From: Candidatus Methylospira mobilis
GTDB lineage: Bacteria; Pseudomonadota; Gammaproteobacteria; Methylococcales; Methylococcaceae
NCBI RefSeq assembly: GCF_009498235.1
Contig: NZ_CP044205.1
Coordinates: 2,109,389 to 2,173,388 of the forward strand
Direction of reading: 5' to 3'
DNA: 64,000 nt
The stretch's first letter is position 1, and every line of letters starts with the position of its first letter. The position numbers were made by a program, and so were the translations under genes. Under the pieces are notes generated by a model that was not told the DNA's origin, did not search any database, and saw only the letters and a program-made list of their open reading frames with translations. Below are positions 1-64,000 of this stretch, piece after piece.

Positions 1-1
1 C

Positions 2-208
2 GGCGCATTTTTTAATCCATTGGCTTTTCTGAAAAGAGGCCTGGCGCCCAAGCCCGACCTGGCGACGGCGATTCCTGTCGAGCCGCATTTTCCGTTGATG
101 GCCGGAATAAGCTTTACGCTTATAACCGTCGGATTTATTACTGCTACGGCTCTGGTTGTCGTTGCGGCGTGGAAATCCAGATCATTGCCGGCTTTGGAAC
201 TGAAGTAG
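2..208 (+). CDS. C-terminal end of an unidentified membrane protein (partial)
   Basis: An open frame enters from the left edge and ends at a TAG at 206-208. The roughly 68 residues contain one hydrophobic helix (about 35 residues before the end) followed by a short basic tail, which looks like the last transmembrane segment of an inner-membrane protein. The true start lies outside the window; a TTG at position 20 is possible but has no convincing ribosome binding site. I do not recognise the family, and with so little sequence the call rests only on the open frame and the hydrophobic segment. Confidence 0.35.
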   Translation, partial: GAFFNPLAFLKRGLAPKPDLATAIPVEPHFPLMAGISFTLITVGFITATALVVVAAWKSRSLPALELK

Positions 209-745
209 GTCTGTCAATATACGCCGGAAATCCATCAGGAGGCCGTCTATGGCATTCATGTCATAGACGGCCTTGCCACAGGTTTCACTCGAGCTTTTTT
301 CAACACGTCGTACCGCAATCGAGGCAAAAGTTCCGTCCCCGGAAGCTTACCGCGGCCACCCTGGCCTTAGCGGCGGTCTATCTAGGCTCCTCTCCATCGG
401 ATTACTGTGCTCTGGTAAGGGCGCACAGCAAGCTGATTTTTATTAAGCTATAATTAGCCGCTTGGCGTGTGCTTATGCTGTGTTGGGTGTACTTTTTTTA
501 AATGAGTGCATAGCTGAGTACGTGAAACCGTATTATTACTCAAAGTCATAATGAATTACTTCCGGACGCGATGCCTTTCGCTAAACCGCTCATGACGAGA
601 CTGTTGAGTCATGAGCGGAGTAACTATTAATCTGTTATTTCACAGTCCTCTCCGACAAGGCTCTCCTGAGCGTAGCCGAAGGGCTCCGAGCGAACGGAAA
701 AACCTTAAACGAACGGTAACGCGCCCGGACGTCGTCCGGGGATTG
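209..745. other. intergenic region with hairpins and a dispersed repeat fragment
   Basis: No convincing gene is seen in these 537 bases. They hold the hairpin at 240-273, a T-rich stretch near 291-298, and at about 650-705 a fragment with the core CTGAGCGTAGCCGAAGGG, a motif common in proteobacterial intergenic repeats. A related element in the opposite sense (CCTTCGATAAGCTCAGGAC) lies at about 34100. Confidence 0.5.
240..273 (+). terminator. 12-bp hairpin after the partial membrane-protein gene
   Basis: The arms 240-251 and 262-273 are perfectly complementary over 12 bp with a 10-base loop. It lies about 30 bases after the stop of the left-edge gene. No T-run follows directly, only a distant one near 291, so it could stabilise the 3' end or be a weak terminator. 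Confidence 0.4.
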
Positions 746-749
746 TTAC
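716..749 (-). terminator. hairpin overlapping the rdgC stop codon
   Basis: The core stem is 724-730 with 734-740 (CCCGGAC/GTCCGGG, 3-base loop), and an outer stem GTAAC/GTTAC (716-720 with 745-749) extends it into the rdgC stop codon. On the minus strand T-rich sequence follows only some 30 bases later, so intrinsic termination is likely but not textbook. Confidence 0.4.
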
Positions 750-1657
750 GCCGCCGCTACTTCGCCGCCGAACAGTTCCAGTAAACGCGGCAGGAACGTG
801 GAAAGCTCCAGCGTCATGATGGAAAAATCCACGTCAAAACGTTCGATCTCATCCTGCGCGTCGGCGGCTTCGGCCTCTTCCTGTATGCAGTCGAGAAAAC
901 GCAGGCGGCGTATTCCGAGCTCTTCGTCGAGTACGAAGCTCAAGCGCTCGGACCAGCTTAGCGCCAGTTTTACCACTTCCTTGCCTGCTTGCAGATGGTT
1001 TTGTATTTCTGGAGCGCTCAAGTCCTGCTTGCTGCAGCGCACAATGCCGCCTTCCTCGTCAGGAGAGCGCAGTTCGCATTCGTTTTCGATGGCAATGTCG
1101 GATGGCGCTTCACTTTCCGACAACCAGCGCGTCAGCACATCGGCTATACGCTGCTGGGTAGCCGGTGGGCTGACCGCCAGCGTGCCGATGGAGCGGCGCA
1201 GCAGCGAGGCCAGTTCTTCGGTTTTCTTGCAGCTGGAACTGTCGACGATCAGCCAGCCGCCCACCGGGTCGAGATAGGCCCAGGTTTTGATGCGATGGCT
1301 GAACGCGCGCGGCAACAGTTCGTGGATGATGTCGTCGCGCAGGGCATCGCGCTCTTTGCGGCGTACCGGCGTGCCGCGCTGGAGTTCCAGTTCCTGGGCG
1401 CGTTCGGCCAGCAAGTCGTTGACCACCGATGCAGGCAGTATTTTTTCTTCCTTGACGGCGGAAATCATGAAAAACCCGTTGGCGGCATGAACCAGCGGCG
1501 CGTCGTCGTCGCCGACCGGCGCTTTCCAGCCGTAGCTCATCGGTTCCAGGCTGCTGCACTGGCGGAAGCGCGCCGACTGCAAATGCTCTTCCAGCTGCGC
1601 GCAGGTCAAGGTAAAAGGTGTGTTGAAGCGGAGTAGCGAGAGATTTTTAAACCACAT
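746..1657 (-). CDS. rdgC: recombination-associated protein RdgC
   Basis: The 303-residue product starts MWFKNL and matches RdgC in length and in its N-terminal block. RdgC is a ring-shaped, non-specific double-stranded DNA-binding protein that limits inappropriate RecA filament formation; it acts in the cytoplasm on the nucleoid. An upstream in-frame ATG at 1687 would add ten residues, but RdgC proteins characteristically begin with MWFK, so 1657 is preferred. It appears monocistronic, followed by a hairpin at its stop codon, and is divergent from nqrM with about 150 bases between them. The acidic stretch near the C-terminus is normal for the family. Identification is confident. Confidence 0.93.
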   Translation of the reverse strand: MWFKNLSLLRFNTPFTLTCAQLEEHLQSARFRQCSSLEPMSYGWKAPVGDDDAPLVHAANGFFMISAVKEEKILPASVVNDLLAERAQELELQRGTPVRRKERDALRDDIIHELLPRAFSHRIKTWAYLDPVGGWLIVDSSSCKKTEELASLLRRSIGTLAVSPPATQQRIADVLTRWLSESEAPSDIAIENECELRSPDEEGGIVRCSKQDLSAPEIQNHLQAGKEVVKLALSWSERLSFVLDEELGIRRLRFLDCIQEEAEAADAQDEIERFDVDFSIMTLELSTFLPRLLELFGGEVAAA

Positions 1658-1805
1658 GCGGTTAGCTGTTCCCGAAAGTTGCGTCATTAAGCGGTTATTA
1701 TCAGGCTATGCCGCCGATTTGTCACCGCATGCGTAGGTAGGAGTTATTCCCGCTGCCTGACGCACGGTGTAAGATGACGCTTTGTATTGATACGAGATAG
1801 TTATC

Positions 1806-2009
1806 ATGGCTACTTTTCTTGTTACGTTCGTGGCGATAGCCGTTGTTATTTTTATCATGGCCATCGGCGTCATTTTTGGCCGCCGCGCGATTCGCGGCAG
1901 TTGCGGCGGGCCGGGAGCTGCGGATTGTGTTTGTGTCGAGAAATGCGACAAACGCAAAAAACTCGAAGAAGAGCAGGCTGCGCGCGCGGCTCAAGCCGAT
2001 CACGGCTAG
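1806..2009 (+). CDS. nqrM: NqrM-type Na+-NQR maturation protein
   Basis: The 67-residue protein has one N-terminal transmembrane helix (about residues 3-25), the block AIGVIFGRR, then four cysteines (33, 41, 43, 47) in the order SCGG...CVC...C, and a charged tail. This is the layout of NqrM, a membrane protein required to assemble the iron centre of the Na+-translocating NADH:quinone reductase, probably by delivering iron. Family members normally sit beside the nqrABCDEF/apbE operon; here no nqr gene is visible and the downstream neighbour is sbcB, whose GTG start lies 3 bases after this stop, so the two are probably co-transcribed. Family assignment is good; which complex it serves in this organism is inference. 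Confidence 0.85.
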   Translation: MATFLVTFVAIAVVIFIMAIGVIFGRRAIRGSCGGPGAADCVCVEKCDKRKKLEEEQAARAAQADHG

Positions 2010-2012
2010 AGC

Positions 2013-3461
2013 GTGGCCGAAACTACGCTTTACTGGCACGATTACGAGACCTTCGGCGCCGATCCGCGCAATGACCGGCCGGTGCAATTTGCCGGACTTC
2101 GTACCGATCGGGAGCTGAACGTCATCGGCGAATCGCTGCTGATTTATTGCCGCCCGCCGCGCGATGCGCTGCCGGAGCCGGAAGCCTGTTTGATTACCGG
2201 CATTACGCCGCAACGCGCGGATAAACTCGGTTTGAGGGAGGCCGACTTTATCGGCAGGATACACGAAGAGCTCGGCATGCCCGGCACCTGCGGTCTGGGA
2301 TATAACACTTTGCGATTCGACGACGAGGTTACCCGCTACGGCCTGTACCGCAATTTCTTTGATCCCTACGAGCGAGAGTGGCGTAACGGCAATTCGCGCT
2401 GGGATATGATAGATGTAGCCCGACTCATGGCGGCGCTACGGCCTGAGGGGATACTCTGGCCTCGCGACGATAGCGGCAGAGTGAGTTTCCGTCTGGAAGA
2501 TCTCACTGCCGCCAACGGCATCATGCACGAAGGCGCGCACGATGCGCTGGTCGATGTGAAAGCGACGATAGATCTGGCGCGTTTGATCAAAACTGCGCAA
2601 CCGCGACTTTACGACTTCGTCTGGCGTAATCGCGGTAAACGCGAGGTTGCATCCCTGTTGCGTGTGGGCGAGTATCAGCCGCTGATCCATGTTTCCGGTA
2701 AGTATACTGCCGAGCAGCAGCGGTTGGCGGTGGTGGTTGCACTGGCGCAGCATCCGGCCAATCCGAACGGCGTCATCGTTTGCGATTTATCGACGGACCC
2801 TGAAAGCTGGTTGGCGCTTGACAGCGACGCCTTGAGACTGCGCTTGTATACGCCGTCCTCCGAAAGAGGCGAGGGCGAACTACGTATTCCGCTGAAAACC
2901 GTGCATATCAATAAAGCACCGGTAGTCGCGCCATTGTCGGTGATGCGTCCGCAAGACAGCGAACGCTTGGGAGTTAGTCTCGAACAATGCCGGAAGCATT
3001 GCCTGACCTTGCAGGCCGCCGCGCCCGCTTTGCTTGAGAAATTGGACCGCGTGTTTTCAAGCGCCCCTGATCTGCCCCCGGACATAACGAGCGATCCCGA
3101 TACCCAGTTGTACGTTGGCGGATTTTTCAGCGACTCCGATCGTAAAATCATGACGCGACTTCGCCGGATGACGCCGCAGCAACTGGCGGACAGCCGCTTT
3201 GACTTTCAAGATGCCCGTTTGCCGGAAATGCTGTTTCGTTATCGCGCCAGAAACTACCCGGAGTCTTTGTCGGCGGCCGAGCTGGGGCGCTGGGAGGTAT
3301 TTCGAAAAAAGCGGCTGCTGAGCGCCGCTGCCGGAGGCCAGTCGCGCCTGACCCACTATCGCAACAGCTTGGAAAAGCTGGAGGCCAGGCCTGAACTCAG
3401 TGAAACGCAGCGCAGCATTTTGAGTGACTTGAGACTATGGGAGCAGGAAATTATCGGTTAA
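2013..3461 (+). CDS. sbcB: exodeoxyribonuclease I
   Basis: This 482-residue protein is the single-strand-specific 3'-to-5' exonuclease I, which acts in recombination, mismatch repair and removal of recombinogenic 3' tails. The N-terminal DEDDh exonuclease domain carries the first acidic pair in WHDYETFG (Asp10, Glu12), further acidic and histidine residues around LVDVKATIDLA, and is followed by the SH3-like and C-terminal helical regions. Length matches the E. coli enzyme (475). The start is a GTG at 2013, three bases after nqrM, giving the expected N-terminus directly before the catalytic motif. Coupling to nqrM seems positional rather than functional. Confidence 0.95.
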   Translation: MAETTLYWHDYETFGADPRNDRPVQFAGLRTDRELNVIGESLLIYCRPPRDALPEPEACLITGITPQRADKLGLREADFIGRIHEELGMPGTCGLGYNTLRFDDEVTRYGLYRNFFDPYEREWRNGNSRWDMIDVARLMAALRPEGILWPRDDSGRVSFRLEDLTAANGIMHEGAHDALVDVKATIDLARLIKTAQPRLYDFVWRNRGKREVASLLRVGEYQPLIHVSGKYTAEQQRLAVVVALAQHPANPNGVIVCDLSTDPESWLALDSDALRLRLYTPSSERGEGELRIPLKTVHINKAPVVAPLSVMRPQDSERLGVSLEQCRKHCLTLQAAAPALLEKLDRVFSSAPDLPPDITSDPDTQLYVGGFFSDSDRKIMTRLRRMTPQQLADSRFDFQDARLPEMLFRYRARNYPESLSAAELGRWEVFRKKRLLSAAAGGQSRLTHYRNSLEKLEARPELSETQRSILSDLRLWEQEIIG

Positions 3462-3544
3462 CCTGTTCGTCTTAGTCTTGTATACTGCCCAAGTTTGATA
3501 TAGAGAAAGTCGAATATATTCACAGCCATCCATCTGGAGGATAA

Positions 3545-4075
3545 ATGAAAAAATTGCAGGTACTTTTGACGGGGTTTGTTTTCGCGTTGGCGGGCGTTGC
3601 TCACGCGCATGGTCCGGTGCGTCATAAAGTCGTCGAATCCATAGAAATAAATGCTACGCCCGATGCCGTTTGGGCCATCGTCGGCAATTTTGCAAAACCG
3701 GAAGTATGGTTGCCGCCGGTTGCAAGCACTACCGAAACAGGCGGCAACGAAGTCGGCGCCACGCGCGAACTGACGCTGAAAAAAGGCGGAGTCGTCAAGG
3801 AAGAGCTGAAAAAGTACGAGGTGGACAAGAAGACTCTGGGTTACAAGATTACCGAAGTCGATCCAGCGGTATTGCCGGTAGCGACCTATACATCCACTAT
3901 TATGGTGGAGGCAGCCGGAGCGGGTTCGAAAGTGGAGTGGAACGGCGCTTTCTATCGCAGTTTCATGAACAATAATCCGCCGCCCGAGCAGAGCGACGAA
4001 GCAGCCATTCATGCGGTAACGCAGATGTACAAGGAAGGGCTGGCAAATCTCAAACAGGTTGCTGAAAAGAAATAA
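3545..4075 (+). CDS. mxaD: MxaD-like periplasmic SRPBCC protein
   Basis: The 176-residue product has a signal peptide ending AHA near residue 21, then an SRPBCC (START-like) fold beginning VVESIEINATPDAVW. The central LTLKKGG, the block ITEVDPAVLPVATYTST and the end WNGAFYR...NNNPPPEQ are typical of MxaD, a periplasmic protein of methylotrophs reported to help methanol dehydrogenase and cytochrome cL interact. A clear Shine-Dalgarno (TGGAGG) precedes the ATG. It lies outside any mxa cluster and is followed after 3 bases by a secreted beta-propeller gene, so the pair is probably one operon. It is the main evidence that this organism is a methylotroph; its exact role here is inferred. Confidence 0.82.
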   Translation: MKKLQVLLTGFVFALAGVAHAHGPVRHKVVESIEINATPDAVWAIVGNFAKPEVWLPPVASTTETGGNEVGATRELTLKKGGVVKEELKKYEVDKKTLGYKITEVDPAVLPVATYTSTIMVEAAGAGSKVEWNGAFYRSFMNNNPPPEQSDEAAIHAVTQMYKEGLANLKQVAEKK

Positions 4076-4078
4076 GCC

Positions 4079-5056
4079 ATGCTGCCTACTCCACATCGAA
4101 AGTGGTTAAATAAGGCGGCAGTCATTGCCGTCTTTTTTATGTCCGGGGCTTTGCAAGCTGCGCCATTCGCCTGGATCACCAATCAAACCGGAAACAGCTT
4201 GTCAGTGATCGAAACCGACGGCAATCGCGTTATCGACACGCTGGCTTTCCCACCGCAAGCGGCTCCTGCCGGCGTGGCGGTCAGCGCCAATGGCAGCCGG
4301 GTTTGCGTCAGCAACCCTGACGGCAAAAGCGTAACCGTCATCGACGGTGCTACCAGAATCATGCTGGCGACCATTCCTTTGGGAGCGGCCCCGGTGGGTA
4401 TTGCCGCCGATAACGACGGTAAATATTGTTATGTGGCGGACTGGTATGAACGCGCGGTTCTTGTGCTGGATGTCCGGGCGATGCGGGCCATAGGCCGTAT
4501 TGCCGTGGGTAATTCGCCTGCCGGACTGGTGTTGAACCGAGACGGAAGCCGCCTTTACGTGGCGAACCGTGACGACGACAGCGTGTCGGAAATCGACTTG
4601 AGCAGCCGTCAAGTATTGCGCACGGTCAGACTCGGCAAGCATCCGTTCGGGATAGAGCTGTCGGCTGACGATAGGTTATTATACGCGGCCAACGTCGAAA
4701 GCAACGATGTCTCTGTGCTGGATATCGAGTCCTGGCAAATCGTGCAATCTTTAAAAGTGGGCGAACGGCCTTATGCGATTGCCGTCGCACGCGGACGCCT
4801 GTTTGTTACCAATCAGGGCGACAACACGGTTTCGGTATTTGACGAACAGGATTACCGCTTGCTGCAAACATTGAAAGTGGGCGAATATCCGGAAGGTATT
4901 GCTACACACCCGGATGGTAAGCACGTCTATATTGCGAACTGGTTTTCCAATAACGTGATGGTGCTGGATGCCGATACCTTGACTGTTACGGTTACTGTTC
5001 CGACCGGAAACGGTAGTCGTGCATTCGGGCGCTTCATGGCCGTCCAGCCTCAATGA
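4079..5056 (+). CDS. secreted YVTN/NHL-type beta-propeller protein
   Basis: The 325-residue protein has a signal peptide (cleavage after about residue 27, ALQAAPFAW) and then seven or so repeats of about 42 residues with the pattern VANxxxDSVSEIDLSSxxVLxTVxLGKHPFGI, the YVTN family beta-propeller. Such proteins are periplasmic; related ones occur in PQQ-dependent alcohol oxidation systems and as YncE-like proteins. It starts 3 bases after the mxaD-like stop, so the two are almost certainly co-translated, which suggests a shared periplasmic role, perhaps around a quinoprotein dehydrogenase. No catalytic residues are recognisable, so a scaffold or partner function is more likely than an enzymatic one. 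Confidence 0.8.
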   Translation: MLPTPHRKWLNKAAVIAVFFMSGALQAAPFAWITNQTGNSLSVIETDGNRVIDTLAFPPQAAPAGVAVSANGSRVCVSNPDGKSVTVIDGATRIMLATIPLGAAPVGIAADNDGKYCYVADWYERAVLVLDVRAMRAIGRIAVGNSPAGLVLNRDGSRLYVANRDDDSVSEIDLSSRQVLRTVRLGKHPFGIELSADDRLLYAANVESNDVSVLDIESWQIVQSLKVGERPYAIAVARGRLFVTNQGDNTVSVFDEQDYRLLQTLKVGEYPEGIATHPDGKHVYIANWFSNNVMVLDADTLTVTVTVPTGNGSRAFGRFMAVQPQ

Positions 5057-5159
5057 GGTTGCGCCGGTTCCAGGCAGAGCCATTGCAGCAAACAATAGTA
5101 GTTACTTAGCTATCCTGCCTGTTCCTACAGGATATTTCAGTCGAAGAAGCGCGTGCCGT

Positions 5160-5354
5160 TTATCTCCTGGCGTGCTTTTTTTTCTGGAAGCAGTGACACT
5201 GCTCCCCTGATGCCTCAATGACTTCGACAGCCGGCAGTTGCCGGCTTTTGAATCCAAAAGCACGGCAGCCATATCGGAAATTGGCGTCATAGGTAATGTA
5301 ATAGTGAGTGCAATTATTGCAATCAGGGCGCTTGCCGTCTGCTTCTGTATCCAT
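5160..5354 (-). CDS. small conserved cysteine-rich protein
   Basis: A 64-residue product with cysteines at 12, 15, 30, 53 and 55 (CNNC, YGCRAFGFKSRQLP, CHC) and aromatic residues between them. The arrangement DCxxCxxYYITYDxxFxYGCRAFGFKS resembles a widespread family of tiny proteobacterial proteins with a likely zinc site, whose function I do not know. The ATG at 5354 lacks a strong ribosome binding site. It is convergent with the beta-propeller gene and lies 141 bases downstream of the XRE regulator on the same strand. The family pattern makes it very probably real despite its size. Confidence 0.7.
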   Translation of the reverse strand: MDTEADGKRPDCNNCTHYYITYDANFRYGCRAFGFKSRQLPAVEVIEASGEQCHCFQKKKHARR

Positions 5355-5495
5355 GGAAAGTTGACGCGACAGTCTAAGGCGCGGATGGATGCACTGCGCA
5401 GTTTGTCTCTACCGTCATGCCTGTCTCGCTTACGACTGCTTCAGTCATAATGCAAAACACTCGCTGCTAGTTGCCTTGCATCTATATGGCATGGC

Positions 5496-5918
5496 TTACT
5501 GATTACTTCCACGCTCCAGTGCAGCTTCAGCTTCCAAAAGAATAATTGCGGCCAAGGTATCCTCTCGCAGCAAATTACGCTCGGCATCGGGCAGCAGCAG
5601 CAAGTCAACCGCAGCCTGTGTTTTCGCGACGGCATTGCGGTAGCGCCCCAGCCGGGCGACTTCGTATGCGTTAAAATCAAACGGCGGCGCGGCGCTTTCA
5701 GACGTGGATTCGGGGTCATCGAATCCGCGCAACGATGTTTCGGTTATACCAAGTCCGTAGGCCCATCTTTCAACGGCATCTCCGAGCGGGTCGCCCTGTT
5801 TCCCGCTCAGAAATCTGTCGGTAATAGTGCTGGGTACTCTGGAAGCCTTTTCCAGGTCACTGGTTGTCCAGCCCCTTTTATTTATTTCTTCCTGAAGCCT
5901 GTCGCGTAATTTGCTCAC
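5496..5918 (-). CDS. XRE-type helix-turn-helix protein
   Basis: The 140-residue protein starts with a lambda-repressor-like helix-turn-helix (about residues 3-55: LRDRLQEEINKRGWTTSDLEKA...STITDRFLSGK). The remaining 80 residues are mostly helical and acidic with no recognised ligand domain; a short stretch, PPFDFNAYEVARLGRYRNAVAK, could mediate dimerisation. It would act as a cytoplasmic DNA-binding regulator. No partner toxin or phage gene is adjacent: upstream is a 775-base gene-poor stretch and downstream the small Cys-rich gene. Targets are unknown; autoregulation is common in this class but is not shown here. Confidence 0.8.
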   Translation of the reverse strand: MSKLRDRLQEEINKRGWTTSDLEKASRVPSTITDRFLSGKQGDPLGDAVERWAYGLGITETSLRGFDDPESTSESAAPPFDFNAYEVARLGRYRNAVAKTQAAVDLLLLPDAERNLLREDTLAAIILLEAEAALERGSNQ

Positions 5919-6693
5919 TTATTCTCACTCATACCCGGTAACCGTCTGTTTCAAAAACATCAAACAACAAAAAAAGGAGTCATGCGGACACCCTGGTTCT
6001 TGCGCTGTTATGGGGCAATACCGGATCTATCAATCAGGGTGAGGGACCAAACCAGCCTTGTATTGCTTGTGTTTTATCGCAAGAGTCCGTCAAGTCAATT
6101 CTCTCACAATGATATAGTCCGCAGTCCCCGTCGGACGGGAGTATAAACGAAAATTTCCGCGCGGTGAGGGATGCAGGGCGTTCCTTGCGGGCATCTTTTG
6201 CCGGTTCGCAGCTGGCAGAAACGCCGCATACCGCGATACAGAACTATTTATCGATAAATAACAGTGGTATGACGGCGCAAGCCGAAGGCTGGAGCTTTGT
6301 GCTCCAACGCAGTTTACAACGCTTTAGACGGGGTGCAGGAGATGAATCCTGCACCCGGCGCGACCTGTTTTTTGAATTTTCCCAAAGCATGTGCTGATAG
6401 AGAAATGGCTTGTTGACTAAAAAGGATGAATTAATCCTGCGAAGATCGCTTATAACCCATTGACATAACAGCCTTATATAGCTAGGAATGCATCGTTGTC
6501 TTATATAACCCTACGCGCATGGTATTAGCGGACTATAGAATAAAACAGCCTAAAAAAGGGCAGTGAGCATATTTTGGGGTATGAGGCGCTTGAGAAACAA
6601 AACTTCCCGAACTTTTGCACGAAAAAAAAGAAGAAAGAAAGCTTTCGCAGTGAAAGTAATGTAAGTAGAAACAACTATTTACGGGGTGAATAG
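5919..6693. other. 775-base gene-poor region
   Basis: No convincing coding sequence. A possible 77-codon frame at 6164-6397 has no family resemblance and is crossed by hairpins, so it was not called. Two hairpins lie close together: TGGAGC/GCTCCA at 6290-6306, and a perfect 10-bp stem, 6331-6340 with 6347-6356 (GGGTGCAGGA/TCCTGCACCC, 6-base loop). The right part is AT-rich and precedes the 3' end of tRNA-Ser. Confidence 0.5.
6331..6356. other. perfect 10-bp hairpin
   Basis: The arms GGGTGCAGGA and TCCTGCACCC enclose GATGAA. There is no directly following T-run on either strand, and no gene ends close by. It may belong to an intergenic repeat or a small RNA. Confidence 0.45.
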
Positions 6694-6786
6694 TGGCGGA
6701 GAGGAAGGGATTCGAACCCTTGTGCCGGGTTTCCCCGACCATCCGATTTCGAGTCGGCGCCGTTATGACCGCTTCGGTACCTCTCC
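6694..6786 (-). tRNA. tRNA-Ser(CGA)
   Basis: On the minus strand the 93-base sequence begins GGAGAGG and ends CTCTCCGCCA. It forms a full cloverleaf with a long class II variable arm, a T-arm loop GTTCGAATC, an encoded CCA and anticodon CGA in the loop CTCGAAA, reading UCG serine codons. The 5' end lies 55 bases from the mltF start on the opposite strand, so the two are divergent. Confidence 0.95.
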
Positions 6787-6840
6787 GGAAACGGCATGTT
6801 AGTATACGCTCCGGTTGTTAAAAAATTAAGAGGAAAAGTC

Positions 6841-8337
6841 ATGAATTCTAAAAAAATCATGCCTTCTAGCCTTTTTGCAAATAGCAAAATAGTTAAGATA
6901 ATCACGCGCATTCCTGAGATAACCAGCAAGGGTTTAAGATACCGATTCAAAGTAACGATACTGCCTATCGTGTTGCTGGCCTTGCCTGGGTTGGTTGTCA
7001 ACGCGCATTCGCCAGGTCAGGAGGTCAATGGCGAGAGCCAGCTGGAGAGAATCCGGCGATCTGGGGAACTGGTGTTGGCGATTCAAGGCCCTGCGCCTAC
7101 CGATAGCGATACTGCGGTACTGCAGGAAAGCCTCGATTTCGAACTGGCCCAACGTTTCGCATCCAGGCTGGGCGTCAAATTGCGTTATATACAGGGCAAC
7201 TCGCGTCATGATCTGATACGCATGCTGACTAACCATGAAGCCGACTTTATCGCGACAGCAATACCGATTACGGAAGAGCGGCGGCGTACACTGCGATTTT
7301 CTCCCGCTTTCCGGCAAATTACCGAAAAAGTGGTTTTTCGCGCCGAAGCCGGACAAGAAACCCAGAACGGTGCGGTTTTTCGCGACGTTCCGGTCACGGC
7401 GAAGGATTGGGTATTGGGCAGCGAGTCCTACGACCTTAAAAACCGCCTGCGCATGGTTAATGACGGCCTGTTGGACTATACCGTCGTACCATCCGATCAG
7501 ATTGCGCGTATGCAACGCTATTTTCCCAACATTGAAGTTGCATTCGAGCAAGGGGAGCCGCAAGATTTAGGCTGGGCTTTCTCGCAAAGCGAAGATAACA
7601 GCCTTTACAACGAAGTATCCTCATTTTTCGATGCTATCCGACAGGACGGCACGCTGGCCCGGCTCACTAAAAAACATGATGCTGTCTGGATGGCTACCGA
7701 TGCATCGGTAGACGCGGCGCTGAGGTCGCATGTTCGGCAAAGGTTGCCGCGTTATCGCGCACTGTTTCAAAATGCCGGACGAAAATTCGATATAGACTGG
7801 CGTTTGCTGGCTGCAATCGCTTATCAGGAGTCACAGTGGGATGCGCATGCAGTTTCCGCCGAAGGCGTGCAGGGCATGATGATGTTGACTGGAAACACCG
7901 CGCGTGAGCTCAATGTGACGGACCGTTTTAACGTAAGCCAAAGCATCCACGGCGGCGCCGAATATCTCCACGAAATTCTGGAAGGGCTTCCGTCCCCTGT
8001 CCATGGACAGGATCGCATTTGGCTGGCGCTGGCGGCTTACAATATCGGTTATAACCATATCGAGCGCGCGCGCAAGATAGCCGGCCGCCAGGGCCGTGAC
8101 CCCAATGCCTGGGAAAGCGTGAAAGCAGTGCTGCCGCAAATGGGGGGTAAAGCGGCGGCATCTCCCAGGGAGCGCGCCAGAGGACATTTAACGGTGCATT
8201 ATGTCGAAAATATTTGCAGACACTACGACCTGCTGGTATGGCTGACCGATGAGAAGCAAACAACGGCAGCCGGCTCGGCTGCATCGCGAGCACGACCTGA
8301 TGTGAATAAAGGTCGTGCGCTCGAAGGCGGTGCATGA
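6841..8337 (+). CDS. mltF: membrane-bound lytic murein transglycosylase F
   Basis: The protein (498 residues from this start) has an N-terminal hydrophobic export segment, a solute-binding-protein family 3 domain (about 65-285) and a C-terminal SLT lysozyme-like domain (about 305-440). The catalytic glutamate is in AIAYQESQWD (about Glu330), followed by GVQGMMMLT and the AAYNIGYNH block. MltF cleaves peptidoglycan glycan strands to 1,6-anhydromuropeptides in the periplasm. An upstream ATG at 6796 exists, but 6841 has a good Shine-Dalgarno (AAGAGGA, 6-base spacing). The N-terminus has about 35 residues before the hydrophobic segment, slightly long. The amidase AmpD, acting on the same recycling products, is encoded about 2.2 kb further on. 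Confidence 0.9.
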   Translation: MNSKKIMPSSLFANSKIVKIITRIPEITSKGLRYRFKVTILPIVLLALPGLVVNAHSPGQEVNGESQLERIRRSGELVLAIQGPAPTDSDTAVLQESLDFELAQRFASRLGVKLRYIQGNSRHDLIRMLTNHEADFIATAIPITEERRRTLRFSPAFRQITEKVVFRAEAGQETQNGAVFRDVPVTAKDWVLGSESYDLKNRLRMVNDGLLDYTVVPSDQIARMQRYFPNIEVAFEQGEPQDLGWAFSQSEDNSLYNEVSSFFDAIRQDGTLARLTKKHDAVWMATDASVDAALRSHVRQRLPRYRALFQNAGRKFDIDWRLLAAIAYQESQWDAHAVSAEGVQGMMMLTGNTARELNVTDRFNVSQSIHGGAEYLHEILEGLPSPVHGQDRIWLALAAYNIGYNHIERARKIAGRQGRDPNAWESVKAVLPQMGGKAAASPRERARGHLTVHYVENICRHYDLLVWLTDEKQTTAAGSAASRARPDVNKGRALEGGA

Positions 8338-8348
8338 TCTCAGCTTAA

Positions 8349-8831
8349 TTAACGCCGGCGTTTAAAAAATGATTTGAGCAGCGCCGAACAGGGTTCGGCC
8401 AGAACTCCGCCTTGCCAGGCAACGCGGTGATTTAAAAAATCGGCATCGGCCAGATGCAGAACGCTGCAAACGGCGCCTCGATGCGGATCGCTGCAGCCAA
8501 ACACCAGGCGTTCGACTCGTGCATGGGCTATGGCTCCCATGCACATCACGCAAGGCTCAAGGGTAACGTAAAGAGTCGTGTTGACCAAGCGGTAGTTATT
8601 CAACGCAAGGCCGGCATTGCGCAACGTCACCATTTCTGCATGTGCGCTAGGATCACGTGCAAGGATTGGCTGATTCCAGCCTTCGGCGACAAGCCGGTCA
8701 TCCTTGGTCAGCACTGCTCCGACCGGTACTTCTCCGCTCTCTTCCGCTTTGTGCGCCAATGCCAGGGCGTATTGCATCCAATACGCATCCTGATACGCAT
8801 TTTCAGTACGGGCTGTGCTTATTAGGTCCAC
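8349..8831 (-). CDS. tadA: tRNA-specific adenosine deaminase TadA
   Basis: TadA converts adenosine 34 of tRNA-Arg(ACG) to inosine. The 160-residue protein has the cytidine/deoxycytidylate deaminase fold with zinc ligands His64 and the proton-shuttling Glu66 (HAEM) and the pair Cys94/Cys97 (PCVMC). The block GEVPVGAVL and the C-terminal helix ending LKSFFKRRR are typical of the family. It follows serB on the same strand with a 21-base gap, so the two are probably co-transcribed. It is convergent with mltF (11 bases apart), which leaves no room for a separate terminator between the two. Confidence 0.95.
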   Translation of the reverse strand: MDLISTARTENAYQDAYWMQYALALAHKAEESGEVPVGAVLTKDDRLVAEGWNQPILARDPSAHAEMVTLRNAGLALNNYRLVNTTLYVTLEPCVMCMGAIAHARVERLVFGCSDPHRGAVCSVLHLADADFLNHRVAWQGGVLAEPCSALLKSFFKRRR

Positions 8832-8852
8832 ACTTGGCCATGCCCGCCAATC

Positions 8853-9701
8853 TTATCTGCCGGTACGAAAAAATGCAGCCACATTATCGAGTCCTCCATG
8901 GTTTATCACCACATCGGCCGCTTGCTGCACACGAGGTTTGGCGTGATAAGCCACGCCTAGCCCGGCCATGCCCAGCATACCCAGATCGTTGGCGCCATCG
9001 CCGATGGCTATGGCTTGCCGCGGTTCCAGATCATAACGTGTCAATAGTTCCTGCAGGAAAGCGGTTTTTTGCTCGGGGCCGCAAACAGGCCCTGATAAAC
9101 GCCCTGTTAGCCGGTCTGCCTGAATTTCCAGGTCATTAGCGCGCGCGGCATCCATTGCCAGCATTTCCTGAATTCGAGATGTGAAAAAGGTAAATCCGCC
9201 TGACACCAAAGCCGTTTTGACATTTTGCTGTCGCGCCTGAGTTATTAATGCTTCCGCTCCTGGGTTCAGATGCAAACGCTGGTCATACACGGTTTGCAAT
9301 GCCTGAACCGGGCAACCGGCCAGCAATGCAACACGCTCCCTCAGAGCGTCGGCAAAAACCAGTTCACCACGCATGGCGCGTTCTGTAATTTCGGCCACCC
9401 GCGCTTTGACGCCAATCTGGCCGGCCAATTCATCAATGCATTCGATATCGATCAGCGTGGAGTCCATATCGCTGATAATCAAGCCAACCCGGGCGGGATC
9501 GAACGACAACGGCAGCGGATTCAGATCAAAGGCGTAGCGTTGGCGTAGCCCGGTCAGAAGCTCGGTTGCGACAGGGGCGGCATGATGGAGGCGGTGATGA
9601 TCTCCCCAGCATTCGAGATCGCCTGGTACTGCCTCCAGTATCGACTGCTGTTCTGAGGTGTTCAGGCTGGATGTATGTATGATGGTTAAATACACAGGCA
9701 A
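8853..9701 (-). CDS. serB: phosphoserine phosphatase SerB
   Basis: SerB performs the last step of L-serine synthesis, hydrolysing O-phosphoserine. The 282-residue protein has an N-terminal regulatory region (about 1-70) and a HAD-type core with DMDSTLI (nucleophile Asp78, acid/base Asp80), LVSGGFTFF (motif II), and a late GDGANDLGML (motif IV). Length is close to the usual 280-330. In serine-cycle or formaldehyde-assimilating methylotrophs serine is also a one-carbon carrier, but nothing here shows a special role. It is the first gene of the serB-tadA pair, with slyD upstream on the same strand but separated by 300 bases containing a hairpin. Confidence 0.95.
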   Translation of the reverse strand: MPVYLTIIHTSSLNTSEQQSILEAVPGDLECWGDHHRLHHAAPVATELLTGLRQRYAFDLNPLPLSFDPARVGLIISDMDSTLIDIECIDELAGQIGVKARVAEITERAMRGELVFADALRERVALLAGCPVQALQTVYDQRLHLNPGAEALITQARQQNVKTALVSGGFTFFTSRIQEMLAMDAARANDLEIQADRLTGRLSGPVCGPEQKTAFLQELLTRYDLEPRQAIAIGDGANDLGMLGMAGLGVAYHAKPRVQQAADVVINHGGLDNVAAFFRTGR

Positions 9702-9841
9702 GTCATCTTGAGGGTCTGAAGTTCGATGCGCTTCGGAGCGGCAACTCCTTCACTCATCCTGCTAGTGAGTCTGCTCGCTTAAAACCGGTGTCGTTTATGG
9801 TGGATACTTTGACAAACGCCGGGAAGTAGGGCTTTTCAGTA

Positions 9842-9871
9842 TTGGGCCAGTCTCGGAAGAGACTGGCCCAA
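9842..9871 (-). terminator. 13-bp hairpin with GGAA tetraloop between slyD and serB
   Basis: The arms 9842-9854 and 9859-9871 (TTGGGCCAGTCTC/GAGACTGGCCCAA) are perfectly paired around a GGAA (GNRA-type) loop. It lies about 135 bases after the slyD stop in the slyD direction. No T-run follows on either strand, so it may block 3' exonucleases rather than terminate. The other 270 bases of this gap show no gene. Confidence 0.5.
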
Positions 9872-10004
9872 GGTATCCTACCGAACTGTTTTCCTTGTGT
9901 TTTGCTGGAACGATCACTCCGCGGAAGACTCGACGGGAGTCACCACTTACCTCAGCAGCCAACAATGGAAAATGAATGTTCCCATTAATAAAGGGGCTTA
10001 TCGA

Positions 10005-10487
10005 TTAGTGATGATGACCGCCCGGACCATGCACATGGCCATGTTCCAGTTCAGCCTCGCTGGCGTCGCGCACCTCGACGATTTCGACATCGAAATGCAG
10101 CGGGATGCCCGCCAGCGGGTGATTTCCATCAAGCACGACCTCATCGCCCTCCACCGCCAGTACGGTCACCATTTGCAGCCCTTCCTGCGTTTCCGCATGA
10201 AACTGCATGCCCGGCTCTATATTTTCGACTCCTTCGAATGCCGTGCTTGGCACGCTTTGAATCAGTTCGTCGTCGCGCACGCCGTAAGCGTCTTCCGGTT
10301 CAACGCGTACGTTTAAACGTTCGCCTGCGGTTTTGCCTTCCAGGGCGCGCTCCAGTCCGGAGATGATATTGCCTGCCCCCTGAATGAAGGCCAGTGGATC
10401 ATTGCCTTCTGAACTATCGAGCACTTCGCCCGCTTCATCGGTCAATGTATAGTGGATAAGAACCACTTTCTGCGGTGCGATTTGCAT
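10005..10487 (-). CDS. slyD: SlyD-type FKBP peptidyl-prolyl isomerase
   Basis: The 160-residue protein starts with the FKBP segment VVLIHYTLTDEAGEVLDSSEG, continues into the IF insert-in-flap domain (about 70-120) and returns to the FKBP core with GNHPLAGIPLHFDVEI, the SlyD signature. The last ten residues are histidine-rich (HGHVHGPGGHHH), matching the metal-binding tail of SlyD. It is a cytoplasmic prolyl isomerase and chaperone, and in E. coli it supplies nickel to hydrogenase; whether it does so here is unknown. It is divergent from ampD with about 93 bases between them, which must hold both promoters. Confidence 0.93.
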   Translation of the reverse strand: MQIAPQKVVLIHYTLTDEAGEVLDSSEGNDPLAFIQGAGNIISGLERALEGKTAGERLNVRVEPEDAYGVRDDELIQSVPSTAFEGVENIEPGMQFHAETQEGLQMVTVLAVEGDEVVLDGNHPLAGIPLHFDVEIVEVRDASEAELEHGHVHGPGGHHH

Positions 10488-10580
10488 GTAAATTTCTCGG
10501 TTGAGGGTTAGAATTCCGCATCATATAGTCTTTCCTGGGCATACGAAAGTACCATCCCCCGACAAAGTCAAATTTCCCTT

Positions 10581-11147
10581 ATGAAAATTATCAAAAACGG
10601 CTTGCTGGAGCACGCCCTGCAAGCAGAATCGCCTAACAGCAACGTGAGGCCGGATGAAACCGATATTTCGCTGATCGTAATTCATTGCATCAGCCTGCCG
10701 CCCGGCGAATTCGGAGGTCCCTGGATCGATCGATTATTCAACAATACTTTGCCGGGTGATGCCCATCCGTATTTTCATGGCATCCAGTCACTGAGAGTGT
10801 CCGCCCATCTGCTTATCCGGCGCGACGGCAGCATCACTCAGTACGTTCCTTTTCATAAGCGCGCATGGCATGCCGGCATCTCTTGCTATAAGGGCCGTGA
10901 AAACTGCAATGATTTTTCCATCGGCATCGAATTGGAAGGCACGGAAACCGCGGACTATGACCCCGCGCAGTACGACAGCCTTGTCACCGCTATTGGCGCG
11001 CTGGCCGACACTTATCCCGGTGTCTGCGCCGATCGGATCGTGGGGCATAGCGAGATCGCGCCAGCGCGCAAAACCGATCCGGGTCCCAGTTTCGATTGGG
11101 CTTTTTTTCGACAACAACTGGCGCGAGGGAAACATGGAGCTATCTGA
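10581..11147 (+). CDS. ampD: 1,6-anhydro-N-acetylmuramyl-L-alanine amidase AmpD
   Basis: AmpD is a cytoplasmic zinc amidase that removes the peptide from anhydromuropeptides during cell-wall recycling. The 188-residue protein has the amidase_2 fold: zinc ligand in VIHCISLPPGEFGG (His35), a second histidine in WHAGIS and the C-terminal GHSEIAPARKTDPG, whose histidine and aspartate complete the zinc site. The GKTDPG-type motif (here RKTDPG) separates AmpD from the periplasmic AmiD. It is monocistronic as far as visible; no ampE or ampR follows. Its substrates are produced by lytic transglycosylases such as MltF, encoded nearby. Confidence 0.95.
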   Translation: MKIIKNGLLEHALQAESPNSNVRPDETDISLIVIHCISLPPGEFGGPWIDRLFNNTLPGDAHPYFHGIQSLRVSAHLLIRRDGSITQYVPFHKRAWHAGISCYKGRENCNDFSIGIELEGTETADYDPAQYDSLVTAIGALADTYPGVCADRIVGHSEIAPARKTDPGPSFDWAFFRQQLARGKHGAI

Positions 11148-11421
11148 AACAATTGTATTGATGATTTTTAAATCAATGGTTTATTATGATGGTTTGCGAA
11201 AATATCCGCAAAACCGGCCTTTGTCGGGTTCAGCGCGGCATTGACGCGGCCTTATATTCCAGCCTATTCTCCCCAGCGGTTTTCCAGAGTCAAAACCACG
11301 CGTCGCCGGGCAGCTGCACACTGCAATATTTCGTGTAGATACCTGATATAAGAACGTTAAGGAAATGTGCTGCCCGACAGCATTGCCAGAGAGTGGAAGA
11401 TGCGCCTTAAACCAACAATAA

Positions 11422-12363
<942 letters not shown>

Positions 12364-12392
12364 TCGTGGAATAAATCCTTATCCCGTCTTCC

Positions 12393-12815
12393 ATGCAGAA
12401 CAGCGTCCAGGAAACTGCAGAATCGCTCATCGCCTGCAGAGGCTATGATCAACCGTATCGCAAACCCCGGCTGTGGAAAGAGGAAAAAGCGTTGCGCATC
12501 TATTGTCGCGCGGTATTGCGCGTGCGCAAACGCGGTGGCCTCGACCTTGTTCCTGCTTCCTGCCTGCGCCAGCCTGTTCCGCGCAAACCGAACGGGCTGA
12601 ACGCGCTTTCGGGTGCTGCGCCTATCTCATCGATATCTCTGCCAACCTGTTGTCGACCATGACCGTGGTAATGCCTGACCTCGACGAACCCGGACACCCT
12701 ACTCAGCGGCGTCAAGGAAGAAGTGATCGCCTGCGTCGAGATAATCACCGTGTTCGCCGCGATGCGCTTCTACCCGCATCCGCGCCAGGATAACCTCGAA
12801 ACTCTGCCCATGTAA
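12393..12815 (+). pseudogene. decayed pqiA (paraquat-inducible protein A) remnant
   Basis: Three frames in succession carry recognisable PqiA pieces. The first (from 12393) reads LIACRGYDQPYRKPRLWKEE...AVLRVRK, resembling the N-terminal zinc-ribbon of PqiA, but cysteines of the CxxC pairs are replaced. The second carries ISANLLSTMTVV, like the first membrane segment; the third carries DTLLSGVKE, like the loop that follows, and ends at TAA 12813-12815. PqiA is a multi-pass membrane protein of about 200-400 residues; only about 140 codons remain, with frameshifts and no C-terminal helices. It sits directly before pqiB, where pqiA normally is. Similarity is judged by eye, so confidence is moderate. 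Confidence 0.6.
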
Positions 12816-12830
12816 GGAAAAGGAATAAGC

Positions 12831-14564
12831 ATGTCCCCAGCTTCAAAAGAACCGAACAAAACCGCAATGGCAAGCAAGCCGCTTCTGCAAACCGGAGAAG
12901 CTCTGGTGGAAAAAACCAGAGGTCTTGCGCTGGTGTGGGTCATTCCGCTGATAGCGCTGGCGATCGGTGTCTGGCTGGCGTACAAGACGCTCAGCGCCCA
13001 GGGGCCGACCATCACTATCGCATTCAAGGAAGCGTCCGGTCTGGAAGCGGGTAAAAGCAAGATCAAGTATAAAAACGTCGAAGTCGGCACCGTCGAAAGC
13101 GTAGAGCTTAGCGAAGACCTGAATCAGGTTCTGGTCACCGCGAAAATGGACAAACACGTTGCCGGCCACCTCAGAGAAAATGCTGTTTTCTGGGTGGTCA
13201 AGCCGCAGTTCGGTCTGAATGGTGTATCCGGTCTGGATACGTTGCTTGCCGGCAATTACATCGGCGTTGAATTCGGCAGCGGCGGTGAATCGATGCGCAA
13301 ATTCAGGGGGCTGGATCAGCCGCCTCACGTCAGCGCCGACACTCCCGGGCGCTCATTCCTGCTTTCGGCGGATAGCGCGGGTCCGCTGGGTTATGGCACG
13401 CCGGTCTATTTTCGCGACATTCTGGTCGGTCAGACTGTCGACGTAAGGTTGACTGAAGACCGGCAGAGCGTGCAGATCGAAATATTTATCAACGCCCCTT
13501 TCGAGCGTCTCATAAAAGACAGCTCGCATTTCTGGCAAGTCAACGCCATCGATCTGTCGATGGGTGCTCAGGGCGTCAACCTGAAGGTCGGATCGCTGGT
13601 ATCGTTGCTGAGCGGTGGTATCACTTTCGAAACACCCGGCCTGAACGACTCTGATATCCCGCCCAGCGCCGCCGACACCCGCTTCAGGCTGCACAAGGAT
13701 TTTGCAAGCATTGCCGAAGGGTCTTATACAGTACGAAGACCCTTTCTGCTCTATTTCGACGATTCCGTGCGAGGTTTGAACATCGGGGCACCGGTAGAGA
13801 TCAAGGGCATCCGCATCGGCACGGTAACCGATGTACAGTTAGAGGTGAATTTCGCCACCAACAAGGTCAGGATTCCCGTTAAGGTGGAAGTCGATCCCGA
13901 GCGTTTGATCCCATTGGGTGCGGCCGAAGCAGTAAAGCTATACAATGAAGCGCATGCGGCAGAGCTTGCCGCCGGACGGCATCCGGGCATAGAAAAACTG
14001 GTTCAGCACGGGCTGCGCGCGCGGCTCAAAACCGGCAGCCTGATAACCGGGCAACTGTTTGTCGATGTCGACTTTTACCCGGACGAGCCGCGCAAGAGCA
14101 TTATTTACGGCGGGAAGTATCCCGAGATACCGACCTTACCATCAATGACCGATGAGCTGATGAAAAACGTTGGCGAGATCATTGCCAATCTGAAGAAACT
14201 GCCGCTCGACAAAATAGGGAAGGAATTACTCGGTACGGTCAAGGGCAGTAACAAACTGATCAATTCCGCCGATTTGAAGGAGGCAACGCATTCGTTGAAC
14301 CTGGCATTGGCGGACATGCGCCATCTGGCGCAAACCACCGATAAACAAATCGCGACGTTGAGCGCCAGCCTGGAAAAAACGCTGGGGTCAACTGCCAGGG
14401 TGCTGGAACAAATGGAACCGGGCGCGCCGATGTCGGTCGATATCAGCAATGCGCTGGAAGAACTTTCGGCTTCGGCGCGCTCCATCCGTGCGTTGACCGA
14501 CTATCTCGAACGACATCCTGAAGCCTTGCTCAATGGCAAGGCGGGGAGTGGAGCCAAACCATGA
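12831..14564 (+). CDS. pqiB: PqiB-type MCE (MlaD-family) intermembrane transport protein
   Basis: The 577-residue protein has a cytoplasmic N-tail, one transmembrane helix (about 28-48, LVWVIPLIALAIGVWLA) and three MCE domains in tandem, each with a pattern such as ITIAFKEASGLEAGKSKIKYKNVEVGTV. A helical C-terminal region (about 440-560) follows. PqiB forms a periplasmic tube that carries lipids between inner and outer membranes. It starts 15 bases after the pqiA remnant with a good ribosome binding site (AAGGAATAAGC), and overlaps pqiC by four bases (ATGA). With pqiA decayed, the inner-membrane partner must be missing or encoded elsewhere. Confidence 0.92.
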   Translation: MSPASKEPNKTAMASKPLLQTGEALVEKTRGLALVWVIPLIALAIGVWLAYKTLSAQGPTITIAFKEASGLEAGKSKIKYKNVEVGTVESVELSEDLNQVLVTAKMDKHVAGHLRENAVFWVVKPQFGLNGVSGLDTLLAGNYIGVEFGSGGESMRKFRGLDQPPHVSADTPGRSFLLSADSAGPLGYGTPVYFRDILVGQTVDVRLTEDRQSVQIEIFINAPFERLIKDSSHFWQVNAIDLSMGAQGVNLKVGSLVSLLSGGITFETPGLNDSDIPPSAADTRFRLHKDFASIAEGSYTVRRPFLLYFDDSVRGLNIGAPVEIKGIRIGTVTDVQLEVNFATNKVRIPVKVEVDPERLIPLGAAEAVKLYNEAHAAELAAGRHPGIEKLVQHGLRARLKTGSLITGQLFVDVDFYPDEPRKSIIYGGKYPEIPTLPSMTDELMKNVGEIIANLKKLPLDKIGKELLGTVKGSNKLINSADLKEATHSLNLALADMRHLAQTTDKQIATLSASLEKTLGSTARVLEQMEPGAPMSVDISNALEELSASARSIRALTDYLERHPEALLNGKAGSGAKP

Positions 14565-15157
14565 CATGCAGATTACTGACACCATCCGTATTAACTCTCC
14601 TGTTGCTGCTGGTCGGTTGCAGCAGCCCTGAGCCGCATTACTACGTACTTGCCGACAGCGCCTCGGCGGCGCCAAGGACGGTGTCGGCGAAAACGGAAGT
14701 TTTTGTTGGCGTGGGGCCTGTCGACTTGCCTGAATATCTGGATCGTCCGCAAATTGTAACGCGCAGCGGCCGGAATGAACTGCAGCTGGCAGAGTTCGAC
14801 CGCTGGGCGGGATCGCTCAAGGATAATGTCGCCCAGGTGCTGGCTGAAAATCTGAGGACACAATTGCCCGGAAACAGGGTGGCGCTGTATCCGTGGAAAC
14901 GCGCTGCGGGCATAGACTATCAGGTGACGGTAAAAATTATCCGCTTCGATCGCAGTGTCGATGGCGATAGCGTGCTTAATGCGCATTGGGTCATTTTGGA
15001 CGGGGAGGGCAAGCAGCTGGCCGCGCATGACGCACATTATGCCGAACCGCCGGCCGGGTCAGGTTATCGCGCCACGGTTGCCGCGATGAACCGCACCCTG
15101 GAGCGCTTCGGCAACGATGTTGCAGACGCGATCGGCGCTTTTCGTAAAGCCCTGTAG
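14561..15157 (+). CDS. pqiC: PqiC-type outer-membrane lipoprotein (ABC-type auxiliary)
   Basis: The 198-residue product has a lipoprotein signal peptide with lipobox LLVGC (Cys20), followed by SSPEPHYYVL, the usual start of the ABC-type transport auxiliary (DUF330) family to which PqiC belongs. The middle, DLPEYLDRPQIVTRSGRNEL...FDRWAGSL, and the repeated FDRSVDGDSVL are typical. It anchors in the inner leaflet of the outer membrane and caps the PqiB tube. Start ATG overlaps the pqiB stop by four bases, indicating translational coupling. Residue +2 after the cysteine is serine, consistent with outer-membrane sorting. Confidence 0.92.
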   Translation: MTCRLLTPSVLTLLLLLVGCSSPEPHYYVLADSASAAPRTVSAKTEVFVGVGPVDLPEYLDRPQIVTRSGRNELQLAEFDRWAGSLKDNVAQVLAENLRTQLPGNRVALYPWKRAAGIDYQVTVKIIRFDRSVDGDSVLNAHWVILDGEGKQLAAHDAHYAEPPAGSGYRATVAAMNRTLERFGNDVADAIGAFRKAL

Positions 15158-15214
15158 AGTGAGCTAAGAACCCTGTTGCGTAGTTCTCTTCAGTCGAGCC
15201 CTGCTTATTGACTG

Positions 15215-16699
15215 TCAGCTGCTTGCTTCGGGCTGCGACTTATTGGCTTTTTCCAGCATTTCCCGTTTGCGGCGCGTACTTTCTTCTCGCAAACGTTTTT
15301 CGTGTTGCTGTCTGGCCTGCCGCGCTTCGAAGCGTATACGCGCATGCTCGGCTTTGCTGCGTTCTTTCGCCTGAGTGAACAGCAGACTTTTGGCTGCGCG
15401 GAAATATTGCACCAGCGGAATATGGCTGGGGCAGACATAGTTGCAGCAACCGCATTCTATACAGTCCATGACCCGGTATTCTTCGATGCGCGGCAGATTT
15501 TCCGAGCGACAGTACCAATGCATTTGTTGCGGCAGCAGGCTGACCGGGCAGGCTTGCGCGCATTCGCCACAACGGATACAGGGCAGCGCCGATGCATTGT
15601 GATGCGGTATCGTTGCCATGTCCTGCACCAGTACACAGTTAGCCGAGCGCGTGATCGGCAGTTCGTCGCTGGGCAGCGCCCAACCCATCATCGGTCCTCC
15701 CAGTATCAGGCGTTCGGCGCGTTGGGTGTAGCCGCCGCATTGCTTCACCAGGTCGCTGATCGGAGTGCCGATACGCACCACCAGATTTGCGGGTTGTGAG
15801 ACGCCAACACCGGTGACGGTGACGATGCGGGAAGTCAGTACTTCCCCATGAACGATGGCGCGGTAGATTGCGGCGGCGGTAGCGACGTTCTGGCAAACTA
15901 CGCCGACGTTTGCCGGTATACCGCCCGAAGGCACTTCACGGCCGGTAAGCGCCTTGATCAGCTGTTTTTCACCGCCGGTAGGATAGATGGCCGCTAACGG
16001 CGCAATGGCGATGCCGGAATATGTCTCGCTTTGCAGCGTGTGTTCCAGGCTGGCGATGGCCTCGGGCATGTCGTTTTCGATGCCGAGCAGGCAGTTGCCG
16101 GACAGACCCAGAATGTGCATCAGTATGCGCGCGCCGCCAAGTACCTCTTCAGGATGATACCGCATCAGCATGTCGTCACAGGTGATATAGGGCTCGCATT
16201 CCGCACCGTTCAGAATCAGCGTGTCGATAGCGCAAGCTCCGCCGCCGCGCAGCTTGATGTCGGTCGGAAAACCGGCGCCGCCCATGCCGACAATACCCGC
16301 TTCGTGTATATGCCGCAACAGCGTTTCCAACGGATAGTCCGAGTAGTTTTCACCGATTGAGGATGCTTCCCGAGCCTGATCCAGTCCGTCGGTGTTCAGT
16401 ACGATGCAGCGCCCGGAGAGTCCGGACGGATGCGGTAGCGCGCGCGTTTCAATTGCCGCGATGATGCCCGAGCTCGAAGCGTGAACCGGCGGCGTCAGGT
16501 TTTCCGGATCGCGCGCCAGAATTTGACCTTTAAGTACATGCTGACCGGCCTCAACGACTGCCTGCGCGTCCTGGCCGTTACGCATGAACAGTGGAAAAAT
16601 CAATGTTTCCGGTATCGATGCGACAAGCGGCGCGACTCCGCTCGATTCTGTCTTATGGGTGTCGAGGTGTAAACCTCCGGTAAAATAGGATGTAGTCAT
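15215..16699 (-). CDS. rsxC: electron transport complex subunit RsxC/RnfC
   Basis: The 494-residue protein has the RnfC barrel-sandwich start (GGLHLDTHKTES), the FMN/NADH-binding segment GMGGAGFPT and NGAECEPYIT, a SLBB-like region, and two 4Fe-4S motifs, CIRCGECAQACPVS and CIECGCCNYVCPSH, near residues 380-430. The C-terminus is a charged helical tail much shorter than in E. coli RsxC (740). RnfC is the peripheral NADH-oxidising subunit of the Rnf/Rsx complex, which moves electrons between NADH and ferredoxin or SoxR. None of rnfA, B, D, G, E or H lies on either side, so it stands alone here. It is convergent with pqiC. Confidence 0.9.
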   Translation of the reverse strand: MTTSYFTGGLHLDTHKTESSGVAPLVASIPETLIFPLFMRNGQDAQAVVEAGQHVLKGQILARDPENLTPPVHASSSGIIAAIETRALPHPSGLSGRCIVLNTDGLDQAREASSIGENYSDYPLETLLRHIHEAGIVGMGGAGFPTDIKLRGGGACAIDTLILNGAECEPYITCDDMLMRYHPEEVLGGARILMHILGLSGNCLLGIENDMPEAIASLEHTLQSETYSGIAIAPLAAIYPTGGEKQLIKALTGREVPSGGIPANVGVVCQNVATAAAIYRAIVHGEVLTSRIVTVTGVGVSQPANLVVRIGTPISDLVKQCGGYTQRAERLILGGPMMGWALPSDELPITRSANCVLVQDMATIPHHNASALPCIRCGECAQACPVSLLPQQMHWYCRSENLPRIEEYRVMDCIECGCCNYVCPSHIPLVQYFRAAKSLLFTQAKERSKAEHARIRFEARQARQQHEKRLREESTRRKREMLEKANKSQPEASS

Positions 16700-17087
16700 C
16701 AGTAGGCGCTGGAAAATTAAGGTACCAGTTTAAGCGAAGTTTCAGTTCTGATCATCAGTGCCGATGCGACGAAAGACGTAGACATAAAAAAATCCGAGCG
16801 AAAGTCTAATATGTGAACGCCGGTGCGGTAATGCATGTGAGGCTGATACACTGACGGTTTTTAAAGCCGCGCAACGAGCCGTTATTTCCATTAATTTAAT
16901 TGCGCGCCATATTTTAATCCGGCCATGAAGATTTATGCCAAATATATGTGTTATTGTTGTTATGAATAACCACAGGCATTCGGCGTCAATAAAAGATAGA
17001 AAACAGAAAACCGTTGAAAAACAGTGATCATTTGTTCTAACCTATGGTCGCCTTCTTTTCGGGCCAACCTTATCAGCGGAGTTAAAG
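16700..17087. other. intergenic region between divergent rsxC and comEA-like genes
   Basis: These 388 bases hold no gene. The right part is AT-rich; a possible sigma70 promoter for the comEA-like gene is TTGAAA near 17013 with TCTAAC about 16 bases downstream. The leftmost part must contain the rsxC promoter but no clear hexamers were found. Confidence 0.4.
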
Positions 17088-17447
17088 ATGAATAAATTTA
17101 AATGCGCTATACTGGGAATTATTTTGTCTATTGCACCTTGGACAGTCTGGGCGGATGCTGTTGACATCAATACTGCAACAGCCGATCAGATTGCAGCCGG
17201 TCTCAAGGGCGTAGGTAAAAGCAAAGCCGAAGCCATTGTAAAGGATAGAGAGAAAAACGGCCCATTCAAGTCGGTGGACGATCTTGCCAGGGTCAAAGGC
17301 GTGAAAGCCGGTATTATCACCAAAAACCGCGACAACATCACTGTAACCGCGCCTGGGCTCGCTGTACCCGCTATACCCAGACCGGCGGCGTCCGTACCTG
17401 CGGTTGCGCCGGCAGTACCCGCTGTACCCGCGCCTGTTGTAAAATAG
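17088..17447 (+). CDS. ComEA-like helix-hairpin-helix protein
   Basis: The 119-residue protein has a signal peptide (cleaved near AWA, residue 22) and then the ComEA helix-hairpin-helix repeat (VDINTATADQIAAGLKGVGKSKAEAIVKDRE...FKSVDDLARVKGV), covering about residues 24-85. The C-terminal third is a low-complexity tail rich in Pro, Ala and Val. Related proteins bind DNA in the periplasm during uptake; short versions with only the HhH module are common in Gammaproteobacteria and not always linked to competence. No com or pil genes are nearby. An efficient terminator follows at 17481, so it is probably transcribed alone. Confidence 0.85.
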   Translation: MNKFKCAILGIILSIAPWTVWADAVDINTATADQIAAGLKGVGKSKAEAIVKDREKNGPFKSVDDLARVKGVKAGIITKNRDNITVTAPGLAVPAIPRPAASVPAVAPAVPAVPAPVVK

Positions 17448-17480
17448 GCTTGTATCCGCTTAATGCCGTTTCGTGAATGT

Positions 17481-17510
17481 AACAGGCTCCTTCGGGAGCC
17501 TGTTGTTTAA
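17481..17510 (+). terminator. UUCG-loop terminator after the comEA-like gene
   Basis: Perfect 10-bp stem AACAGGCTCC/GGAGCCTGTT around a TTCG tetraloop, directly followed by GTTTAATAATCAGTTTTT. It separates the comEA-like gene from galU. Confidence 0.85.
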
Positions 17511-17542
17511 TAATCAGTTTTTAAATAAATAACGCAAGTTAT

Positions 17543-18421
17543 ATGAAAAAGACCATTAAAAAGGCTGTATTCCCAGTAGCGGGGCTAGGTACCCGGTTTT
17601 TGCCTGCAACCAAGGCCAATCCGAAAGAGATGCTGCCGATCGTAGATAAGCCATTGATTCAATATGCTGTTGAAGAAGCCGTAGCGGCCGGGGTAGAGGT
17701 AATGGTATTCATTACCGGTCGCAGCAAGCGCGCCATTTCAGATCATTTCGACAAGGCGTATGAACTGGAAAACGAACTGGCGTTGCGCGGCAAGGAAGAG
17801 ACGCTCAAAATTGTGCAGAATATCGTACCGTCGCATGTCAGCGTGGTGCATATCCGTCAGGCGGAAGCACTCGGCCTGGGACATGCCGTGAGTTGCGCAA
17901 AGCCTGTCATCGGCGATGAACCGTTTGCGGTGATACTGGCCGACGATCTGGTGGATGATGGCGCCAGCGGCTGTTTGAGTCAGATGATAAAAGTTTACAA
18001 CGAATGGCAATGTTCGGTATTGGGCGTAGAACGCATTGATCCCTCCGATACGCAAAGCTATGGTATCGTTAAATCGAATCTGATTCAGCCGGGTTTGGGG
18101 CGTCTCGAAGCGATAGTGGAAAAACCGAAACCGGAGAATGCGCCATCGAATCTTGGCGTAATCGGACGCTACATCCTGACGCCTGCGATTTTTGAAAAGC
18201 TGGATCAGGTTGGCAAGGGTGCGGGCGGTGAAATTCAGTTGACCGATGCGATTGAATTACTGCTTCATGAGCAGGCCGTACTTTCCTATGAGTTTTATGG
18301 CAAACGCTACGATTGCGGCTCCAAGCTGGGTTATCTGGTGGCTACCGTGGAACAGGCGCTGAAACATCCCGAGTTGAAGGAAAGCTTCCGTGCTTATCTG
18401 CAAAATCTTGTAGTGGAGTAG
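17543..18421 (+). CDS. galU: UTP-glucose-1-phosphate uridylyltransferase
   Basis: GalU makes UDP-glucose from UTP and glucose-1-phosphate, feeding exopolysaccharide, lipopolysaccharide and glycogen-related pathways. The 292-residue protein has the nucleotidyltransferase signature GLGTRFLPATKANPKEML, the block VDKPLIQYAVEEA, ADDLVDD and VEKPKPENAPSNLGVIGRYIL, and ends near ALKHPELKESF. Length and motifs are standard for bacterial GalU. It sits between a terminator and a small aspartic-protease gene with a 37-base gap, which may be co-transcribed. Identification is confident. Confidence 0.96.
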   Translation: MKKTIKKAVFPVAGLGTRFLPATKANPKEMLPIVDKPLIQYAVEEAVAAGVEVMVFITGRSKRAISDHFDKAYELENELALRGKEETLKIVQNIVPSHVSVVHIRQAEALGLGHAVSCAKPVIGDEPFAVILADDLVDDGASGCLSQMIKVYNEWQCSVLGVERIDPSDTQSYGIVKSNLIQPGLGRLEAIVEKPKPENAPSNLGVIGRYILTPAIFEKLDQVGKGAGGEIQLTDAIELLLHEQAVLSYEFYGKRYDCGSKLGYLVATVEQALKHPELKESFRAYLQNLVVE

Positions 18422-18458
18422 TGTTCGTCCGTGTTGACGGATTTCGGAGGCCCATAAA

Positions 18459-18839
18459 ATGGGATTAACCTATGCGAGCATCAAACTGACCAACCTGTTT
18501 AGCCGGCAAAGCGTGCAAGTGAGCGCTCTGGTCGATACCGGCGCAACGTTTATGTGCGTGACGGAAGAGATCGCGCTGCAGCTTGGCTTTGACATTGGCG
18601 AGGTCATGCAGCAGATGGTTACTCTTGCGGATGGACATCAGCGCAAGGTTCCCAAGATTGCCCCTGTCGAGATAGCGTTCGAGAATCGCAGCTATGTGAC
18701 CGAGGCGGTTGTGCTGGACAATGAGCCGCTGTTGGGCGTCATTCCTCTGGAGGCGATGGACTTGATGGTTGACTCCCGCCTGCAGCGGTTGATTGTTAAT
18801 CCCCAGCATCCGAATTACCCTGTGGGTCTTGCGAAATAA
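18459..18839 (+). CDS. retropepsin-like clan AA aspartic protease
   Basis: The 126-residue protein carries the active-site triad sequence LVDTGAT (Asp26) near its start, and the later block LGVIPLEAMDLMVD typical of the flap/C-terminal part of clan AA single-domain proteases. As a half-sized pepsin fold it should act as a homodimer. No signal peptide or membrane segment is seen, so it would be cytoplasmic. These proteins are common in bacteria, often of unknown substrate. It has a good ribosome binding site (CGGAGG) and follows galU by 37 bases. A start ATG at 18459 is well supported. Confidence 0.85.
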   Translation: MGLTYASIKLTNLFSRQSVQVSALVDTGATFMCVTEEIALQLGFDIGEVMQQMVTLADGHQRKVPKIAPVEIAFENRSYVTEAVVLDNEPLLGVIPLEAMDLMVDSRLQRLIVNPQHPNYPVGLAK

Positions 18840-18977
18840 CAAAATAAGGCTTGCGCCGGGAGCGCATAACAGCTCTGTGTCACGAAAACCGGGATACGTG
18901 TTTCAAGGCTACTGACACAGCGTTTTGCGGGCCGGGGGCGCGGTTTGATTATTGAGGGGCGCATAGAGAGTGAAGCC

Positions 18978-21900
18978 ATGAAAAAAATAGGGATTTTCGA
19001 CGAAAAAGCTCAGTGGTTCCGGGTATTCAAGGCGATGGCGACCCCCAGCAAACACGTAACTGCGCTATTCATACTCACTGTGTTACCGCTTTTTGGGGCG
19101 GCCGACGCCTTTGCCGGCAGTCCTTTCTACCTGACAGCCGAGCACAGTTTCGCTGCGGGCGAACCGCCGCAAGTCCGCCTTGATTACACCGTCACCGATC
19201 AGCCGATGCTGGTACGCGTGCTGAAGCCGAAAAACCTGGAAAGCTTTCTGGACGGTCAGTTGAACCTGAGCCGCAGTTATGAGGAGCCGGTCAGCGAACT
19301 CAATCCGGGACACTACTTTGCCAAGGGCGTTAATGCCGCCGAATCGCCGCTGCGTTTATTTCGCGGCATGCTCGATCCCGATTTCCGTAAATCGTTGCAG
19401 GGAACCTCGTTCAACAAGGCTATTATCAATGTTGCGCAAAAACCCCTGGTTTCAGTGCCGCAGCAAATCCTGGTCGCTCCGCCTGCCGGCTTTCAAACCA
19501 TAAAGGAATCCTATCTGGATTTGCAGAACAATGGCGTTAACGCGCACGATCTGGGCTGGTGGTTCAATCAGGACAGCTGGAGCGAGCAAAACTATAAAGT
19601 GCGCAAGATCACCCTCGATCCGTTGCCGGACGGTATCTATCTGCTGCAGGCGGTACAGGGTAAAACCGAGGCGCAATGTCTGATCCAGGTCAGCAGCCTG
19701 GCGGTTCAGGTCAAACAATCGAGCGAACAGCTGTTGGTGCGCGTCATCACGCGCGCGTTGCAGCCGGTATCCGGTGCACGCGTCAGTTATCGCGACGCTC
19801 GCGAGCGCTGGGTTATGTTGCCGGCAACTACAGATGCCGCGGGCGAGTTACGTTTTAACAACCCCGATGGCTTGCTGGACGGCAAACTGGTGGTGCGCGT
19901 CGATGCGCCGGGTTCCGATAGCCCGCGTACCGCGTTGACCAGCACCGACTTTTTGCCCGCGCAAAGCAAGGACGATGCGGTTTTTGTCGTCACCGACCGG
20001 CCAATTTTCAAACCGGGCGAAACCTTTTACTACAAGGGCATCGTCCGCAAAATGAACGATGGGCAACTGTCTATTCCGTCATTTCAATCGGGACAGGCCG
20101 ATATTTCCTTAATCCGCGCAGACGGCAACGCCACCGGTTTGCAGGGGCAGTCGAAGCTCAGCGAATTCGGTTCTTTTTCCGGCAGTTTCGATCTGGACGA
20201 AGCGCAAACGCCAGGCCTGTACCGCTTGCTGGCCGATATCGACCACAAGCCGTATGGCGGTGAATTCCGCGTTCGCGATTACGTCAAACCCAGCTTTTAT
20301 CTGGAACTGATCGAGCATAGCCCCGTCGTAACGCCGGGCCAGCCTTTCAAACTGAAATTCAGGGCCAAGCGTTACAGCGGCGGCGCGCCGCAGAACGCCA
20401 GGTTCGAGGTTTTTTTGTACCGTAAAAAATTCGAAGCGCCACAGTTTGTCGACGAGGCCGGCGCCGGGCTGACTGCCGGCAGCGATTATTCCGGCAGCGT
20501 CAAATCCGCTACGCAGCTCATCCAGCCGCAGCGTGTGTACAGTTCGATTGAGGAGCGCCAGCAAGCCGATAATCCGGGCAGCGCCTGGGACAGCGCGCCG
20601 GGTTTGGCGGAAAACGGCGACGCCGGGTTTGAGTTTACCGTTCCCGGCGGCGATAAGGACAAGCCCGACCAGGAATGGATATATACGCTGATGGTGCGCG
20701 CCCAGGATAGCGCGGGAAGCCAGGCGATACTGACCGACAATATTTATGCCACCCTGTCCGAAGCCCAGCCCGCCGTGCGCTTCAATAAAACCATCGCGGC
20801 AGTGGGCGAGCAGGACTTGAAGCTGCAAATCCAGTCGAGCTATGCCGATGGCAGACCGGCGGCGCAAGCCGGAGGAGTGATTGATGTATTGCTGGAGCAG
20901 CCGGGCGCGGCCAGACAAAGTCTGGTCAAGCTGTCCTTTACCACCGACGCGCAAGGACGGCAGGAACTGGCGATTCCGGCGCTGAACGCTCACGGGCGTT
21001 TGAGCGCGATAGCGACACTGGAAACACTGGACGGCAGAAAGCTGCATCATGCTGCTGACTCCCAGCCGGCAACGCTGATTGTTGCGGGCAACAGCGGCGA
21101 AGCAGTTGCGGATAACCAGGAACTGGAGCTGTACACATCCAGCACTATACTCAGTCCCGGCGAACACGCCAAAGTATTCGCGCTGTTGCCGAAAGACTGG
21201 GGTAAGGGGGAAAGCGGCTCTATTTGGGAAACCGTGGCCGGTACGCGTATTTTCGACAGCCGTAGCGTGCAAGCGCAAGGTCGTAGCCGCTGGTTTGAGG
21301 TCAGCGCCCAGCCTGAATACGGCACCGGTTTTTATCATACGGTGACGGTACCGGTTTCAGGCGGAAAATACCGCGAACAAACGCTCGGCTTCCGCATCGT
21401 TCCGTGGGACAAGCGGCTGAATATCAACATATTGCCTGAAAAATCCGAAACGGAACCGCTGAAGCCGACGCGGATCAAGCTGGAGGTCAAGCGCGCCGAC
21501 GGGAGCCCCGCCGCCAACACCGAACTTTCAGTATCCATCGTCGATCGCGCAGTGTATGCGGTACAAGCCGAGTTCCGTCCCGGCGTCTTCGATTTCTTTT
21601 ATCCGCTGCAACGCATCAATCTTTCGACCTTCTATTCCGACGAGCTGCAAGGCTACGGCTACGCCGATCTGCTGCGCAAGCCCAATTTCGCCCTGAGTGC
21701 ACTGAAAAGCCAGAGCAAGCTGGCCAAGAAGGCCATGCGCGATACCGCAGGCTGGTTCCCGCACGTTGTCACCGACGCCAAGGGCTGGGCAAGCGTCGAT
21801 GTCAATATGCCCGCGAATGTGACTGAATGGCTGGTCACCGCGATTGCCGGCGACAGGGAAGGACGGCTGGGCGAAACCACCGGCGGTTTCCGTACCGTGG

Positions 21901-23936
21901 CCGACGTTTCTGTGGATCTGGTTGGACCGCAGTTCCTGCGTGAAGGCGATGAAACCGATTTAATCGTAAAACTAATCAGCCATGTAGCCCATCCGGTTAA
22001 ATTGGCCGGAAAATTGCTTTTCACAGCGCCGTTGCAATTGATCAGCGGCGGCACGTCCATTCAATCGGAGCTGAAAGCCAATGATGAATATCGCTGGCCT
22101 CTCCGGATTGCCGCCCAGAATCGGCAAGGCAAGGCCGGATTGCAGGTGGAACTGGCCGCTTCCGAGAAAAAGATACGTATCGGCGGTGCGGAAGAGTTCG
22201 AAATACCGCTCCGGCCCGCTGCGATGGAACAGGTGTATGCAGGCGTGCAGAGCAGGGATACCCTCAAGACGGAATTTCCATCCGATGCGTCCGTCAGAAA
22301 AGTCAGGGTACAAATCAACTCCGGGCTGCTCGGGGCCGCGCTGCAAGCCGCGGAGATGCTGGTTCAATACCCTTACGGCTGCACCGAGCAATTGGCGCAC
22401 AGCACGATACCGAATCTGGTGTTGATGGATTTGCTGGCCCGCGCCGATGTCAAGCCGGATCAGCTCGGCCCGCTCGCAAAAACGCTGGAACGGGCGCAAC
22501 AAAACGCAGCAATTGGCTTGCGTAAAATTATACGCAATCAAAAAAGCTCAGGAGGTTTCAGTCTGTGGCCCGGCGAAGCGGACGCCAGCCTGCCGGTCAC
22601 GTTGATTGCGCTGAAGGCGCTTAAGTTTGCCAGTGATTTGAACGTTGAAGGCGCAGCCGTCTCTTATGGCAAGGGCATGGAGTGGCTCGCACAGCAATTG
22701 GGCCAGAACGCCGATATTTCCGCTCTAACCGGCGGTTTTGTGCTGGCGGGGCTGGCCGATGTCGGTGAGCTTTATGACAGGCCCTGGCAGCAGCAGGCCG
22801 ATTTTGTCAAGCAGGTCGCGGGATCGGCAACCGCGCCGGCCAGCGATCTGATTGATGCGCTGCGCATCGTCAAAGCCTACGAAGCCCAGGACTGGCACAG
22901 TTTCAACCAACAGTTCAAGGACAGATTCAAGCTTAAATCGGATTTGATTTTGCGTCTGCAAAACAGTCTGGATCAGATAGGAACTGAGCAGCCGGTCCAG
23001 CCGGCAGGCAACCAGGTCGCTTTATCCGAGCAGCTGGGTTTCGGTTTTGGCTTGCCCAGTCTGATGTCCGCCGGGATGGGTACGCTGAACGGTCTTCAGG
23101 CTTTGCCGCCGGCGCTGGAATTGAAACTTAAAAAGCAGTTATTGCAAACGCAGAAAAACGGCTATTGGGTTTCGACCTACGATACCGCGCAGGTTATTTT
23201 CAACACGCGCGACCTGATCAGCCGGGAAGCGGCCGCGTTGGCGCAGGATAACAAGGCTGCCGCGCGCAAACTGATTGCAATAACGAAGGACGGCGCGCAG
23301 CTTGGCTCGCTGGGCCGCATTCCCGGCGGCTATCTTTCCACGTTCACGCAAATCGACGATGACGCGGATTTGAGCGAAATTAGACTGCCGGGACTCAAAC
23401 CCGATGAAGTGGCGACTTCCACGATAACCGTTGATCTGCCCTATGCATCGGTCGATGCCGTTACGTCGGGCCTGCAGGTCGAACGCTCATTTCGCCGCAT
23501 CACCGGCAAAGGCAGCGAGCCGCTGGATTTGACGCAAGCGCTCAAACCTGGCGATGTCGTGGTGAGCGAAGTGCATGTCAAACGTCCGGCCGACACGCAA
23601 TGCTGCGAGACTGCCAGCCGCTTCGTGGTCGTCGAAGACGGCATTCCCTCATTGGCCGAAGGGCAGGAGGCCGATCAGACTTATCTGGCCGACGCAAAAA
23701 TCCAGCCGAAAGAAGACAGCTACTGGAGCAGTATCAAGGAAACCCAGCGTTACCCGGACCGCATAGTGCGTATCGCCAGAATACAGGCCGGCGGAGAATT
23801 TCGTTTGTACCAGGTATGGCGCGTCGCCCGCGCGGGCCGCGCTTCGATAGCGCCAGCGCGGGCTTTCGATATGTATCATGAAGCGGTGAGGGGGAATAGC
23901 AAGGCCGATGAAGTCATCGGCGGCGCACTCAATTAA
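18978..23936 (+). CDS. alpha-2-macroglobulin family protein
   Basis: This 1652-residue protein carries macroglobulin (MG) domains through its N-terminal two thirds, including FVVTDRPIFKPGETFYYKGIVR (the MG1-like start), an alpha-2-macroglobulin domain with AGWFPHVVTDAKGWASV, and a C-terminal part with the thioester motif YPYGCTEQLAHS followed by an alpha/alpha toroid-like region. Bacterial forms trap proteases in the periplasm. The signal peptide follows an unusually long start (AADAFAG), with no lipobox, so it is a soluble periplasmic protein. An upstream TTG at 18945 is in frame; ATG 18978 is preferred. E. coli YfhM is next to pbpC, but no penicillin-binding protein is found here. Confidence 0.9.
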   Translation: MKKIGIFDEKAQWFRVFKAMATPSKHVTALFILTVLPLFGAADAFAGSPFYLTAEHSFAAGEPPQVRLDYTVTDQPMLVRVLKPKNLESFLDGQLNLSRSYEEPVSELNPGHYFAKGVNAAESPLRLFRGMLDPDFRKSLQGTSFNKAIINVAQKPLVSVPQQILVAPPAGFQTIKESYLDLQNNGVNAHDLGWWFNQDSWSEQNYKVRKITLDPLPDGIYLLQAVQGKTEAQCLIQVSSLAVQVKQSSEQLLVRVITRALQPVSGARVSYRDARERWVMLPATTDAAGELRFNNPDGLLDGKLVVRVDAPGSDSPRTALTSTDFLPAQSKDDAVFVVTDRPIFKPGETFYYKGIVRKMNDGQLSIPSFQSGQADISLIRADGNATGLQGQSKLSEFGSFSGSFDLDEAQTPGLYRLLADIDHKPYGGEFRVRDYVKPSFYLELIEHSPVVTPGQPFKLKFRAKRYSGGAPQNARFEVFLYRKKFEAPQFVDEAGAGLTAGSDYSGSVKSATQLIQPQRVYSSIEERQQADNPGSAWDSAPGLAENGDAGFEFTVPGGDKDKPDQEWIYTLMVRAQDSAGSQAILTDNIYATLSEAQPAVRFNKTIAAVGEQDLKLQIQSSYADGRPAAQAGGVIDVLLEQPGAARQSLVKLSFTTDAQGRQELAIPALNAHGRLSAIATLETLDGRKLHHAADSQPATLIVAGNSGEAVADNQELELYTSSTILSPGEHAKVFALLPKDWGKGESGSIWETVAGTRIFDSRSVQAQGRSRWFEVSAQPEYGTGFYHTVTVPVSGGKYREQTLGFRIVPWDKRLNINILPEKSETEPLKPTRIKLEVKRADGSPAANTELSVSIVDRAVYAVQAEFRPGVFDFFYPLQRINLSTFYSDELQGYGYADLLRKPNFALSALKSQSKLAKKAMRDTAGWFPHVVTDAKGWASVDVNMPANVTEWLVTAIAGDREGRLGETTGGFRTVADVSVDLVGPQFLREGDETDLIVKLISHVAHPVKLAGKLLFTAPLQLISGGTSIQSELKANDEYRWPLRIAAQNRQGKAGLQVELAASEKKIRIGGAEEFEIPLRPAAMEQVYAGVQSRDTLKTEFPSDASVRKVRVQINSGLLGAALQAAEMLVQYPYGCTEQLAHSTIPNLVLMDLLARADVKPDQLGPLAKTLERAQQNAAIGLRKIIRNQKSSGGFSLWPGEADASLPVTLIALKALKFASDLNVEGAAVSYGKGMEWLAQQLGQNADISALTGGFVLAGLADVGELYDRPWQQQADFVKQVAGSATAPASDLIDALRIVKAYEAQDWHSFNQQFKDRFKLKSDLILRLQNSLDQIGTEQPVQPAGNQVALSEQLGFGFGLPSLMSAGMGTLNGLQALPPALELKLKKQLLQTQKNGYWVSTYDTAQVIFNTRDLISREAAALAQDNKAAARKLIAITKDGAQLGSLGRIPGGYLSTFTQIDDDADLSEIRLPGLKPDEVATSTITVDLPYASVDAVTSGLQVERSFRRITGKGSEPLDLTQALKPGDVVVSEVHVKRPADTQCCETASRFVVVEDGIPSLAEGQEADQTYLADAKIQPKEDSYWSSIKETQRYPDRIVRIARIQAGGEFRLYQVWRVARAGRASIAPARAFDMYHEAVRGNSKADEVIGGALN

Positions 23937-24056
23937 GTTGAAAGCAAGTAAGTAAGCAATCGTTTTGATGTGCTGTTGCTTGCCTAATTTAGTAGAAAAA
24001 CTAGAGCAGTTACTCCATGAATGGCGAGCGAGAAATAGCGCTCCCCTCTCTGTAGC

Positions 24057-24479
24057 TTATTGTGTATTTTCGACGGGCGGAGGAGGCGGCGCATACGCTT
24101 CCTGCTTGTCTTCGTAGATTAGGTGGCCTTGCACCGGGACGCGGTGGCCTTTCGCATACATGCAGTGAATGTAGGCTATATCGTAATTATTCTGGCGCGC
24201 TGCGCTTGATGTATCGGTATTGCCCGTTTCCCGGGGTGCGACCGGGCCGATATCGTTATCGTTGCCGGTTAAACCGCTGGAGGCGGCAGCCTGTCTTGGA
24301 GAGGCGCCTTGCGCCTGTAGCAGTGCAAAATGTCGGCACACGGTATCGTCGCCATTGAATTGTTCGAAATTTTTGCCTGTTCCCGGCAAGGCGAGTATCG
24401 TCGGGCCGGACGGAACGGTAGCGCAGGCCGTTAAAATCAAGGGAGCAGTCAGGATAATGCGCTTCAGTGAATCGGTCAT
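24057..24479 (-). CDS. small lipoprotein of unknown function
   Basis: From ATG 24479 the 140-residue product has a lipoprotein signal with lipobox LTAC followed by ATVPSG. The next segment, LALPGTGKNFEQFNGDDTVCRHFA, resembles the start of small outer-membrane glycine-zipper lipoproteins, but the glycine zipper itself is absent. A cysteine pair (CRHFA and HCMYAKGH) could form a disulfide. The C-terminus is proline-rich (APPPPPVENTQ). The start overlaps the stop of the upstream gene on the same strand (24494..25093), so they are probably co-translated. An ATG at 24494 would add five residues. Function unknown. Confidence 0.75.
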   Translation of the reverse strand: MTDSLKRIILTAPLILTACATVPSGPTILALPGTGKNFEQFNGDDTVCRHFALLQAQGASPRQAAASSGLTGNDNDIGPVAPRETGNTDTSSAARQNNYDIAYIHCMYAKGHRVPVQGHLIYEDKQEAYAPPPPPVENTQ

Positions 24480-24493
24480 GTCATGGATCTCCA

Positions 24494-25093
24494 TTAACGC
24501 GTTTGAGGTGTAATCGCCGTGTTCGCTTCATGAGCCGGTATGACTTTCGTCCATCCCGCCACACACTCCTTGACATAAGGGTAATAGCCTTGCGGATCGT
24601 CGCAATGGTACCAGTATCCCGGTTGCTGTTGCGGAGGTACTGCCGCGACCTTTTGCCATCCCGACGGGCATTCCCTGATATAAGGCCAGTACCTCTGTTT
24701 TTCGGCGCAGTAGCTCCAATACTGGGGAGCCGGCAGTGCACCGGTTTTAGGTTTGGGCTGTTCTATATAGACCGGGGGACTGGGCGGTACGCTGATAATC
24801 GCGGGAGGGTAGTTGTAGTAAGTATACGGATAGTAGTACGCGCCGTAATAAGGCCAGCCCCAGCCCGTTCCTCCGTAGACACCATAACCGTAATAGGGAT
24901 AACCGCGTACGCCGCCTCTGTACATTCCGCCGCGATAATAGCCGCCATGGAAATAGCCTCCTCTCCCGGCATAGTGGCCGCCGTATCCGCCGCCGAAATG
25001 ACCGCCGCCGCGCGGCCATGCGGGATTACAGAACGCAAAACCAAAACACAGCATCAAAACAAGGCGGAACTGCTTTCGTTTCAACAGGTTCAT
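24494..25093 (-). CDS. exported Gly/Tyr-rich protein with two YWYHC repeats
   Basis: The 199-residue product has a signal peptide (MNLLKRKQFRLVLMLCFGFAF), then about 75 residues of Gly/Tyr/Arg low complexity (GGGHFGGGYGGHYAG), then a Pro-rich linker and two copies of a Trp/Tyr/Cys module: YWSYCAEKQRYWPYIRECPS and YWYHCDDPQGYYPYVKECVA, each with two cysteines. Such modules occur in small exported proteins of Gammaproteobacteria of unknown function and probably form a disulfide-stabilised domain. It directly precedes the small lipoprotein. The low-complexity part may self-associate; this is inference. Confidence 0.8.
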   Translation of the reverse strand: MNLLKRKQFRLVLMLCFGFAFCNPAWPRGGGHFGGGYGGHYAGRGGYFHGGYYRGGMYRGGVRGYPYYGYGVYGGTGWGWPYYGAYYYPYTYYNYPPAIISVPPSPPVYIEQPKPKTGALPAPQYWSYCAEKQRYWPYIRECPSGWQKVAAVPPQQQPGYWYHCDDPQGYYPYVKECVAGWTKVIPAHEANTAITPQTR

Positions 25094-25177
25094 AACCGGC
25101 CCCCATTGCTACTGGCGATCACCCCTGCCCATAATCGCGAGATGCGTTGGGCAGGCGGTAATCCTGGATACTGAATA

Positions 25178-26074
25178 TCAGCTTTCTTTCCCAGCTTCTA
25201 CTGTATAAGGCAGCGCTTCCAGCGTCAATCCAACCGGCAAGCTGTTTATATCGGAAAGATTGATGACCGCCAGCAGTTCCTGTCTCTGTTGTTCCGGAAC
25301 GGACGCCGAGACGACCGTGCCTAGACTGTCGTCCGACCCGTTCAGATGTCTGATCGTGGAGCCGGCCCTGTAAGGCTTGGGTATGGACGTCGCCGTCAGT
25401 CTGAACATCCGGCGTTTGCATTGCCCGAGGTAATGCGTGCGTGCGACGATTTCCTGACCGGTATAACAGCCTTTCTTGAAGCCGATGCCGTTCAGCAAAT
25501 CCAGGTTCAGCATTTGCGGAATGAAAGCTTCCGTAGTGCCTTCTTCTATGTCGGGCAGTCCGTGGCGCAGGACTTCACTGCTCCACAGCATTTCATCAAC
25601 CAATCTTAGCGACTGCTGCTTGAACTCGGCAAGCAATTCCTCCGTCTGCGCTATCGGCGCCGCATATAGGTTGAGTGCGGGCGCATTAACCGAAAAAGTC
25701 ATAACCATGCCGGCGACGGCTATGGGTACTTCTGGGGGGGTATCGCCGATGACGCCGAACAGCGTATAGTCTGCGCTGACATCGCTGATACTGACTTTGG
25801 CACGCAATATATAACGGCTCAGATGTTGGCGCAGACGTTCGGCAAGCGTGCTGTTCACGGACAGAAAAAAATCGTCGCCCAGACGTAAAGCCTGAAATAC
25901 GGCGATGACGCGTCCTTTAGCGCTGCAAAAAGCTCCGAGCGTGGATTGTCCCTGTTGCAAGGCCAGTATGTCGCAAGTGCTTTGCCCTTGCAGGAATTTA
26001 CCGGCGTCTTCGCCGCTGAATGCCAGCAGACTGGTGTGATGCAATCGGCAATAGCAGCCTTGAGCTGTATTCAT
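25178..26074 (-). CDS. ygfZ: folate-binding YgfZ/CAF17 family protein
   Basis: The 298-residue protein has the aminomethyltransferase (GcvT)-like fold of YgfZ, with the hallmark GFKKGCYTGQEIVART near residue 200. YgfZ proteins are cytoplasmic and act with tetrahydrofolate in making or repairing certain 4Fe-4S enzymes, such as MiaB. The N-terminal segment has FLQGQSTCDI, and the C-terminal has the short beta region. It follows htpX by one base on the same strand, so the genes are probably co-transcribed. The single-carbon-folate link fits any organism and does not itself indicate methylotrophy. Confidence 0.93.
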   Translation of the reverse strand: MNTAQGCYCRLHHTSLLAFSGEDAGKFLQGQSTCDILALQQGQSTLGAFCSAKGRVIAVFQALRLGDDFFLSVNSTLAERLRQHLSRYILRAKVSISDVSADYTLFGVIGDTPPEVPIAVAGMVMTFSVNAPALNLYAAPIAQTEELLAEFKQQSLRLVDEMLWSSEVLRHGLPDIEEGTTEAFIPQMLNLDLLNGIGFKKGCYTGQEIVARTHYLGQCKRRMFRLTATSIPKPYRAGSTIRHLNGSDDSLGTVVSASVPEQQRQELLAVINLSDINSLPVGLTLEALPYTVEAGKES

Positions 26075-26075
26075 C

Positions 26076-26957
26076 TCAGCGTCCCTGCTCTAATGCCGCG
26101 ATACGTTCTTCCAGCGGTGGATGGCTCATGAAAAAGCGGGACACGCCGCCGCCATTTATGCCGAATGCCGCCATTTCACCGGGCAGCTCCTGCGGGTCGT
26201 GAGCGCGCTGCAATGCCTGCAGCGCCGAGATCATCTTGCCGCGACCAGCCAGATGGGCGCCGCCCGCATCGGCGCGGAATTCGCGCCAGCGCGAAAACCA
26301 CATCACGATCATGGTCGCCAGGATCGAGAGTACAATTTGCGCAACCATTTGCGTAATATAATAGGCCGGACCATAGCCGCCTTTATCGTCGTTGGAGCGG
26401 AACACCACGCGGTCGATCACATGCCCGGCGATGGTGGCGAAGAAATAGACAAAGGTGTTGACGACGCCCTGAATCAAGCCCAGTGTGACCATATCGCCGT
26501 TGGCTACATGGCTGATTTCATGCCCCAATACCGCTTCGACCTCGTCGCTGCTCATATTGCGCAGCAGGCCGGTGCTGACGGCGACCAGCGCATTGTTCTT
26601 GCTCATGCCGGTTGCAAACGCATTCGGATCGGGAGAGTCGAAAATACCGACCTCCGGCATGCCTATGCCGGCGTTGCCTGCCAGATTATGCACGGTTTGT
26701 ACCAGCCATTGTTCGGTGCTGTTCGAAGGCTGTTCGATCACGAAAACGCCCATTGAGCGTTTGGCCATCCATTTTGACAGCATCAGCGAGATAAAGGAGC
26801 CCGACATGCCCATCACCGCAGACATCAGGAGCAGGCTGTCCAGGTTCAGCGACACGCCGTTCTGGCGCAGCAGCGAACCCAGGCCGAGGAAATGAAAGAT
26901 AATACTGATCAGCAGCAATACGGCTGCATTGGTCAACAGGAACAGCAGGATTCTCAT
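26076..26957 (-). CDS. htpX: heat-shock membrane protease HtpX
   Basis: HtpX is an inner-membrane zinc metalloprotease that degrades damaged membrane proteins. The 293-residue protein (same length as E. coli) has two N-terminal transmembrane helices, the zinc motif HEISH (His146, Glu147, His150), two further helices, and the downstream glutamate in FRADAGGAHLAG. The start chosen is ATG 26957 (MRILLFLLTNAAV), the conserved family start, rather than the upstream ATG at 27047. It is divergent from the methyltransferase gene with a 75-base gap, and runs directly into ygfZ. Confidence 0.95.
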   Translation of the reverse strand: MRILLFLLTNAAVLLLISIIFHFLGLGSLLRQNGVSLNLDSLLLMSAVMGMSGSFISLMLSKWMAKRSMGVFVIEQPSNSTEQWLVQTVHNLAGNAGIGMPEVGIFDSPDPNAFATGMSKNNALVAVSTGLLRNMSSDEVEAVLGHEISHVANGDMVTLGLIQGVVNTFVYFFATIAGHVIDRVVFRSNDDKGGYGPAYYITQMVAQIVLSILATMIVMWFSRWREFRADAGGAHLAGRGKMISALQALQRAHDPQELPGEMAAFGINGGGVSRFFMSHPPLEERIAALEQGR

Positions 26958-27032
26958 GATGGTATCCGGTAGCGTGGTTGATGGTTCGTTGATAGTATGT
27001 GCCGTTCTTTTTTGAAAAATCAAGGTGCCGGC

Positions 27033-27776
27033 ATGAATGAACCACAAACTTCCCTGGAGCGTCAGTTCTCAGGACAAATTGGCGCGGAATACGAAATGCT
27101 CAAGCTGATCTGTCCTGCATCCGTCGATATGAGCCGTAGAGTAGGGGAGACTCTGGCGAGCAGGGTAAACAAGGCCGGGCAGACGCAGCAGGTTATGGAG
27201 CTGGGGTGCGGTACCGGCATTACCACGCTTTCCGTTCTGGCGCAGAATCCGGGCCTACAACTGCGCTCGGTCGACAATGAACCGACCATGTTGAATCAGG
27301 CGCGCGAACACTTGAGCGCATGGCTGGATAAGGGGCAATTGAGTCTGGAGGAGATCGATGCTCTGGGCGCATTGCGGCAGTGCGCAAGCGCCAGTCTGGA
27401 TGCGATCGTTTCCGCCTATACCCTGCACAATTTTCCGCAGGACTATCGCGCGCTGGTTTATCCCGAAATCTTCCGGGTGCTGAAGCCGGGCGGCGTTTTC
27501 ATTAACGGCGACCGCTACGCGCTGGACGATACGATCGAACATACGAAATTGATACAGCAGGAGATCGAGGCGTATTTCGACATGCTGATGAAAATGAATC
27601 GCGCCGACCTGCTGGAAAAATGGATCGTGCATCTGTTCAGCGATGAGTCTCCGGATCATGTCATGCGCTTGCAGCCCGCGCTGGATGCGTTTAACGCTGC
27701 CGGATTTAATCCGGTGGAGCATCGTTTTCACGACGGAATCAACCGATTGCTGCTCGCGCATAAACCGCTGATTTGA
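27033..27776 (+). CDS. class I SAM-dependent methyltransferase
   Basis: The 247-residue protein has a Rossmann-like methyltransferase core with motif I VMELGCGTG, an acidic residue in LRSVDNEPTML (motif II) and the later LKPGGVFINGDRYALDD. The substrate cannot be told from sequence; it resembles small-molecule methyltransferases of the UbiE type only in the SAM-binding part. Start ATG 27033 (MNEPQTSLERQF) has an AAGGTG sequence upstream; an earlier ATG at 26997 would add 12 residues. The stop is one base before radA's ATG, so the two are surely co-translated, although a functional link is not obvious. Confidence 0.82.
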   Translation: MNEPQTSLERQFSGQIGAEYEMLKLICPASVDMSRRVGETLASRVNKAGQTQQVMELGCGTGITTLSVLAQNPGLQLRSVDNEPTMLNQAREHLSAWLDKGQLSLEEIDALGALRQCASASLDAIVSAYTLHNFPQDYRALVYPEIFRVLKPGGVFINGDRYALDDTIEHTKLIQQEIEAYFDMLMKMNRADLLEKWIVHLFSDESPDHVMRLQPALDAFNAAGFNPVEHRFHDGINRLLLAHKPLI

Positions 27777-27777
27777 C

Positions 27778-29145
27778 ATGAGCCGCAAGGACAGCAAATC
27801 GGTATACCGCTGCGCCGAATGCGGTCACGTTCAGAACAAGTGGGCCGGACAGTGCCAGGGCTGTGGACTCTGGAATACGCTGATGGAAAGCGTAGAGCTG
27901 CGCTCGACCGGGTTGCGCCATAGCGGCTATGCAGGGGAGGGCGGTAGCAACGGTCAGCCGGTCGATCTGGCTTCGGTCAAGGCGGAAAATATCACGCGCT
28001 CGTCCAGCGGCATGGAAGAGCTGGATCGCGTGCTCGGCGGCGGTCTGGTGCCGGGTTCGGCGGTATTGATCGGCGGCGATCCCGGTATCGGCAAGTCTAC
28101 CCTGTTGCTGCAGACACTGTGCGGTCTGCGCGGGCAGCAGCGCCCGCTGTATATTACCGGCGAAGAGTCGATGCAGCAGGTCAGTCTGCGCGCCAGCCGT
28201 CTCGGTCTGGACGGGCAGGGCGTGCAGATTCTGGCCGAAACCAGTCTGGAAAATATTATTCAGGTGGTGCAGCAGCACCGCCCCGGTTTGCTTGTGGTGG
28301 ATTCGATACAAACCGTCTACAGCGGCCAGATGCAATCGGCTCCCGGTTCGGTGGCGCAGGTGCGCGAATGCGCCGCGCATCTGGTGCGTCTCGCCAAACA
28401 AACCGGCACCATCATCTTTCTGGTCGGGCATGTGACCAAGGAGGGCGCTTTGGCGGGGCCGCGCGTGCTGGAGCATATGGTGGACACCGTGCTGTACTTC
28501 GAGGGCGATCCCGGCAATCGTTACCGCATTATCCGCGCGTTCAAGAACCGTTTCGGGGCTGTCAACGAACTTGGCGTGTTTGCGATGACCGAAACCGGCC
28601 TGAAGGAAGTGCGTAATCCGTCCGCCATCTTTCTGTCGCGCTACGAAGACGATATGGTCGGCAGCGTGGTGATGGTGATGCGCGAAGGCAGCCGTTCGAT
28701 GCTGGTGGAAGTGCAGGCGCTGGTCAACGAATCGCCGCTGGCCGCGCCGCGCCGCATTGCGGTCGGCATGGAACAGAACCGGCTGGCGATGCTGCTGGCG
28801 ATACTGCATAAACATGGCGGCATAGGTATTTTCAACCAGGATGTGTTTATCAACATGGTAGGCGGTCTGCGTTTAACGGAAACGGCGGGCGACCTTGCCG
28901 TTGCGCTGGCGGTATTGTCCAGCTACCGTGAACGCCCGCTGCCGAAAGACTGGTGTGTGTTCGGCGAGCTGGGCCTGAGCGGCGAAGTCAGGCCGGTGCC
29001 GAACGGCGAGGAACGCTTGCGCGAAGCCGCCAAACACGGTTTCCGCCATGCCGTCGTTCCGTTGAAAAACGCGCCCAAGGGCAGGATAGACGGACTGGAA
29101 TTGATCGCGGTCAAGAGTTTGCAGGAGGCGCTGGCGGCGGTGTAA
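27778..29145 (+). CDS. radA: DNA repair protein RadA
   Basis: The 455-residue protein has the N-terminal C4 zinc finger CAECGHVQNKWAGQCQGC, a RecA-like ATPase core with Walker A GGDPGIGKSTLL, the RadA-specific KNRFG motif (within FKNRFGAVNELG), and a C-terminal Lon-like domain (ELGLSGEVRPVPNGEERL). RadA is a DnaB-type branch-migration helicase that acts in recombination and in processing stalled forks. It follows the methyltransferase by one base; the downstream neighbour is convergent. Full length and all motifs are intact. Confidence 0.97.
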   Translation: MSRKDSKSVYRCAECGHVQNKWAGQCQGCGLWNTLMESVELRSTGLRHSGYAGEGGSNGQPVDLASVKAENITRSSSGMEELDRVLGGGLVPGSAVLIGGDPGIGKSTLLLQTLCGLRGQQRPLYITGEESMQQVSLRASRLGLDGQGVQILAETSLENIIQVVQQHRPGLLVVDSIQTVYSGQMQSAPGSVAQVRECAAHLVRLAKQTGTIIFLVGHVTKEGALAGPRVLEHMVDTVLYFEGDPGNRYRIIRAFKNRFGAVNELGVFAMTETGLKEVRNPSAIFLSRYEDDMVGSVVMVMREGSRSMLVEVQALVNESPLAAPRRIAVGMEQNRLAMLLAILHKHGGIGIFNQDVFINMVGGLRLTETAGDLAVALAVLSSYRERPLPKDWCVFGELGLSGEVRPVPNGEERLREAAKHGFRHAVVPLKNAPKGRIDGLELIAVKSLQEALAAV

Positions 29146-29159
29146 AGTTAAAGCGGATT

Positions 29160-30416
29160 TCATGATTCCGGCTTGTTCGGATACACCCGCACCTCGCGTA
29201 TGGCTTTTTTGTCCATTGCCGTAATTTCCAGTTGATGACCGAACAGCTTGATGCTGGTTCCGGCTTCCGGTATGGTTTCGAGGTAATCGGTTAGCAAGCC
29301 GTTCAGAGTCTTGGGCCCTTCAGTCGGTAGTCCCCAGCCGGTTGCCCGGTTCAGTTCGCGCAGGCCGACGCTGGCGTCGACCAGATAACTATCGTCGCTT
29401 TGTTTGCGCACTTCCAGCGAGTTGGTGGTAATCTCGCCGATGATTTCCCGCATCAGATCTTCCACCGTCACCAGGCCCTGCACATCGCCATACTCGTCCA
29501 CGACCAGCCCGATACGCACTTCGTCGCGCCTGAAATTGATCAGCAGCTGATGTAACGGCATGTTTTCGGTTACAAAATAGGGCTTTATCAGGGATTGGAT
29601 CAGGGATTCCTTGCTGAGCCGCTGCTGTCCCATGCATATCAGGGCCTTGCGTAAATGCAGAACGCCAAAAACCTTGTCGATATCCTTGCGAAACACCGGG
29701 AGACGCGTGTGCCGGCTGTTGGTGATCTGATCTATGATCACGTCCAGCGGGTCGTCGAGATCTATGCCGATGATTTCATTGCGCGGCACCATGATGTCCT
29801 CAACCGAGGCCGATTCGAGATCGAGTACGCTGAGCAGCATGTTTTGATAGCGATCCGGGATCATTGCTCCGGCTTCGGCAACCACGGTACGCAGTTCTTC
29901 CTTGCTCAGCGCGCTATAGGTCTCTCCGCTCGCGTTGAAACCGATGATTCTCAACAGCAGGTTGGCTATGGCGTTGACTATCCATACGATGGGGTAGCAC
30001 AGTTTCAGCAGCGGCAGGATGATGATGGATGAGCCGAACGCGAGCCGGTCGGGATGCATGGCCGCCAGCGTTTTCGGCGCCACTTCAGAGAAGATCAAAA
30101 TCAGCAGGGTAACGATGCCCGCCGCTATTGCCAGTCCGCTCTCTCCGCCATCGAGACGCAGTGTAATCACCGTGGTCATTGAAGAGATCAGGACATTGGC
30201 AAAATTGTTGCCCAGCAGCACAACGCCGATAAAGCGGTCGGGTCTTTTAAGCAGTTTCTGCGCGCGTAACGCACCTGCATGGCCTTTTTTTACCAGGTGC
30301 AAAAGACGGTAGCGATTAAGCGTCATCAGCGCGGTTTCCGCACCCGAGAAAAAGGCGGAAACCATGAGCAGGAAAACAAGCGTGCCGAAGAGCACGCTTA
30401 GCGGGATGTCGTTCAA
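29160..30416 (-). CDS. CorC/HlyC-family transporter (CNNM/DUF21 plus CBS)
   Basis: The 418-residue protein has an N-terminal DUF21 (CNNM) membrane domain of three or four helices (about 1-150, with GAETALMTLNRYRLLHLVKKG), two CBS domains (about 190-320, including VPRNEIIGIDLDDPLDVIIDQI and DEYGDVQGLVTVEDL), and a C-terminal CorC_HlyC domain (about 330-410). Relatives are implicated in magnesium or cobalt efflux and membrane integrity. It matches the YfjD/CorB group better than the soluble CorC form. It is convergent with radA with 14 bases between them, and appears to stand alone. Confidence 0.88.
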   Translation of the reverse strand: MNDIPLSVLFGTLVFLLMVSAFFSGAETALMTLNRYRLLHLVKKGHAGALRAQKLLKRPDRFIGVVLLGNNFANVLISSMTTVITLRLDGGESGLAIAAGIVTLLILIFSEVAPKTLAAMHPDRLAFGSSIIILPLLKLCYPIVWIVNAIANLLLRIIGFNASGETYSALSKEELRTVVAEAGAMIPDRYQNMLLSVLDLESASVEDIMVPRNEIIGIDLDDPLDVIIDQITNSRHTRLPVFRKDIDKVFGVLHLRKALICMGQQRLSKESLIQSLIKPYFVTENMPLHQLLINFRRDEVRIGLVVDEYGDVQGLVTVEDLMREIIGEITTNSLEVRKQSDDSYLVDASVGLRELNRATGWGLPTEGPKTLNGLLTDYLETIPEAGTSIKLFGHQLEITAMDKKAIREVRVYPNKPES

Positions 30417-30673
30417 GGAAACATTAACTCCAAAGTAGAAAACACACTCACTTTCTAAGGGTTATGAGCCTGAAAGTCAAGTTAATGTCATATTGAGGAT
30501 GGGGTCGCCGGATCGAGCATCGGCCTTGTCGACAGGATGTCGTCATGCCCCCGGATCAAGTCTGGGGCTGACTTTGACGGCATAATGCTAACTATTTGAT
30601 TCAAAATTCCCGTTATATCAACAGGACTTAAGCGGGGGCAGCTCACGAAACGGAAAAATCGTACGCTAAGCCG
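30417..30673. other. gene-poor stretch with repeat-like sequence
   Basis: No gene is seen. Around 30540-30590 the sequence reads TCATGCCCCCGGATCAAG, similar to common intergenic repeats. Confidence 0.4.
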
Positions 30674-30960
30674 TCAATCATCATCTTCTTCGGCGAAAAA
30701 GTCCGCGCTCAGATCGCAGGCGCTATGCAGTACGCGGACGATCTCAACTCCGTTGGACCGGGGAAGATAAAAATGAGACGTACCGGCCAAGTAGTGGGAA
30801 ACCTCCACAAATCTGCCGCCAGTTCATACCGCAAGCGGCCAATACCCGATACCGGGGCGTTCGTCAGTGCGCTGAATTTCTGGTCAACACGGTTGATGAA
30901 GTCGTCCGCCCGCGCTTCGCTGTCTTCGGCGATGTAATTGAGAAAGGCGGATTGTACGAG
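30674..30960 (-). pseudogene. frameshifted ParE/RelE-type toxin gene remnant
   Basis: On the minus strand a frame carrying LNYIAEDSEARADDFINRVDQKF...GIGRLRYELAADLW, the N-terminal half of a ParE-type toxin, is followed in another frame by RFVEVSHYLAGTSHFYLP and NGVEIVRVLHSACDL, the matching C-terminal half, ending at TGA (30674-30676) after an acidic tail. The conserved ParE features (a basic residue before the beta-hairpin, the VEIVRVLH strand) are visible, but no single frame covers both halves and the extreme N-terminus is missing. ParE toxins poison DNA gyrase. No antitoxin was recognised upstream, where the IS110 element lies within 200 bases. This looks like a dead toxin-antitoxin locus. 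Confidence 0.7.
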
Positions 30961-31233
30961 TACACCGACACAGGCAGCGGCCGCCAAGCTGCTCAAAGTC
31001 TGCTGTGCCACAGCTGTACAACAGTTTAAAAGAATAGCGCGGGGCTTTGCCGTTCGTTTCGTCTCGTGTTTGAGGGTGTCGATACCTGATGTAAGCTGCG
31101 CCGCGCCTGACGCAGTCATTTCGGCATTGGACAAAAGGGCTCATTTTAATGGAATGGTCGCCCCTCCCTAAACGGCATCGCATGTGCCAAAGTGGGCGTT
31201 CGTTTAGTCCACAAAACAGAAAGGGCGACGACC

Positions 31234-32271
31234 ATGAACATTACTACAGTAGGCATTGATCTGGCAAAAAATGTATTCCAGGTGCATGGCGTTGATGAAC
31301 GAGGTAAGGCGAGTTTGAAAAAACAGCTGAAACGTGCGCAATTGCTGCCGTTTTTTGCCAACCTTCCGTCGTGTTTAATCGGAATGGAAGCCTGCGGAAG
31401 TGCACATTACTGGGCCAGAAAGCTCAAGGAGCATGGACACACGGTCAAGTTAATGGCTCCACAATTCATCAAGCCTTATGTGAAGACGAACAAAAATGAT
31501 GTTGCGGATGCCGAGGCGATTTGTGAGGCGGTGAGCAGACCAAACATGCGCTTCGTTCCTATCAAAGAGGGTGAGCAGCAAGCGGTTCTCGGTTTGCACC
31601 GGGCACGCCAGGGTTTCGTCAAGGCGCGAACGGCACAGGCCAATCAGATTCGAGGACTATTGGCCGAATACGGAATTGTTATACCCAAGGGTATTGGCTA
31701 TATCGCCAGACGACTGCCGGAAATTCTGGAAGACGGCGATAATGAATTGCCGGATGCCTTTCGTCAGCTGATAGAGCGCTTGGGAACGCATCTCAAGGAG
31801 CTTGACCGGCAAGTTGATGAACTGGATGCCCAGATACAGGTGTGGCACAGAGGGAATGATGCCAGCAAGAAATTGGAGAAAATCCCCGGCATAGGCCCGA
31901 TCACAGCGAGCGCCTTGGTGGCCTCGATTGGCGACGCCAAAAACTTCGAGAATGGCCGACAACTGGCGGCGTGGCTGGGTCTTGTTCCTCGTCAAAATTC
32001 CAGCGGAGGAAAACAAACCCTGCTTGGCATCAGCAAGCGTGGCGACACCTACCTCCGAACGTTGTTGATCCACGGCGCGCGCGCCGTGATAAGGGTCTCG
32101 GAGCACAGGCTTGAGCAAGCCAATGGCTGGCCCACTCGGATAGTGGACAGGCGAAACAAGAATATCGCAACGGTGGCGCTGGCCAACAAGAATGCCCGCA
32201 TTGTTTGGGCGCTGCTGGCACACGAAAGCGAATTTCAGCCAGATTACTCCGTGGCGGCAGTCGCTGTGTAA
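31234..32271 (+). CDS. IS110-family transposase (DEDD recombinase)
   Basis: From ATG 31234 the product is 345 residues. The N-terminal RuvC-like DEDD domain starts TTVGIDLAKNVFQVHG (first Asp), with the following acidic residues in GMEACGSAHYWARKL and KNDVADAEAIC. The C-terminal part has the transposase_20 region with IPGIGPITASALVASIGDAKNF and the conserved serine segment (RQNSSGGKQTLLGISKRGD). No frameshift or stop is seen, so it should be active. An in-frame ATG at 31192 would add 14 residues, but the family starts at MNITTVGIDLAK. Confidence 0.95.
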   Translation: MNITTVGIDLAKNVFQVHGVDERGKASLKKQLKRAQLLPFFANLPSCLIGMEACGSAHYWARKLKEHGHTVKLMAPQFIKPYVKTNKNDVADAEAICEAVSRPNMRFVPIKEGEQQAVLGLHRARQGFVKARTAQANQIRGLLAEYGIVIPKGIGYIARRLPEILEDGDNELPDAFRQLIERLGTHLKELDRQVDELDAQIQVWHRGNDASKKLEKIPGIGPITASALVASIGDAKNFENGRQLAAWLGLVPRQNSSGGKQTLLGISKRGDTYLRTLLIHGARAVIRVSEHRLEQANGWPTRIVDRRNKNIATVALANKNARIVWALLAHESEFQPDYSVAAVAV

Positions 32272-32329
32272 TAGAACGGATTGATTTTAGATAAATTAAG
32301 CTTAAAGAAGAGGGTTAACTCCACCGATT

Positions 32330-32460
32330 GCACAGGCAATCATTGTTATGATGGCAAGACAGGTCAGACCGTGACCGAATAAACCTGAATGAGACAAGGC
32401 ACGTTTGAGTGCGCCATTTTGTTGAGGATTCGGTCAGCGCATTCCATCAGGGACAGAGGC
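32330..32460 (+). ncRNA. candidate bridge RNA of the IS1111-type element
   Basis: Downstream of the transposase and inside the element, a 9-bp stem (32372-32380 with 32428-32436, TGACCGAAT/ATTCGGTCA) encloses about 47 bases that hold a second hairpin (32398-32402 with 32409-32415, GGCAC/GTGCGCC with a bulge). A smaller stem, GGTCA/TGACC (32362-32366 with 32372-32376), competes with the first. IS110-family elements are known to encode a structured noncoding RNA that bridges target and donor DNA; in the IS1111 subgroup it is located downstream of the transposase gene. The location and structure fit; limits and loops are not established. Confidence 0.55.
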
Positions 32461-32624
32461 GACGGCCTCGATTAAGTCCGAATATATGGCAGCAATCTTT
32501 ATCTGAAACCGCCTTGATCAAATGAACGCTTGGCAAAACCGGGGCGACCATATATGTCTCATCGCCTTCGAATAAATTTTACGTTTCTATTCTCGGACAG
32601 GCTCCTAGTCGGGGTTCACGACGA

Positions 32625-33239
32625 TCAACCAAACGCTTCGGAGGCAAGGGCGCCTCTCCTGCGAGCCGTGTCCAGTTTATCCGGGTAATCGTTATGCGCT
32701 ACCCACTCTTTTTGCAGAATGGCGTACTGCATCGTGTTCTCGAATATCGGGACGCCTTCGTTATCCTTTTTGAAGGATATGAACTCTTTGAACAGTCCCT
32801 CTCTCCTCATCCCCAATCTTTCGCACAGGCGCTGCGAAGCGATGTTGTCTTCCTCCACATAGGCGTAGAGACGTCGGGCGTGTTTCACCGAGAACAGATA
32901 CTCAAAGAGAGCCCGCGCGGCCTCAGAGGCAAATCCAGCGCCTCCAAAATCCGCGTTGAAATTCCACCCCACGGCATAAGTGTCGGGATGTTCGAGTATG
33001 CAGAACACGTCACCGATCAAATTACCAGTGCTTCGCAAGCACACGGCAATTTGCTCATCGCTTCTGCCACGCGTTTCCACTTCTGCTTCTGCAGCGCCAA
33101 GATCTTCAAGCTTGAGAGAAAAGAAACAGCTCACCCTAGGTTGGTGCAGATATGCAAGCAGATCGATTGCATCTCCCTGTCTGAAATTTCTCAAGGTCAG
33201 TCGGTCTGTCTTGATAACGTCCAGCATGGCGGTCAACAA
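32625..33239 (-). CDS. GNAT-family N-acetyltransferase (RimJ/RimL type)
   Basis: The 204-residue protein starts VIKTDRLTLRNFRQGDAIDLLAYL, typical of the acetyltransferase_3 (RimJ/RimL) subgroup, and has the acetyl-CoA motif region GFASEAARALFEYLFSVKHARRLYAYVEEDNIAS and LCERLGMRREGLFKEFISF near residues 120-170. It would transfer an acetyl group to an amine, either a protein N-terminus or a small molecule; the substrate is unknown. Two adjacent ATGs (33239, 33227) are possible starts. The C-terminal 30 residues after WVAHNDYP are unusual for the family. It lies between the IS110 element and a decayed stretch. Confidence 0.82.
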   Translation of the reverse strand: MLTAMLDVIKTDRLTLRNFRQGDAIDLLAYLHQPRVSCFFSLKLEDLGAAEAEVETRGRSDEQIAVCLRSTGNLIGDVFCILEHPDTYAVGWNFNADFGGAGFASEAARALFEYLFSVKHARRLYAYVEEDNIASQRLCERLGMRREGLFKEFISFKKDNEGVPIFENTMQYAILQKEWVAHNDYPDKLDTARRRGALASEAFG

Positions 33240-33479
33240 TACGGGGAAACTGAGTATGCGTTGGCGAATGGCCGCAGCAGGTTTGAGTCGGGAATTTTCC
33301 AGGAGTTCATCAGATCGGCAGGTACTCGATAAAACAGATAATTATAGTATCGAGCTCAGGAAGTCACTTAAAATATCCTAATATATCAATTGAGTAATAG
33401 CCATATTTTATCATAGCCCACTATATTTGTGCTGAATATTTGCTTAAGTTGAGAAGCTTGAGTAAGCATGGGACATTTC

Positions 33480-33530
33480 GGCACGATCTGTCTAATCGGC
33501 AAAAATTGAACAGATCGTGCCTCATATTTT
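33480..33530 (+). terminator. 12-bp hairpin followed by a T-run, with no gene in front
   Basis: Arms 33480-33491 and 33510-33521 (GGCACGATCTGT/ACAGATCGTGCC) pair perfectly around an 18-base AT-rich loop, and TCATATTTTTTC follows on the plus strand. This is a good intrinsic terminator, but no plus-strand gene precedes it within 1.2 kb except the IS110 transposase. It may end an unrecognised small RNA. Confidence 0.55.
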
Positions 33531-33581
33531 TTCAGTCCGTGACCAGCTTACGGTCCCAGGAACGAAGGAGTTGCCATATGA

Positions 33582-33713
33582 TCATGGAATTGAATAATGT
33601 TCAATGATCTTCTGGGCGACATGTTCCGGCGATAGCTGGGAATTGTTGAGCCTCAGGTAGTCTGCTCGCCCATCGAATGCGTTTCCTGAGTTAGAACTGG
33701 TAGTTGGCATCAT
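33582..33713 (-). pseudogene. C-terminal fragment of an AAA/kinase-like gene
   Basis: On the minus strand 43 codons read SSNSGNAFDGRADYLRLNN...SPEHVAQKIIEHYSIP and stop at 33582-33584. This resembles the last part of small AAA-type nucleotide kinases (ADYLRLxNSxLSPEEVAxxI). Upstream in the same direction the frame continues only into the dispersed repeat family, so the rest of the gene is lost. The remnant is too short to name. Confidence 0.45.
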
Positions 33714-33813
33714 TGTGACCGTCGCAGGTGGCTTGATATGACTGTTGAGCCGCTATCAACTCTCTGGACGTCAAACTCCCTCCAAGCGCTGGAGAGGGAA
33801 GTGAGTTGGAGTC

Positions 33814-33980
33814 AGGCGAGACCTTCTGCGCCCACGGATGGGCGCAGAGAGCTTCCAGACGGACTTGCAGCGTGGTTATTCTCCCCCGCGTGTCTCGACT
33901 GGCTTGCCTCACTTCCGATGGCTTCGGTCAGGCCTCAAAAGCACTCGCTGAATAGTTACAAAAATCGTAACTATTCAGCG
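33814..33980. repeat. dispersed repeat, copy A
   Basis: Contains the blocks GGCGAGACC, GCGCAGAGAGCTTCCAG, ACGGACTTGCAGCG, TGTCTCGAC, CACTTCCGATGGCTTCGGTC and CTCGCTGAATAGTTAC. It ends with a perfect 14-bp inverted repeat (33946-33959 with 33967-33980, CGCTGAATAGTTAC/GTAACTATTCAGCG). Copy B (48641-48755) shares the first half; copy C (62209-62276, inverted) shares the second half. Confidence 0.75.
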
Positions 33981-34090
33981 TCCCATGATATTTTATCTTG
34001 TAGCCGTTAAGTCATCCGTTCGTGAGCGTAGTGCCGCTGAAGAGCCCTTGTCTAACCATGAATGGATTAACTATCAATGTAGTAGGATTT

Positions 34091-34154
34091 TCCATTCATC
34101 CTTCGATAAGCTCAGGACGAACGGAAAATCGGAGCGCTGAATAGTTACAAAAAA
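34091..34154. repeat. dispersed repeat fragment, copy D
   Basis: Consists of CCTTCGATAAGCTCAGGACG, GAACGGAAAATC and then GCGCTGAATAGTTACAAAAA, which repeats the palindromic end of copy A. The first part resembles, in opposite sense, the CTGAGCGTAGCCGAAGGG element at about 670. Confidence 0.6.
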
Positions 34155-34155
34155 T

Positions 34156-35592
34156 CTAACCCGGCAACTCGCTGCTTCCCATCAGGAATTCATCCACCGC
34201 GCGAGCGGCCTGGCGTCCTTCCCGGATCGCCCATACCACCAGCGATTGCCCGCGGCGCATGTCGCCGGCGCTGAATACCTTGTCTACTGAAGTTTTATAA
34301 TTATGGGTGTCGGCCTTTACATTACCGCGCTCATCCAGCGCTACGCCCAGTTCAGCCAGCAGTCCTTCCTGTACCGGGTGCAGAAAGCCCATCGCCAGGA
34401 AGACCAGATCGGCTTTCAGCGTAAACTCGCTCCCAGGCAGAGTTTCCATGACCCAGCGTCCATCCTGCTGTTTCCATTCTACGCGCGCGCATTGCACGGC
34501 GCTTACCTGACCGTTTTCGCCGCTGAAGGATAGGGTGGTTACCGACCAGTCGCGCGCGCAACCCTCTTCCTGGGAAGTGGATGTTCTGAATTTGTTCGGC
34601 CAGTTCGGCCAGGTCGTGGCCTTATTTTCTTTTGCAGGCGGTTTGGGCAGGATTTCCAGTTGGGTGACCGAGGCGGCGCCCTGGCGCAGCGATGTGCCGA
34701 TGCAGTCGGAACCGGTATCGCCGCCGCCGATGACAACAACATGCTTGCCCTCAGCCGAAATAGCTGCCGAAGCAATGCGGTCGCCTGCTACGCGCTTGTT
34801 TTGCTGCGGCAGGAATTCCATGGCGAAATGAACGCCTTGCAATTCACGGCCCGGTATGTCCAAGTCGCGCGGTTTTTCTGAACCGCCGGCCAGAACGACG
34901 GCGTCGAAGTCTACAGTCAATTGTTTCGGAGCCATATTGACGCCGACATGGGTGTTGGGGCGGAAGATCACACCTTCCGCCTGCATTTGGGCAATGCGGC
35001 GGTCGATGACGTATTTCTCCAGTTTAAAATCCGGTATGCCGTAACGCAGCAAGCCGCCGATTCTGTTTGATTTTTCGTAAACGACTACCCCGTGCCCGGC
35101 TCTTGCCAGTTGTTGTGCGGCCGCCAGACCGGCGGGGCCGGAGCCGACGATCGCGACGCGTTTCCCGCTTCGGTGCTCCGCGATCTGCGGTTCGATCCAG
35201 CCTTCGGTCCAGGCGCGGTCTATAATCGCGCATTCGATGCTTTTGATGGTGACCGGTTCGTCGGTCAGGTTCAGTGTACAGGCCGCCTCGCACGGCGCAG
35301 GACAGATACGCCCGGTAAATTCCGGGAAGTTGTTGGTGCTGTGCAGGACTTCAATCGCCGCGTGCCAGTCGCCCCGATAGACCAGATCGTTCCAGTCAGG
35401 AATGATATTGTTGATCGGGCAGCCCTGATGGCAATACGGTATGCCGCAATCCATGCAGCGCGCGCCTTGCTTTTGCAAGGCTTCGTCGCTCAGCGCTATC
35501 GCAAACTCCTTGAAGTTCTTGATGCGATCCGTAACCGGAGCATAGCCCCGATCCTGGCGCGATATTTCCATGAAGCCGGTAGGTTTACCCAT
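34156..35592 (-). CDS. gltD: glutamate synthase, small (beta) subunit
   Basis: The 478-residue protein oxidises NADPH and passes electrons to GltB through flavin and iron-sulfur centres. N-terminal cysteines [15 protein letters not shown] and CPAPCEAAC form the two 4Fe-4S sites; the FAD motif [18 protein letters not shown] (about 145-165), the NADPH motif [16 protein letters not shown], and the C-terminal [17 protein letters not shown] follow. Length matches E. coli GltD (472). It follows gltB by 31 bases, so the two form one operon. Identification is confident. Confidence 0.97.
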
Positions 35593-35623
35593 GTTCTATA
35601 CCTCTAGTCTTTCCGGGAGGGTG

Positions 35624-40258
<4,635 letters not shown>

Positions 40259-40697
40259 CGTTAGACCTCTTTCGGTATTCGTGCCTCGGTGTTGCGCTCG
40301 GGCCGTGTGGCTCGATTGCAGCGCTGTCTGTTATCCGCGCACTTGTATCAGTATACTGGGCAATCTTGCGGGCGCCGCTATGTCGGATGCATCGTTCGCC
40401 TGCATCCTGCATTTGGCTGCGCGTGAAAGCTATAAGCAAAGCCGTAGGAATATATGGAATTTGAGCGAATTTTTCAAGTATTGAGTGACTTTGCGCGGTA
40501 AAATTATAAAACTTCCTGGGTTTTTAGTGGGCGGTATTAATTTCATAGGCCTATGTTCCGGCTTTTCCGCTTTCCGATAGCGGCTGATGAAATACCCGAT
40601 AGCTCGTTGCTTTGCCTGGGAGTGCGGTCCATAAATCAGCGTTTTACGTTGTCCGCATGTTTTTAAAGCCAAGTGCCGTATGGCCGGAGAGTAAGTA
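40259..40697. other. intergenic region between divergent gltB and hydroxylase genes
   Basis: These 439 bases should hold promoters for gltB and the hydroxylase. The AT-rich middle (about 40430-40560) has several possible -10 hexamers, such as TATAAT-like sequence near 40505, but none stands out. A frame of 80 codons on the minus strand (40430-40672) starts with TTG and has no family resemblance, so it is not called. No hairpin terminator is evident. Confidence 0.4.
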
Positions 40698-41915
40698 ATG
40701 CGTGAATATTATGATGTCGCCATAGTCGGAGGCGGGATGGTCGGGGCGGCGCTGGGTTGCAGCCTCGGCAACAGCGGCCTTAAGGCCGTCGTACTGGAAG
40801 AGACTCCGCCGCCGCCGTTCGATTCATCTCAGTCCCACGACCTGAGGGTTTCGGCGGTTAGCATAGCCTCGGCCAGTATTATCAGAACCGTGGGCGCCTG
40901 GCCCGGAATCGCCAGCCGTCGCAGCTGTCCGTTCCGGCGCATGCGCGTTTGGGAGAATCAAGGTTACGTCGAATTTCGCAGCGATGAAATTAACGAACAG
41001 TTGCTGGGGTACATCGTCGAGAATCGCGTAGTCCAGCTGGCTTTGCAGGAACGCCTTGCCGCCTTCGATAATATCGAATTTTTGTGTCCGGTTAAAATCG
41101 CCGATATTACTTACAGCGCCAAGCAATCCAGCCTGCGCATGGATGACGGGCGGGAAATCGTCTCGCGTTTACTGGTGGCTGCGGACGGAGGCTCATCGCG
41201 CGCGCGGCAGGCGGCAGGCATGGGCGTCAGCGCCTGGGACTATGAACAGCATGCGCTGGTGCTGACCGTGGAAACCGCATACGATCAGCAGGATATAACC
41301 TGGCAACGCTTCGAGCCGAGCGGTCCGCTGGCTTTCCTGCCATTGGACGGGCCGCATGCTTCGCTGGTCTGGTATCAGACGCCGGAAGAAGTTAAGCGCC
41401 TCAAACAATTGTCCGATGATGATTTATTGCAGGCGGCACGCGCCGCTTTCCCGAAGGAGCTGGGTGAAATTAAATGCATCAGCGCGCGCGGAAGTTTTCC
41501 ATTGAAACGTCAACATGCGCTTCATTACACCAAGGAAGGAGTAGCCTTGATTGGCGATGCGGCGCATATGATCCATCCGCTGGCGGGGCAAGGCGTCAAT
41601 ATCGGACTGCTGGATGCTGCGGCATTGGCTCAGGTGCTGGTCGGTGCGCAACGCGAAGGCAGGGATGTCGGTTCCGCTGCGGTGCTGAAGTCGTATGAAA
41701 AAATGCGCCGTCACGATAATCTGGTCATGATGACCGCGATGGATTTATTCTATCGCGTATTCGGCAACAGCAATCAGCCCTTGCGTCTGCTGCGTAATAT
41801 AGGTCTGGGGCTGGCCGAGCACGTCACGCCCGCCAAGAAAATGGTCATGAAACATGCGATGGGGTTGGGCGGAAATCTTCCGCGTTTGGCACGCGGCGAA
41901 GCTATAGTTTTTTGA
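40698..41915 (+). CDS. UbiH/UbiF-family FAD monooxygenase
   Basis: The 405-residue protein has an N-terminal FAD motif (DVAIVGGGMVGAALGCSLG), the DG motif (LLVAADGGSSRARQ), and the family-defining GDAAHMIHPLAGQGVNIGLLDA near residue 285. These define the ring hydroxylases of ubiquinone synthesis. The segment CPFRRMRVWE...GYIVENRVVQLAL is nearer to UbiF (3-demethoxyubiquinol hydroxylase) than to UbiH, but a decision by eye is not safe. No other ubi gene is nearby. It is well translated (GGAGAGTAAGTAATG) and apparently alone. Confidence 0.85.
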   Translation: MREYYDVAIVGGGMVGAALGCSLGNSGLKAVVLEETPPPPFDSSQSHDLRVSAVSIASASIIRTVGAWPGIASRRSCPFRRMRVWENQGYVEFRSDEINEQLLGYIVENRVVQLALQERLAAFDNIEFLCPVKIADITYSAKQSSLRMDDGREIVSRLLVAADGGSSRARQAAGMGVSAWDYEQHALVLTVETAYDQQDITWQRFEPSGPLAFLPLDGPHASLVWYQTPEEVKRLKQLSDDDLLQAARAAFPKELGEIKCISARGSFPLKRQHALHYTKEGVALIGDAAHMIHPLAGQGVNIGLLDAAALAQVLVGAQREGRDVGSAAVLKSYEKMRRHDNLVMMTAMDLFYRVFGNSNQPLRLLRNIGLGLAEHVTPAKKMVMKHAMGLGGNLPRLARGEAIVF

Positions 41916-41947
41916 TACGCGGTTACCGCTGATTCGTGGGGCAGCAA

Positions 41948-42349
41948 GTGATCGGGAAAAGATATGCTGTGTTTTTTGCGCTCATGATCGTGCTCATTGG
42001 ATGTGACGGATGCGCAAATACGAGCAACAACGTCTGGAAACCGGTTGTCGATCCCTACAACGATCCGAATGCAGCCCGGATCACTCAGGACGAACATGAG
42101 TGCGCAGTATTGGCAAAGCAAGCTGGCGATCCGGAAGCGAGCTCTTCCAATAGCGCCGTTGCCGGCGGTCTGACCAGAGTCGCTGGAGCGGCGGTCAGCG
42201 CCGTAATCGGCAATCCTGTTGCCGGTGCGGTAATAGGAGCGGCTTCGGGCGGCGTGGGCGCTGCTGCTTCCGGTTCTGGCGCGGAAACGGACTACAGGAA
42301 CGCATTAAGCAACTGCATGCGTCAACGTGGACACAAAGTTATTAATTGA
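41948..42349 (+). CDS. glycine-zipper lipoprotein
   Basis: From GTG 41948 (preceded by a ribosome binding site, GGGGCAG) the 133-residue product has a hydrophobic N-terminus with a lipobox-like LIGC, followed by CANTSNN. The middle carries ITQDEHECAVLAKQ, then a glycine zipper (VAGAAVSAVIGNPVAGAVIGAASGGVGAAASG), and the end has a cysteine in ALSNCMRQRGHKVIN. This fits the YMGG-type glycine-zipper outer-membrane lipoproteins, whose role is envelope stress or unknown. Its downstream neighbour overlaps closely, so the two are probably co-transcribed. Confidence 0.75.
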   Translation: MIGKRYAVFFALMIVLIGCDGCANTSNNVWKPVVDPYNDPNAARITQDEHECAVLAKQAGDPEASSSNSAVAGGLTRVAGAAVSAVIGNPVAGAVIGAASGGVGAAASGSGAETDYRNALSNCMRQRGHKVIN

Positions 42350-42369
42350 TTAAAGAGAGCAGGAAGTTT

Positions 42370-42750
42370 ATGCAAAAATTATTGATGATTGTGCTTTTTT
42401 GGATGGCGGCCGGGGCGGCTCAGGCTGAAGCGGTTAGTCACCACGGCGGACCGATTTTGCATTGCACCCCGCCGCAGTTTTTCGATGAAAGCCCCGCAGC
42501 CGAGAGTTCTGTGGCGTCGGTGGACGAATTTACGCTGTTTGCATCGGACAATACCGATCCCTCAACAGTTAACGTATGGGTAAACAATACCAAAATTCCG
42601 GCGCATGTCGAGCAGCAAAGAAGCGGTCGCTGGCTGATCAAGGGCAAGCTGGTAGCTCCCATCACTTCCGGGCGGGTGTGGTTCAAGGTAACCGGCGACA
42701 GTCAGGAAGGATGCGACGAGTTGCGCGTCTGGAATGTTTATATACGTTGA
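42370..42750 (+). CDS. small exported protein of unknown function
   Basis: From ATG 42370 (good ribosome binding site, AGAGCAGGA) the 126-residue product has a signal peptide (MQKLLMIVLFWMAAGAAQA) and a mature part with HHGGPILHCTPPQFFDESPA, a conserved-looking FTLFASDNTDPSTVNVWVNN, and a late SGRVWFKVTGDSQEGCDELR, giving a possible disulfide. The beta-strand-rich middle suggests an Ig-like fold, but I do not recognise the family. It starts 20 bases after the glycine-zipper lipoprotein, likely in one operon. The hairpin at 42899 may end transcription. Confidence 0.7.
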   Translation: MQKLLMIVLFWMAAGAAQAEAVSHHGGPILHCTPPQFFDESPAAESSVASVDEFTLFASDNTDPSTVNVWVNNTKIPAHVEQQRSGRWLIKGKLVAPITSGRVWFKVTGDSQEGCDELRVWNVYIR

Positions 42751-42898
42751 AGATAATAGGGTGACTCTGTTTGTGATAGGGATTTTCACGTAATAATACG
42801 TTTTAAAAGTAATATTTTCGTACGCTTTCGTTATCGTGCAAATAGCGCGGCTAATACCGGCCCTCATCTCCATCCGGGAGAGGCGGGGTGAGGGAAAC

Positions 42899-42954
42899 CG
42901 GTCATGACGCAAGCGCGTCGCCCCCGGTTATGCAAAACGCTTGCGCCATGACCG
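42899..42954. terminator. 17-bp near-perfect hairpin between the convergent transcripts
   Basis: The arms 42899-42915 and 42938-42954 pair over 17 bp with one mismatch (CGGTCATGACGCAAGCG/CGCTTGCGCCATGACCG). It lies between the plus-strand exported-protein gene and the minus-strand P-type ATPase end, so it could terminate both. A REP-like GCCCTCATCTCCATCCGGGA...GGGTGAGGG element sits immediately before (42860-42894). Confidence 0.55.
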
Positions 42955-42980
42955 CTTAGAGGCAGATTGCTGAATCATTT

Positions 42981-45455
42981 TCAGATTCTCCTCGGCGGGG
43001 TTGGTGTTTTCGTTTGTTTGGGGCGCCGTTTGAACAACTCAAGTAGCAGTATCGGCCCTGCGCCAACGGCGGCAGCCTGCGCCATCAAATCAGGGGGCAC
43101 GAGAGAAAATCTGAAAATTTCGCGGAAAATGGGTACGGTCAATGCCGCTCCCAACAATGCGAACGTTAAAAAAATAATCACAATGAGGGGGCGCGTTATC
43201 CCCGCCCACAGCGGGCGGTGTTTGGCGCGCACCGATAATACCAGCATCAGATTGGCAATCACCAATGCAGAAAACGTCAGACTTCGCGCAGCTTCTTCGC
43301 CGGTCTGTTGCAACGTGACCCCGTAGTAAATGCCGATGGTTAGCAGCAACAGTACGCCGCGTCCTAGTGCCATTAATACCAAGCGGCGGTTGAATAACGG
43401 TTCCGAGGGGGAGTGCGGTGGGCGTTTCATCAAGCCCGGCTCCGCGTTTTCTGCCTCGAATACCGTGGCGCATACCGGGTCTATTACCAATTCGAGAAAA
43501 ACAATTTCCACGGGTAATAACAGCATGGGCCACCCGGTCAGTATCGGCAACAGCGCCAGCCCTGCGATTGGCACATGAATCGAAATGATGTAGCTCATGG
43601 CTTTCAATAAATTGTCATGGATGCGGCGGCCCATGCGCACTGCCGCCACCAGAGAGCCGAAGTCGTCTTTCAGTAGCACCAGCGCAGCGGCTTCCCTCGC
43701 CACATCGGATCCATGTTGTCCCATTGCCACACCGATATGAGCGGCCTTGAGCGCCGGCGCATCGTTTACCCCGTCTCCGGTCATGGCGACTATTTCGCCG
43801 CTGCCCTGAAGAGCTTCCACCAGTTTGAGTTTCTGCTCCGGTTGCACGCGGGCAAATACCCTGACGTCCTTTATCGCCTTTTGCAGTTCTGTTGCGCTCA
43901 GCGTTTCCAGTTCCTTTCCTGCGAGTACGCGGTTTGCGTCCAGTCCGGCCGCCCGGGCGATGACTTGCGCGGTATTGGCATAGTCTCCGGTAATCATGAT
44001 CACGCGAATGCCTGCTTGCCTGCATTCTTCCACCGCGGGCGCAACGTCAATGCGCAGTGGGTCATGAAAGCCGATCAAGCCGACGAAACGAAAGGAAAAG
44101 TCATGTTGATTATCAGTTAGTTCGTTTGTAAACGCCTCGGCCACGCCGAGTACCCGCAAACCTTCGTCAGCCAGTTGACGTACTCCGGCAAGAACAAAAT
44201 CTGCGGTTTCAGGAGGCAAATGACACAAATCAATCACCGCCTCGGGAGCGCCTTTCGCTGCGACGGTGAAGCAGTCTTCTTGGCGGCTCCACACTTGCGA
44301 CATGGCCAGCAGGCTTGGATTTAATTCGTATTCCCGTAATAGACGCCAATGAGGACGCAGGACGATTCCCGCGCGTTGCGCTAACTCATGTGCTGCCCGA
44401 TCCATAGGGTCAAACGATGTTGGCCGACTGGCCAGCGCGGCATATTCGGCCAAGCGGATAAAAGACGCTTCATGAGGTTGGGTCGTATCCTGTGTAATAC
44501 CGTCACACCATAGGCGAGCCACGGTCATGCGGTTTTCGGTCAAAGTTCCTGTTTTGTCCACGCACAGCGCTGTCGTTGCTCCCAGCGTTTCTATTGCTGC
44601 GGAACGGCGCGTCAATACGCCTACCCGACTGAGACGCCACGCTCCCATGGCCATAAATACGGTCAGTACCATTGGGAACTCTTCCGGCATCAGCGCCATG
44701 GCCAGACTAAGCCCGGCCAGGCTGCCTCCCAGCCAATCCTGTCGCAGCACGGCATAAAGCGCGCCCGCCAGTATGCTGAGCGCAATACCCGCTATAGCCA
44801 TATGCCGCACCGCATGCCCGGTTGCGCGCTGCATGGGAGTTGGTTCCGTTCGCGCGATTGTCACGGCTTTGCCGATTTGCCCCAGGCGCGAACGTATTCC
44901 GGTTGCGATGACTTCCGCCTGGGCATGACCGCGTACGATCAGGCAACCGGAATAAACTGGGTCTCCCAGTTGTTTTTGTACGGGAACGGATTCCCCTGTC
45001 AGCATCGACTCATCAACGTACAGCGCGTGGCTATCCAGTAAAATGGCATCGGCCACGATGTGGTTTCCTTCATCAAGCGCCAGGATGTCTCCGTACACGA
45101 TCTGGCCGGATGGTAGTGTTGCCGGTTTCCCTTCGCGAATAACGCGTGCCGTGGGCTGACTGAGGCGGCGCAGGCTTTCCAGCACCTTTTCGCTGCGGCG
45201 CTCCTGCACCACAACCAGTCCAACGCTGATCGCATTCATCAGCATCATTACGCAGCCTTCCAGTTTATCGCCCAGCAGCAGATAAATCCCGGCAGTCGCC
45301 AGCAGCATGAGAAACATGGGCTCGGACAATACATCGCGTAAAATGCGTAAGGCATTGCGCCTGTCCGCATCCGGAAGGGTGTTGGGGCCATCTAGATGAA
45401 GACGATATCGGGCTTCCTTGTCAGAGAGGCCCGATAATTTTTTTTTCTGAGGCAT
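42981..45455 (-). CDS. cation-translocating P-type ATPase (P2 type)
   Basis: The 824-residue protein shows P-type ATPase features: TGES in the actuator domain (LTGESVPVQKQ), the phosphorylation site CVDKTGTLT near residue 300, KGAPEAVIDLC in the nucleotide-binding domain, and TGDGVNDAPALKAAHIGVAMG. The membrane segment M4 reads ALMPEEFPMVLTV; Ca2+ ATPases have a PEGLP there, so the ion is not assigned. About ten membrane helices are present and the N-terminus carries the cation-ATPase N domain (SGLSDKEARYRLHLDGPNTL). It stands alone and is divergent from the AI-2E transporter gene. Confidence 0.88.
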   Translation of the reverse strand: MPQKKKLSGLSDKEARYRLHLDGPNTLPDADRRNALRILRDVLSEPMFLMLLATAGIYLLLGDKLEGCVMMLMNAISVGLVVVQERRSEKVLESLRRLSQPTARVIREGKPATLPSGQIVYGDILALDEGNHIVADAILLDSHALYVDESMLTGESVPVQKQLGDPVYSGCLIVRGHAQAEVIATGIRSRLGQIGKAVTIARTEPTPMQRATGHAVRHMAIAGIALSILAGALYAVLRQDWLGGSLAGLSLAMALMPEEFPMVLTVFMAMGAWRLSRVGVLTRRSAAIETLGATTALCVDKTGTLTENRMTVARLWCDGITQDTTQPHEASFIRLAEYAALASRPTSFDPMDRAAHELAQRAGIVLRPHWRLLREYELNPSLLAMSQVWSRQEDCFTVAAKGAPEAVIDLCHLPPETADFVLAGVRQLADEGLRVLGVAEAFTNELTDNQHDFSFRFVGLIGFHDPLRIDVAPAVEECRQAGIRVIMITGDYANTAQVIARAAGLDANRVLAGKELETLSATELQKAIKDVRVFARVQPEQKLKLVEALQGSGEIVAMTGDGVNDAPALKAAHIGVAMGQHGSDVAREAAALVLLKDDFGSLVAAVRMGRRIHDNLLKAMSYIISIHVPIAGLALLPILTGWPMLLLPVEIVFLELVIDPVCATVFEAENAEPGLMKRPPHSPSEPLFNRRLVLMALGRGVLLLLTIGIYYGVTLQQTGEEAARSLTFSALVIANLMLVLSVRAKHRPLWAGITRPLIVIIFLTFALLGAALTVPIFREIFRFSLVPPDLMAQAAAVGAGPILLLELFKRRPKQTKTPTPPRRI

Positions 45456-45646
45456 GGTGCGATTGTCCTGTCAGTTCGCCATTTTTTTCGGATTAACCGC
45501 TATTTCTGACCAAGCGCTTGGCGGCTCTGCCGGAAGGTGGAGCACCATGTTTCATGGTAACCATATGCGCTGGAAAAGTGAACGAAGATCCGTCAGTATA
45601 TGCATTATCTCCCCTGTTTAGGGGGTTCAACCTGCAGGAGATAATA

Positions 45647-46702
45647 GTGGTGTTGAACGGAAACCGCATCGATCGTTTTATCGGTATTGCCATGATCGCG
45701 GTTTTGATTGCAGGCTGTTTTGCCGTGTTGCGCCCCTTTCTTTCGGCCATACTCTGGGCCGTAATCCTGTCGTTTTCCACATGGCCGGTCTACCAATGGG
45801 TGGTCCGCTCTGTTGCCGGCGGAAAGACGGTAGCGAGCGGGCTCATGGTGCTGCTGATCGCGGTCGTGATGATAGTGCCGCTGGTGCTTCTCGGGACCAG
45901 CCTGGCCGATAATATTACAGCGCTCGTCGAAATGGTGCGTCATGTTCTCAGCGAAGGCTTGCCCCGTCCTCCAGCGTGGCTAATAAGGCTGCCGGTTGTC
46001 GGCGTGCATATGTACGGCCAATGGCAGGCGATGGAGGGTAGCGGCGTCATCCTGACCGAAAAACTGATGCGATACCTGCTTCCATTGCGCGATTGGGCGT
46101 TACATAGCGCGGCGAATCTGGGTGGTGGCATTGTATATTTGAGCCTCAGTGTGTTTATTGCATTTTTTTTGTACAGAGACGGTGAGTCATTATCCGCAAG
46201 ACTGGAAGCTTTATCCGCCCGTATCGGTGGAAAGCAGGCGCTGGGCTTGATGCGTATCGCAGAAAATACGATCAAGAGCGTTGTTTACGGTATTATCGGC
46301 ACTGCGCTGGCGCAAGGGTTTCTTGCTGGCATCGGGTTTTGGGTCGCCGCCATTCCCGGTGCCTTGCTGTTAGGGGTTCTGACCAGTCTTCTGTCTATCA
46401 TTCCGGCCGGCCCGCCTTTCATCTGGATGCCTGCCGCGATCTGGCTGTTGGAACGCAACGAAACGGGATGGGCTGTTTTTATCGCGCTCTGGGGCTGCGG
46501 GGTAGTGAGCGGGGTCGATAATATTCTAAAACCTTACTTTATCAGTAAGGGAAGCCGTCTGCCGTTCATTCTGGTATTTCTAGGGGTTATGGGCGGTGTG
46601 ATCGCCTTCGGTTTGATCGGCGTTTTTCTCGGTCCGACGTTGCTGGCCATCGCCTTTACCTTGCTTCAAGAGTGGAGTTCCGGAAAAAAGATTGAAAAAT
46701 AA
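45647..46702 (+). CDS. AI-2E family transporter
   Basis: The 351-residue product (from GTG 45647) has seven to eight membrane helices and the family blocks LLIAVVMIVPLVLLGTSLADNI, the variable loop, and the C-terminal LLGVLTSLLSIIPAGPPFIW and NILKPYFISKGSRLPFILVFLGVMGGVIAFGLIGVFLGPT. Members export signal molecules or exchange sodium and protons; the substrate is uncertain. The open frame extends to a TTG at 45518, but AGGAG at 45636-45640 precedes GTG 45647 and the length then matches the family. It is divergent from the P-type ATPase. Confidence 0.85.
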   Translation: MVLNGNRIDRFIGIAMIAVLIAGCFAVLRPFLSAILWAVILSFSTWPVYQWVVRSVAGGKTVASGLMVLLIAVVMIVPLVLLGTSLADNITALVEMVRHVLSEGLPRPPAWLIRLPVVGVHMYGQWQAMEGSGVILTEKLMRYLLPLRDWALHSAANLGGGIVYLSLSVFIAFFLYRDGESLSARLEALSARIGGKQALGLMRIAENTIKSVVYGIIGTALAQGFLAGIGFWVAAIPGALLLGVLTSLLSIIPAGPPFIWMPAAIWLLERNETGWAVFIALWGCGVVSGVDNILKPYFISKGSRLPFILVFLGVMGGVIAFGLIGVFLGPTLLAIAFTLLQEWSSGKKIEK

Positions 46703-46899
46703 CGATAATACCCGCTCACAAAGCGTCACACTGGGTGGCATTGGTATAAGTGAATCGGTCTAACCGTCGTGGAAAAATGCTTCGCGTCCCACTATTAAGC
46801 TCTTTAACCCGGTGATAGCGGTTGCGGCAACACGTTTCGCACAGAGTTATCCACAGGTTCTGTGGATTTAAAAGCAAAATTATGGGCGCATGTCTCGGT
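46703..46899. other. intergenic region with one DnaA-box-like site
   Basis: No gene. Contains TTATCCACA at 46847-46855, part of the short inverted repeat TCCACAG/CTGTGGA. A single site without AT-rich repeats does not support an origin. Confidence 0.4.
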
Positions 46900-46928
46900 T
46901 TGTTACGCCTAAAAAATTGTGATATGGT
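46900..46928 (+). promoter_or_regulatory. candidate promoter of the leader peptide and EamA gene
   Basis: TTGTTA (46900-46905) and TATGGT (46923-46928) are 17 bases apart, each matching four of six consensus positions. A start seven bases downstream falls at or next to the ATG of the leader ORF (46935), which would make that ORF leaderless. The assignment is from spacing and similarity only. Confidence 0.4.
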
Positions 46929-46934
46929 TAGCAC

Positions 46935-47018
46935 ATGAACATAAACACTGTAAATAATTCCATTTTCCTTTCACGACTGTGGTGGCTGGGCCGTAACAAC
47001 CCGACCGCCGTGGTTTAG
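46935..47018 (+). CDS. putative Trp-Trp leader peptide
   Basis: A 27-codon ORF with the tandem tryptophan codons TGG TGG (codons 16-17, in LSRLWWLGRNNPTAVV) and then TAG. It lies 78 bases before the EamA gene. The sequence from the Trp codons to just before the stop can fold into a 10-bp stem (46981-46990 with 47000-47009, GGTGGCTGGG/CCCGACCGCC, one mismatch and two wobbles), followed by a seven-T run (47022-47028) and a second hairpin, ACTGCGG/CCGCAGT (about 47034-47052). There is no Shine-Dalgarno. The arrangement resembles leader-peptide attenuators such as trpL; function is inference. Confidence 0.55.
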   Translation: MNINTVNNSIFLSRLWWLGRNNPTAVV

Positions 47019-47096
47019 CTCGTTTTTTTCTAACACTGCGGATCTTCCGCAGTCTGTTCCATCTTCTGTCGTAAGGTCCGTACAACCGGGGACTTT

Positions 47097-48038
47097 ATGA
47101 ACAATCAGCAACAACAGGGCGCCGCCCTATGCTCGTCGCTGGCAGGCGGCATCTTCGTGTGTCTGGCGGCTATAGGTTTTTCCGTTAAGGCAGTACTCGT
47201 CAAGCTTGCTTATGATTATGACGTGGACGCTGTCAGCCTTCTGGCATTACGCATGGCTTTTTCGCTGCCGTTTTTTGTGCTGATGCTGTTTGCGCCGCAA
47301 AGCGGCGGCGGCGGCGATAAACCGCGCTTTGGCGAGTATCTGCACATGTTCGGTCTCGGGTTGCTGGGGTATTATCTGGCCAGCTATCTGGATTTTCTGG
47401 GATTGCAGTACATCAGCGCAGGTCTGGAGCGTATGATTCTGTTCCTGTATCCCACGCTCGTTATCGTATTGTCGGCGATTTTTTTGCGCCGCCGTATTTC
47501 GGGCAGGGAGGGCGTGGCCCTGATATTAAGTTATATCGGCATCGGAGCGGTGTTTTTTCAACAGATTGTGCTTGATTACTCCATGCAGCAGGAACGTATT
47601 TTGGGAGTCGTGCTGGTTTTTATCAGCGCCGTTAGTTATGCGGTTTATCTGATGGGCAGCGGCCGCTTGATCGTCCGTTTCGGCGCTACGCGTTTTACCG
47701 CCTGGGCGATGATTACGGCAAGTATCGCTTCTCTGGCGCAATTTGCTTTCGACAAGGAACCGGGGTTGCCGGGCTTCGCCGCGCCCGTATATGGACTGGC
47801 TTTGATTATGGCTTTGGTTTCGACGGTTTTTCCATCCTGGCTGCTTGCGCACGGGCTGAAGCGCATCGGGGCCAGCCGTAGCGCCATGTTGGGTAGCATA
47901 GGTCCTGTTTCGACCTGTATATTGGCATATTTTATCCTTGACGAAACACTCGATTTATTGCAGATTGCCGGATTTTTGCTGGTATTGGCCGGAGTGCTTG
48001 TGGTCAGCGTCAAATCGTCCGCGTCAAATCCGCGATAA
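47097..48038 (+). CDS. EamA/DMT-family permease
   Basis: The 313-residue protein has about ten membrane helices in two EamA repeats, with the family features LVKLAYDYDVDAVSLLALRM, GLQYISAGLERMILFLYPTLVIVLS and the C-terminal ASRSAMLGSIGPVSTCILAYFILDETLDLLQIAGFLLVLAGVLVV. DMT exporters move metabolites or amino acids out of the cytoplasm; the substrate is not predictable from sequence. If the upstream leader peptide senses tryptophan, an aromatic amino acid could be its cargo. The start ATG 47097 has a CGGGGAC sequence ahead. It appears monocistronic. Confidence 0.88.
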   Translation: MNNQQQQGAALCSSLAGGIFVCLAAIGFSVKAVLVKLAYDYDVDAVSLLALRMAFSLPFFVLMLFAPQSGGGGDKPRFGEYLHMFGLGLLGYYLASYLDFLGLQYISAGLERMILFLYPTLVIVLSAIFLRRRISGREGVALILSYIGIGAVFFQQIVLDYSMQQERILGVVLVFISAVSYAVYLMGSGRLIVRFGATRFTAWAMITASIASLAQFAFDKEPGLPGFAAPVYGLALIMALVSTVFPSWLLAHGLKRIGASRSAMLGSIGPVSTCILAYFILDETLDLLQIAGFLLVLAGVLVVSVKSSASNPR

Positions 48039-48212
48039 TCTGTGGCCTTTTCTTGCCTTGGCGACGCTGGAGTGTCAAAATCCTCGCTTGCAGATAGCCT
48101 TTCGATGGGCGGCAGCGAACCGGAAAATCGTGGAACTGTTTCTTATGCAATGTATTGTTTATGGCGTTGGGGCAATACTGATGCTACATTTATATGTGTT
48201 TGAGGTGTAAAA

Positions 48213-48617
48213 ATGAATAACAAAATCAAAAAAAATTCCTTGCGGAAGGTTTTGCTGCTGACGGCCGCTTTCCTGCCCGGGCTCGCGGTTGCAGAAGTAC
48301 AACTAAAGGATATAAGCGAAGTGGCGGGATCATGGACGCTGGAGTCCGTCTCTCCGAGCTTGACCAAGCCGAAAATAGCTGAAAACAGGGTATGGGAGTT
48401 CCGTCCCAATGGTGTTATTGTGACTTCAGGGTTTAACCGTCACTTCGGACGCGAAGACACTCAACAATTCAATTATGCGATTGTTAATGGTAGGATACTG
48501 GCCGATAATCCCGGCCGCCCGGGCAAGAAGGAAGAGTTTGTCGTTTACGAAAAAACCGCGGATAGCATGACTCTGCAGGGCGGTATGGAAGGATTCTATT
48601 TTTTCAGAAAAAAATAA
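48213..48617 (+). CDS. small exported lipocalin-like protein
   Basis: The 134-residue product has a signal peptide (cleaved after AVA near residue 27) and a beta-strand-rich mature part, SEVAGSWTLESVSPS...WEFRPNGVIVTSGF, ending with MTLQGGMEGFYFFRK. This fold pattern, GSWxLE...FxxxGxV, is reminiscent of small lipocalin-like domains, but I cannot confirm the family. A repeat copy begins 24 bases after its stop. It would act in the periplasm. Confidence 0.65.
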   Translation: MNNKIKKNSLRKVLLLTAAFLPGLAVAEVQLKDISEVAGSWTLESVSPSLTKPKIAENRVWEFRPNGVIVTSGFNRHFGREDTQQFNYAIVNGRILADNPGRPGKKEEFVVYEKTADSMTLQGGMEGFYFFRKK

Positions 48618-48640
48618 GTAACTATGCTCAGTGGTAAGGT

Positions 48641-48755
48641 TGGCGAGAGACCTGCTGCTACCATGGATGGACGCAGAGAGCTTCCAGGGACGGAGTTACA
48701 GCGTGTCTCGACAGCCTTACCCCAGCCGCCAACCTGGTTAGCTGAATAGTTGTTA
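48641..48755. repeat. dispersed repeat, copy B
   Basis: Contains GGCGAGAGACCTGCTGC, ATGGATGGACGCAGAGAGC, TTCCAGGGACGGAGTTACAG, CGTGTCTCGAC and a final GCTGAATAGTTGTTAAAAA, matching copy A (33814-33980) in the same order. The two ends (GGTTGGCG at 48639 and CGCCAACC at 48727) can pair to form a long hairpin. Confidence 0.75.
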
Positions 48756-48848
48756 AAAATAATAAATAAACAATCCTCGCATAAAGGTGCGGGGTGACTT
48801 AACAGGGAATCGTTCCAATAATAATTACTTTGAAAAAGGGGGATTTAA

Positions 48849-49316
48849 ATGAACAATTATCTGAAATACCTGGATGATTTTTTGACATTCGATGAAGACG
48901 ACAGGAAACTATGGATACGCATGGGCGGCGTGCTTGCTCTCATCGTGCTGTTGTTCTCCGTTTTTACCACGACTTCTGTTTTTTATTATCTGGAGCGCGT
49001 GCTGATTGCCGTTATGGTGATTTTCCTGCCGGGCTATCTGATCATGAAGCTGTTTCTGGATAAGATCAGCTTTAGCGATAATCGGGTAGCGGATAAAATT
49101 ATTGTTTCTTTTGCTATTTCCGTTGTAGTGATGGTAGTGCCCTATTTTTTGACGACTTATTTGCGTCCCTATGCATTCAATACCGACGAAGAAGGCATGG
49201 AAGCGCTCAGCAGAACACACGAAGTGGTATTGTTGTTATTGCTGGTTGTAGTCATAGCTTTCGGCGTTAAATTTTATCAGAACAAAAAAAATAAAGCTGC
49301 AGCGGGCAACAAATAG
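48849..49316 (+). CDS. three-helix membrane protein of unknown function
   Basis: The 155-residue protein starts with an acidic cytoplasmic stretch (MNNYLKYLDDFLTFDEDDRKLW), then has three or four hydrophobic helices, with a conserved-looking FLPGYLIMKLFLDKISFSDN, and ends in a lysine-rich tail. It is likely in the inner membrane. I do not recognise a family; short DUF1616-like proteins share the LPGYLIMKL pattern. It is separated by 13 bases from the DUF2970 gene, so they are probably co-transcribed. Start ATG has a GGGGGATTT sequence ahead. Confidence 0.75.
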   Translation: MNNYLKYLDDFLTFDEDDRKLWIRMGGVLALIVLLFSVFTTTSVFYYLERVLIAVMVIFLPGYLIMKLFLDKISFSDNRVADKIIVSFAISVVVMVVPYFLTTYLRPYAFNTDEEGMEALSRTHEVVLLLLLVVVIAFGVKFYQNKKNKAAAGNK

Positions 49317-49329
49317 TGGAGGATGAACT

Positions 49330-49554
49330 GTGACGACAGCGCCAGATTCCGGGAAACCGGAAAAACCCGGTTTGTTACAAGTAGTAAATAGCGTTTTGGC
49401 GGCAGCGTTCGGTGTGCAAAGCCAGAAAAATCGTGCGAGAGACTTTCAAGCCGGATCGGCGAAAGTATATATCGCGGTCGGCGTTGTGGCCACAGTGGTG
49501 TTCGTACTGACAGTTTACGGTATAGTGAAGCTGGTGCTCGCCTCCGCGTCTTGA
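49330..49554 (+). CDS. DUF2970 family small membrane protein
   Basis: The 74-residue product has the DUF2970 pattern VVNSVLAAAFGVQSQKNRARDFQAGSA before a single C-terminal transmembrane helix (YIAVGVVATVVFVLTVYGIV). Such proteins are found across beta- and gammaproteobacteria; their role is unknown. The start GTG at 49330 is preceded by GGAGGATGAAC. It is followed by a strong terminator (49582-49605) and, on the far side of it, by pmbA. Confidence 0.8.
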   Translation: MTTAPDSGKPEKPGLLQVVNSVLAAAFGVQSQKNRARDFQAGSAKVYIAVGVVATVVFVLTVYGIVKLVLASAS

Positions 49555-49581
49555 GCTGGCATCTGATAGGCAAGTCTTCCG

Positions 49582-49612
49582 GGCGCAGGGGTTTACCCCT
49601 GCGCCATATTTT
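49582..49612 (+). terminator. intrinsic terminator before pmbA
   Basis: A perfect 10-bp GC-rich stem, GGCGCAGGGG (49582-49591) with CCCCTGCGCC (49596-49605), TTTA loop, is followed by ATATTTTTTTG. It closes the 48849-49554 transcript. Confidence 0.9.
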
Positions 49613-49640
49613 TTTGTAATAGTTCAAGTTAGAGGTAAAT

Positions 49641-50993
49641 GTGTTTCAGCCTGATTTGCTAGGGGATAACGATTTTGATACCGCACGATTGGAAAATCTG
49701 GCCGCTTTTGTCCTGAATGAAGCGGCAGCGCAAGGCGCTACGGCTGCGGAAGCCGGTTTGAGCCAGGACCGTGGACTTTCCGTCGGCGTAAGACTGGGCG
49801 AAGTGGAAACCATAGAACATCATCGTAGTCAGGGCTTGGGTATTACTGTTTATTTCGGACAGCGCAAGGGTTCTGCCAGTACCACTGACCTGGGACCCCA
49901 GGCGCTACGCGAATCGGTGACTGCGGCCTGCCGGATTGCCCGCTACGCAGCTGAGGATGAATTCGCCGGTTTACCGGAAGCCGGTCTTCTGGCGACGCAG
50001 TTTCCTGATTTGTCGCTTTACCACCCCTGGTCACTGACTCCGGAAGAAGGTATTCGACATGCCTTGGCGTGCGAACAGGCGGCATTGAACCATGACGCCG
50101 CGATTACCAATTCGGAAGGCGCCAGCATCAGCACTTATTCCGGGTATCGCGTATTGGGCAATAGCCTGGGTTTTTTGCACGGGTATGCCAGTAGCCGGCA
50201 TAGTTTGTCCTGTTCCGTCATCGGGCAGCGCGGGGACAGCATGCAGCGCGACGATTGGTGGACAGTGGCGCGTACTCAAGAGGGACTGGAGCCGGCCGAA
50301 GCTGTCGGCATCAAAGCCGCAGAGCGTACGGTGCAGAGACTGGGCGCGCGTTCGCTGACGACACGGCAATGCCCGGTCGTGTTTGCCGCTGATGTTGCCG
50401 GAGGTTTTTTCGGGCATTTTATTGCCGCTATACGCGGCGGCAATCTCTATCGTAAGTCCTCTTTTTTGCTGGATAGTCTCGGGAAGACTGTCTTTCCGGA
50501 TTTTTTACATATACACGAGCAACCCTATATACCTGGCGCTCTGGGTAGCGCGGCATATGACGGTGAAGGCGTTCGGACTCGCGCGCACGATCTGATAAAA
50601 GACGGCATATTGGAATCCTACGTACTGAATACCTATTCGGCGCGAAAATTAGGCATGACTACCACCGGTAATGCGGGCGGCGTGCATAACCTGACTATTG
50701 ACCCAGGCAATCTTGATTTGGCCGGACTGCTTAAGACGATGAACACCGGTTTACTGGTGACCGAATTAATGGGGCAGGGCATCAATCTTGTTACTGGAGA
50801 CTACTCGCGCGGCGCTGCCGGGTTCTGGGTGGAAAATGGTGTCATCCAATATGCGGTCGAAGAAATCACCATTGCCGGGAATTTACGCGACATGTTCCTG
50901 AACGTGGTTGCTGTCGGCAACGATGTCGATAAACGCGGCGGTATCTGGAGTGGTTCGGTACTGCTCGAAAAAATGACGGTTGCAGGGAACTAG
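49641..50993 (+). CDS. pmbA: metalloprotease PmbA/TldE
   Basis: The 450-residue protein belongs to the TldD/PmbA family; the ATG-like start at 49639 is out of frame and the correct start is GTG 49641, with AGAGGT at 49630-49635. Family blocks include VGVRLGEVETIEHHRSQGLGITVY, YDGEGVRTRAHDLIKDGILESYVLNTYSARKLGMTTTGNAGGVHNL and the end RDMFLNVVAVGNDVD. PmbA pairs with TldD to process microcins and antitoxins; no tldD is nearby, as in other genomes. An IS66 remnant begins directly after the stop. Confidence 0.93.
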   Translation: MFQPDLLGDNDFDTARLENLAAFVLNEAAAQGATAAEAGLSQDRGLSVGVRLGEVETIEHHRSQGLGITVYFGQRKGSASTTDLGPQALRESVTAACRIARYAAEDEFAGLPEAGLLATQFPDLSLYHPWSLTPEEGIRHALACEQAALNHDAAITNSEGASISTYSGYRVLGNSLGFLHGYASSRHSLSCSVIGQRGDSMQRDDWWTVARTQEGLEPAEAVGIKAAERTVQRLGARSLTTRQCPVVFAADVAGGFFGHFIAAIRGGNLYRKSSFLLDSLGKTVFPDFLHIHEQPYIPGALGSAAYDGEGVRTRAHDLIKDGILESYVLNTYSARKLGMTTTGNAGGVHNLTIDPGNLDLAGLLKTMNTGLLVTELMGQGINLVTGDYSRGAAGFWVENGVIQYAVEEITIAGNLRDMFLNVVAVGNDVDKRGGIWSGSVLLEKMTVAGN

Positions 50994-51002
50994 GCATGCA
51001 AG

Positions 51003-51790
51003 AGCGCTTGCAACGAGGAGCTTTAAGCCCGCAGCTACCCTGTGGGCCTATCGCAACAATGACCTGGAACCGGGGCATCGCATTATCGTCTTCAACTATC
51101 AATCAGGACATAGCGGTAAGCATGCGCGCAACTTCCTGGGCAAACAGGTAGGTCGGCCTCATGGTCGACGGCTATGGCGGTTATACAAACTCCTGTTCGC
51201 CGTTGAACGCGATGGAGCGCCGTCCTGAATCGAACTCGGCTGTATCGGGCAGCGCCGGATATTCTCGATCTGCATAAAGTCAATGATAGCCCGATGGTGC
51301 TGGAAGCCTTGCTGCGTATTGCCAGACTGTACGCAATCGAGGCGGTGACAAAACCCTGAGCATTGCAGTACACCGGCAACTGCACCAGAAAAAAGCAAAC
51401 CCGAACTGACAGCCCTGCAGGACTGGCTGATAATAGAAACCCGTGTACCCACCCGCCACAGCGGCGGCGGATCAGCCAAAGAGCTGGATTACGCAGTCAA
51501 ACGCTGGCCTGCCCTGATTGGCTATGCCGACAGCGGCCATCTGCCGATCGACAACAATCCGGTGGAAAACAGTTTTCGTCCCATTGCCATCGGCAAAAAG
51601 AACTGGCTGTTCGCCGGTTCCGAGCAAGCGGTCAACGCGCGCCGCGATTCAGATTTTGCTTGGTACAGCCAAACTCAATGGACTCAATCCGGTGCAATGA
51701 CTGGAAAAACTGCCTGTCTGGCTCAACAACCGTATTGACGAGCTGCTGCCGTTTCCGCTTGAGGCTATTAAAACGCAACCCGCTTCGTAG
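51003..51790 (+). pseudogene. IS66-family transposase (TnpC) remnant
   Basis: Three frames carry successive pieces of an IS66 TnpC: ATLWAYRNNDLEPGHRIIVFNYQ, GKHARNFLGK, ALQ/HDWL-type blocks, then SGGGSAKELDYAVKRWPAL and IGYADSGHLPIDNNPVENSF, followed by PIAIGKKNWLFAGSEQA and finally NRIDELLPF. The order and spacing match the C-terminal two thirds of TnpC, but multiple frameshifts and stops and the missing N-terminus make it non-functional. No tnpA or tnpB and no terminal inverted repeats were found. It sits directly after the pmbA stop. Confidence 0.85.
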
Positions 51791-51933
51791 CGATAGGTGG
51801 TGCCGCTAGACGCTTACTGTCTTTGCGTTTTTCCCTCTACATCCGCGTAGTTGGTTGCCGGTTACTTTCGAGGTCGGCCGGGAATTTAGCCCGGCCCGAA
51901 GCGTTGATAGTGCGAGCTAGCTATACATGCTTC
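51791..51933. other. intergenic with hairpin after rhlE
   Basis: Holds a 7-bp hairpin GGCCGGG/CCCGGCC (51876-51882 with 51890-51896), just downstream of rhlE on the minus strand. No T-run follows, so terminator function is uncertain. Confidence 0.4.
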
Positions 51934-53289
51934 CTAACGCCCGCGCGCAGGGCGGGGACTATTCACACGCGGACGATTTGCATTGCCGCCGTGGTTTCTA
52001 TCTCCCGATGCCGGACGCTGTTGTGTTGCTTCACCCGGTCGTTGGCCAACGCTGCTGTGCGGCGGCGGATATCCGGGTTTTGCGCCGGGGCGCGGCACTT
52101 GGGCCGTTTTAGGCGGTGTTTTTGGCGCAAGGCGCGGATCGAAACTGAATGTTGCCTCGAACCCCGGGGCGGTCACCCTCGTAATTTCTCTCTTGATCAA
52201 TTTTTCAATTGCCGCCAGCAGTTTGACTTCTTCGTGACATACCAGCGAAATCGCTTCGCCGCTGGCGCCGGCGCGCCCGGTGCGGCCGATGCGATGCACA
52301 TAATCTTCCGGCACATTGGGCAGTTCGAAGTTGACTACGTGCGGTAGTTCGTCGATATCGATGCCGCGAGCGGCGATATCGGTCGCTACCAGCACCGCAA
52401 CCTTGCCTTGCTTGAAGCCGTCGAGGGCTTTGGTGCGCGCGCCCTGGCTCTTGTTGCCGTGCAGTACCGCCGTTTCTATGCCGTCGCGTTCAAGTTGACG
52501 GCCCAATCGGTCCGCGCCGTGCTTGGTGCGCGTAAAAACCAGAACCTGTTTCCAGTTGCCGCTGCCTACCAGCCAGGACAGCAATTCGCGTTTGCGGTCT
52601 TTTTCAACCGGATAAACACATTGCTGTACATTTTCCGCAGTGGTGTTGCGGCGGGCGACTGAAACTTCGGATGGTTGCTTTAAAAGCTGTCCGGCCAAGG
52701 TGCGTATTTCGTCGGAAAAGGTCGCCGAGAACAGCAGGCTTTGGCGCTGTTGCGGCAATAGCGCCATGACCTTGCGCACGTCGTGTATGAAACCCATGTC
52801 CAGCATGCGGTCCGCTTCATCCAGTACAAAGAATTCCACTCGCGACAAATCCATGGTTCTTTGCCGTACGTGATCAAGCAGGCGCCCCGGCGTCGCCACC
52901 AGTATGTCGACACCACGCCGCAGATGATCGATCTGCGGCACCATCCCGACCCCGCCGAAAATCACCGCCGGGCGTATGCCGGGCAGGTATTTTCCGTAAG
53001 TATTCACGCTTTCGAATACTTGCGCCGCCAATTCGCGAGTGGGTACCAGCACCAGCGCGCGAATATAACGAGGACCGCCGTTCGCTGCGGGCGTTTCGCT
53101 CAAGCGTTGCAGTAACGGCAGAGTGAATCCGGCTGTCTTGCCGGTACCGGTTTGCGCACCGGCTAAAAGGTCTTTGCCTTCCAGTATCAGCGGTATGGCT
53201 TGGGCTTGAATGGGGGTCGGGTTTTCGTAACCTTGTTCCGATACGGCGCGAAGAATTTCGGCGCGCAGGCCGAGTTGGGTAAATGGCAT
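51934..53289 (-). CDS. rhlE: DEAD-box ATP-dependent RNA helicase RhlE
   Basis: The 451-residue protein has the Q-motif start [32 protein letters not shown], Walker [12 protein letters not shown] (about 45-55), [12 protein letters not shown], then the C-terminal helicase motif V and VI ([15 protein letters not shown]), and a basic, proline- and glycine-rich tail (ending [13 protein letters not shown]) typical of RhlE. It unwinds short RNA duplexes during ribosome assembly or RNA decay. It is upstream of the IS66 remnant and downstream of recJ, with a 70-base gap; the recJ transcript runs toward it. Confidence 0.94.
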
Positions 53290-53359
53290 GTCTTTCCTGT
53301 GTTTAGGTTAAGGGTATACCGATTTATCGGTGTATCCCGTATTCGTTGTCTGCTTGCGG

Positions 53360-55141
53360 CTATTCGGCCTGGTTTTTTTCCATATACTCCACTCGCAACT
53401 GCACCGTGCGGTTGTTGCGATACTCGTTGATATCGAGACGATAGGCGACTTTGAGCCGGCTGCATCCCAGCCAGCTTTCCGGCTGTTCGACAAAAAAGGC
53501 GATGGCATCAATCCGATGCATCGCGCCGACCGGGCATAGCGTTAATTTAAGATGTTTTTGTCCGACGATGCGCGCCTGGGCGACTTCGAATTCGCCGTCG
53601 AACAGCGGTTCGGGAAAGCCTTGTCCCCAAGGCCCCGCATTTTGCAGGTACTCCGCCGAGCTGAGTTGCAATTCGCTGACAGCCAGTTCGCCATCGCTGT
53701 GCAATACGTTGTCGAGATCGACTCCCTCCAGGTGTTGCGCCGCTTTTTCTTCCAGGCATTGCGAAAACAACGCCAGGTTTTGCCTATCCAGCGTCAAACC
53801 GGCCGCCATGGCGTGACCGCCGAAACGAGACAGCAGTTCCGGGCGTTCGGTCGCAATTTCGCTGAGCAGGTCGCGTATGTGCAGGCCGGGTATGGAGCGC
53901 GCCGATCCCTTGATTTGGCCTTCGTCAACGGCTGGCGCAAAGGCGATAACCGGGCGGTGCAAACGATCTTTCATGCGCGAAGCCAGAATGCCGATGACGC
54001 CCTGATGCCAGGATTGATCGAAAAAACAGTACGCTGCTTTCACGGTTTGCGCTGCGCCGCCGGCGTTTTCCAGTTGTGCCAGCACCTCAAGCGCGTCCTG
54101 TTTCATCTGGTCTTCTATTTCGCGCCGCTCGCGGTTCAGCTTATCGAGCCCAGCCGCCATGGTTTGCGCAGCCTGCTCATTCTGGCTCATCAGGCATTCG
54201 ATGCCCAGCGCCATGTCTTCCAGCCTGCCGGCGGCGTTCAGACGCGGCGCAACGCAAAAGCCAAGATCGGTGGCGGTAATGTTGCGCGGGTTGCGTCCGG
54301 CGACAGTTAACAGCGCCAGAATGCCGGGGCGCGCCTGCCCACTGCGGATGCGCTGTATGCCTTGGTGCACCAGAATGCGGTTGACGTTGTCCAGCGGCAC
54401 TACGTCGGCCACGGTACCCAGCGCCACCAGGTCCAGCAGTTGTCCGAGGTTGGCTTCGGTTCTGCCGGTTTCCTGAAACCAGCCAAGTTCGCGCAAGCGC
54501 GCGCGCAGAGCCAGCAGTACATAGAACATCACGCCGACTCCGGCCAGCGAGCGGCTCGGAAAACGGTCGCCGGGAAGATTAGGGTTCACGATGGCGTCCG
54601 CATCGGGCAGTTCGGCGCCCGGCAGATGGTGATCGGTGATTAATACCCGCATGCCATGGCTACGCGCGGTTTTCACGCCTTCCAGACTGGAAATACCGTT
54701 ATCTACCGTGATCAGCACCTGCGGATTGGAGTGCGCGGCGACTTCGACAATTTCCGGCGTCAGGCCGTAACCGTATTCGAAGCGGTTCGGCACCAGATAG
54801 GAAACCCGGTTTGCTCCCAGAAGGGTCAGGCCCAGTAATGCCACGGCGCAACTGGTTGCGCCGTCGGCGTCAAAATCGGCTACGATCAGGATATGTTCAC
54901 GGTTTCTGAATGCGGCGGCCAGTTGGTCTACCATCTGTTCCATCCCGCTCAATAGCCAGGGCGAAGGCAGGCGCGCAAGGGAGCGATCCAGCGCTTCCGC
55001 GCTTTCAACGCCACGTGTATGGTAAATACGTTGCAGCAATGGCGGGAGAGCGAGGAGGTCAGGGCGATTTTGCTCGGCCTGATCCGGCAACAGGCAGGCG
55101 CGGCGCTGTATCTTTCTGCAAGCGGACGGATGCGCGAGCAA
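53360..55141 (-). CDS. recJ: single-stranded-DNA exonuclease RecJ
   Basis: The 593-residue product has the DHH motifs of RecJ: ILIVADFDADGATSCAVALL (motif I), VLITVDNGISS (II), ITDHHLPGAELPDADAIVNP (III, DHH) and the DHHA1 block with SARSIPGLHIRDLL and RFGGHAMAAGL. RecJ is the 5'-to-3' exonuclease of the RecF pathway. There is no ATG near the expected start: the open frame runs back through the end of thrC. I suggest TTG 55141, 27 bases after the thrC stop, with a GGGA element nearby; this gives a family-typical length (E. coli 577). Confidence 0.92.
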   Translation of the reverse strand: MLAHPSACRKIQRRACLLPDQAEQNRPDLLALPPLLQRIYHTRGVESAEALDRSLARLPSPWLLSGMEQMVDQLAAAFRNREHILIVADFDADGATSCAVALLGLTLLGANRVSYLVPNRFEYGYGLTPEIVEVAAHSNPQVLITVDNGISSLEGVKTARSHGMRVLITDHHLPGAELPDADAIVNPNLPGDRFPSRSLAGVGVMFYVLLALRARLRELGWFQETGRTEANLGQLLDLVALGTVADVVPLDNVNRILVHQGIQRIRSGQARPGILALLTVAGRNPRNITATDLGFCVAPRLNAAGRLEDMALGIECLMSQNEQAAQTMAAGLDKLNRERREIEDQMKQDALEVLAQLENAGGAAQTVKAAYCFFDQSWHQGVIGILASRMKDRLHRPVIAFAPAVDEGQIKGSARSIPGLHIRDLLSEIATERPELLSRFGGHAMAAGLTLDRQNLALFSQCLEEKAAQHLEGVDLDNVLHSDGELAVSELQLSSAEYLQNAGPWGQGFPEPLFDGEFEVAQARIVGQKHLKLTLCPVGAMHRIDAIAFFVEQPESWLGCSRLKVAYRLDINEYRNNRTVQLRVEYMEKNQAE

Positions 55142-55167
55142 CGCCGTGCTTCCCGTAAACGGCTCGA

Positions 55168-56310
55168 TTACAGTGTACCTAGAATGGCTGCTTTGACAGC
55201 ATCCAGTTTTGCTTCTATGGTGATCGGCGCTACCAGACATTGCGAAATGGCGGTGTCCGGGTCTTTCAGCCCGTTGCCGGTCAAGGTACAGACCACGCTG
55301 GAGCCCTCCGCTATCTTGCCGCTGGCGATATCCTGCATTGCGCCGGCCAGCGATGTGGCCGAAGCGGGTTCGCAGAATATGCCTTCCTGTTCGGCCAGCA
55401 GTTTCTGAGCGGCGAGGATCTCGCTGTCGCCGAATTCGTCGAACCAGCCGTCCGATTCGCGCATCACTTCCCAGGCGGCGTTCCAGCTTTGCGGGTGGCC
55501 GATGCGTATCGCGGTAGCCACAGTTTCAGGATTGTCTACCATATGGCCGCGCAAAAACGGCGCGGAGCCGCTGGCCTGATACCCGACCATGCGCGGCCGG
55601 TTGCCGCAAACCGCGCCGCCGCTGACAAAAGCGCAGTTGCCTCCACACAGCGCGCATGCTTGTGTAACGGGACCGTTGCCGCAATGGCTATATTCGCAAT
55701 AACCGATCCAGTGCGCAGTAATATTTCCGGCGTTGCCGACCGGCAGGCAATGGTAGTCAGGCGCTTTCCCCAGCGCGTCGACGATTTCGAACGCAGCGGT
55801 TTTCTGGCCCTGCAGGCGGAACGGGTTGATGGAGTTGACGATGGTGACAGGCGCATGTTCGGCTACTTCTTTTACCAAACGCATGCCGTCGTCGAAATTG
55901 CCCTTGATCTGTATCACCGTCGAACCGTACATCATGGCTTGCGCCAGTTTGCCCATCGCAATCTTGCCGTCCGGTATCAGTACGAACGCGGTAATGCCGG
56001 CACGGGCGGCATAAGCAGCCGCCGCGGCGCTGGTGTTGCCGGTGGATGCGCAGATAATGGCGCGGCTGCCGGCCTCCATCGCCTTGGTGACCGCCATGGT
56101 CATGCCGCGATCCTTGAACGAGCCGGTGGGGTTCAAGCCTTCGTACTTTACATAAATCGCAACCGATTTACCCAGCAGGCGCGGGATGTTTTGTAACCGG
56201 ATCAATGGCGTATTACCTTCGCAAAGGCTGATGATGGGGGTTTCGGCGCTGACCGGCAAACGGTCGCGATAGCGTTCTATCAGGCCGGTATATCTATTTT
56301 GATCGGACAT
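55168..56310 (-). CDS. thrC: threonine synthase with a Cys-rich insertion
   Basis: ThrC converts O-phosphohomoserine to threonine with PLP. The 380-residue protein has LSEGNTPLIR-like CEGNTPLIRLQN, the PLP lysine segment NPTGSFKDRGM, ASTGNTSAAAAAYAARAG, VGNAGNITAHWIGYCEY and the C-terminal CEPASATSLAG. Between CEYS and RPRMVGYQ (about residues 205-236) an insertion of around 30 residues holds six cysteines (205, 210, 219, 222, 226, 235) including CALCGGNC. Short-form ThrC (about 350 residues) lack it as far as I recall. It may bind metal or form disulfides. The gene is in an operon with hom upstream (21-base gap) and recJ downstream. Confidence 0.93.
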   Translation of the reverse strand: MSDQNRYTGLIERYRDRLPVSAETPIISLCEGNTPLIRLQNIPRLLGKSVAIYVKYEGLNPTGSFKDRGMTMAVTKAMEAGSRAIICASTGNTSAAAAAYAARAGITAFVLIPDGKIAMGKLAQAMMYGSTVIQIKGNFDDGMRLVKEVAEHAPVTIVNSINPFRLQGQKTAAFEIVDALGKAPDYHCLPVGNAGNITAHWIGYCEYSHCGNGPVTQACALCGGNCAFVSGGAVCGNRPRMVGYQASGSAPFLRGHMVDNPETVATAIRIGHPQSWNAAWEVMRESDGWFDEFGDSEILAAQKLLAEQEGIFCEPASATSLAGAMQDIASGKIAEGSSVVCTLTGNGLKDPDTAISQCLVAPITIEAKLDAVKAAILGTL

Positions 56311-56331
56311 GTTGAGGATTACCGTTGATTA

Positions 56332-57642
56332 TTATCCAAGCGTTTCCACCCGTATGCGTTTTACCGGGCGGTTGATGCAATCCAATGCTTCAATTTCACG
56401 GATCGCCGCATTGAGTTCGCGTTCCAATACTTGCTGGGTGAGCAGGATGACCGGCACAAAAGTTTCTTCCGTTAAAGCTTCCTTCTGGATGATGGCTTCG
56501 ATGCTGATGTTATGACCCGCCAGGATGCGCGTAACATCCGCCAGCACTCCCGGTCTGTCTTCTGCGCTCAGGCGCAGGTAATAGGCAGTGTGAACCGCAT
56601 CTATCGGCAGGATCGGAATAGCGCTGATAGCCCCGGGCTGGAATGCCAGGTGCGGGACGCGGTTTTCCGGGTCGCCGGTCAAGGTTCTGACGACATCGAC
56701 CAGATCGGCTACCACCGAGGACGCGGTCGGTTCCGCGCCTGCGCCTGCGCCGTAATACAGCGTGGGTCCTGCCGCATCGCCCTTGACGACGACGGCGTTC
56801 ATGACGCCGTCGACATTGGCGATCAGGCGCCGATGCGGGATGAGGGTAGGGTGTACGCGCAACTCCACGCCTTCTTTCGTGCGCCGGGCTATGCCGAGCA
56901 GTTTGATGCGGTAGCCGAGTTCTTCGGCGTAAGCCACGTCTATGCGGGTTATGCGGGCGATACCTTCAATATACACCTTATCGAATTGCAGCGGTATGCC
57001 GAACGCTATGGACGCAAGTATCGTCAGTTTATGCGCTGCGTCTATGCCTTCGACATCGAAGGTCGGGTCGGATTCCGCGTAACCCAGCGTTTGCGCCTCC
57101 TGCAGGACATCATGGAAATCGCGGCGCTTGTCGAGCATTTCCGTCAGGATGTAATTGCAGGTGCCGTTTATAATGCCTGCCAGCCATTCGATGCGGTTGC
57201 CCGCCAGGCCTTCGCGCACCGCCTTGATGATCGGAATGCCGCCGGCGACAGCCGGTTCGAACGCCACCATCACGCCTTTTTCGCTGGCTTTGGCGAAAAT
57301 CGAATTGCCATGCAGCGCAATCAGCGCCTTGTTGGCGGTTACCACATGTTTGCCGTTTTCCAGCGCTTGCAGCACCAGCTCGCGCGCGATGCCGTCGCCG
57401 CCGATCAACTCGACCACGATCTGGATTTCAGGGTCGTTGACGATGTCGAACGGGTCTTGCACCAGCTCAATGCCGCTGGTGTCGCAGATACGCGCGCGGC
57501 TTAGATCGCGCGCCGACGCTTTGCTGACGATGATTTCCCGGCCGGCTCTGCGGCAGATTTCTTCCGCATTGCGGCGCAATACGTTAACGGTGCCGCCGCC
57601 GACAGTGCCCAGGCCCAGCAATCCAATTTTTACAGGAGTCAC
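56332..57642 (-). CDS. hom: homoserine dehydrogenase
   Basis: The 436-residue enzyme reduces aspartate semialdehyde to homoserine. It has the NAD(P) motif IGLLGLGTVGGGTVNVL at the start, the catalytic block VEGIDAAHKLTILASIAFG (about 205-225) and GIINGTCNYILTEM, plus a C-terminal ACT domain (AYYLRLSAEDRPGVLADVTRILAGHNISIEAII) that in this monofunctional form gives threonine feedback inhibition. It follows alaC by 37 bases and precedes thrC by 21 bases on the same strand; together they make a threonine-synthesis operon. Confidence 0.96.
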   Translation of the reverse strand: MTPVKIGLLGLGTVGGGTVNVLRRNAEEICRRAGREIIVSKASARDLSRARICDTSGIELVQDPFDIVNDPEIQIVVELIGGDGIARELVLQALENGKHVVTANKALIALHGNSIFAKASEKGVMVAFEPAVAGGIPIIKAVREGLAGNRIEWLAGIINGTCNYILTEMLDKRRDFHDVLQEAQTLGYAESDPTFDVEGIDAAHKLTILASIAFGIPLQFDKVYIEGIARITRIDVAYAEELGYRIKLLGIARRTKEGVELRVHPTLIPHRRLIANVDGVMNAVVVKGDAAGPTLYYGAGAGAEPTASSVVADLVDVVRTLTGDPENRVPHLAFQPGAISAIPILPIDAVHTAYYLRLSAEDRPGVLADVTRILAGHNISIEAIIQKEALTEETFVPVILLTQQVLERELNAAIREIEALDCINRPVKRIRVETLG

Positions 57643-57679
57643 GGTAATTCCTTATGCGCTTATATAATCGATGTCCGGA

Positions 57680-58864
57680 TTATACGGCATGATCCTTACG
57701 GAACATATTACGTATGCCGCGTATCGCCTGCCGGGTGCGATGCTCGTTTTCGATCAGGCTGAATCGGACATGATCGTCGCCGAACTCACCGAAACCGATG
57801 CCTGGCGATACCGCCACCTGGGCGTCGAGCAGGATTTTCTTGGAAAACTCCAGCGAACCCATGTCGGCATACTGCTCAGGAATCTTCGCCCATACGAACA
57901 TGGTGGCTTTGGGGGGCGTGACGTCCCAGCCCGCTGAAATCAGCCCCTTGCACAGCGCATCGCGGCGCTGTTTGTACATTTCGCGTATTTCCGCAACGCA
58001 ATCCTGCGGCCCTTCCAACGCGGCGATGGCGGCGACCTGGATCGGCGTAAAGGTGCCGTAGTCCAGATAGGACTTGATGCGCGCCAGCGCTGAAACCAGT
58101 TCGCGATTGCCGCACATGAAGCCGACGCGCCATCCGGGCATATTGTAGCTTTTCGACAGCGTAAAAAATTCAACTGCGACATCGGTTGCGCCCGGCACCT
58201 GTAGAATGGAAGGGGCTACGTAGCCGTCAAACACCAGATCCGCATATGCCAGATCGTGCACGACCCAGATTTTATATTCGCGGGCCATTTCCACTACTTT
58301 CTCGAAGAACTCCAGTTCCACGCATTGCGTGGTCGGGTTACCCGGAAAGTTCAATATCAGCATCTTGGGGGTTGGCCAGGAGGTCTTGATTGCTTTTTCC
58401 AGCTCTTCAAAAAAATCTACGCCATCTTTCATCGGCACATGGCGCACGTCGGCTCCGGCCAGCACGATACCGTAGGGGTGTATGGGATAGGCCGGATTAG
58501 GCACCAGCACCGTGTCGCCCGGACCTACTGTCGCCAGCGCCAGATGCGCCAGCCCTTCCTTGGAGCCTATGGTGGCGATGGCCTGCGTTTCCGGGTCGAT
58601 TTCTATGCCGTAACGGTGCTGATACCAGTTGCAAATGGCTTTACGCAGACGCGGTATGCCTTTGGAAACGGAGTATCTGTGCGCCGTACCTTTCTGCGCG
58701 ACTTCGACCAGTTTGTCGACAATATGCTGCGGGGTAGGCCGGTCCGGGTTGCCCATGCCGAAGTCTATGATGTCAACTCCGTGTGAGCGCTCCTTGGCTT
58801 TGAGCTCATTGACGATATTGAAAACGTAAGGCGGAAGACGGGCTATTCTCTGGAATTCCTGCAT
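57680..58864 (-). CDS. alaC: class I/II aminotransferase (AlaC type)
   Basis: The 394-residue PLP-dependent protein starts [22 protein letters not shown] and has [61 protein letters not shown], and the PLP lysine segment [16 protein letters not shown] (Schiff-base lysine in SKSYN). This pattern is typical of glutamate-pyruvate aminotransferase AlaC, found next to hom in many proteobacteria. It is the first gene of the operon with hom, thrC and recJ; its promoter must lie between 58865 and tRNA-Thr. The AlaC name is by family resemblance. Confidence 0.9.
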
Positions 58865-59120
58865 TAAGCGCTCTTGAATGTTTGGGGCGGGATCGGGGGT
58901 TCGGCTGTTTAAAATCCCAGGCTGATCCTCCGCCCGTCGCGGTTGGATGGTTGATTGTCCAATCGTTTAGTATGATAATTATACTTGCCAATGTCAATGA
59001 GCGATTGAAGCTCCGCTCATTGGCTATCACAGCAGGCTTGACATGTGCTCTGTTATTTGTTTGAATAGAGAATCTGAACGTGCACAGTATTCTGCAAGGA
59101 TACGCAGAGTTCATACTGAT

Positions 59121-59196
59121 GCCCCGGTAGCTCAATCGGTAGAGCAACTCACTTGTAATGAGAAGGTTGAGGGTTCAATTCCTTTCCGGGGCTCCA
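59121..59196 (+). tRNA. tRNA-Thr(TGT)
   Basis: The 76-base sequence forms a cloverleaf with a perfect GCCCCGG/CCGGGGC acceptor stem, GCTC/GAGC D stem, anticodon loop CTTGTAA (anticodon TGT, ACA codons), T loop TTCAATT and encoded CCA. The anticodon stem has an A-A mismatch at 27-43 and the T stem contains two G-T pairs, which is a little loose, but the loop identity and CCA support the call. The discriminator is T. Confidence 0.88.
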
Positions 59197-59620
59197 AAAA
59201 TATCAGTTACGCGAGTTATGGCGAGCCTGACATAATGGCGCTACTTTTTTCGACAGATCAAATCTATCGCTTCCGCGTTTCTCTTTGAGTTTGATAAGCG
59301 CTGTCGATGACTGCTTTTGTTGCCTGCGCAATCAGGTCGGCCCATTGTTCTGCCGACGATGCTTGAGCGAAAGAGCCATCATGACAACGCGCAAATATTT
59401 TGACGCAGAGCCGAAGGGCGGCATAATAAATCGGCAATCCATTGATAGATACCGTTTCTTCCAATATCTAGTGGCCAGCAGAGAATGGATATGTTATTTG
59501 TGCCATGTTATTATTTTGCAATGAACAGGCCCAAAATGGCAATGACAAAAATCAAAAAGCTATTTGGTTGCTGGCAACGTAATGACAGCGGCGTCGTTGT
59601 CATTATCATTAACCCCATAA
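59197..59620. other. region between tRNA-Thr and tRNA-Arg
   Basis: Of the 424 bases, a minus-strand frame at 59264-59464 (66 codons, HDGSFAQASSAEQWADLIAQ) is the only one with some coding character; it matches nothing I know and has no good ribosome binding site, so it is not called. A 10-bp hairpin (59581-59590 with 59595-59604, one G-T pair, loop GCGT) lies just before tRNA-Arg. Confidence 0.4.
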
Positions 59621-59697
59621 GCCCCGGTAGCTCAGCAGGATAGAGCGTCCCCCTCCTAAGGGGAAGGTCGTGCGTTCGAATCGCGCTCGGGGCACCA
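59621..59697 (+). tRNA. tRNA-Arg(CCT)
   Basis: The 77-base sequence folds into a cloverleaf with GCCCCGG/TCGGGGC acceptor stem (one G-T pair), D arm GCTC/GAGC, anticodon stem TCCCC/GGGGA with loop CTCCTAA (anticodon CCT, AGG codons), T loop TTCGAAT and encoded CCA. The first 14 bases are identical to those of tRNA-Thr at 59121. It borders the frameshifted orphan gene and IS3 remnant. Confidence 0.95.
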
Positions 59698-59917
59698 ATA
59701 AATCAACGTCTTATGTTGTTTTAGCGCTTGCTTTAAAATGACGGGGCTACGCTCTCCAGAAATTCACCACTAAAAATATTTTTGTCAGTGTCATAAAGAC
59801 CAGACCAAAGCCGTTACACAGTAACAGAGCCGCTTGTTCTGTCGGCGGCGTCTACCTGTAAAGAAGTCTTATGTAAATGAGAATAGTTATCTGTACTATT
59901 ATTTGCGCCAATACCCC

Positions 59918-59948
59918 GCCTAATGGGCAACGTAGTTGCCCATTAGGC
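59918..59948. other. 14-bp perfect hairpin
   Basis: GCCTAATGGGCAAC pairs with GTTGCCCATTAGGC around GTA. About 15 bases after it on the plus strand is TACTTTTTTG, so it might terminate transcription of the tRNA-Arg side. No gene reads into it otherwise. Confidence 0.5.
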
Positions 59949-60104
59949 TACCACAATCCCGGCCATACTTTTTTGATCTGACCTCCCCAAATGTGCGGTA
60001 GGTGTTGCGGCCAATTTTTTCCGGATTCAAAACCACAATCATTAGGTTTCCAGTTACGATAATGCTACCCATCCAACCCGGTGCCGTTTTCAGGGTATAG
60101 GAAA

Positions 60105-60131
60105 AGCCTACCCGGTGCCGACGGGCAGGCT
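60105..60131 (-). terminator. terminator of the orphan frameshifted gene
   Basis: A 9-bp stem, 60105-60113 with 60123-60131 (AGCCTACCC/GGGCAGGCT, one wobble), reads on the minus strand into TTTTCC. It lies 19 bases beyond the stop of the orphan gene, which supports that gene having been real. Confidence 0.75.
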
Positions 60132-60149
60132 TTCATGTGCAATCAGACA

Positions 60150-60450
60150 TTACCTCCCCAGCGCACGCCGGTCTGGGTATGCTTCCTGTAGTAGCTTCAA
60201 GCGCCGCTCGGTGTCTTCATCGCCCAGCGTGCCGAACCATGACCACCCTGGGGGAAACCAGCTTGACGGGCCTTTCTTGCTCGATAGGGCAAACGAAAAT
60301 CCGGTCGCGGTGGAACTGTACCGACCGCTGGCCGAAAACCTCAGTCAAGATAGACTCGGCCTGCGCCCGTGTGATGCTCGGCTCCCTGTCGGAGTAGATG
60401 TGGATATGAACCCGCTTGGCTGCTTTAAACGATGTGATAGACCTTGCCAT
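60150..60450 (-). pseudogene. orphan small gene split by one base in a C tract
   Basis: Starting at ATG 60450, a frame runs MARSITSFKAAKRVHIHIYS...IFVCPIEQERPVKLVS; at a run of five C's it shifts, and the next frame continues GWSWFGTLGDEDTERRLKLL...PDRRALGR to a TAA at 60150-60152. Removing one C restores one 99-residue protein. The N-terminal part has a predicted beta-alpha pattern; I do not recognise the family. The good terminator directly downstream suggests a real transcription unit. The extra base could be a true mutation, a phase-variation tract or a sequence error. The upstream side is taken up by an IS3 tail. Confidence 0.5.
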
Positions 60451-60451
60451 T

Positions 60452-60616
60452 ACACCCCAAGCAGCGGCAAAACCGAGTGTGATCGATTATTTGGCTTCTT
60501 ATAATGGCCGCCGACACACTCAACATTGGGCTATCGGTCCCCGCTCGAATTCGAGCGGGAATTTTATAGAAACGCCGCCTGAACAGGTGTCCGGTTTTTG
60601 TTGGCCATTACAGTCA
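60452..60616 (+). mobile_element. C-terminal tail of an IS3-family transposase
   Basis: The plus strand first reads AAKPSVIDYLASYNGRR and, in the next frame, HSTLGYRSPLEFEREFYRNA followed by a stop (60579-60581). This is the end of an IS3-family OrfB (YNxxRxHSxLGYxSPxxFE). A T-rich stretch, TGTCCGGTTTTTG, follows at about 60588, as expected for the right IS3 end. Only the last 40 codons remain and they are frameshifted, so the element is dead. It lies between the orphan gene and a truncated chemoreceptor. Confidence 0.75.
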
Positions 60617-60676
60617 GGAAAGAGAATTGATACAACAATACTCTGTGATAAATCAAAATCACAGGCGGCATCAAAA

Positions 60677-61354
60677 CTATGGAGCATTACTGCCGCTCGG
60701 CAGCGATGTAAAAAGTATCACGCCAACAAGCACTACGAAAACGATAACCAGCCCTGTAATAACCATATGAAAACGCAAGGCATATTGCAACGTCGACTCG
60801 GCCTCTCCGGCGGAGTGCTTTCCAAGGTCGTAATTCAGTATGCGATGCGCCTGCATTGCATCGCTCAGATTCGAGAACGTACCCTGACCGTCCAGCATCA
60901 ATTTGAGCGCCGCGTCCTTTTTTTTGGATTTCGAAAGATAGACCACGCTGGTACGCAGGGAGTTGAGGGCCGATTGCGCTGCATAGTCGGCTATTAATAG
61001 CGCGTGATCGCGTTCGTTTACGATCAATCCATCTTTTTCATATTTTTCGAGTGCGCTCAACAGAGCCAAGGTAGAGAGATTCAACTTTTGTTCTATCACT
61101 GCCATTTTGTCGGTGTCGGTCATAGCGATATGTTGCCATAACAACCCTTCAATGGTCATGGCCTCCCTATAGGCATCGTCCAGCACCAGTACGCTGGGAA
61201 GACTGTTCGTATCTGCAAAATTAGCAACCGCGAATATACGCTCCATCTGATGGAGACTGAAACTTGCCAATCCGATAAGACCGAGGGCGGCAATAAACGT
61301 CAGTAAACCGAAACGTTGCGTAATCGACATAATTTGTATCTCAATTTTTATCAT
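60677..61354 (-). CDS. truncated chemoreceptor-like sensor (4HB_MCP domain)
   Basis: The 225-residue product has a first membrane helix (about FGLLTFIAALGLIGLASFSL), a periplasmic four-helix bundle sensor (4HB_MCP_1-like: VLDDAYREAMTIEGLLWQHIAMTD...YEKDGLIVNERDHALL) and a second membrane helix (ITGLVIVFVVLVGVILF), then only nine further residues. The HAMP and methyl-accepting domains are gone. The start ATG 61354 overlaps the mgtC stop (TAATG), so translation may be coupled; ATG 61330 is the alternative. An IS3 tail lies just beyond its 3' end, consistent with truncation by insertion. Without output domains, it would at most bind ligand. Confidence 0.75.
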   Translation of the reverse strand: MIKIEIQIMSITQRFGLLTFIAALGLIGLASFSLHQMERIFAVANFADTNSLPSVLVLDDAYREAMTIEGLLWQHIAMTDTDKMAVIEQKLNLSTLALLSALEKYEKDGLIVNERDHALLIADYAAQSALNSLRTSVVYLSKSKKKDAALKLMLDGQGTFSNLSDAMQAHRILNYDLGKHSAGEAESTLQYALRFHMVITGLVIVFVVLVGVILFTSLPSGSNAP

Positions 61355-62094
61355 TAAGGGTGCGGACTGGCAGACCAGTATGCCTGATGCACCCATGTCT
61401 GTTCAGACAATTGCTGAGTAAACTTGCTAAGTTCCTCCCCGTTAAGCGAGCTTGAAAATAGCGTTGCTTCAATTTTAATTTCATCCAGACCGAAGGGGAG
61501 AACGGCGAGGTTATTCACCTGATAGTTGGCCATCTCCAATGTCGATCGTAGCGAAGCCGCGCCCTGCTTTTTAAGTTTACGATCTGCTATGGCATAGACA
61601 GTATAAGTAGCCTCTGTTTCCACAACACTCAGTGGCTGGCTATTGATGCTGTTGACCACGGGGCGTAGCAGCGTGTTTGCGGTGACGATGAACAACATGC
61701 CGAGCACGGCCTCAATTATCAGGTCCGCACCTGCTGCCGCGCCTACTGCTGCTGAGCACCAAAGTGTTGCCGCGGTATTTAGACCGCGCACGCCGCCTTC
61801 CTCGCGGAGTATCGCTCCTGCCCCCAGAAAACCGATGCCGGATACGACATAGGCGATAATATGTACGGACCCAGCGGGGCCATTGACGCGATTGGCGATA
61901 TCGACAAACAGTGATGCGCCTATCGCTACCAGCACATTGGTGCGTAGTCCGGCCGTACGCTGCCGGAACTGGCGCTCCAGACCTATCAGCCCGCCCAGCA
62001 AAAATGCGGTTGTCAGGCTGATCAGGGTATCAAGCAGCGAAGCAAGATTCAGGTGGTTAATACTTTCCATAATGGCTGCTCTAATATTCGACAT
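61354..62094 (-). CDS. MgtC/SapB-family membrane protein
   Basis: The 246-residue product has four or five N-terminal membrane helices with the signature AFLLGGLIGLERQFRQRTAGLRTNVLVAIGASLF and GIGFLGAGAILREEGGVRGLNTAATLWCSAAVG, and a C-terminal ACT-like cytoplasmic domain (about 150-246). MgtC proteins help bacteria grow at low Mg2+ and, in pathogens, inside phagocytes. The first ATG at 62094 has a weak ribosome binding site; ATG 62070 (MESINHLN) has an AGAGCAG upstream and may be the true start. The stop overlaps the ATG of the truncated sensor. Confidence 0.85.
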   Translation of the reverse strand: MSNIRAAIMESINHLNLASLLDTLISLTTAFLLGGLIGLERQFRQRTAGLRTNVLVAIGASLFVDIANRVNGPAGSVHIIAYVVSGIGFLGAGAILREEGGVRGLNTAATLWCSAAVGAAAGADLIIEAVLGMLFIVTANTLLRPVVNSINSQPLSVVETEATYTVYAIADRKLKKQGAASLRSTLEMANYQVNNLAVLPFGLDEIKIEATLFSSSLNGEELSKFTQQLSEQTWVHQAYWSASPHP

Positions 62095-62695
62095 GGGCGT
62101 GCGCTGAGTATATTGACCGGCCCACGACCGGTATTGTAAGCGGGGTTGGTGATGAATTGTGAATCAGTCAATACCCGGAACGGCTTCGGACATTATAACT
62201 GTAGAACTTAACTATTCAGCGAGAGTTTTATACAGCATTGACCGAAGGCATCGGAAGTAATGCAAGCCTGTCGAGACAAGCGGAGCGTGCCGATAATTTC
62301 TCACCACACACCAAACACGTCCCGAAGGCTCGACTGCCGCCATCAGAACTGCAAACGGTCTCGACAGACTGCCGGCTACGTTTTCATCAGCGTGCTACGT
62401 TGAGTAATAACTGTAGCGCGGGTCAGACACTTGTTTCGTGTGGTTGCGTTCGTTACTTGCACTCACCGATAAAAGCGTGTGTGCCGACCTTAGCCAGAAA
62501 CGGTGCGTGTATACCGGCTATTCGGGTCGATTAGTCATCGCGGTAACAGTTTCATCATAAACTGCATCAGAAAACCCTAACTCTACTGTCATTAAGATGA
62601 CATAAAATAGCGCTAGAGTAGTCAATATGGAAAGCGTGACTCTGCAAGCAGAGGGCTTTTAACCCCTATTCGGTCTTTATCATGGAGGCTACGAA
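62095..62695. other. intergenic region with repeat copy C
   Basis: No gene is seen in these 601 bases. Repeat copy C (62209-62276, inverted) is at its left. Around 62560-62695 the sequence is AT-rich and should hold the promoter of the phosphatase gene. The CTCTGCAAGCAGAG sequence near 62642 is a near-palindrome that could be an operator or hairpin. Confidence 0.45.
62209..62276. repeat. dispersed repeat, copy C (inverted)
   Basis: On the reverse strand it reads TGTCTCGACAGGCTTGC, TTACTTCCGATGCCTTCGGT, then ACTCTCGCTGAATAGTTA, matching the second half of copy A (33890-33960) with few differences. It lacks the palindromic partner present in copy A. Confidence 0.7.
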
Positions 62696-63961
62696 ATGAG
62701 TACGCATGCAGAAATAAATGTAGAAACCAAACCCAAGCAATTTGAGTCTTCAGGACATGTAGCCCGCAATTTATTGCGGGAAATTCCGGTACTTTCACCT
62801 CAACACAGCAACAGCCATGTGCATGGTTTGCTGCACGGGCTTTCTTCCGATGCGGTTTGTCTGCCGGTTGTTGAAGACGGCCGTCCGTTGGGATTAATTA
62901 ATCGCAATGTGTTTACCACCGGAATGGCCCGGCCTTTTGCGCACGATCTGTTCGCTAAAAAATCCTGCCATACCTTCATGAATGCTGAGCCTATAGTGGT
63001 AAACCAGCACACCAGTATAGAAGAGTTAAGCCATAAAATGGTTGGCAACGGCCGCAGCAATCTGAACGATGGTTTTATCATCACCGATGACGATGGCAAA
63101 TACATGGGCGTTGGAACCGGCGAAGATCTGATCAAGCTGGTAGTAGAGCTTCAGGCCGAAAAGAACCGCGTCATCATGGATAGCATCCATTATGCCAGCA
63201 CCATTCAGCGTTCGTTCCTGCGTCCATCGGATGAAGATATGGCGTCTGTTCTGGACGATTATTTCATGCACTGGGAACCGCGCGACAAAGTGGGCGGAGA
63301 TTACTATTTCTGCGAAAAGTTCGAAGACGGTTTTTTTCTTGCCTTGATAGATTGCACTGGTCACGGTGTGCCGGGCGCATTCATGACATTGATTGTTGCT
63401 TCTTTTCTGGGGCACATACTACGCGAGCACGATCGTCGCGATCCGGCAACATTGCTGGCGGTAATGAATAAGAAGCTTAAAGTTGCGTTACGCCAATTGA
63501 AAAAACACGAATGGGAAATGGATGGCGGCCTAGAAGGGGAAGGACAGTCCGATGATGGTATGGACACTGCCTTCTGCTGGATTGAGCCAGGGAAAATGAC
63601 TTATGCCGGCGCCAAGACCCCGATTTTTTTCATGGATGAAGGGGCATCTGAAGTACAAAGTATAGAGGGCGACCGTAAAGGGGTAGGCTATATAGAAACC
63701 CCCATGGACAATACCTGGACCAATCGCGAAATCGATCTGCCTGGAGGCCGCTGCATTTATCTAACGACGGATGGCGTTATCGATCAGATAGGCCAGGACA
63801 AAAGAATTGCTTTTGGCAAGCGGCGGCTTTCCGATCTTATAAAGCAAAACCACCATAAGGCAATGCCGTCACAACGTGACGCGGTACTGCAAGCATTCTA
63901 CGCATGGCAAGGTACGCAGCGTCGCAGGGACGACGTTTGCTTTTTCGGTTTCCGGGCCTGA
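62696..63961 (+). CDS. CBS-domain SpoIIE/PP2C-type phosphatase
   Basis: The 421-residue protein has an N-terminal CBS pair (about 30-155, SDAVCLPVVEDGRPLGLINRNVFTTG...IIVNQHTSIEEL-type) and a C-terminal SpoIIE PP2C domain (about 165-420) with VGGDYYF, ALIDCTGHGVPGAFMTLI, DTAFCWI and the end GRCIYLTTDGVIDQI. Asp residues in DYYF, DCTGHG and DGVID form the metal site. Such phosphatases dephosphorylate STAS-type anti-anti-sigma proteins in partner-switching; related SiaA-type proteins control biofilm formation. The next gene, beyond 64000, may encode a partner. A strong ribosome binding site (ATGGAGGC) precedes the ATG. Confidence 0.86.
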   Translation: MSTHAEINVETKPKQFESSGHVARNLLREIPVLSPQHSNSHVHGLLHGLSSDAVCLPVVEDGRPLGLINRNVFTTGMARPFAHDLFAKKSCHTFMNAEPIVVNQHTSIEELSHKMVGNGRSNLNDGFIITDDDGKYMGVGTGEDLIKLVVELQAEKNRVIMDSIHYASTIQRSFLRPSDEDMASVLDDYFMHWEPRDKVGGDYYFCEKFEDGFFLALIDCTGHGVPGAFMTLIVASFLGHILREHDRRDPATLLAVMNKKLKVALRQLKKHEWEMDGGLEGEGQSDDGMDTAFCWIEPGKMTYAGAKTPIFFMDEGASEVQSIEGDRKGVGYIETPMDNTWTNREIDLPGGRCIYLTTDGVIDQIGQDKRIAFGKRRLSDLIKQNHHKAMPSQRDAVLQAFYAWQGTQRRRDDVCFFGFRA

Positions 63962-64000
63962 GACATCCGCTTGTAAGGAAAAGGCCGGATTCATCGAGTT

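Follow-up and report, generated by a model that had tools for sequence, protein, structure and literature searches.

A conserved tryptophan leader ORF, predicted to be leaderless, precedes an EamA/DMT-family transporter gene and may tune its expression through mutually exclusive RNA helices

The window analyzed here, a stretch of 64,000 nucleotides from Candidatus Methylospira mobilis, carries on its + strand a gene for a 313-residue EamA/DMT-family transporter (47097–48038; Pfam PF00892, E = 7.8e-35), preceded at a distance of 78 nt by a 27-codon open reading frame (MNINTVNNSIFLSRLWWLGRNNPTAVV, 46935–47018, + strand) with tandem Trp codons, TGG TGG, at 46980–46985, as the first-pass annotation had described. 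A sigma-70-type promoter, TTGTTA-17-TATGGT, occupies 46900–46928 of the same strand, with its −35 box at 46900–46905 and its −10 box at 46923–46928, 6 nt ahead of the leader ATG, and from this spacing the transcript is predicted to start at 46935, on the A of the ATG itself. The target had also been named an exporter, a term that turned out to hold nothing beyond the family label: the gene product matches EamA and reaches no cut-off among curated transporter subfamilies, with weak general DMT matches only, and its sole solved relative by sequence, LicB, gives a weak partial match, so that neither a curated subfamily nor a solved structure could serve as a clue to the cargo. The genes flanking the transporter differ between species and offer no conserved operon partner as a further clue. 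Downstream of it in the window lie two small genes, at 48213–48617 (134 residues, signal-peptide-like start) and 48849–49316 (155 residues, membrane-like), neither of whose products has a match in Pfam or NCBIfam. Upstream, between an AI-2E-family gene and the leader promoter, a perfect DnaA-box consensus (TTATCCACA) is found at 46847–46867, which is the sole + strand copy of TTATNCACA in the window (one TGTGNATAA lies at 8301); it adjoins a perfect inverted repeat, ATCCACAG-GTT-CTGTGGAT, and the whole element may be no more than a hairpin that closes the upstream gene.

The RNA between the leader Trp codons and the transporter start can be divided into six strands, all read on the + strand. 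Strand 1 (46979–46990) overlaps the Trp codons and has as its partner positions 47000–47009 of strand 2 (47000–47015), the 3′ part of which (CCGCCGTGGTT, 47005–47015) alternatively pairs with strand 3 (AACACTGCGGATCTT, 47032–47046). A T-run (47023–47029) spaces the leader stop from strand 3, which in turn has strands 2, 4 or 5 as possible partners: strand 4 (TCCGCAGT, 47046–47053) pairs with 47035–47042 to give hairpin 3:4 (47035–47053), and strand 5 (AAGGTCCG, 47073–47080) pairs either with 47039–47046 of strand 3 or with strand 6 (GGGGACTT, 47088–47095), the ribosome-binding-site region of the DMT gene. The stem over the Trp codons (9–10 bp), the T-run and the second hairpin had been picked out from the single sequence and were all found; strands 5 and 6, which had been missed, tie the switch to the transporter ribosome-binding site.

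Taken by themselves, the statistics of the window are weak, and certainty about the leader comes from comparison with relatives. The window RNA alone folds no better than shuffles (z-score −0.55), and its modest promoter score, 8 of 12 consensus bases, is equaled or exceeded by 2.3% of control ATGs, both of which would suit a chance ORF beside chance hairpins; conservation across two or three classes, accompanied by covariation, refutes that reading and leaves it with a negligible probability. Transporter orthologues were collected as an order-wide set (87 of 301 genomes at E ≤ 1e-60) together with named genomes, and many are preceded by a short ORF that starts with ATG and encodes one to three Trp. 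A short ORF conserved before orthologues, which the first-pass annotation had suggested seeking in relatives, could be read as 70 distinct leaders, most of them from Methylococcales and betaproteobacteria and a few from zetaproteobacteria, in hosts that include Sulfuriferula, Thiobacillus, Gallionella, Methylobacillus, Ferrovum, Sideroxydans, Methylobacter and Mariprofundus. The target is indeed a DMT permease rather than trp genes, and no Trp leader was found before trpE of the window's own genome. The observation made on one sequence holds and is much stronger with its relatives: the leader is a conserved feature of one EamA/DMT transporter family, and we regard it as almost certainly a real regulatory element.

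The first batch, about half of the leader set, was picked by Trp presence, and two checks that do not ask for Trp were therefore informative. A promoter-first scan for leaderless starts regained the same ORFs plus one without Trp, L105, a predicted leaderless leader situated about 96 nt upstream of the transporter in a Gallionellaceae MAG, which reads RLC where others have RLW (MRTPDFTSSASLMRIRLCLAGMAHQRSSYLF); the same MAG holds a second transporter copy (L058). The covariance model R1, a check that is not fully blind since its training sequences contain the Trp codon, detects the window (E = 3.3e-8) as the only significant match in its own genome, and the further members that it found bear Trp in leaders whose position again predicts a leaderless start. 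Of the 47 R1 matches with E < 1e-4 within the order, 46 immediately precede the transporter gene; the same holds for all four strong class-sample matches from beyond the order and for four of the six phylum-sample matches besides the window. Weak R1 matches that do not precede the transporter gene (L142–L146, L190–L192 and L199) were taken as chance; that of L191 sits within a rhomboid-like ORF.

The promoter placement recurs with the ORF. Scored over 12 consensus bases with the −10 box 5–9 nt before the ATG, and with other ATGs of the same loci as controls, a promoter of at least 9/12 precedes 84% of the leaders and 0.3% of the 4948 control ATGs; the homologous promoters read TTGACA-16..18-TATAGT and keep the spacing already noted for the window, where the first-pass annotation had placed transcription initiation at the leader ATG. 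The transcript is accordingly predicted, from promoter spacing, to begin at that ATG, and we therefore propose that ribosomes load onto the leader with no Shine-Dalgarno sequence.

Tryptophan is the only residue kept in all 70 leaders, a figure to be read with the Trp-based choice of the first half of the set, and the first Trp falls at residue 12–19 in all of them but one (residue 30). The tandem arrangement proposed from the window holds there but not as a rule, as 40 of the 70 leaders have a single Trp. Outside Trp the peptide drifts, with Arg and Leu beside it common though not invariant, and the three codon positions differ about equally often between related leaders (228/253/281), with no third-position excess. 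Drift of the peptide and this evenness together fit a codon sensor and argue against an arrest peptide, and Trp decoding is very probably the signal, even though a single Trp codon in 40 leaders is few for a classical sensor and counts against this reading. An arrest-peptide sensor of the TnaC or Erm-leader kind, in which a nascent basic residue and Trp would stall the ribosome for free Trp, indole or a drug, would explain why one Trp suffices in those 40 leaders and why R/K and L cluster at Trp while acidic residues stand at about 1%; it is nonetheless very unlikely, given that R and L are not invariant, the C-termini differ among leaders, the Trp-to-stop distance ranges from 9 to 16 residues and third-position changes are not in excess. 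In TnaC a single Trp of the leader peptide matters, a likeness to the present leaders, and the gene set behind it includes a Trp permease; unlike TnaC, the present leaders have no conserved peptide, no fixed Trp-to-stop distance and no conserved C-terminal proline. Codon sensing does not account for the near absence of acidic residues from the 70 peptides (D+E about 1%) or for their wealth of R, L and S. A further oddity is the sequence CGA-CTG-TGG (alignment A2, columns 1–9), in which even the Arg and Leu wobble bases are conserved; it is kept at the nucleotide level in L001–L003 and in almost every betaproteobacterial leader, and could reflect either base pairing or the use of a CGA codon before Trp.

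Alternative pairing was assessed on an alignment of 38 members. Given no structure, RNAalifold returned a single consensus helix, 3:5, in which 99.2% of cells are paired across the 38 sequences and five of the seven pairs show compensatory double changes. Helix 3:4 has 85.4% of its cells paired, above every shuffle, and helix 2:3 has 90.8%, with one pair read as A-U in 18 sequences and as G-C in 14. When partners were shuffled, the native pairing won in 35 of the 38 members for 3:5, 34 for 3:4, 22 for 1:2, 16 for 2:3 and 12 for 5:6; the 12 for 5:6 are those that beat shuffles at p ≤ 0.05, with many others near 0.1, and this helix is present in the window and in most clades and absent from the Methylobacter clade. 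Individual changes point the same way: in L029 and L043 strand 3 reads GCAGG instead of GCGGG, with matching changes in strands 2, 4 and 5, and in the zetaproteobacterial L198 a joint change, read by eye, gives GGAG in strand 3, CTCC in strand 5 and GGAG at the ribosome-binding site. Because they all use strand 3, helices 2:3, 3:4 and 3:5 are wholly or largely mutually exclusive, with 2:3 and 3:5 overlapping at the GCGG core of that strand; 1:2 and 2:3 likewise exclude each other, and the Trp codons overlap strand 1 of this choice. At the level of sequence comparison, then, the promoter placement, the conserved Trp and pairings 2:3, 3:4 and 3:5 are established, and pairings 1:2 and 5:6 are partly supported. 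The homologous leaders and paired strands thereby support what had been proposed from the window, namely a leaderless Trp leader peptide with attenuator-like exclusive helices.

Which step such helices would control bears on the second hairpin. Transcriptional attenuation, with 3:4 (or 3:5 in Methylobacter) as an intrinsic or Rho-dependent terminator and 2:3 as antiterminator, would draw on the classical 1:2/2:3/3:4 topology, on a fair U-tract after 3:4 in a few members (L056, L083) and on the T-run that follows strand 5 in Methylobacter. At least five T within the 8 nt past strand 4 are, however, found in only 4 of 38 members, the window continues after the hairpin with CTGTTCCA, and no + strand terminator was called, all of which makes this reading distinctly unlikely. 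The caution of the first-pass annotation that termination was not obvious is borne out, as the second hairpin lacks a U-tract and was rejected as an intrinsic terminator; the 1:2 stem combined with the T-run was rejected too, a 13-nt gap separating them. The rarity of a U-tract after 3:4 and the pairing of strand 5 with the ribosome-binding site in most clades favor translation initiation instead, which we infer to be the controlled step.

We therefore lean, with a confidence only slightly above even, toward a leaderless, ribosome-mediated Trp attenuator that tunes the DMT transporter mainly via translation initiation. Transcription would start on the A of the leader ATG, and with ample Trp-tRNA the ribosome would reach the stop codon and mask strand 2, whereupon 3:4 would form and strand 5 would close the transporter ribosome-binding site through 5:6, giving low expression. 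With scarce Trp-tRNA the ribosome would stall on a Trp codon within strand 1, and strand 2 would capture the 5′ part of strand 3 and exclude strand 4; strand 5 could then invade via the open 3′ part of strand 3, so that 3:5 would form, the ribosome-binding site would be free and expression high. A stall should favor 3:5 because strand 2 mimics strand 4 in taking the same side of strand 3 and leaves the side used by strand 5 open. Given the rest of the scheme, this competition among strands makes it somewhat more likely than not that Trp shortage is the ON state. A crude, greedy co-transcriptional folding model yields 3:5 in 20 of 76 stalled and 5 of 76 unstalled runs and 3:4 in 43 of 76 and 69 of 76, respectively, shifts that go as expected and are only suggestive; in the same model exposure of the ribosome-binding site is unchanged between stall states, and the window sequence forms 3:4 in every state. 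At equilibrium the opening energy of the ribosome-binding site shows no consistent difference between stall states (18 one way, 16 the other). For a permease switched on by Trp shortage, the simpler guess is uptake of Trp or a related compound, which would be more natural than export.

The same sensor could in principle work with the opposite polarity, which is arguable because 2:3 overlaps the GCGG core of 3:5. A stall would then form 2:3 and block 3:5, leaving 5:6 to shut the ribosome-binding site, and plentiful Trp would allow 3:5 to free it, so that the transporter would be made as a safety-valve Trp exporter. Some DMT proteins, YddG for one, export aromatic amino acids, which speaks for this version, with the proviso that the match of the present transporter is weak and below cut-off. 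A precedent also exists in the Trp safety-valve exporter described in Bacillus subtilis (PMC13170310). Inverted polarity would, however, leave the conserved 3:4 without a role, the folding model has more 3:5 when stalled, and known codon-stall attenuators generally switch genes on in shortage (see also PMC7298713); we hence consider it unlikely. If true, it would describe an attenuator built as the safety-valve controller of a Trp exporter.

The favored reading, a codon-sensing leader acting on translation initiation, has precedents for its parts, and the combination and the target appear new. Attenuators of the E. coli trpL type likewise place a short Trp-codon ORF over arm 1 of alternative 1:2, 2:3 and 3:4 helices, whereas the present leader is predicted to be leaderless, often has one Trp codon, lacks an intrinsic terminator, carries extra strands 5 and 6 that reach the ribosome-binding site and precedes a transporter, a DMT gene, in place of the synthesis genes of the same amino acid. 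Sinorhizobium meliloti trpL is transcribed from the very ATG of its short Trp leader ORF (PMC7298713), a leaderless arrangement that promoter spacing predicts for most of the present leaders; the rhizobial leader precedes trpE(G) and its terminator releases an sRNA (PMC7298713), in contrast to a leader before a DMT gene with no recognizable terminator. In the LEU element of actinobacterial leuA the RNA of the leader ORF pairs with the downstream Shine-Dalgarno (PMC1262725), and both systems have regulatory codons in a leader peptide, alternative folds and the Shine-Dalgarno region as partner; the LEU element differs in responding to leucine, in using the codon run itself as the Shine-Dalgarno partner, and in its other strands and phylum. 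Neither the window leader nor those of L062 and L007 credibly matched an Rfam family, and in the open-access literature searched we found no paper joining EamA with such a leader peptide. Control by amino-acid leader peptides would extend to a family of DMT transporters in methanotrophs, iron and sulfur oxidizers and relatives, combining a predicted leaderless leader ORF with, instead of a terminator, a switch extending to the ribosome-binding site. The cell probably adjusts this transporter to its tryptophan supply, and the leader suggests that an uncharacterized DMT subfamily carries Trp, or a compound derived from it or made with it.

Within the transporter family the leader is not universal. 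Roughly one in two orthologues from the order has no detectable leader, and four orthologues at about 50% identity (L004, L005, L008 and L009), where none is visible, indicate that it was lost or gained inside one transporter family. At L195 (G1010:C10:329958-330086), a strong R1 match (E = 4e-12), neither a leader ATG ORF nor, by tblastn, a transporter protein after it was found; leader and gene are possibly decaying together. In L020 (G013:C1:484356-485228), a second, broken transporter copy with four in-frame stops and no Trp leader ORF, hairpin-like elements are still retained, namely CACTGCGCGTTTCCGCAG and GGGACCC..GAGGTCCC.
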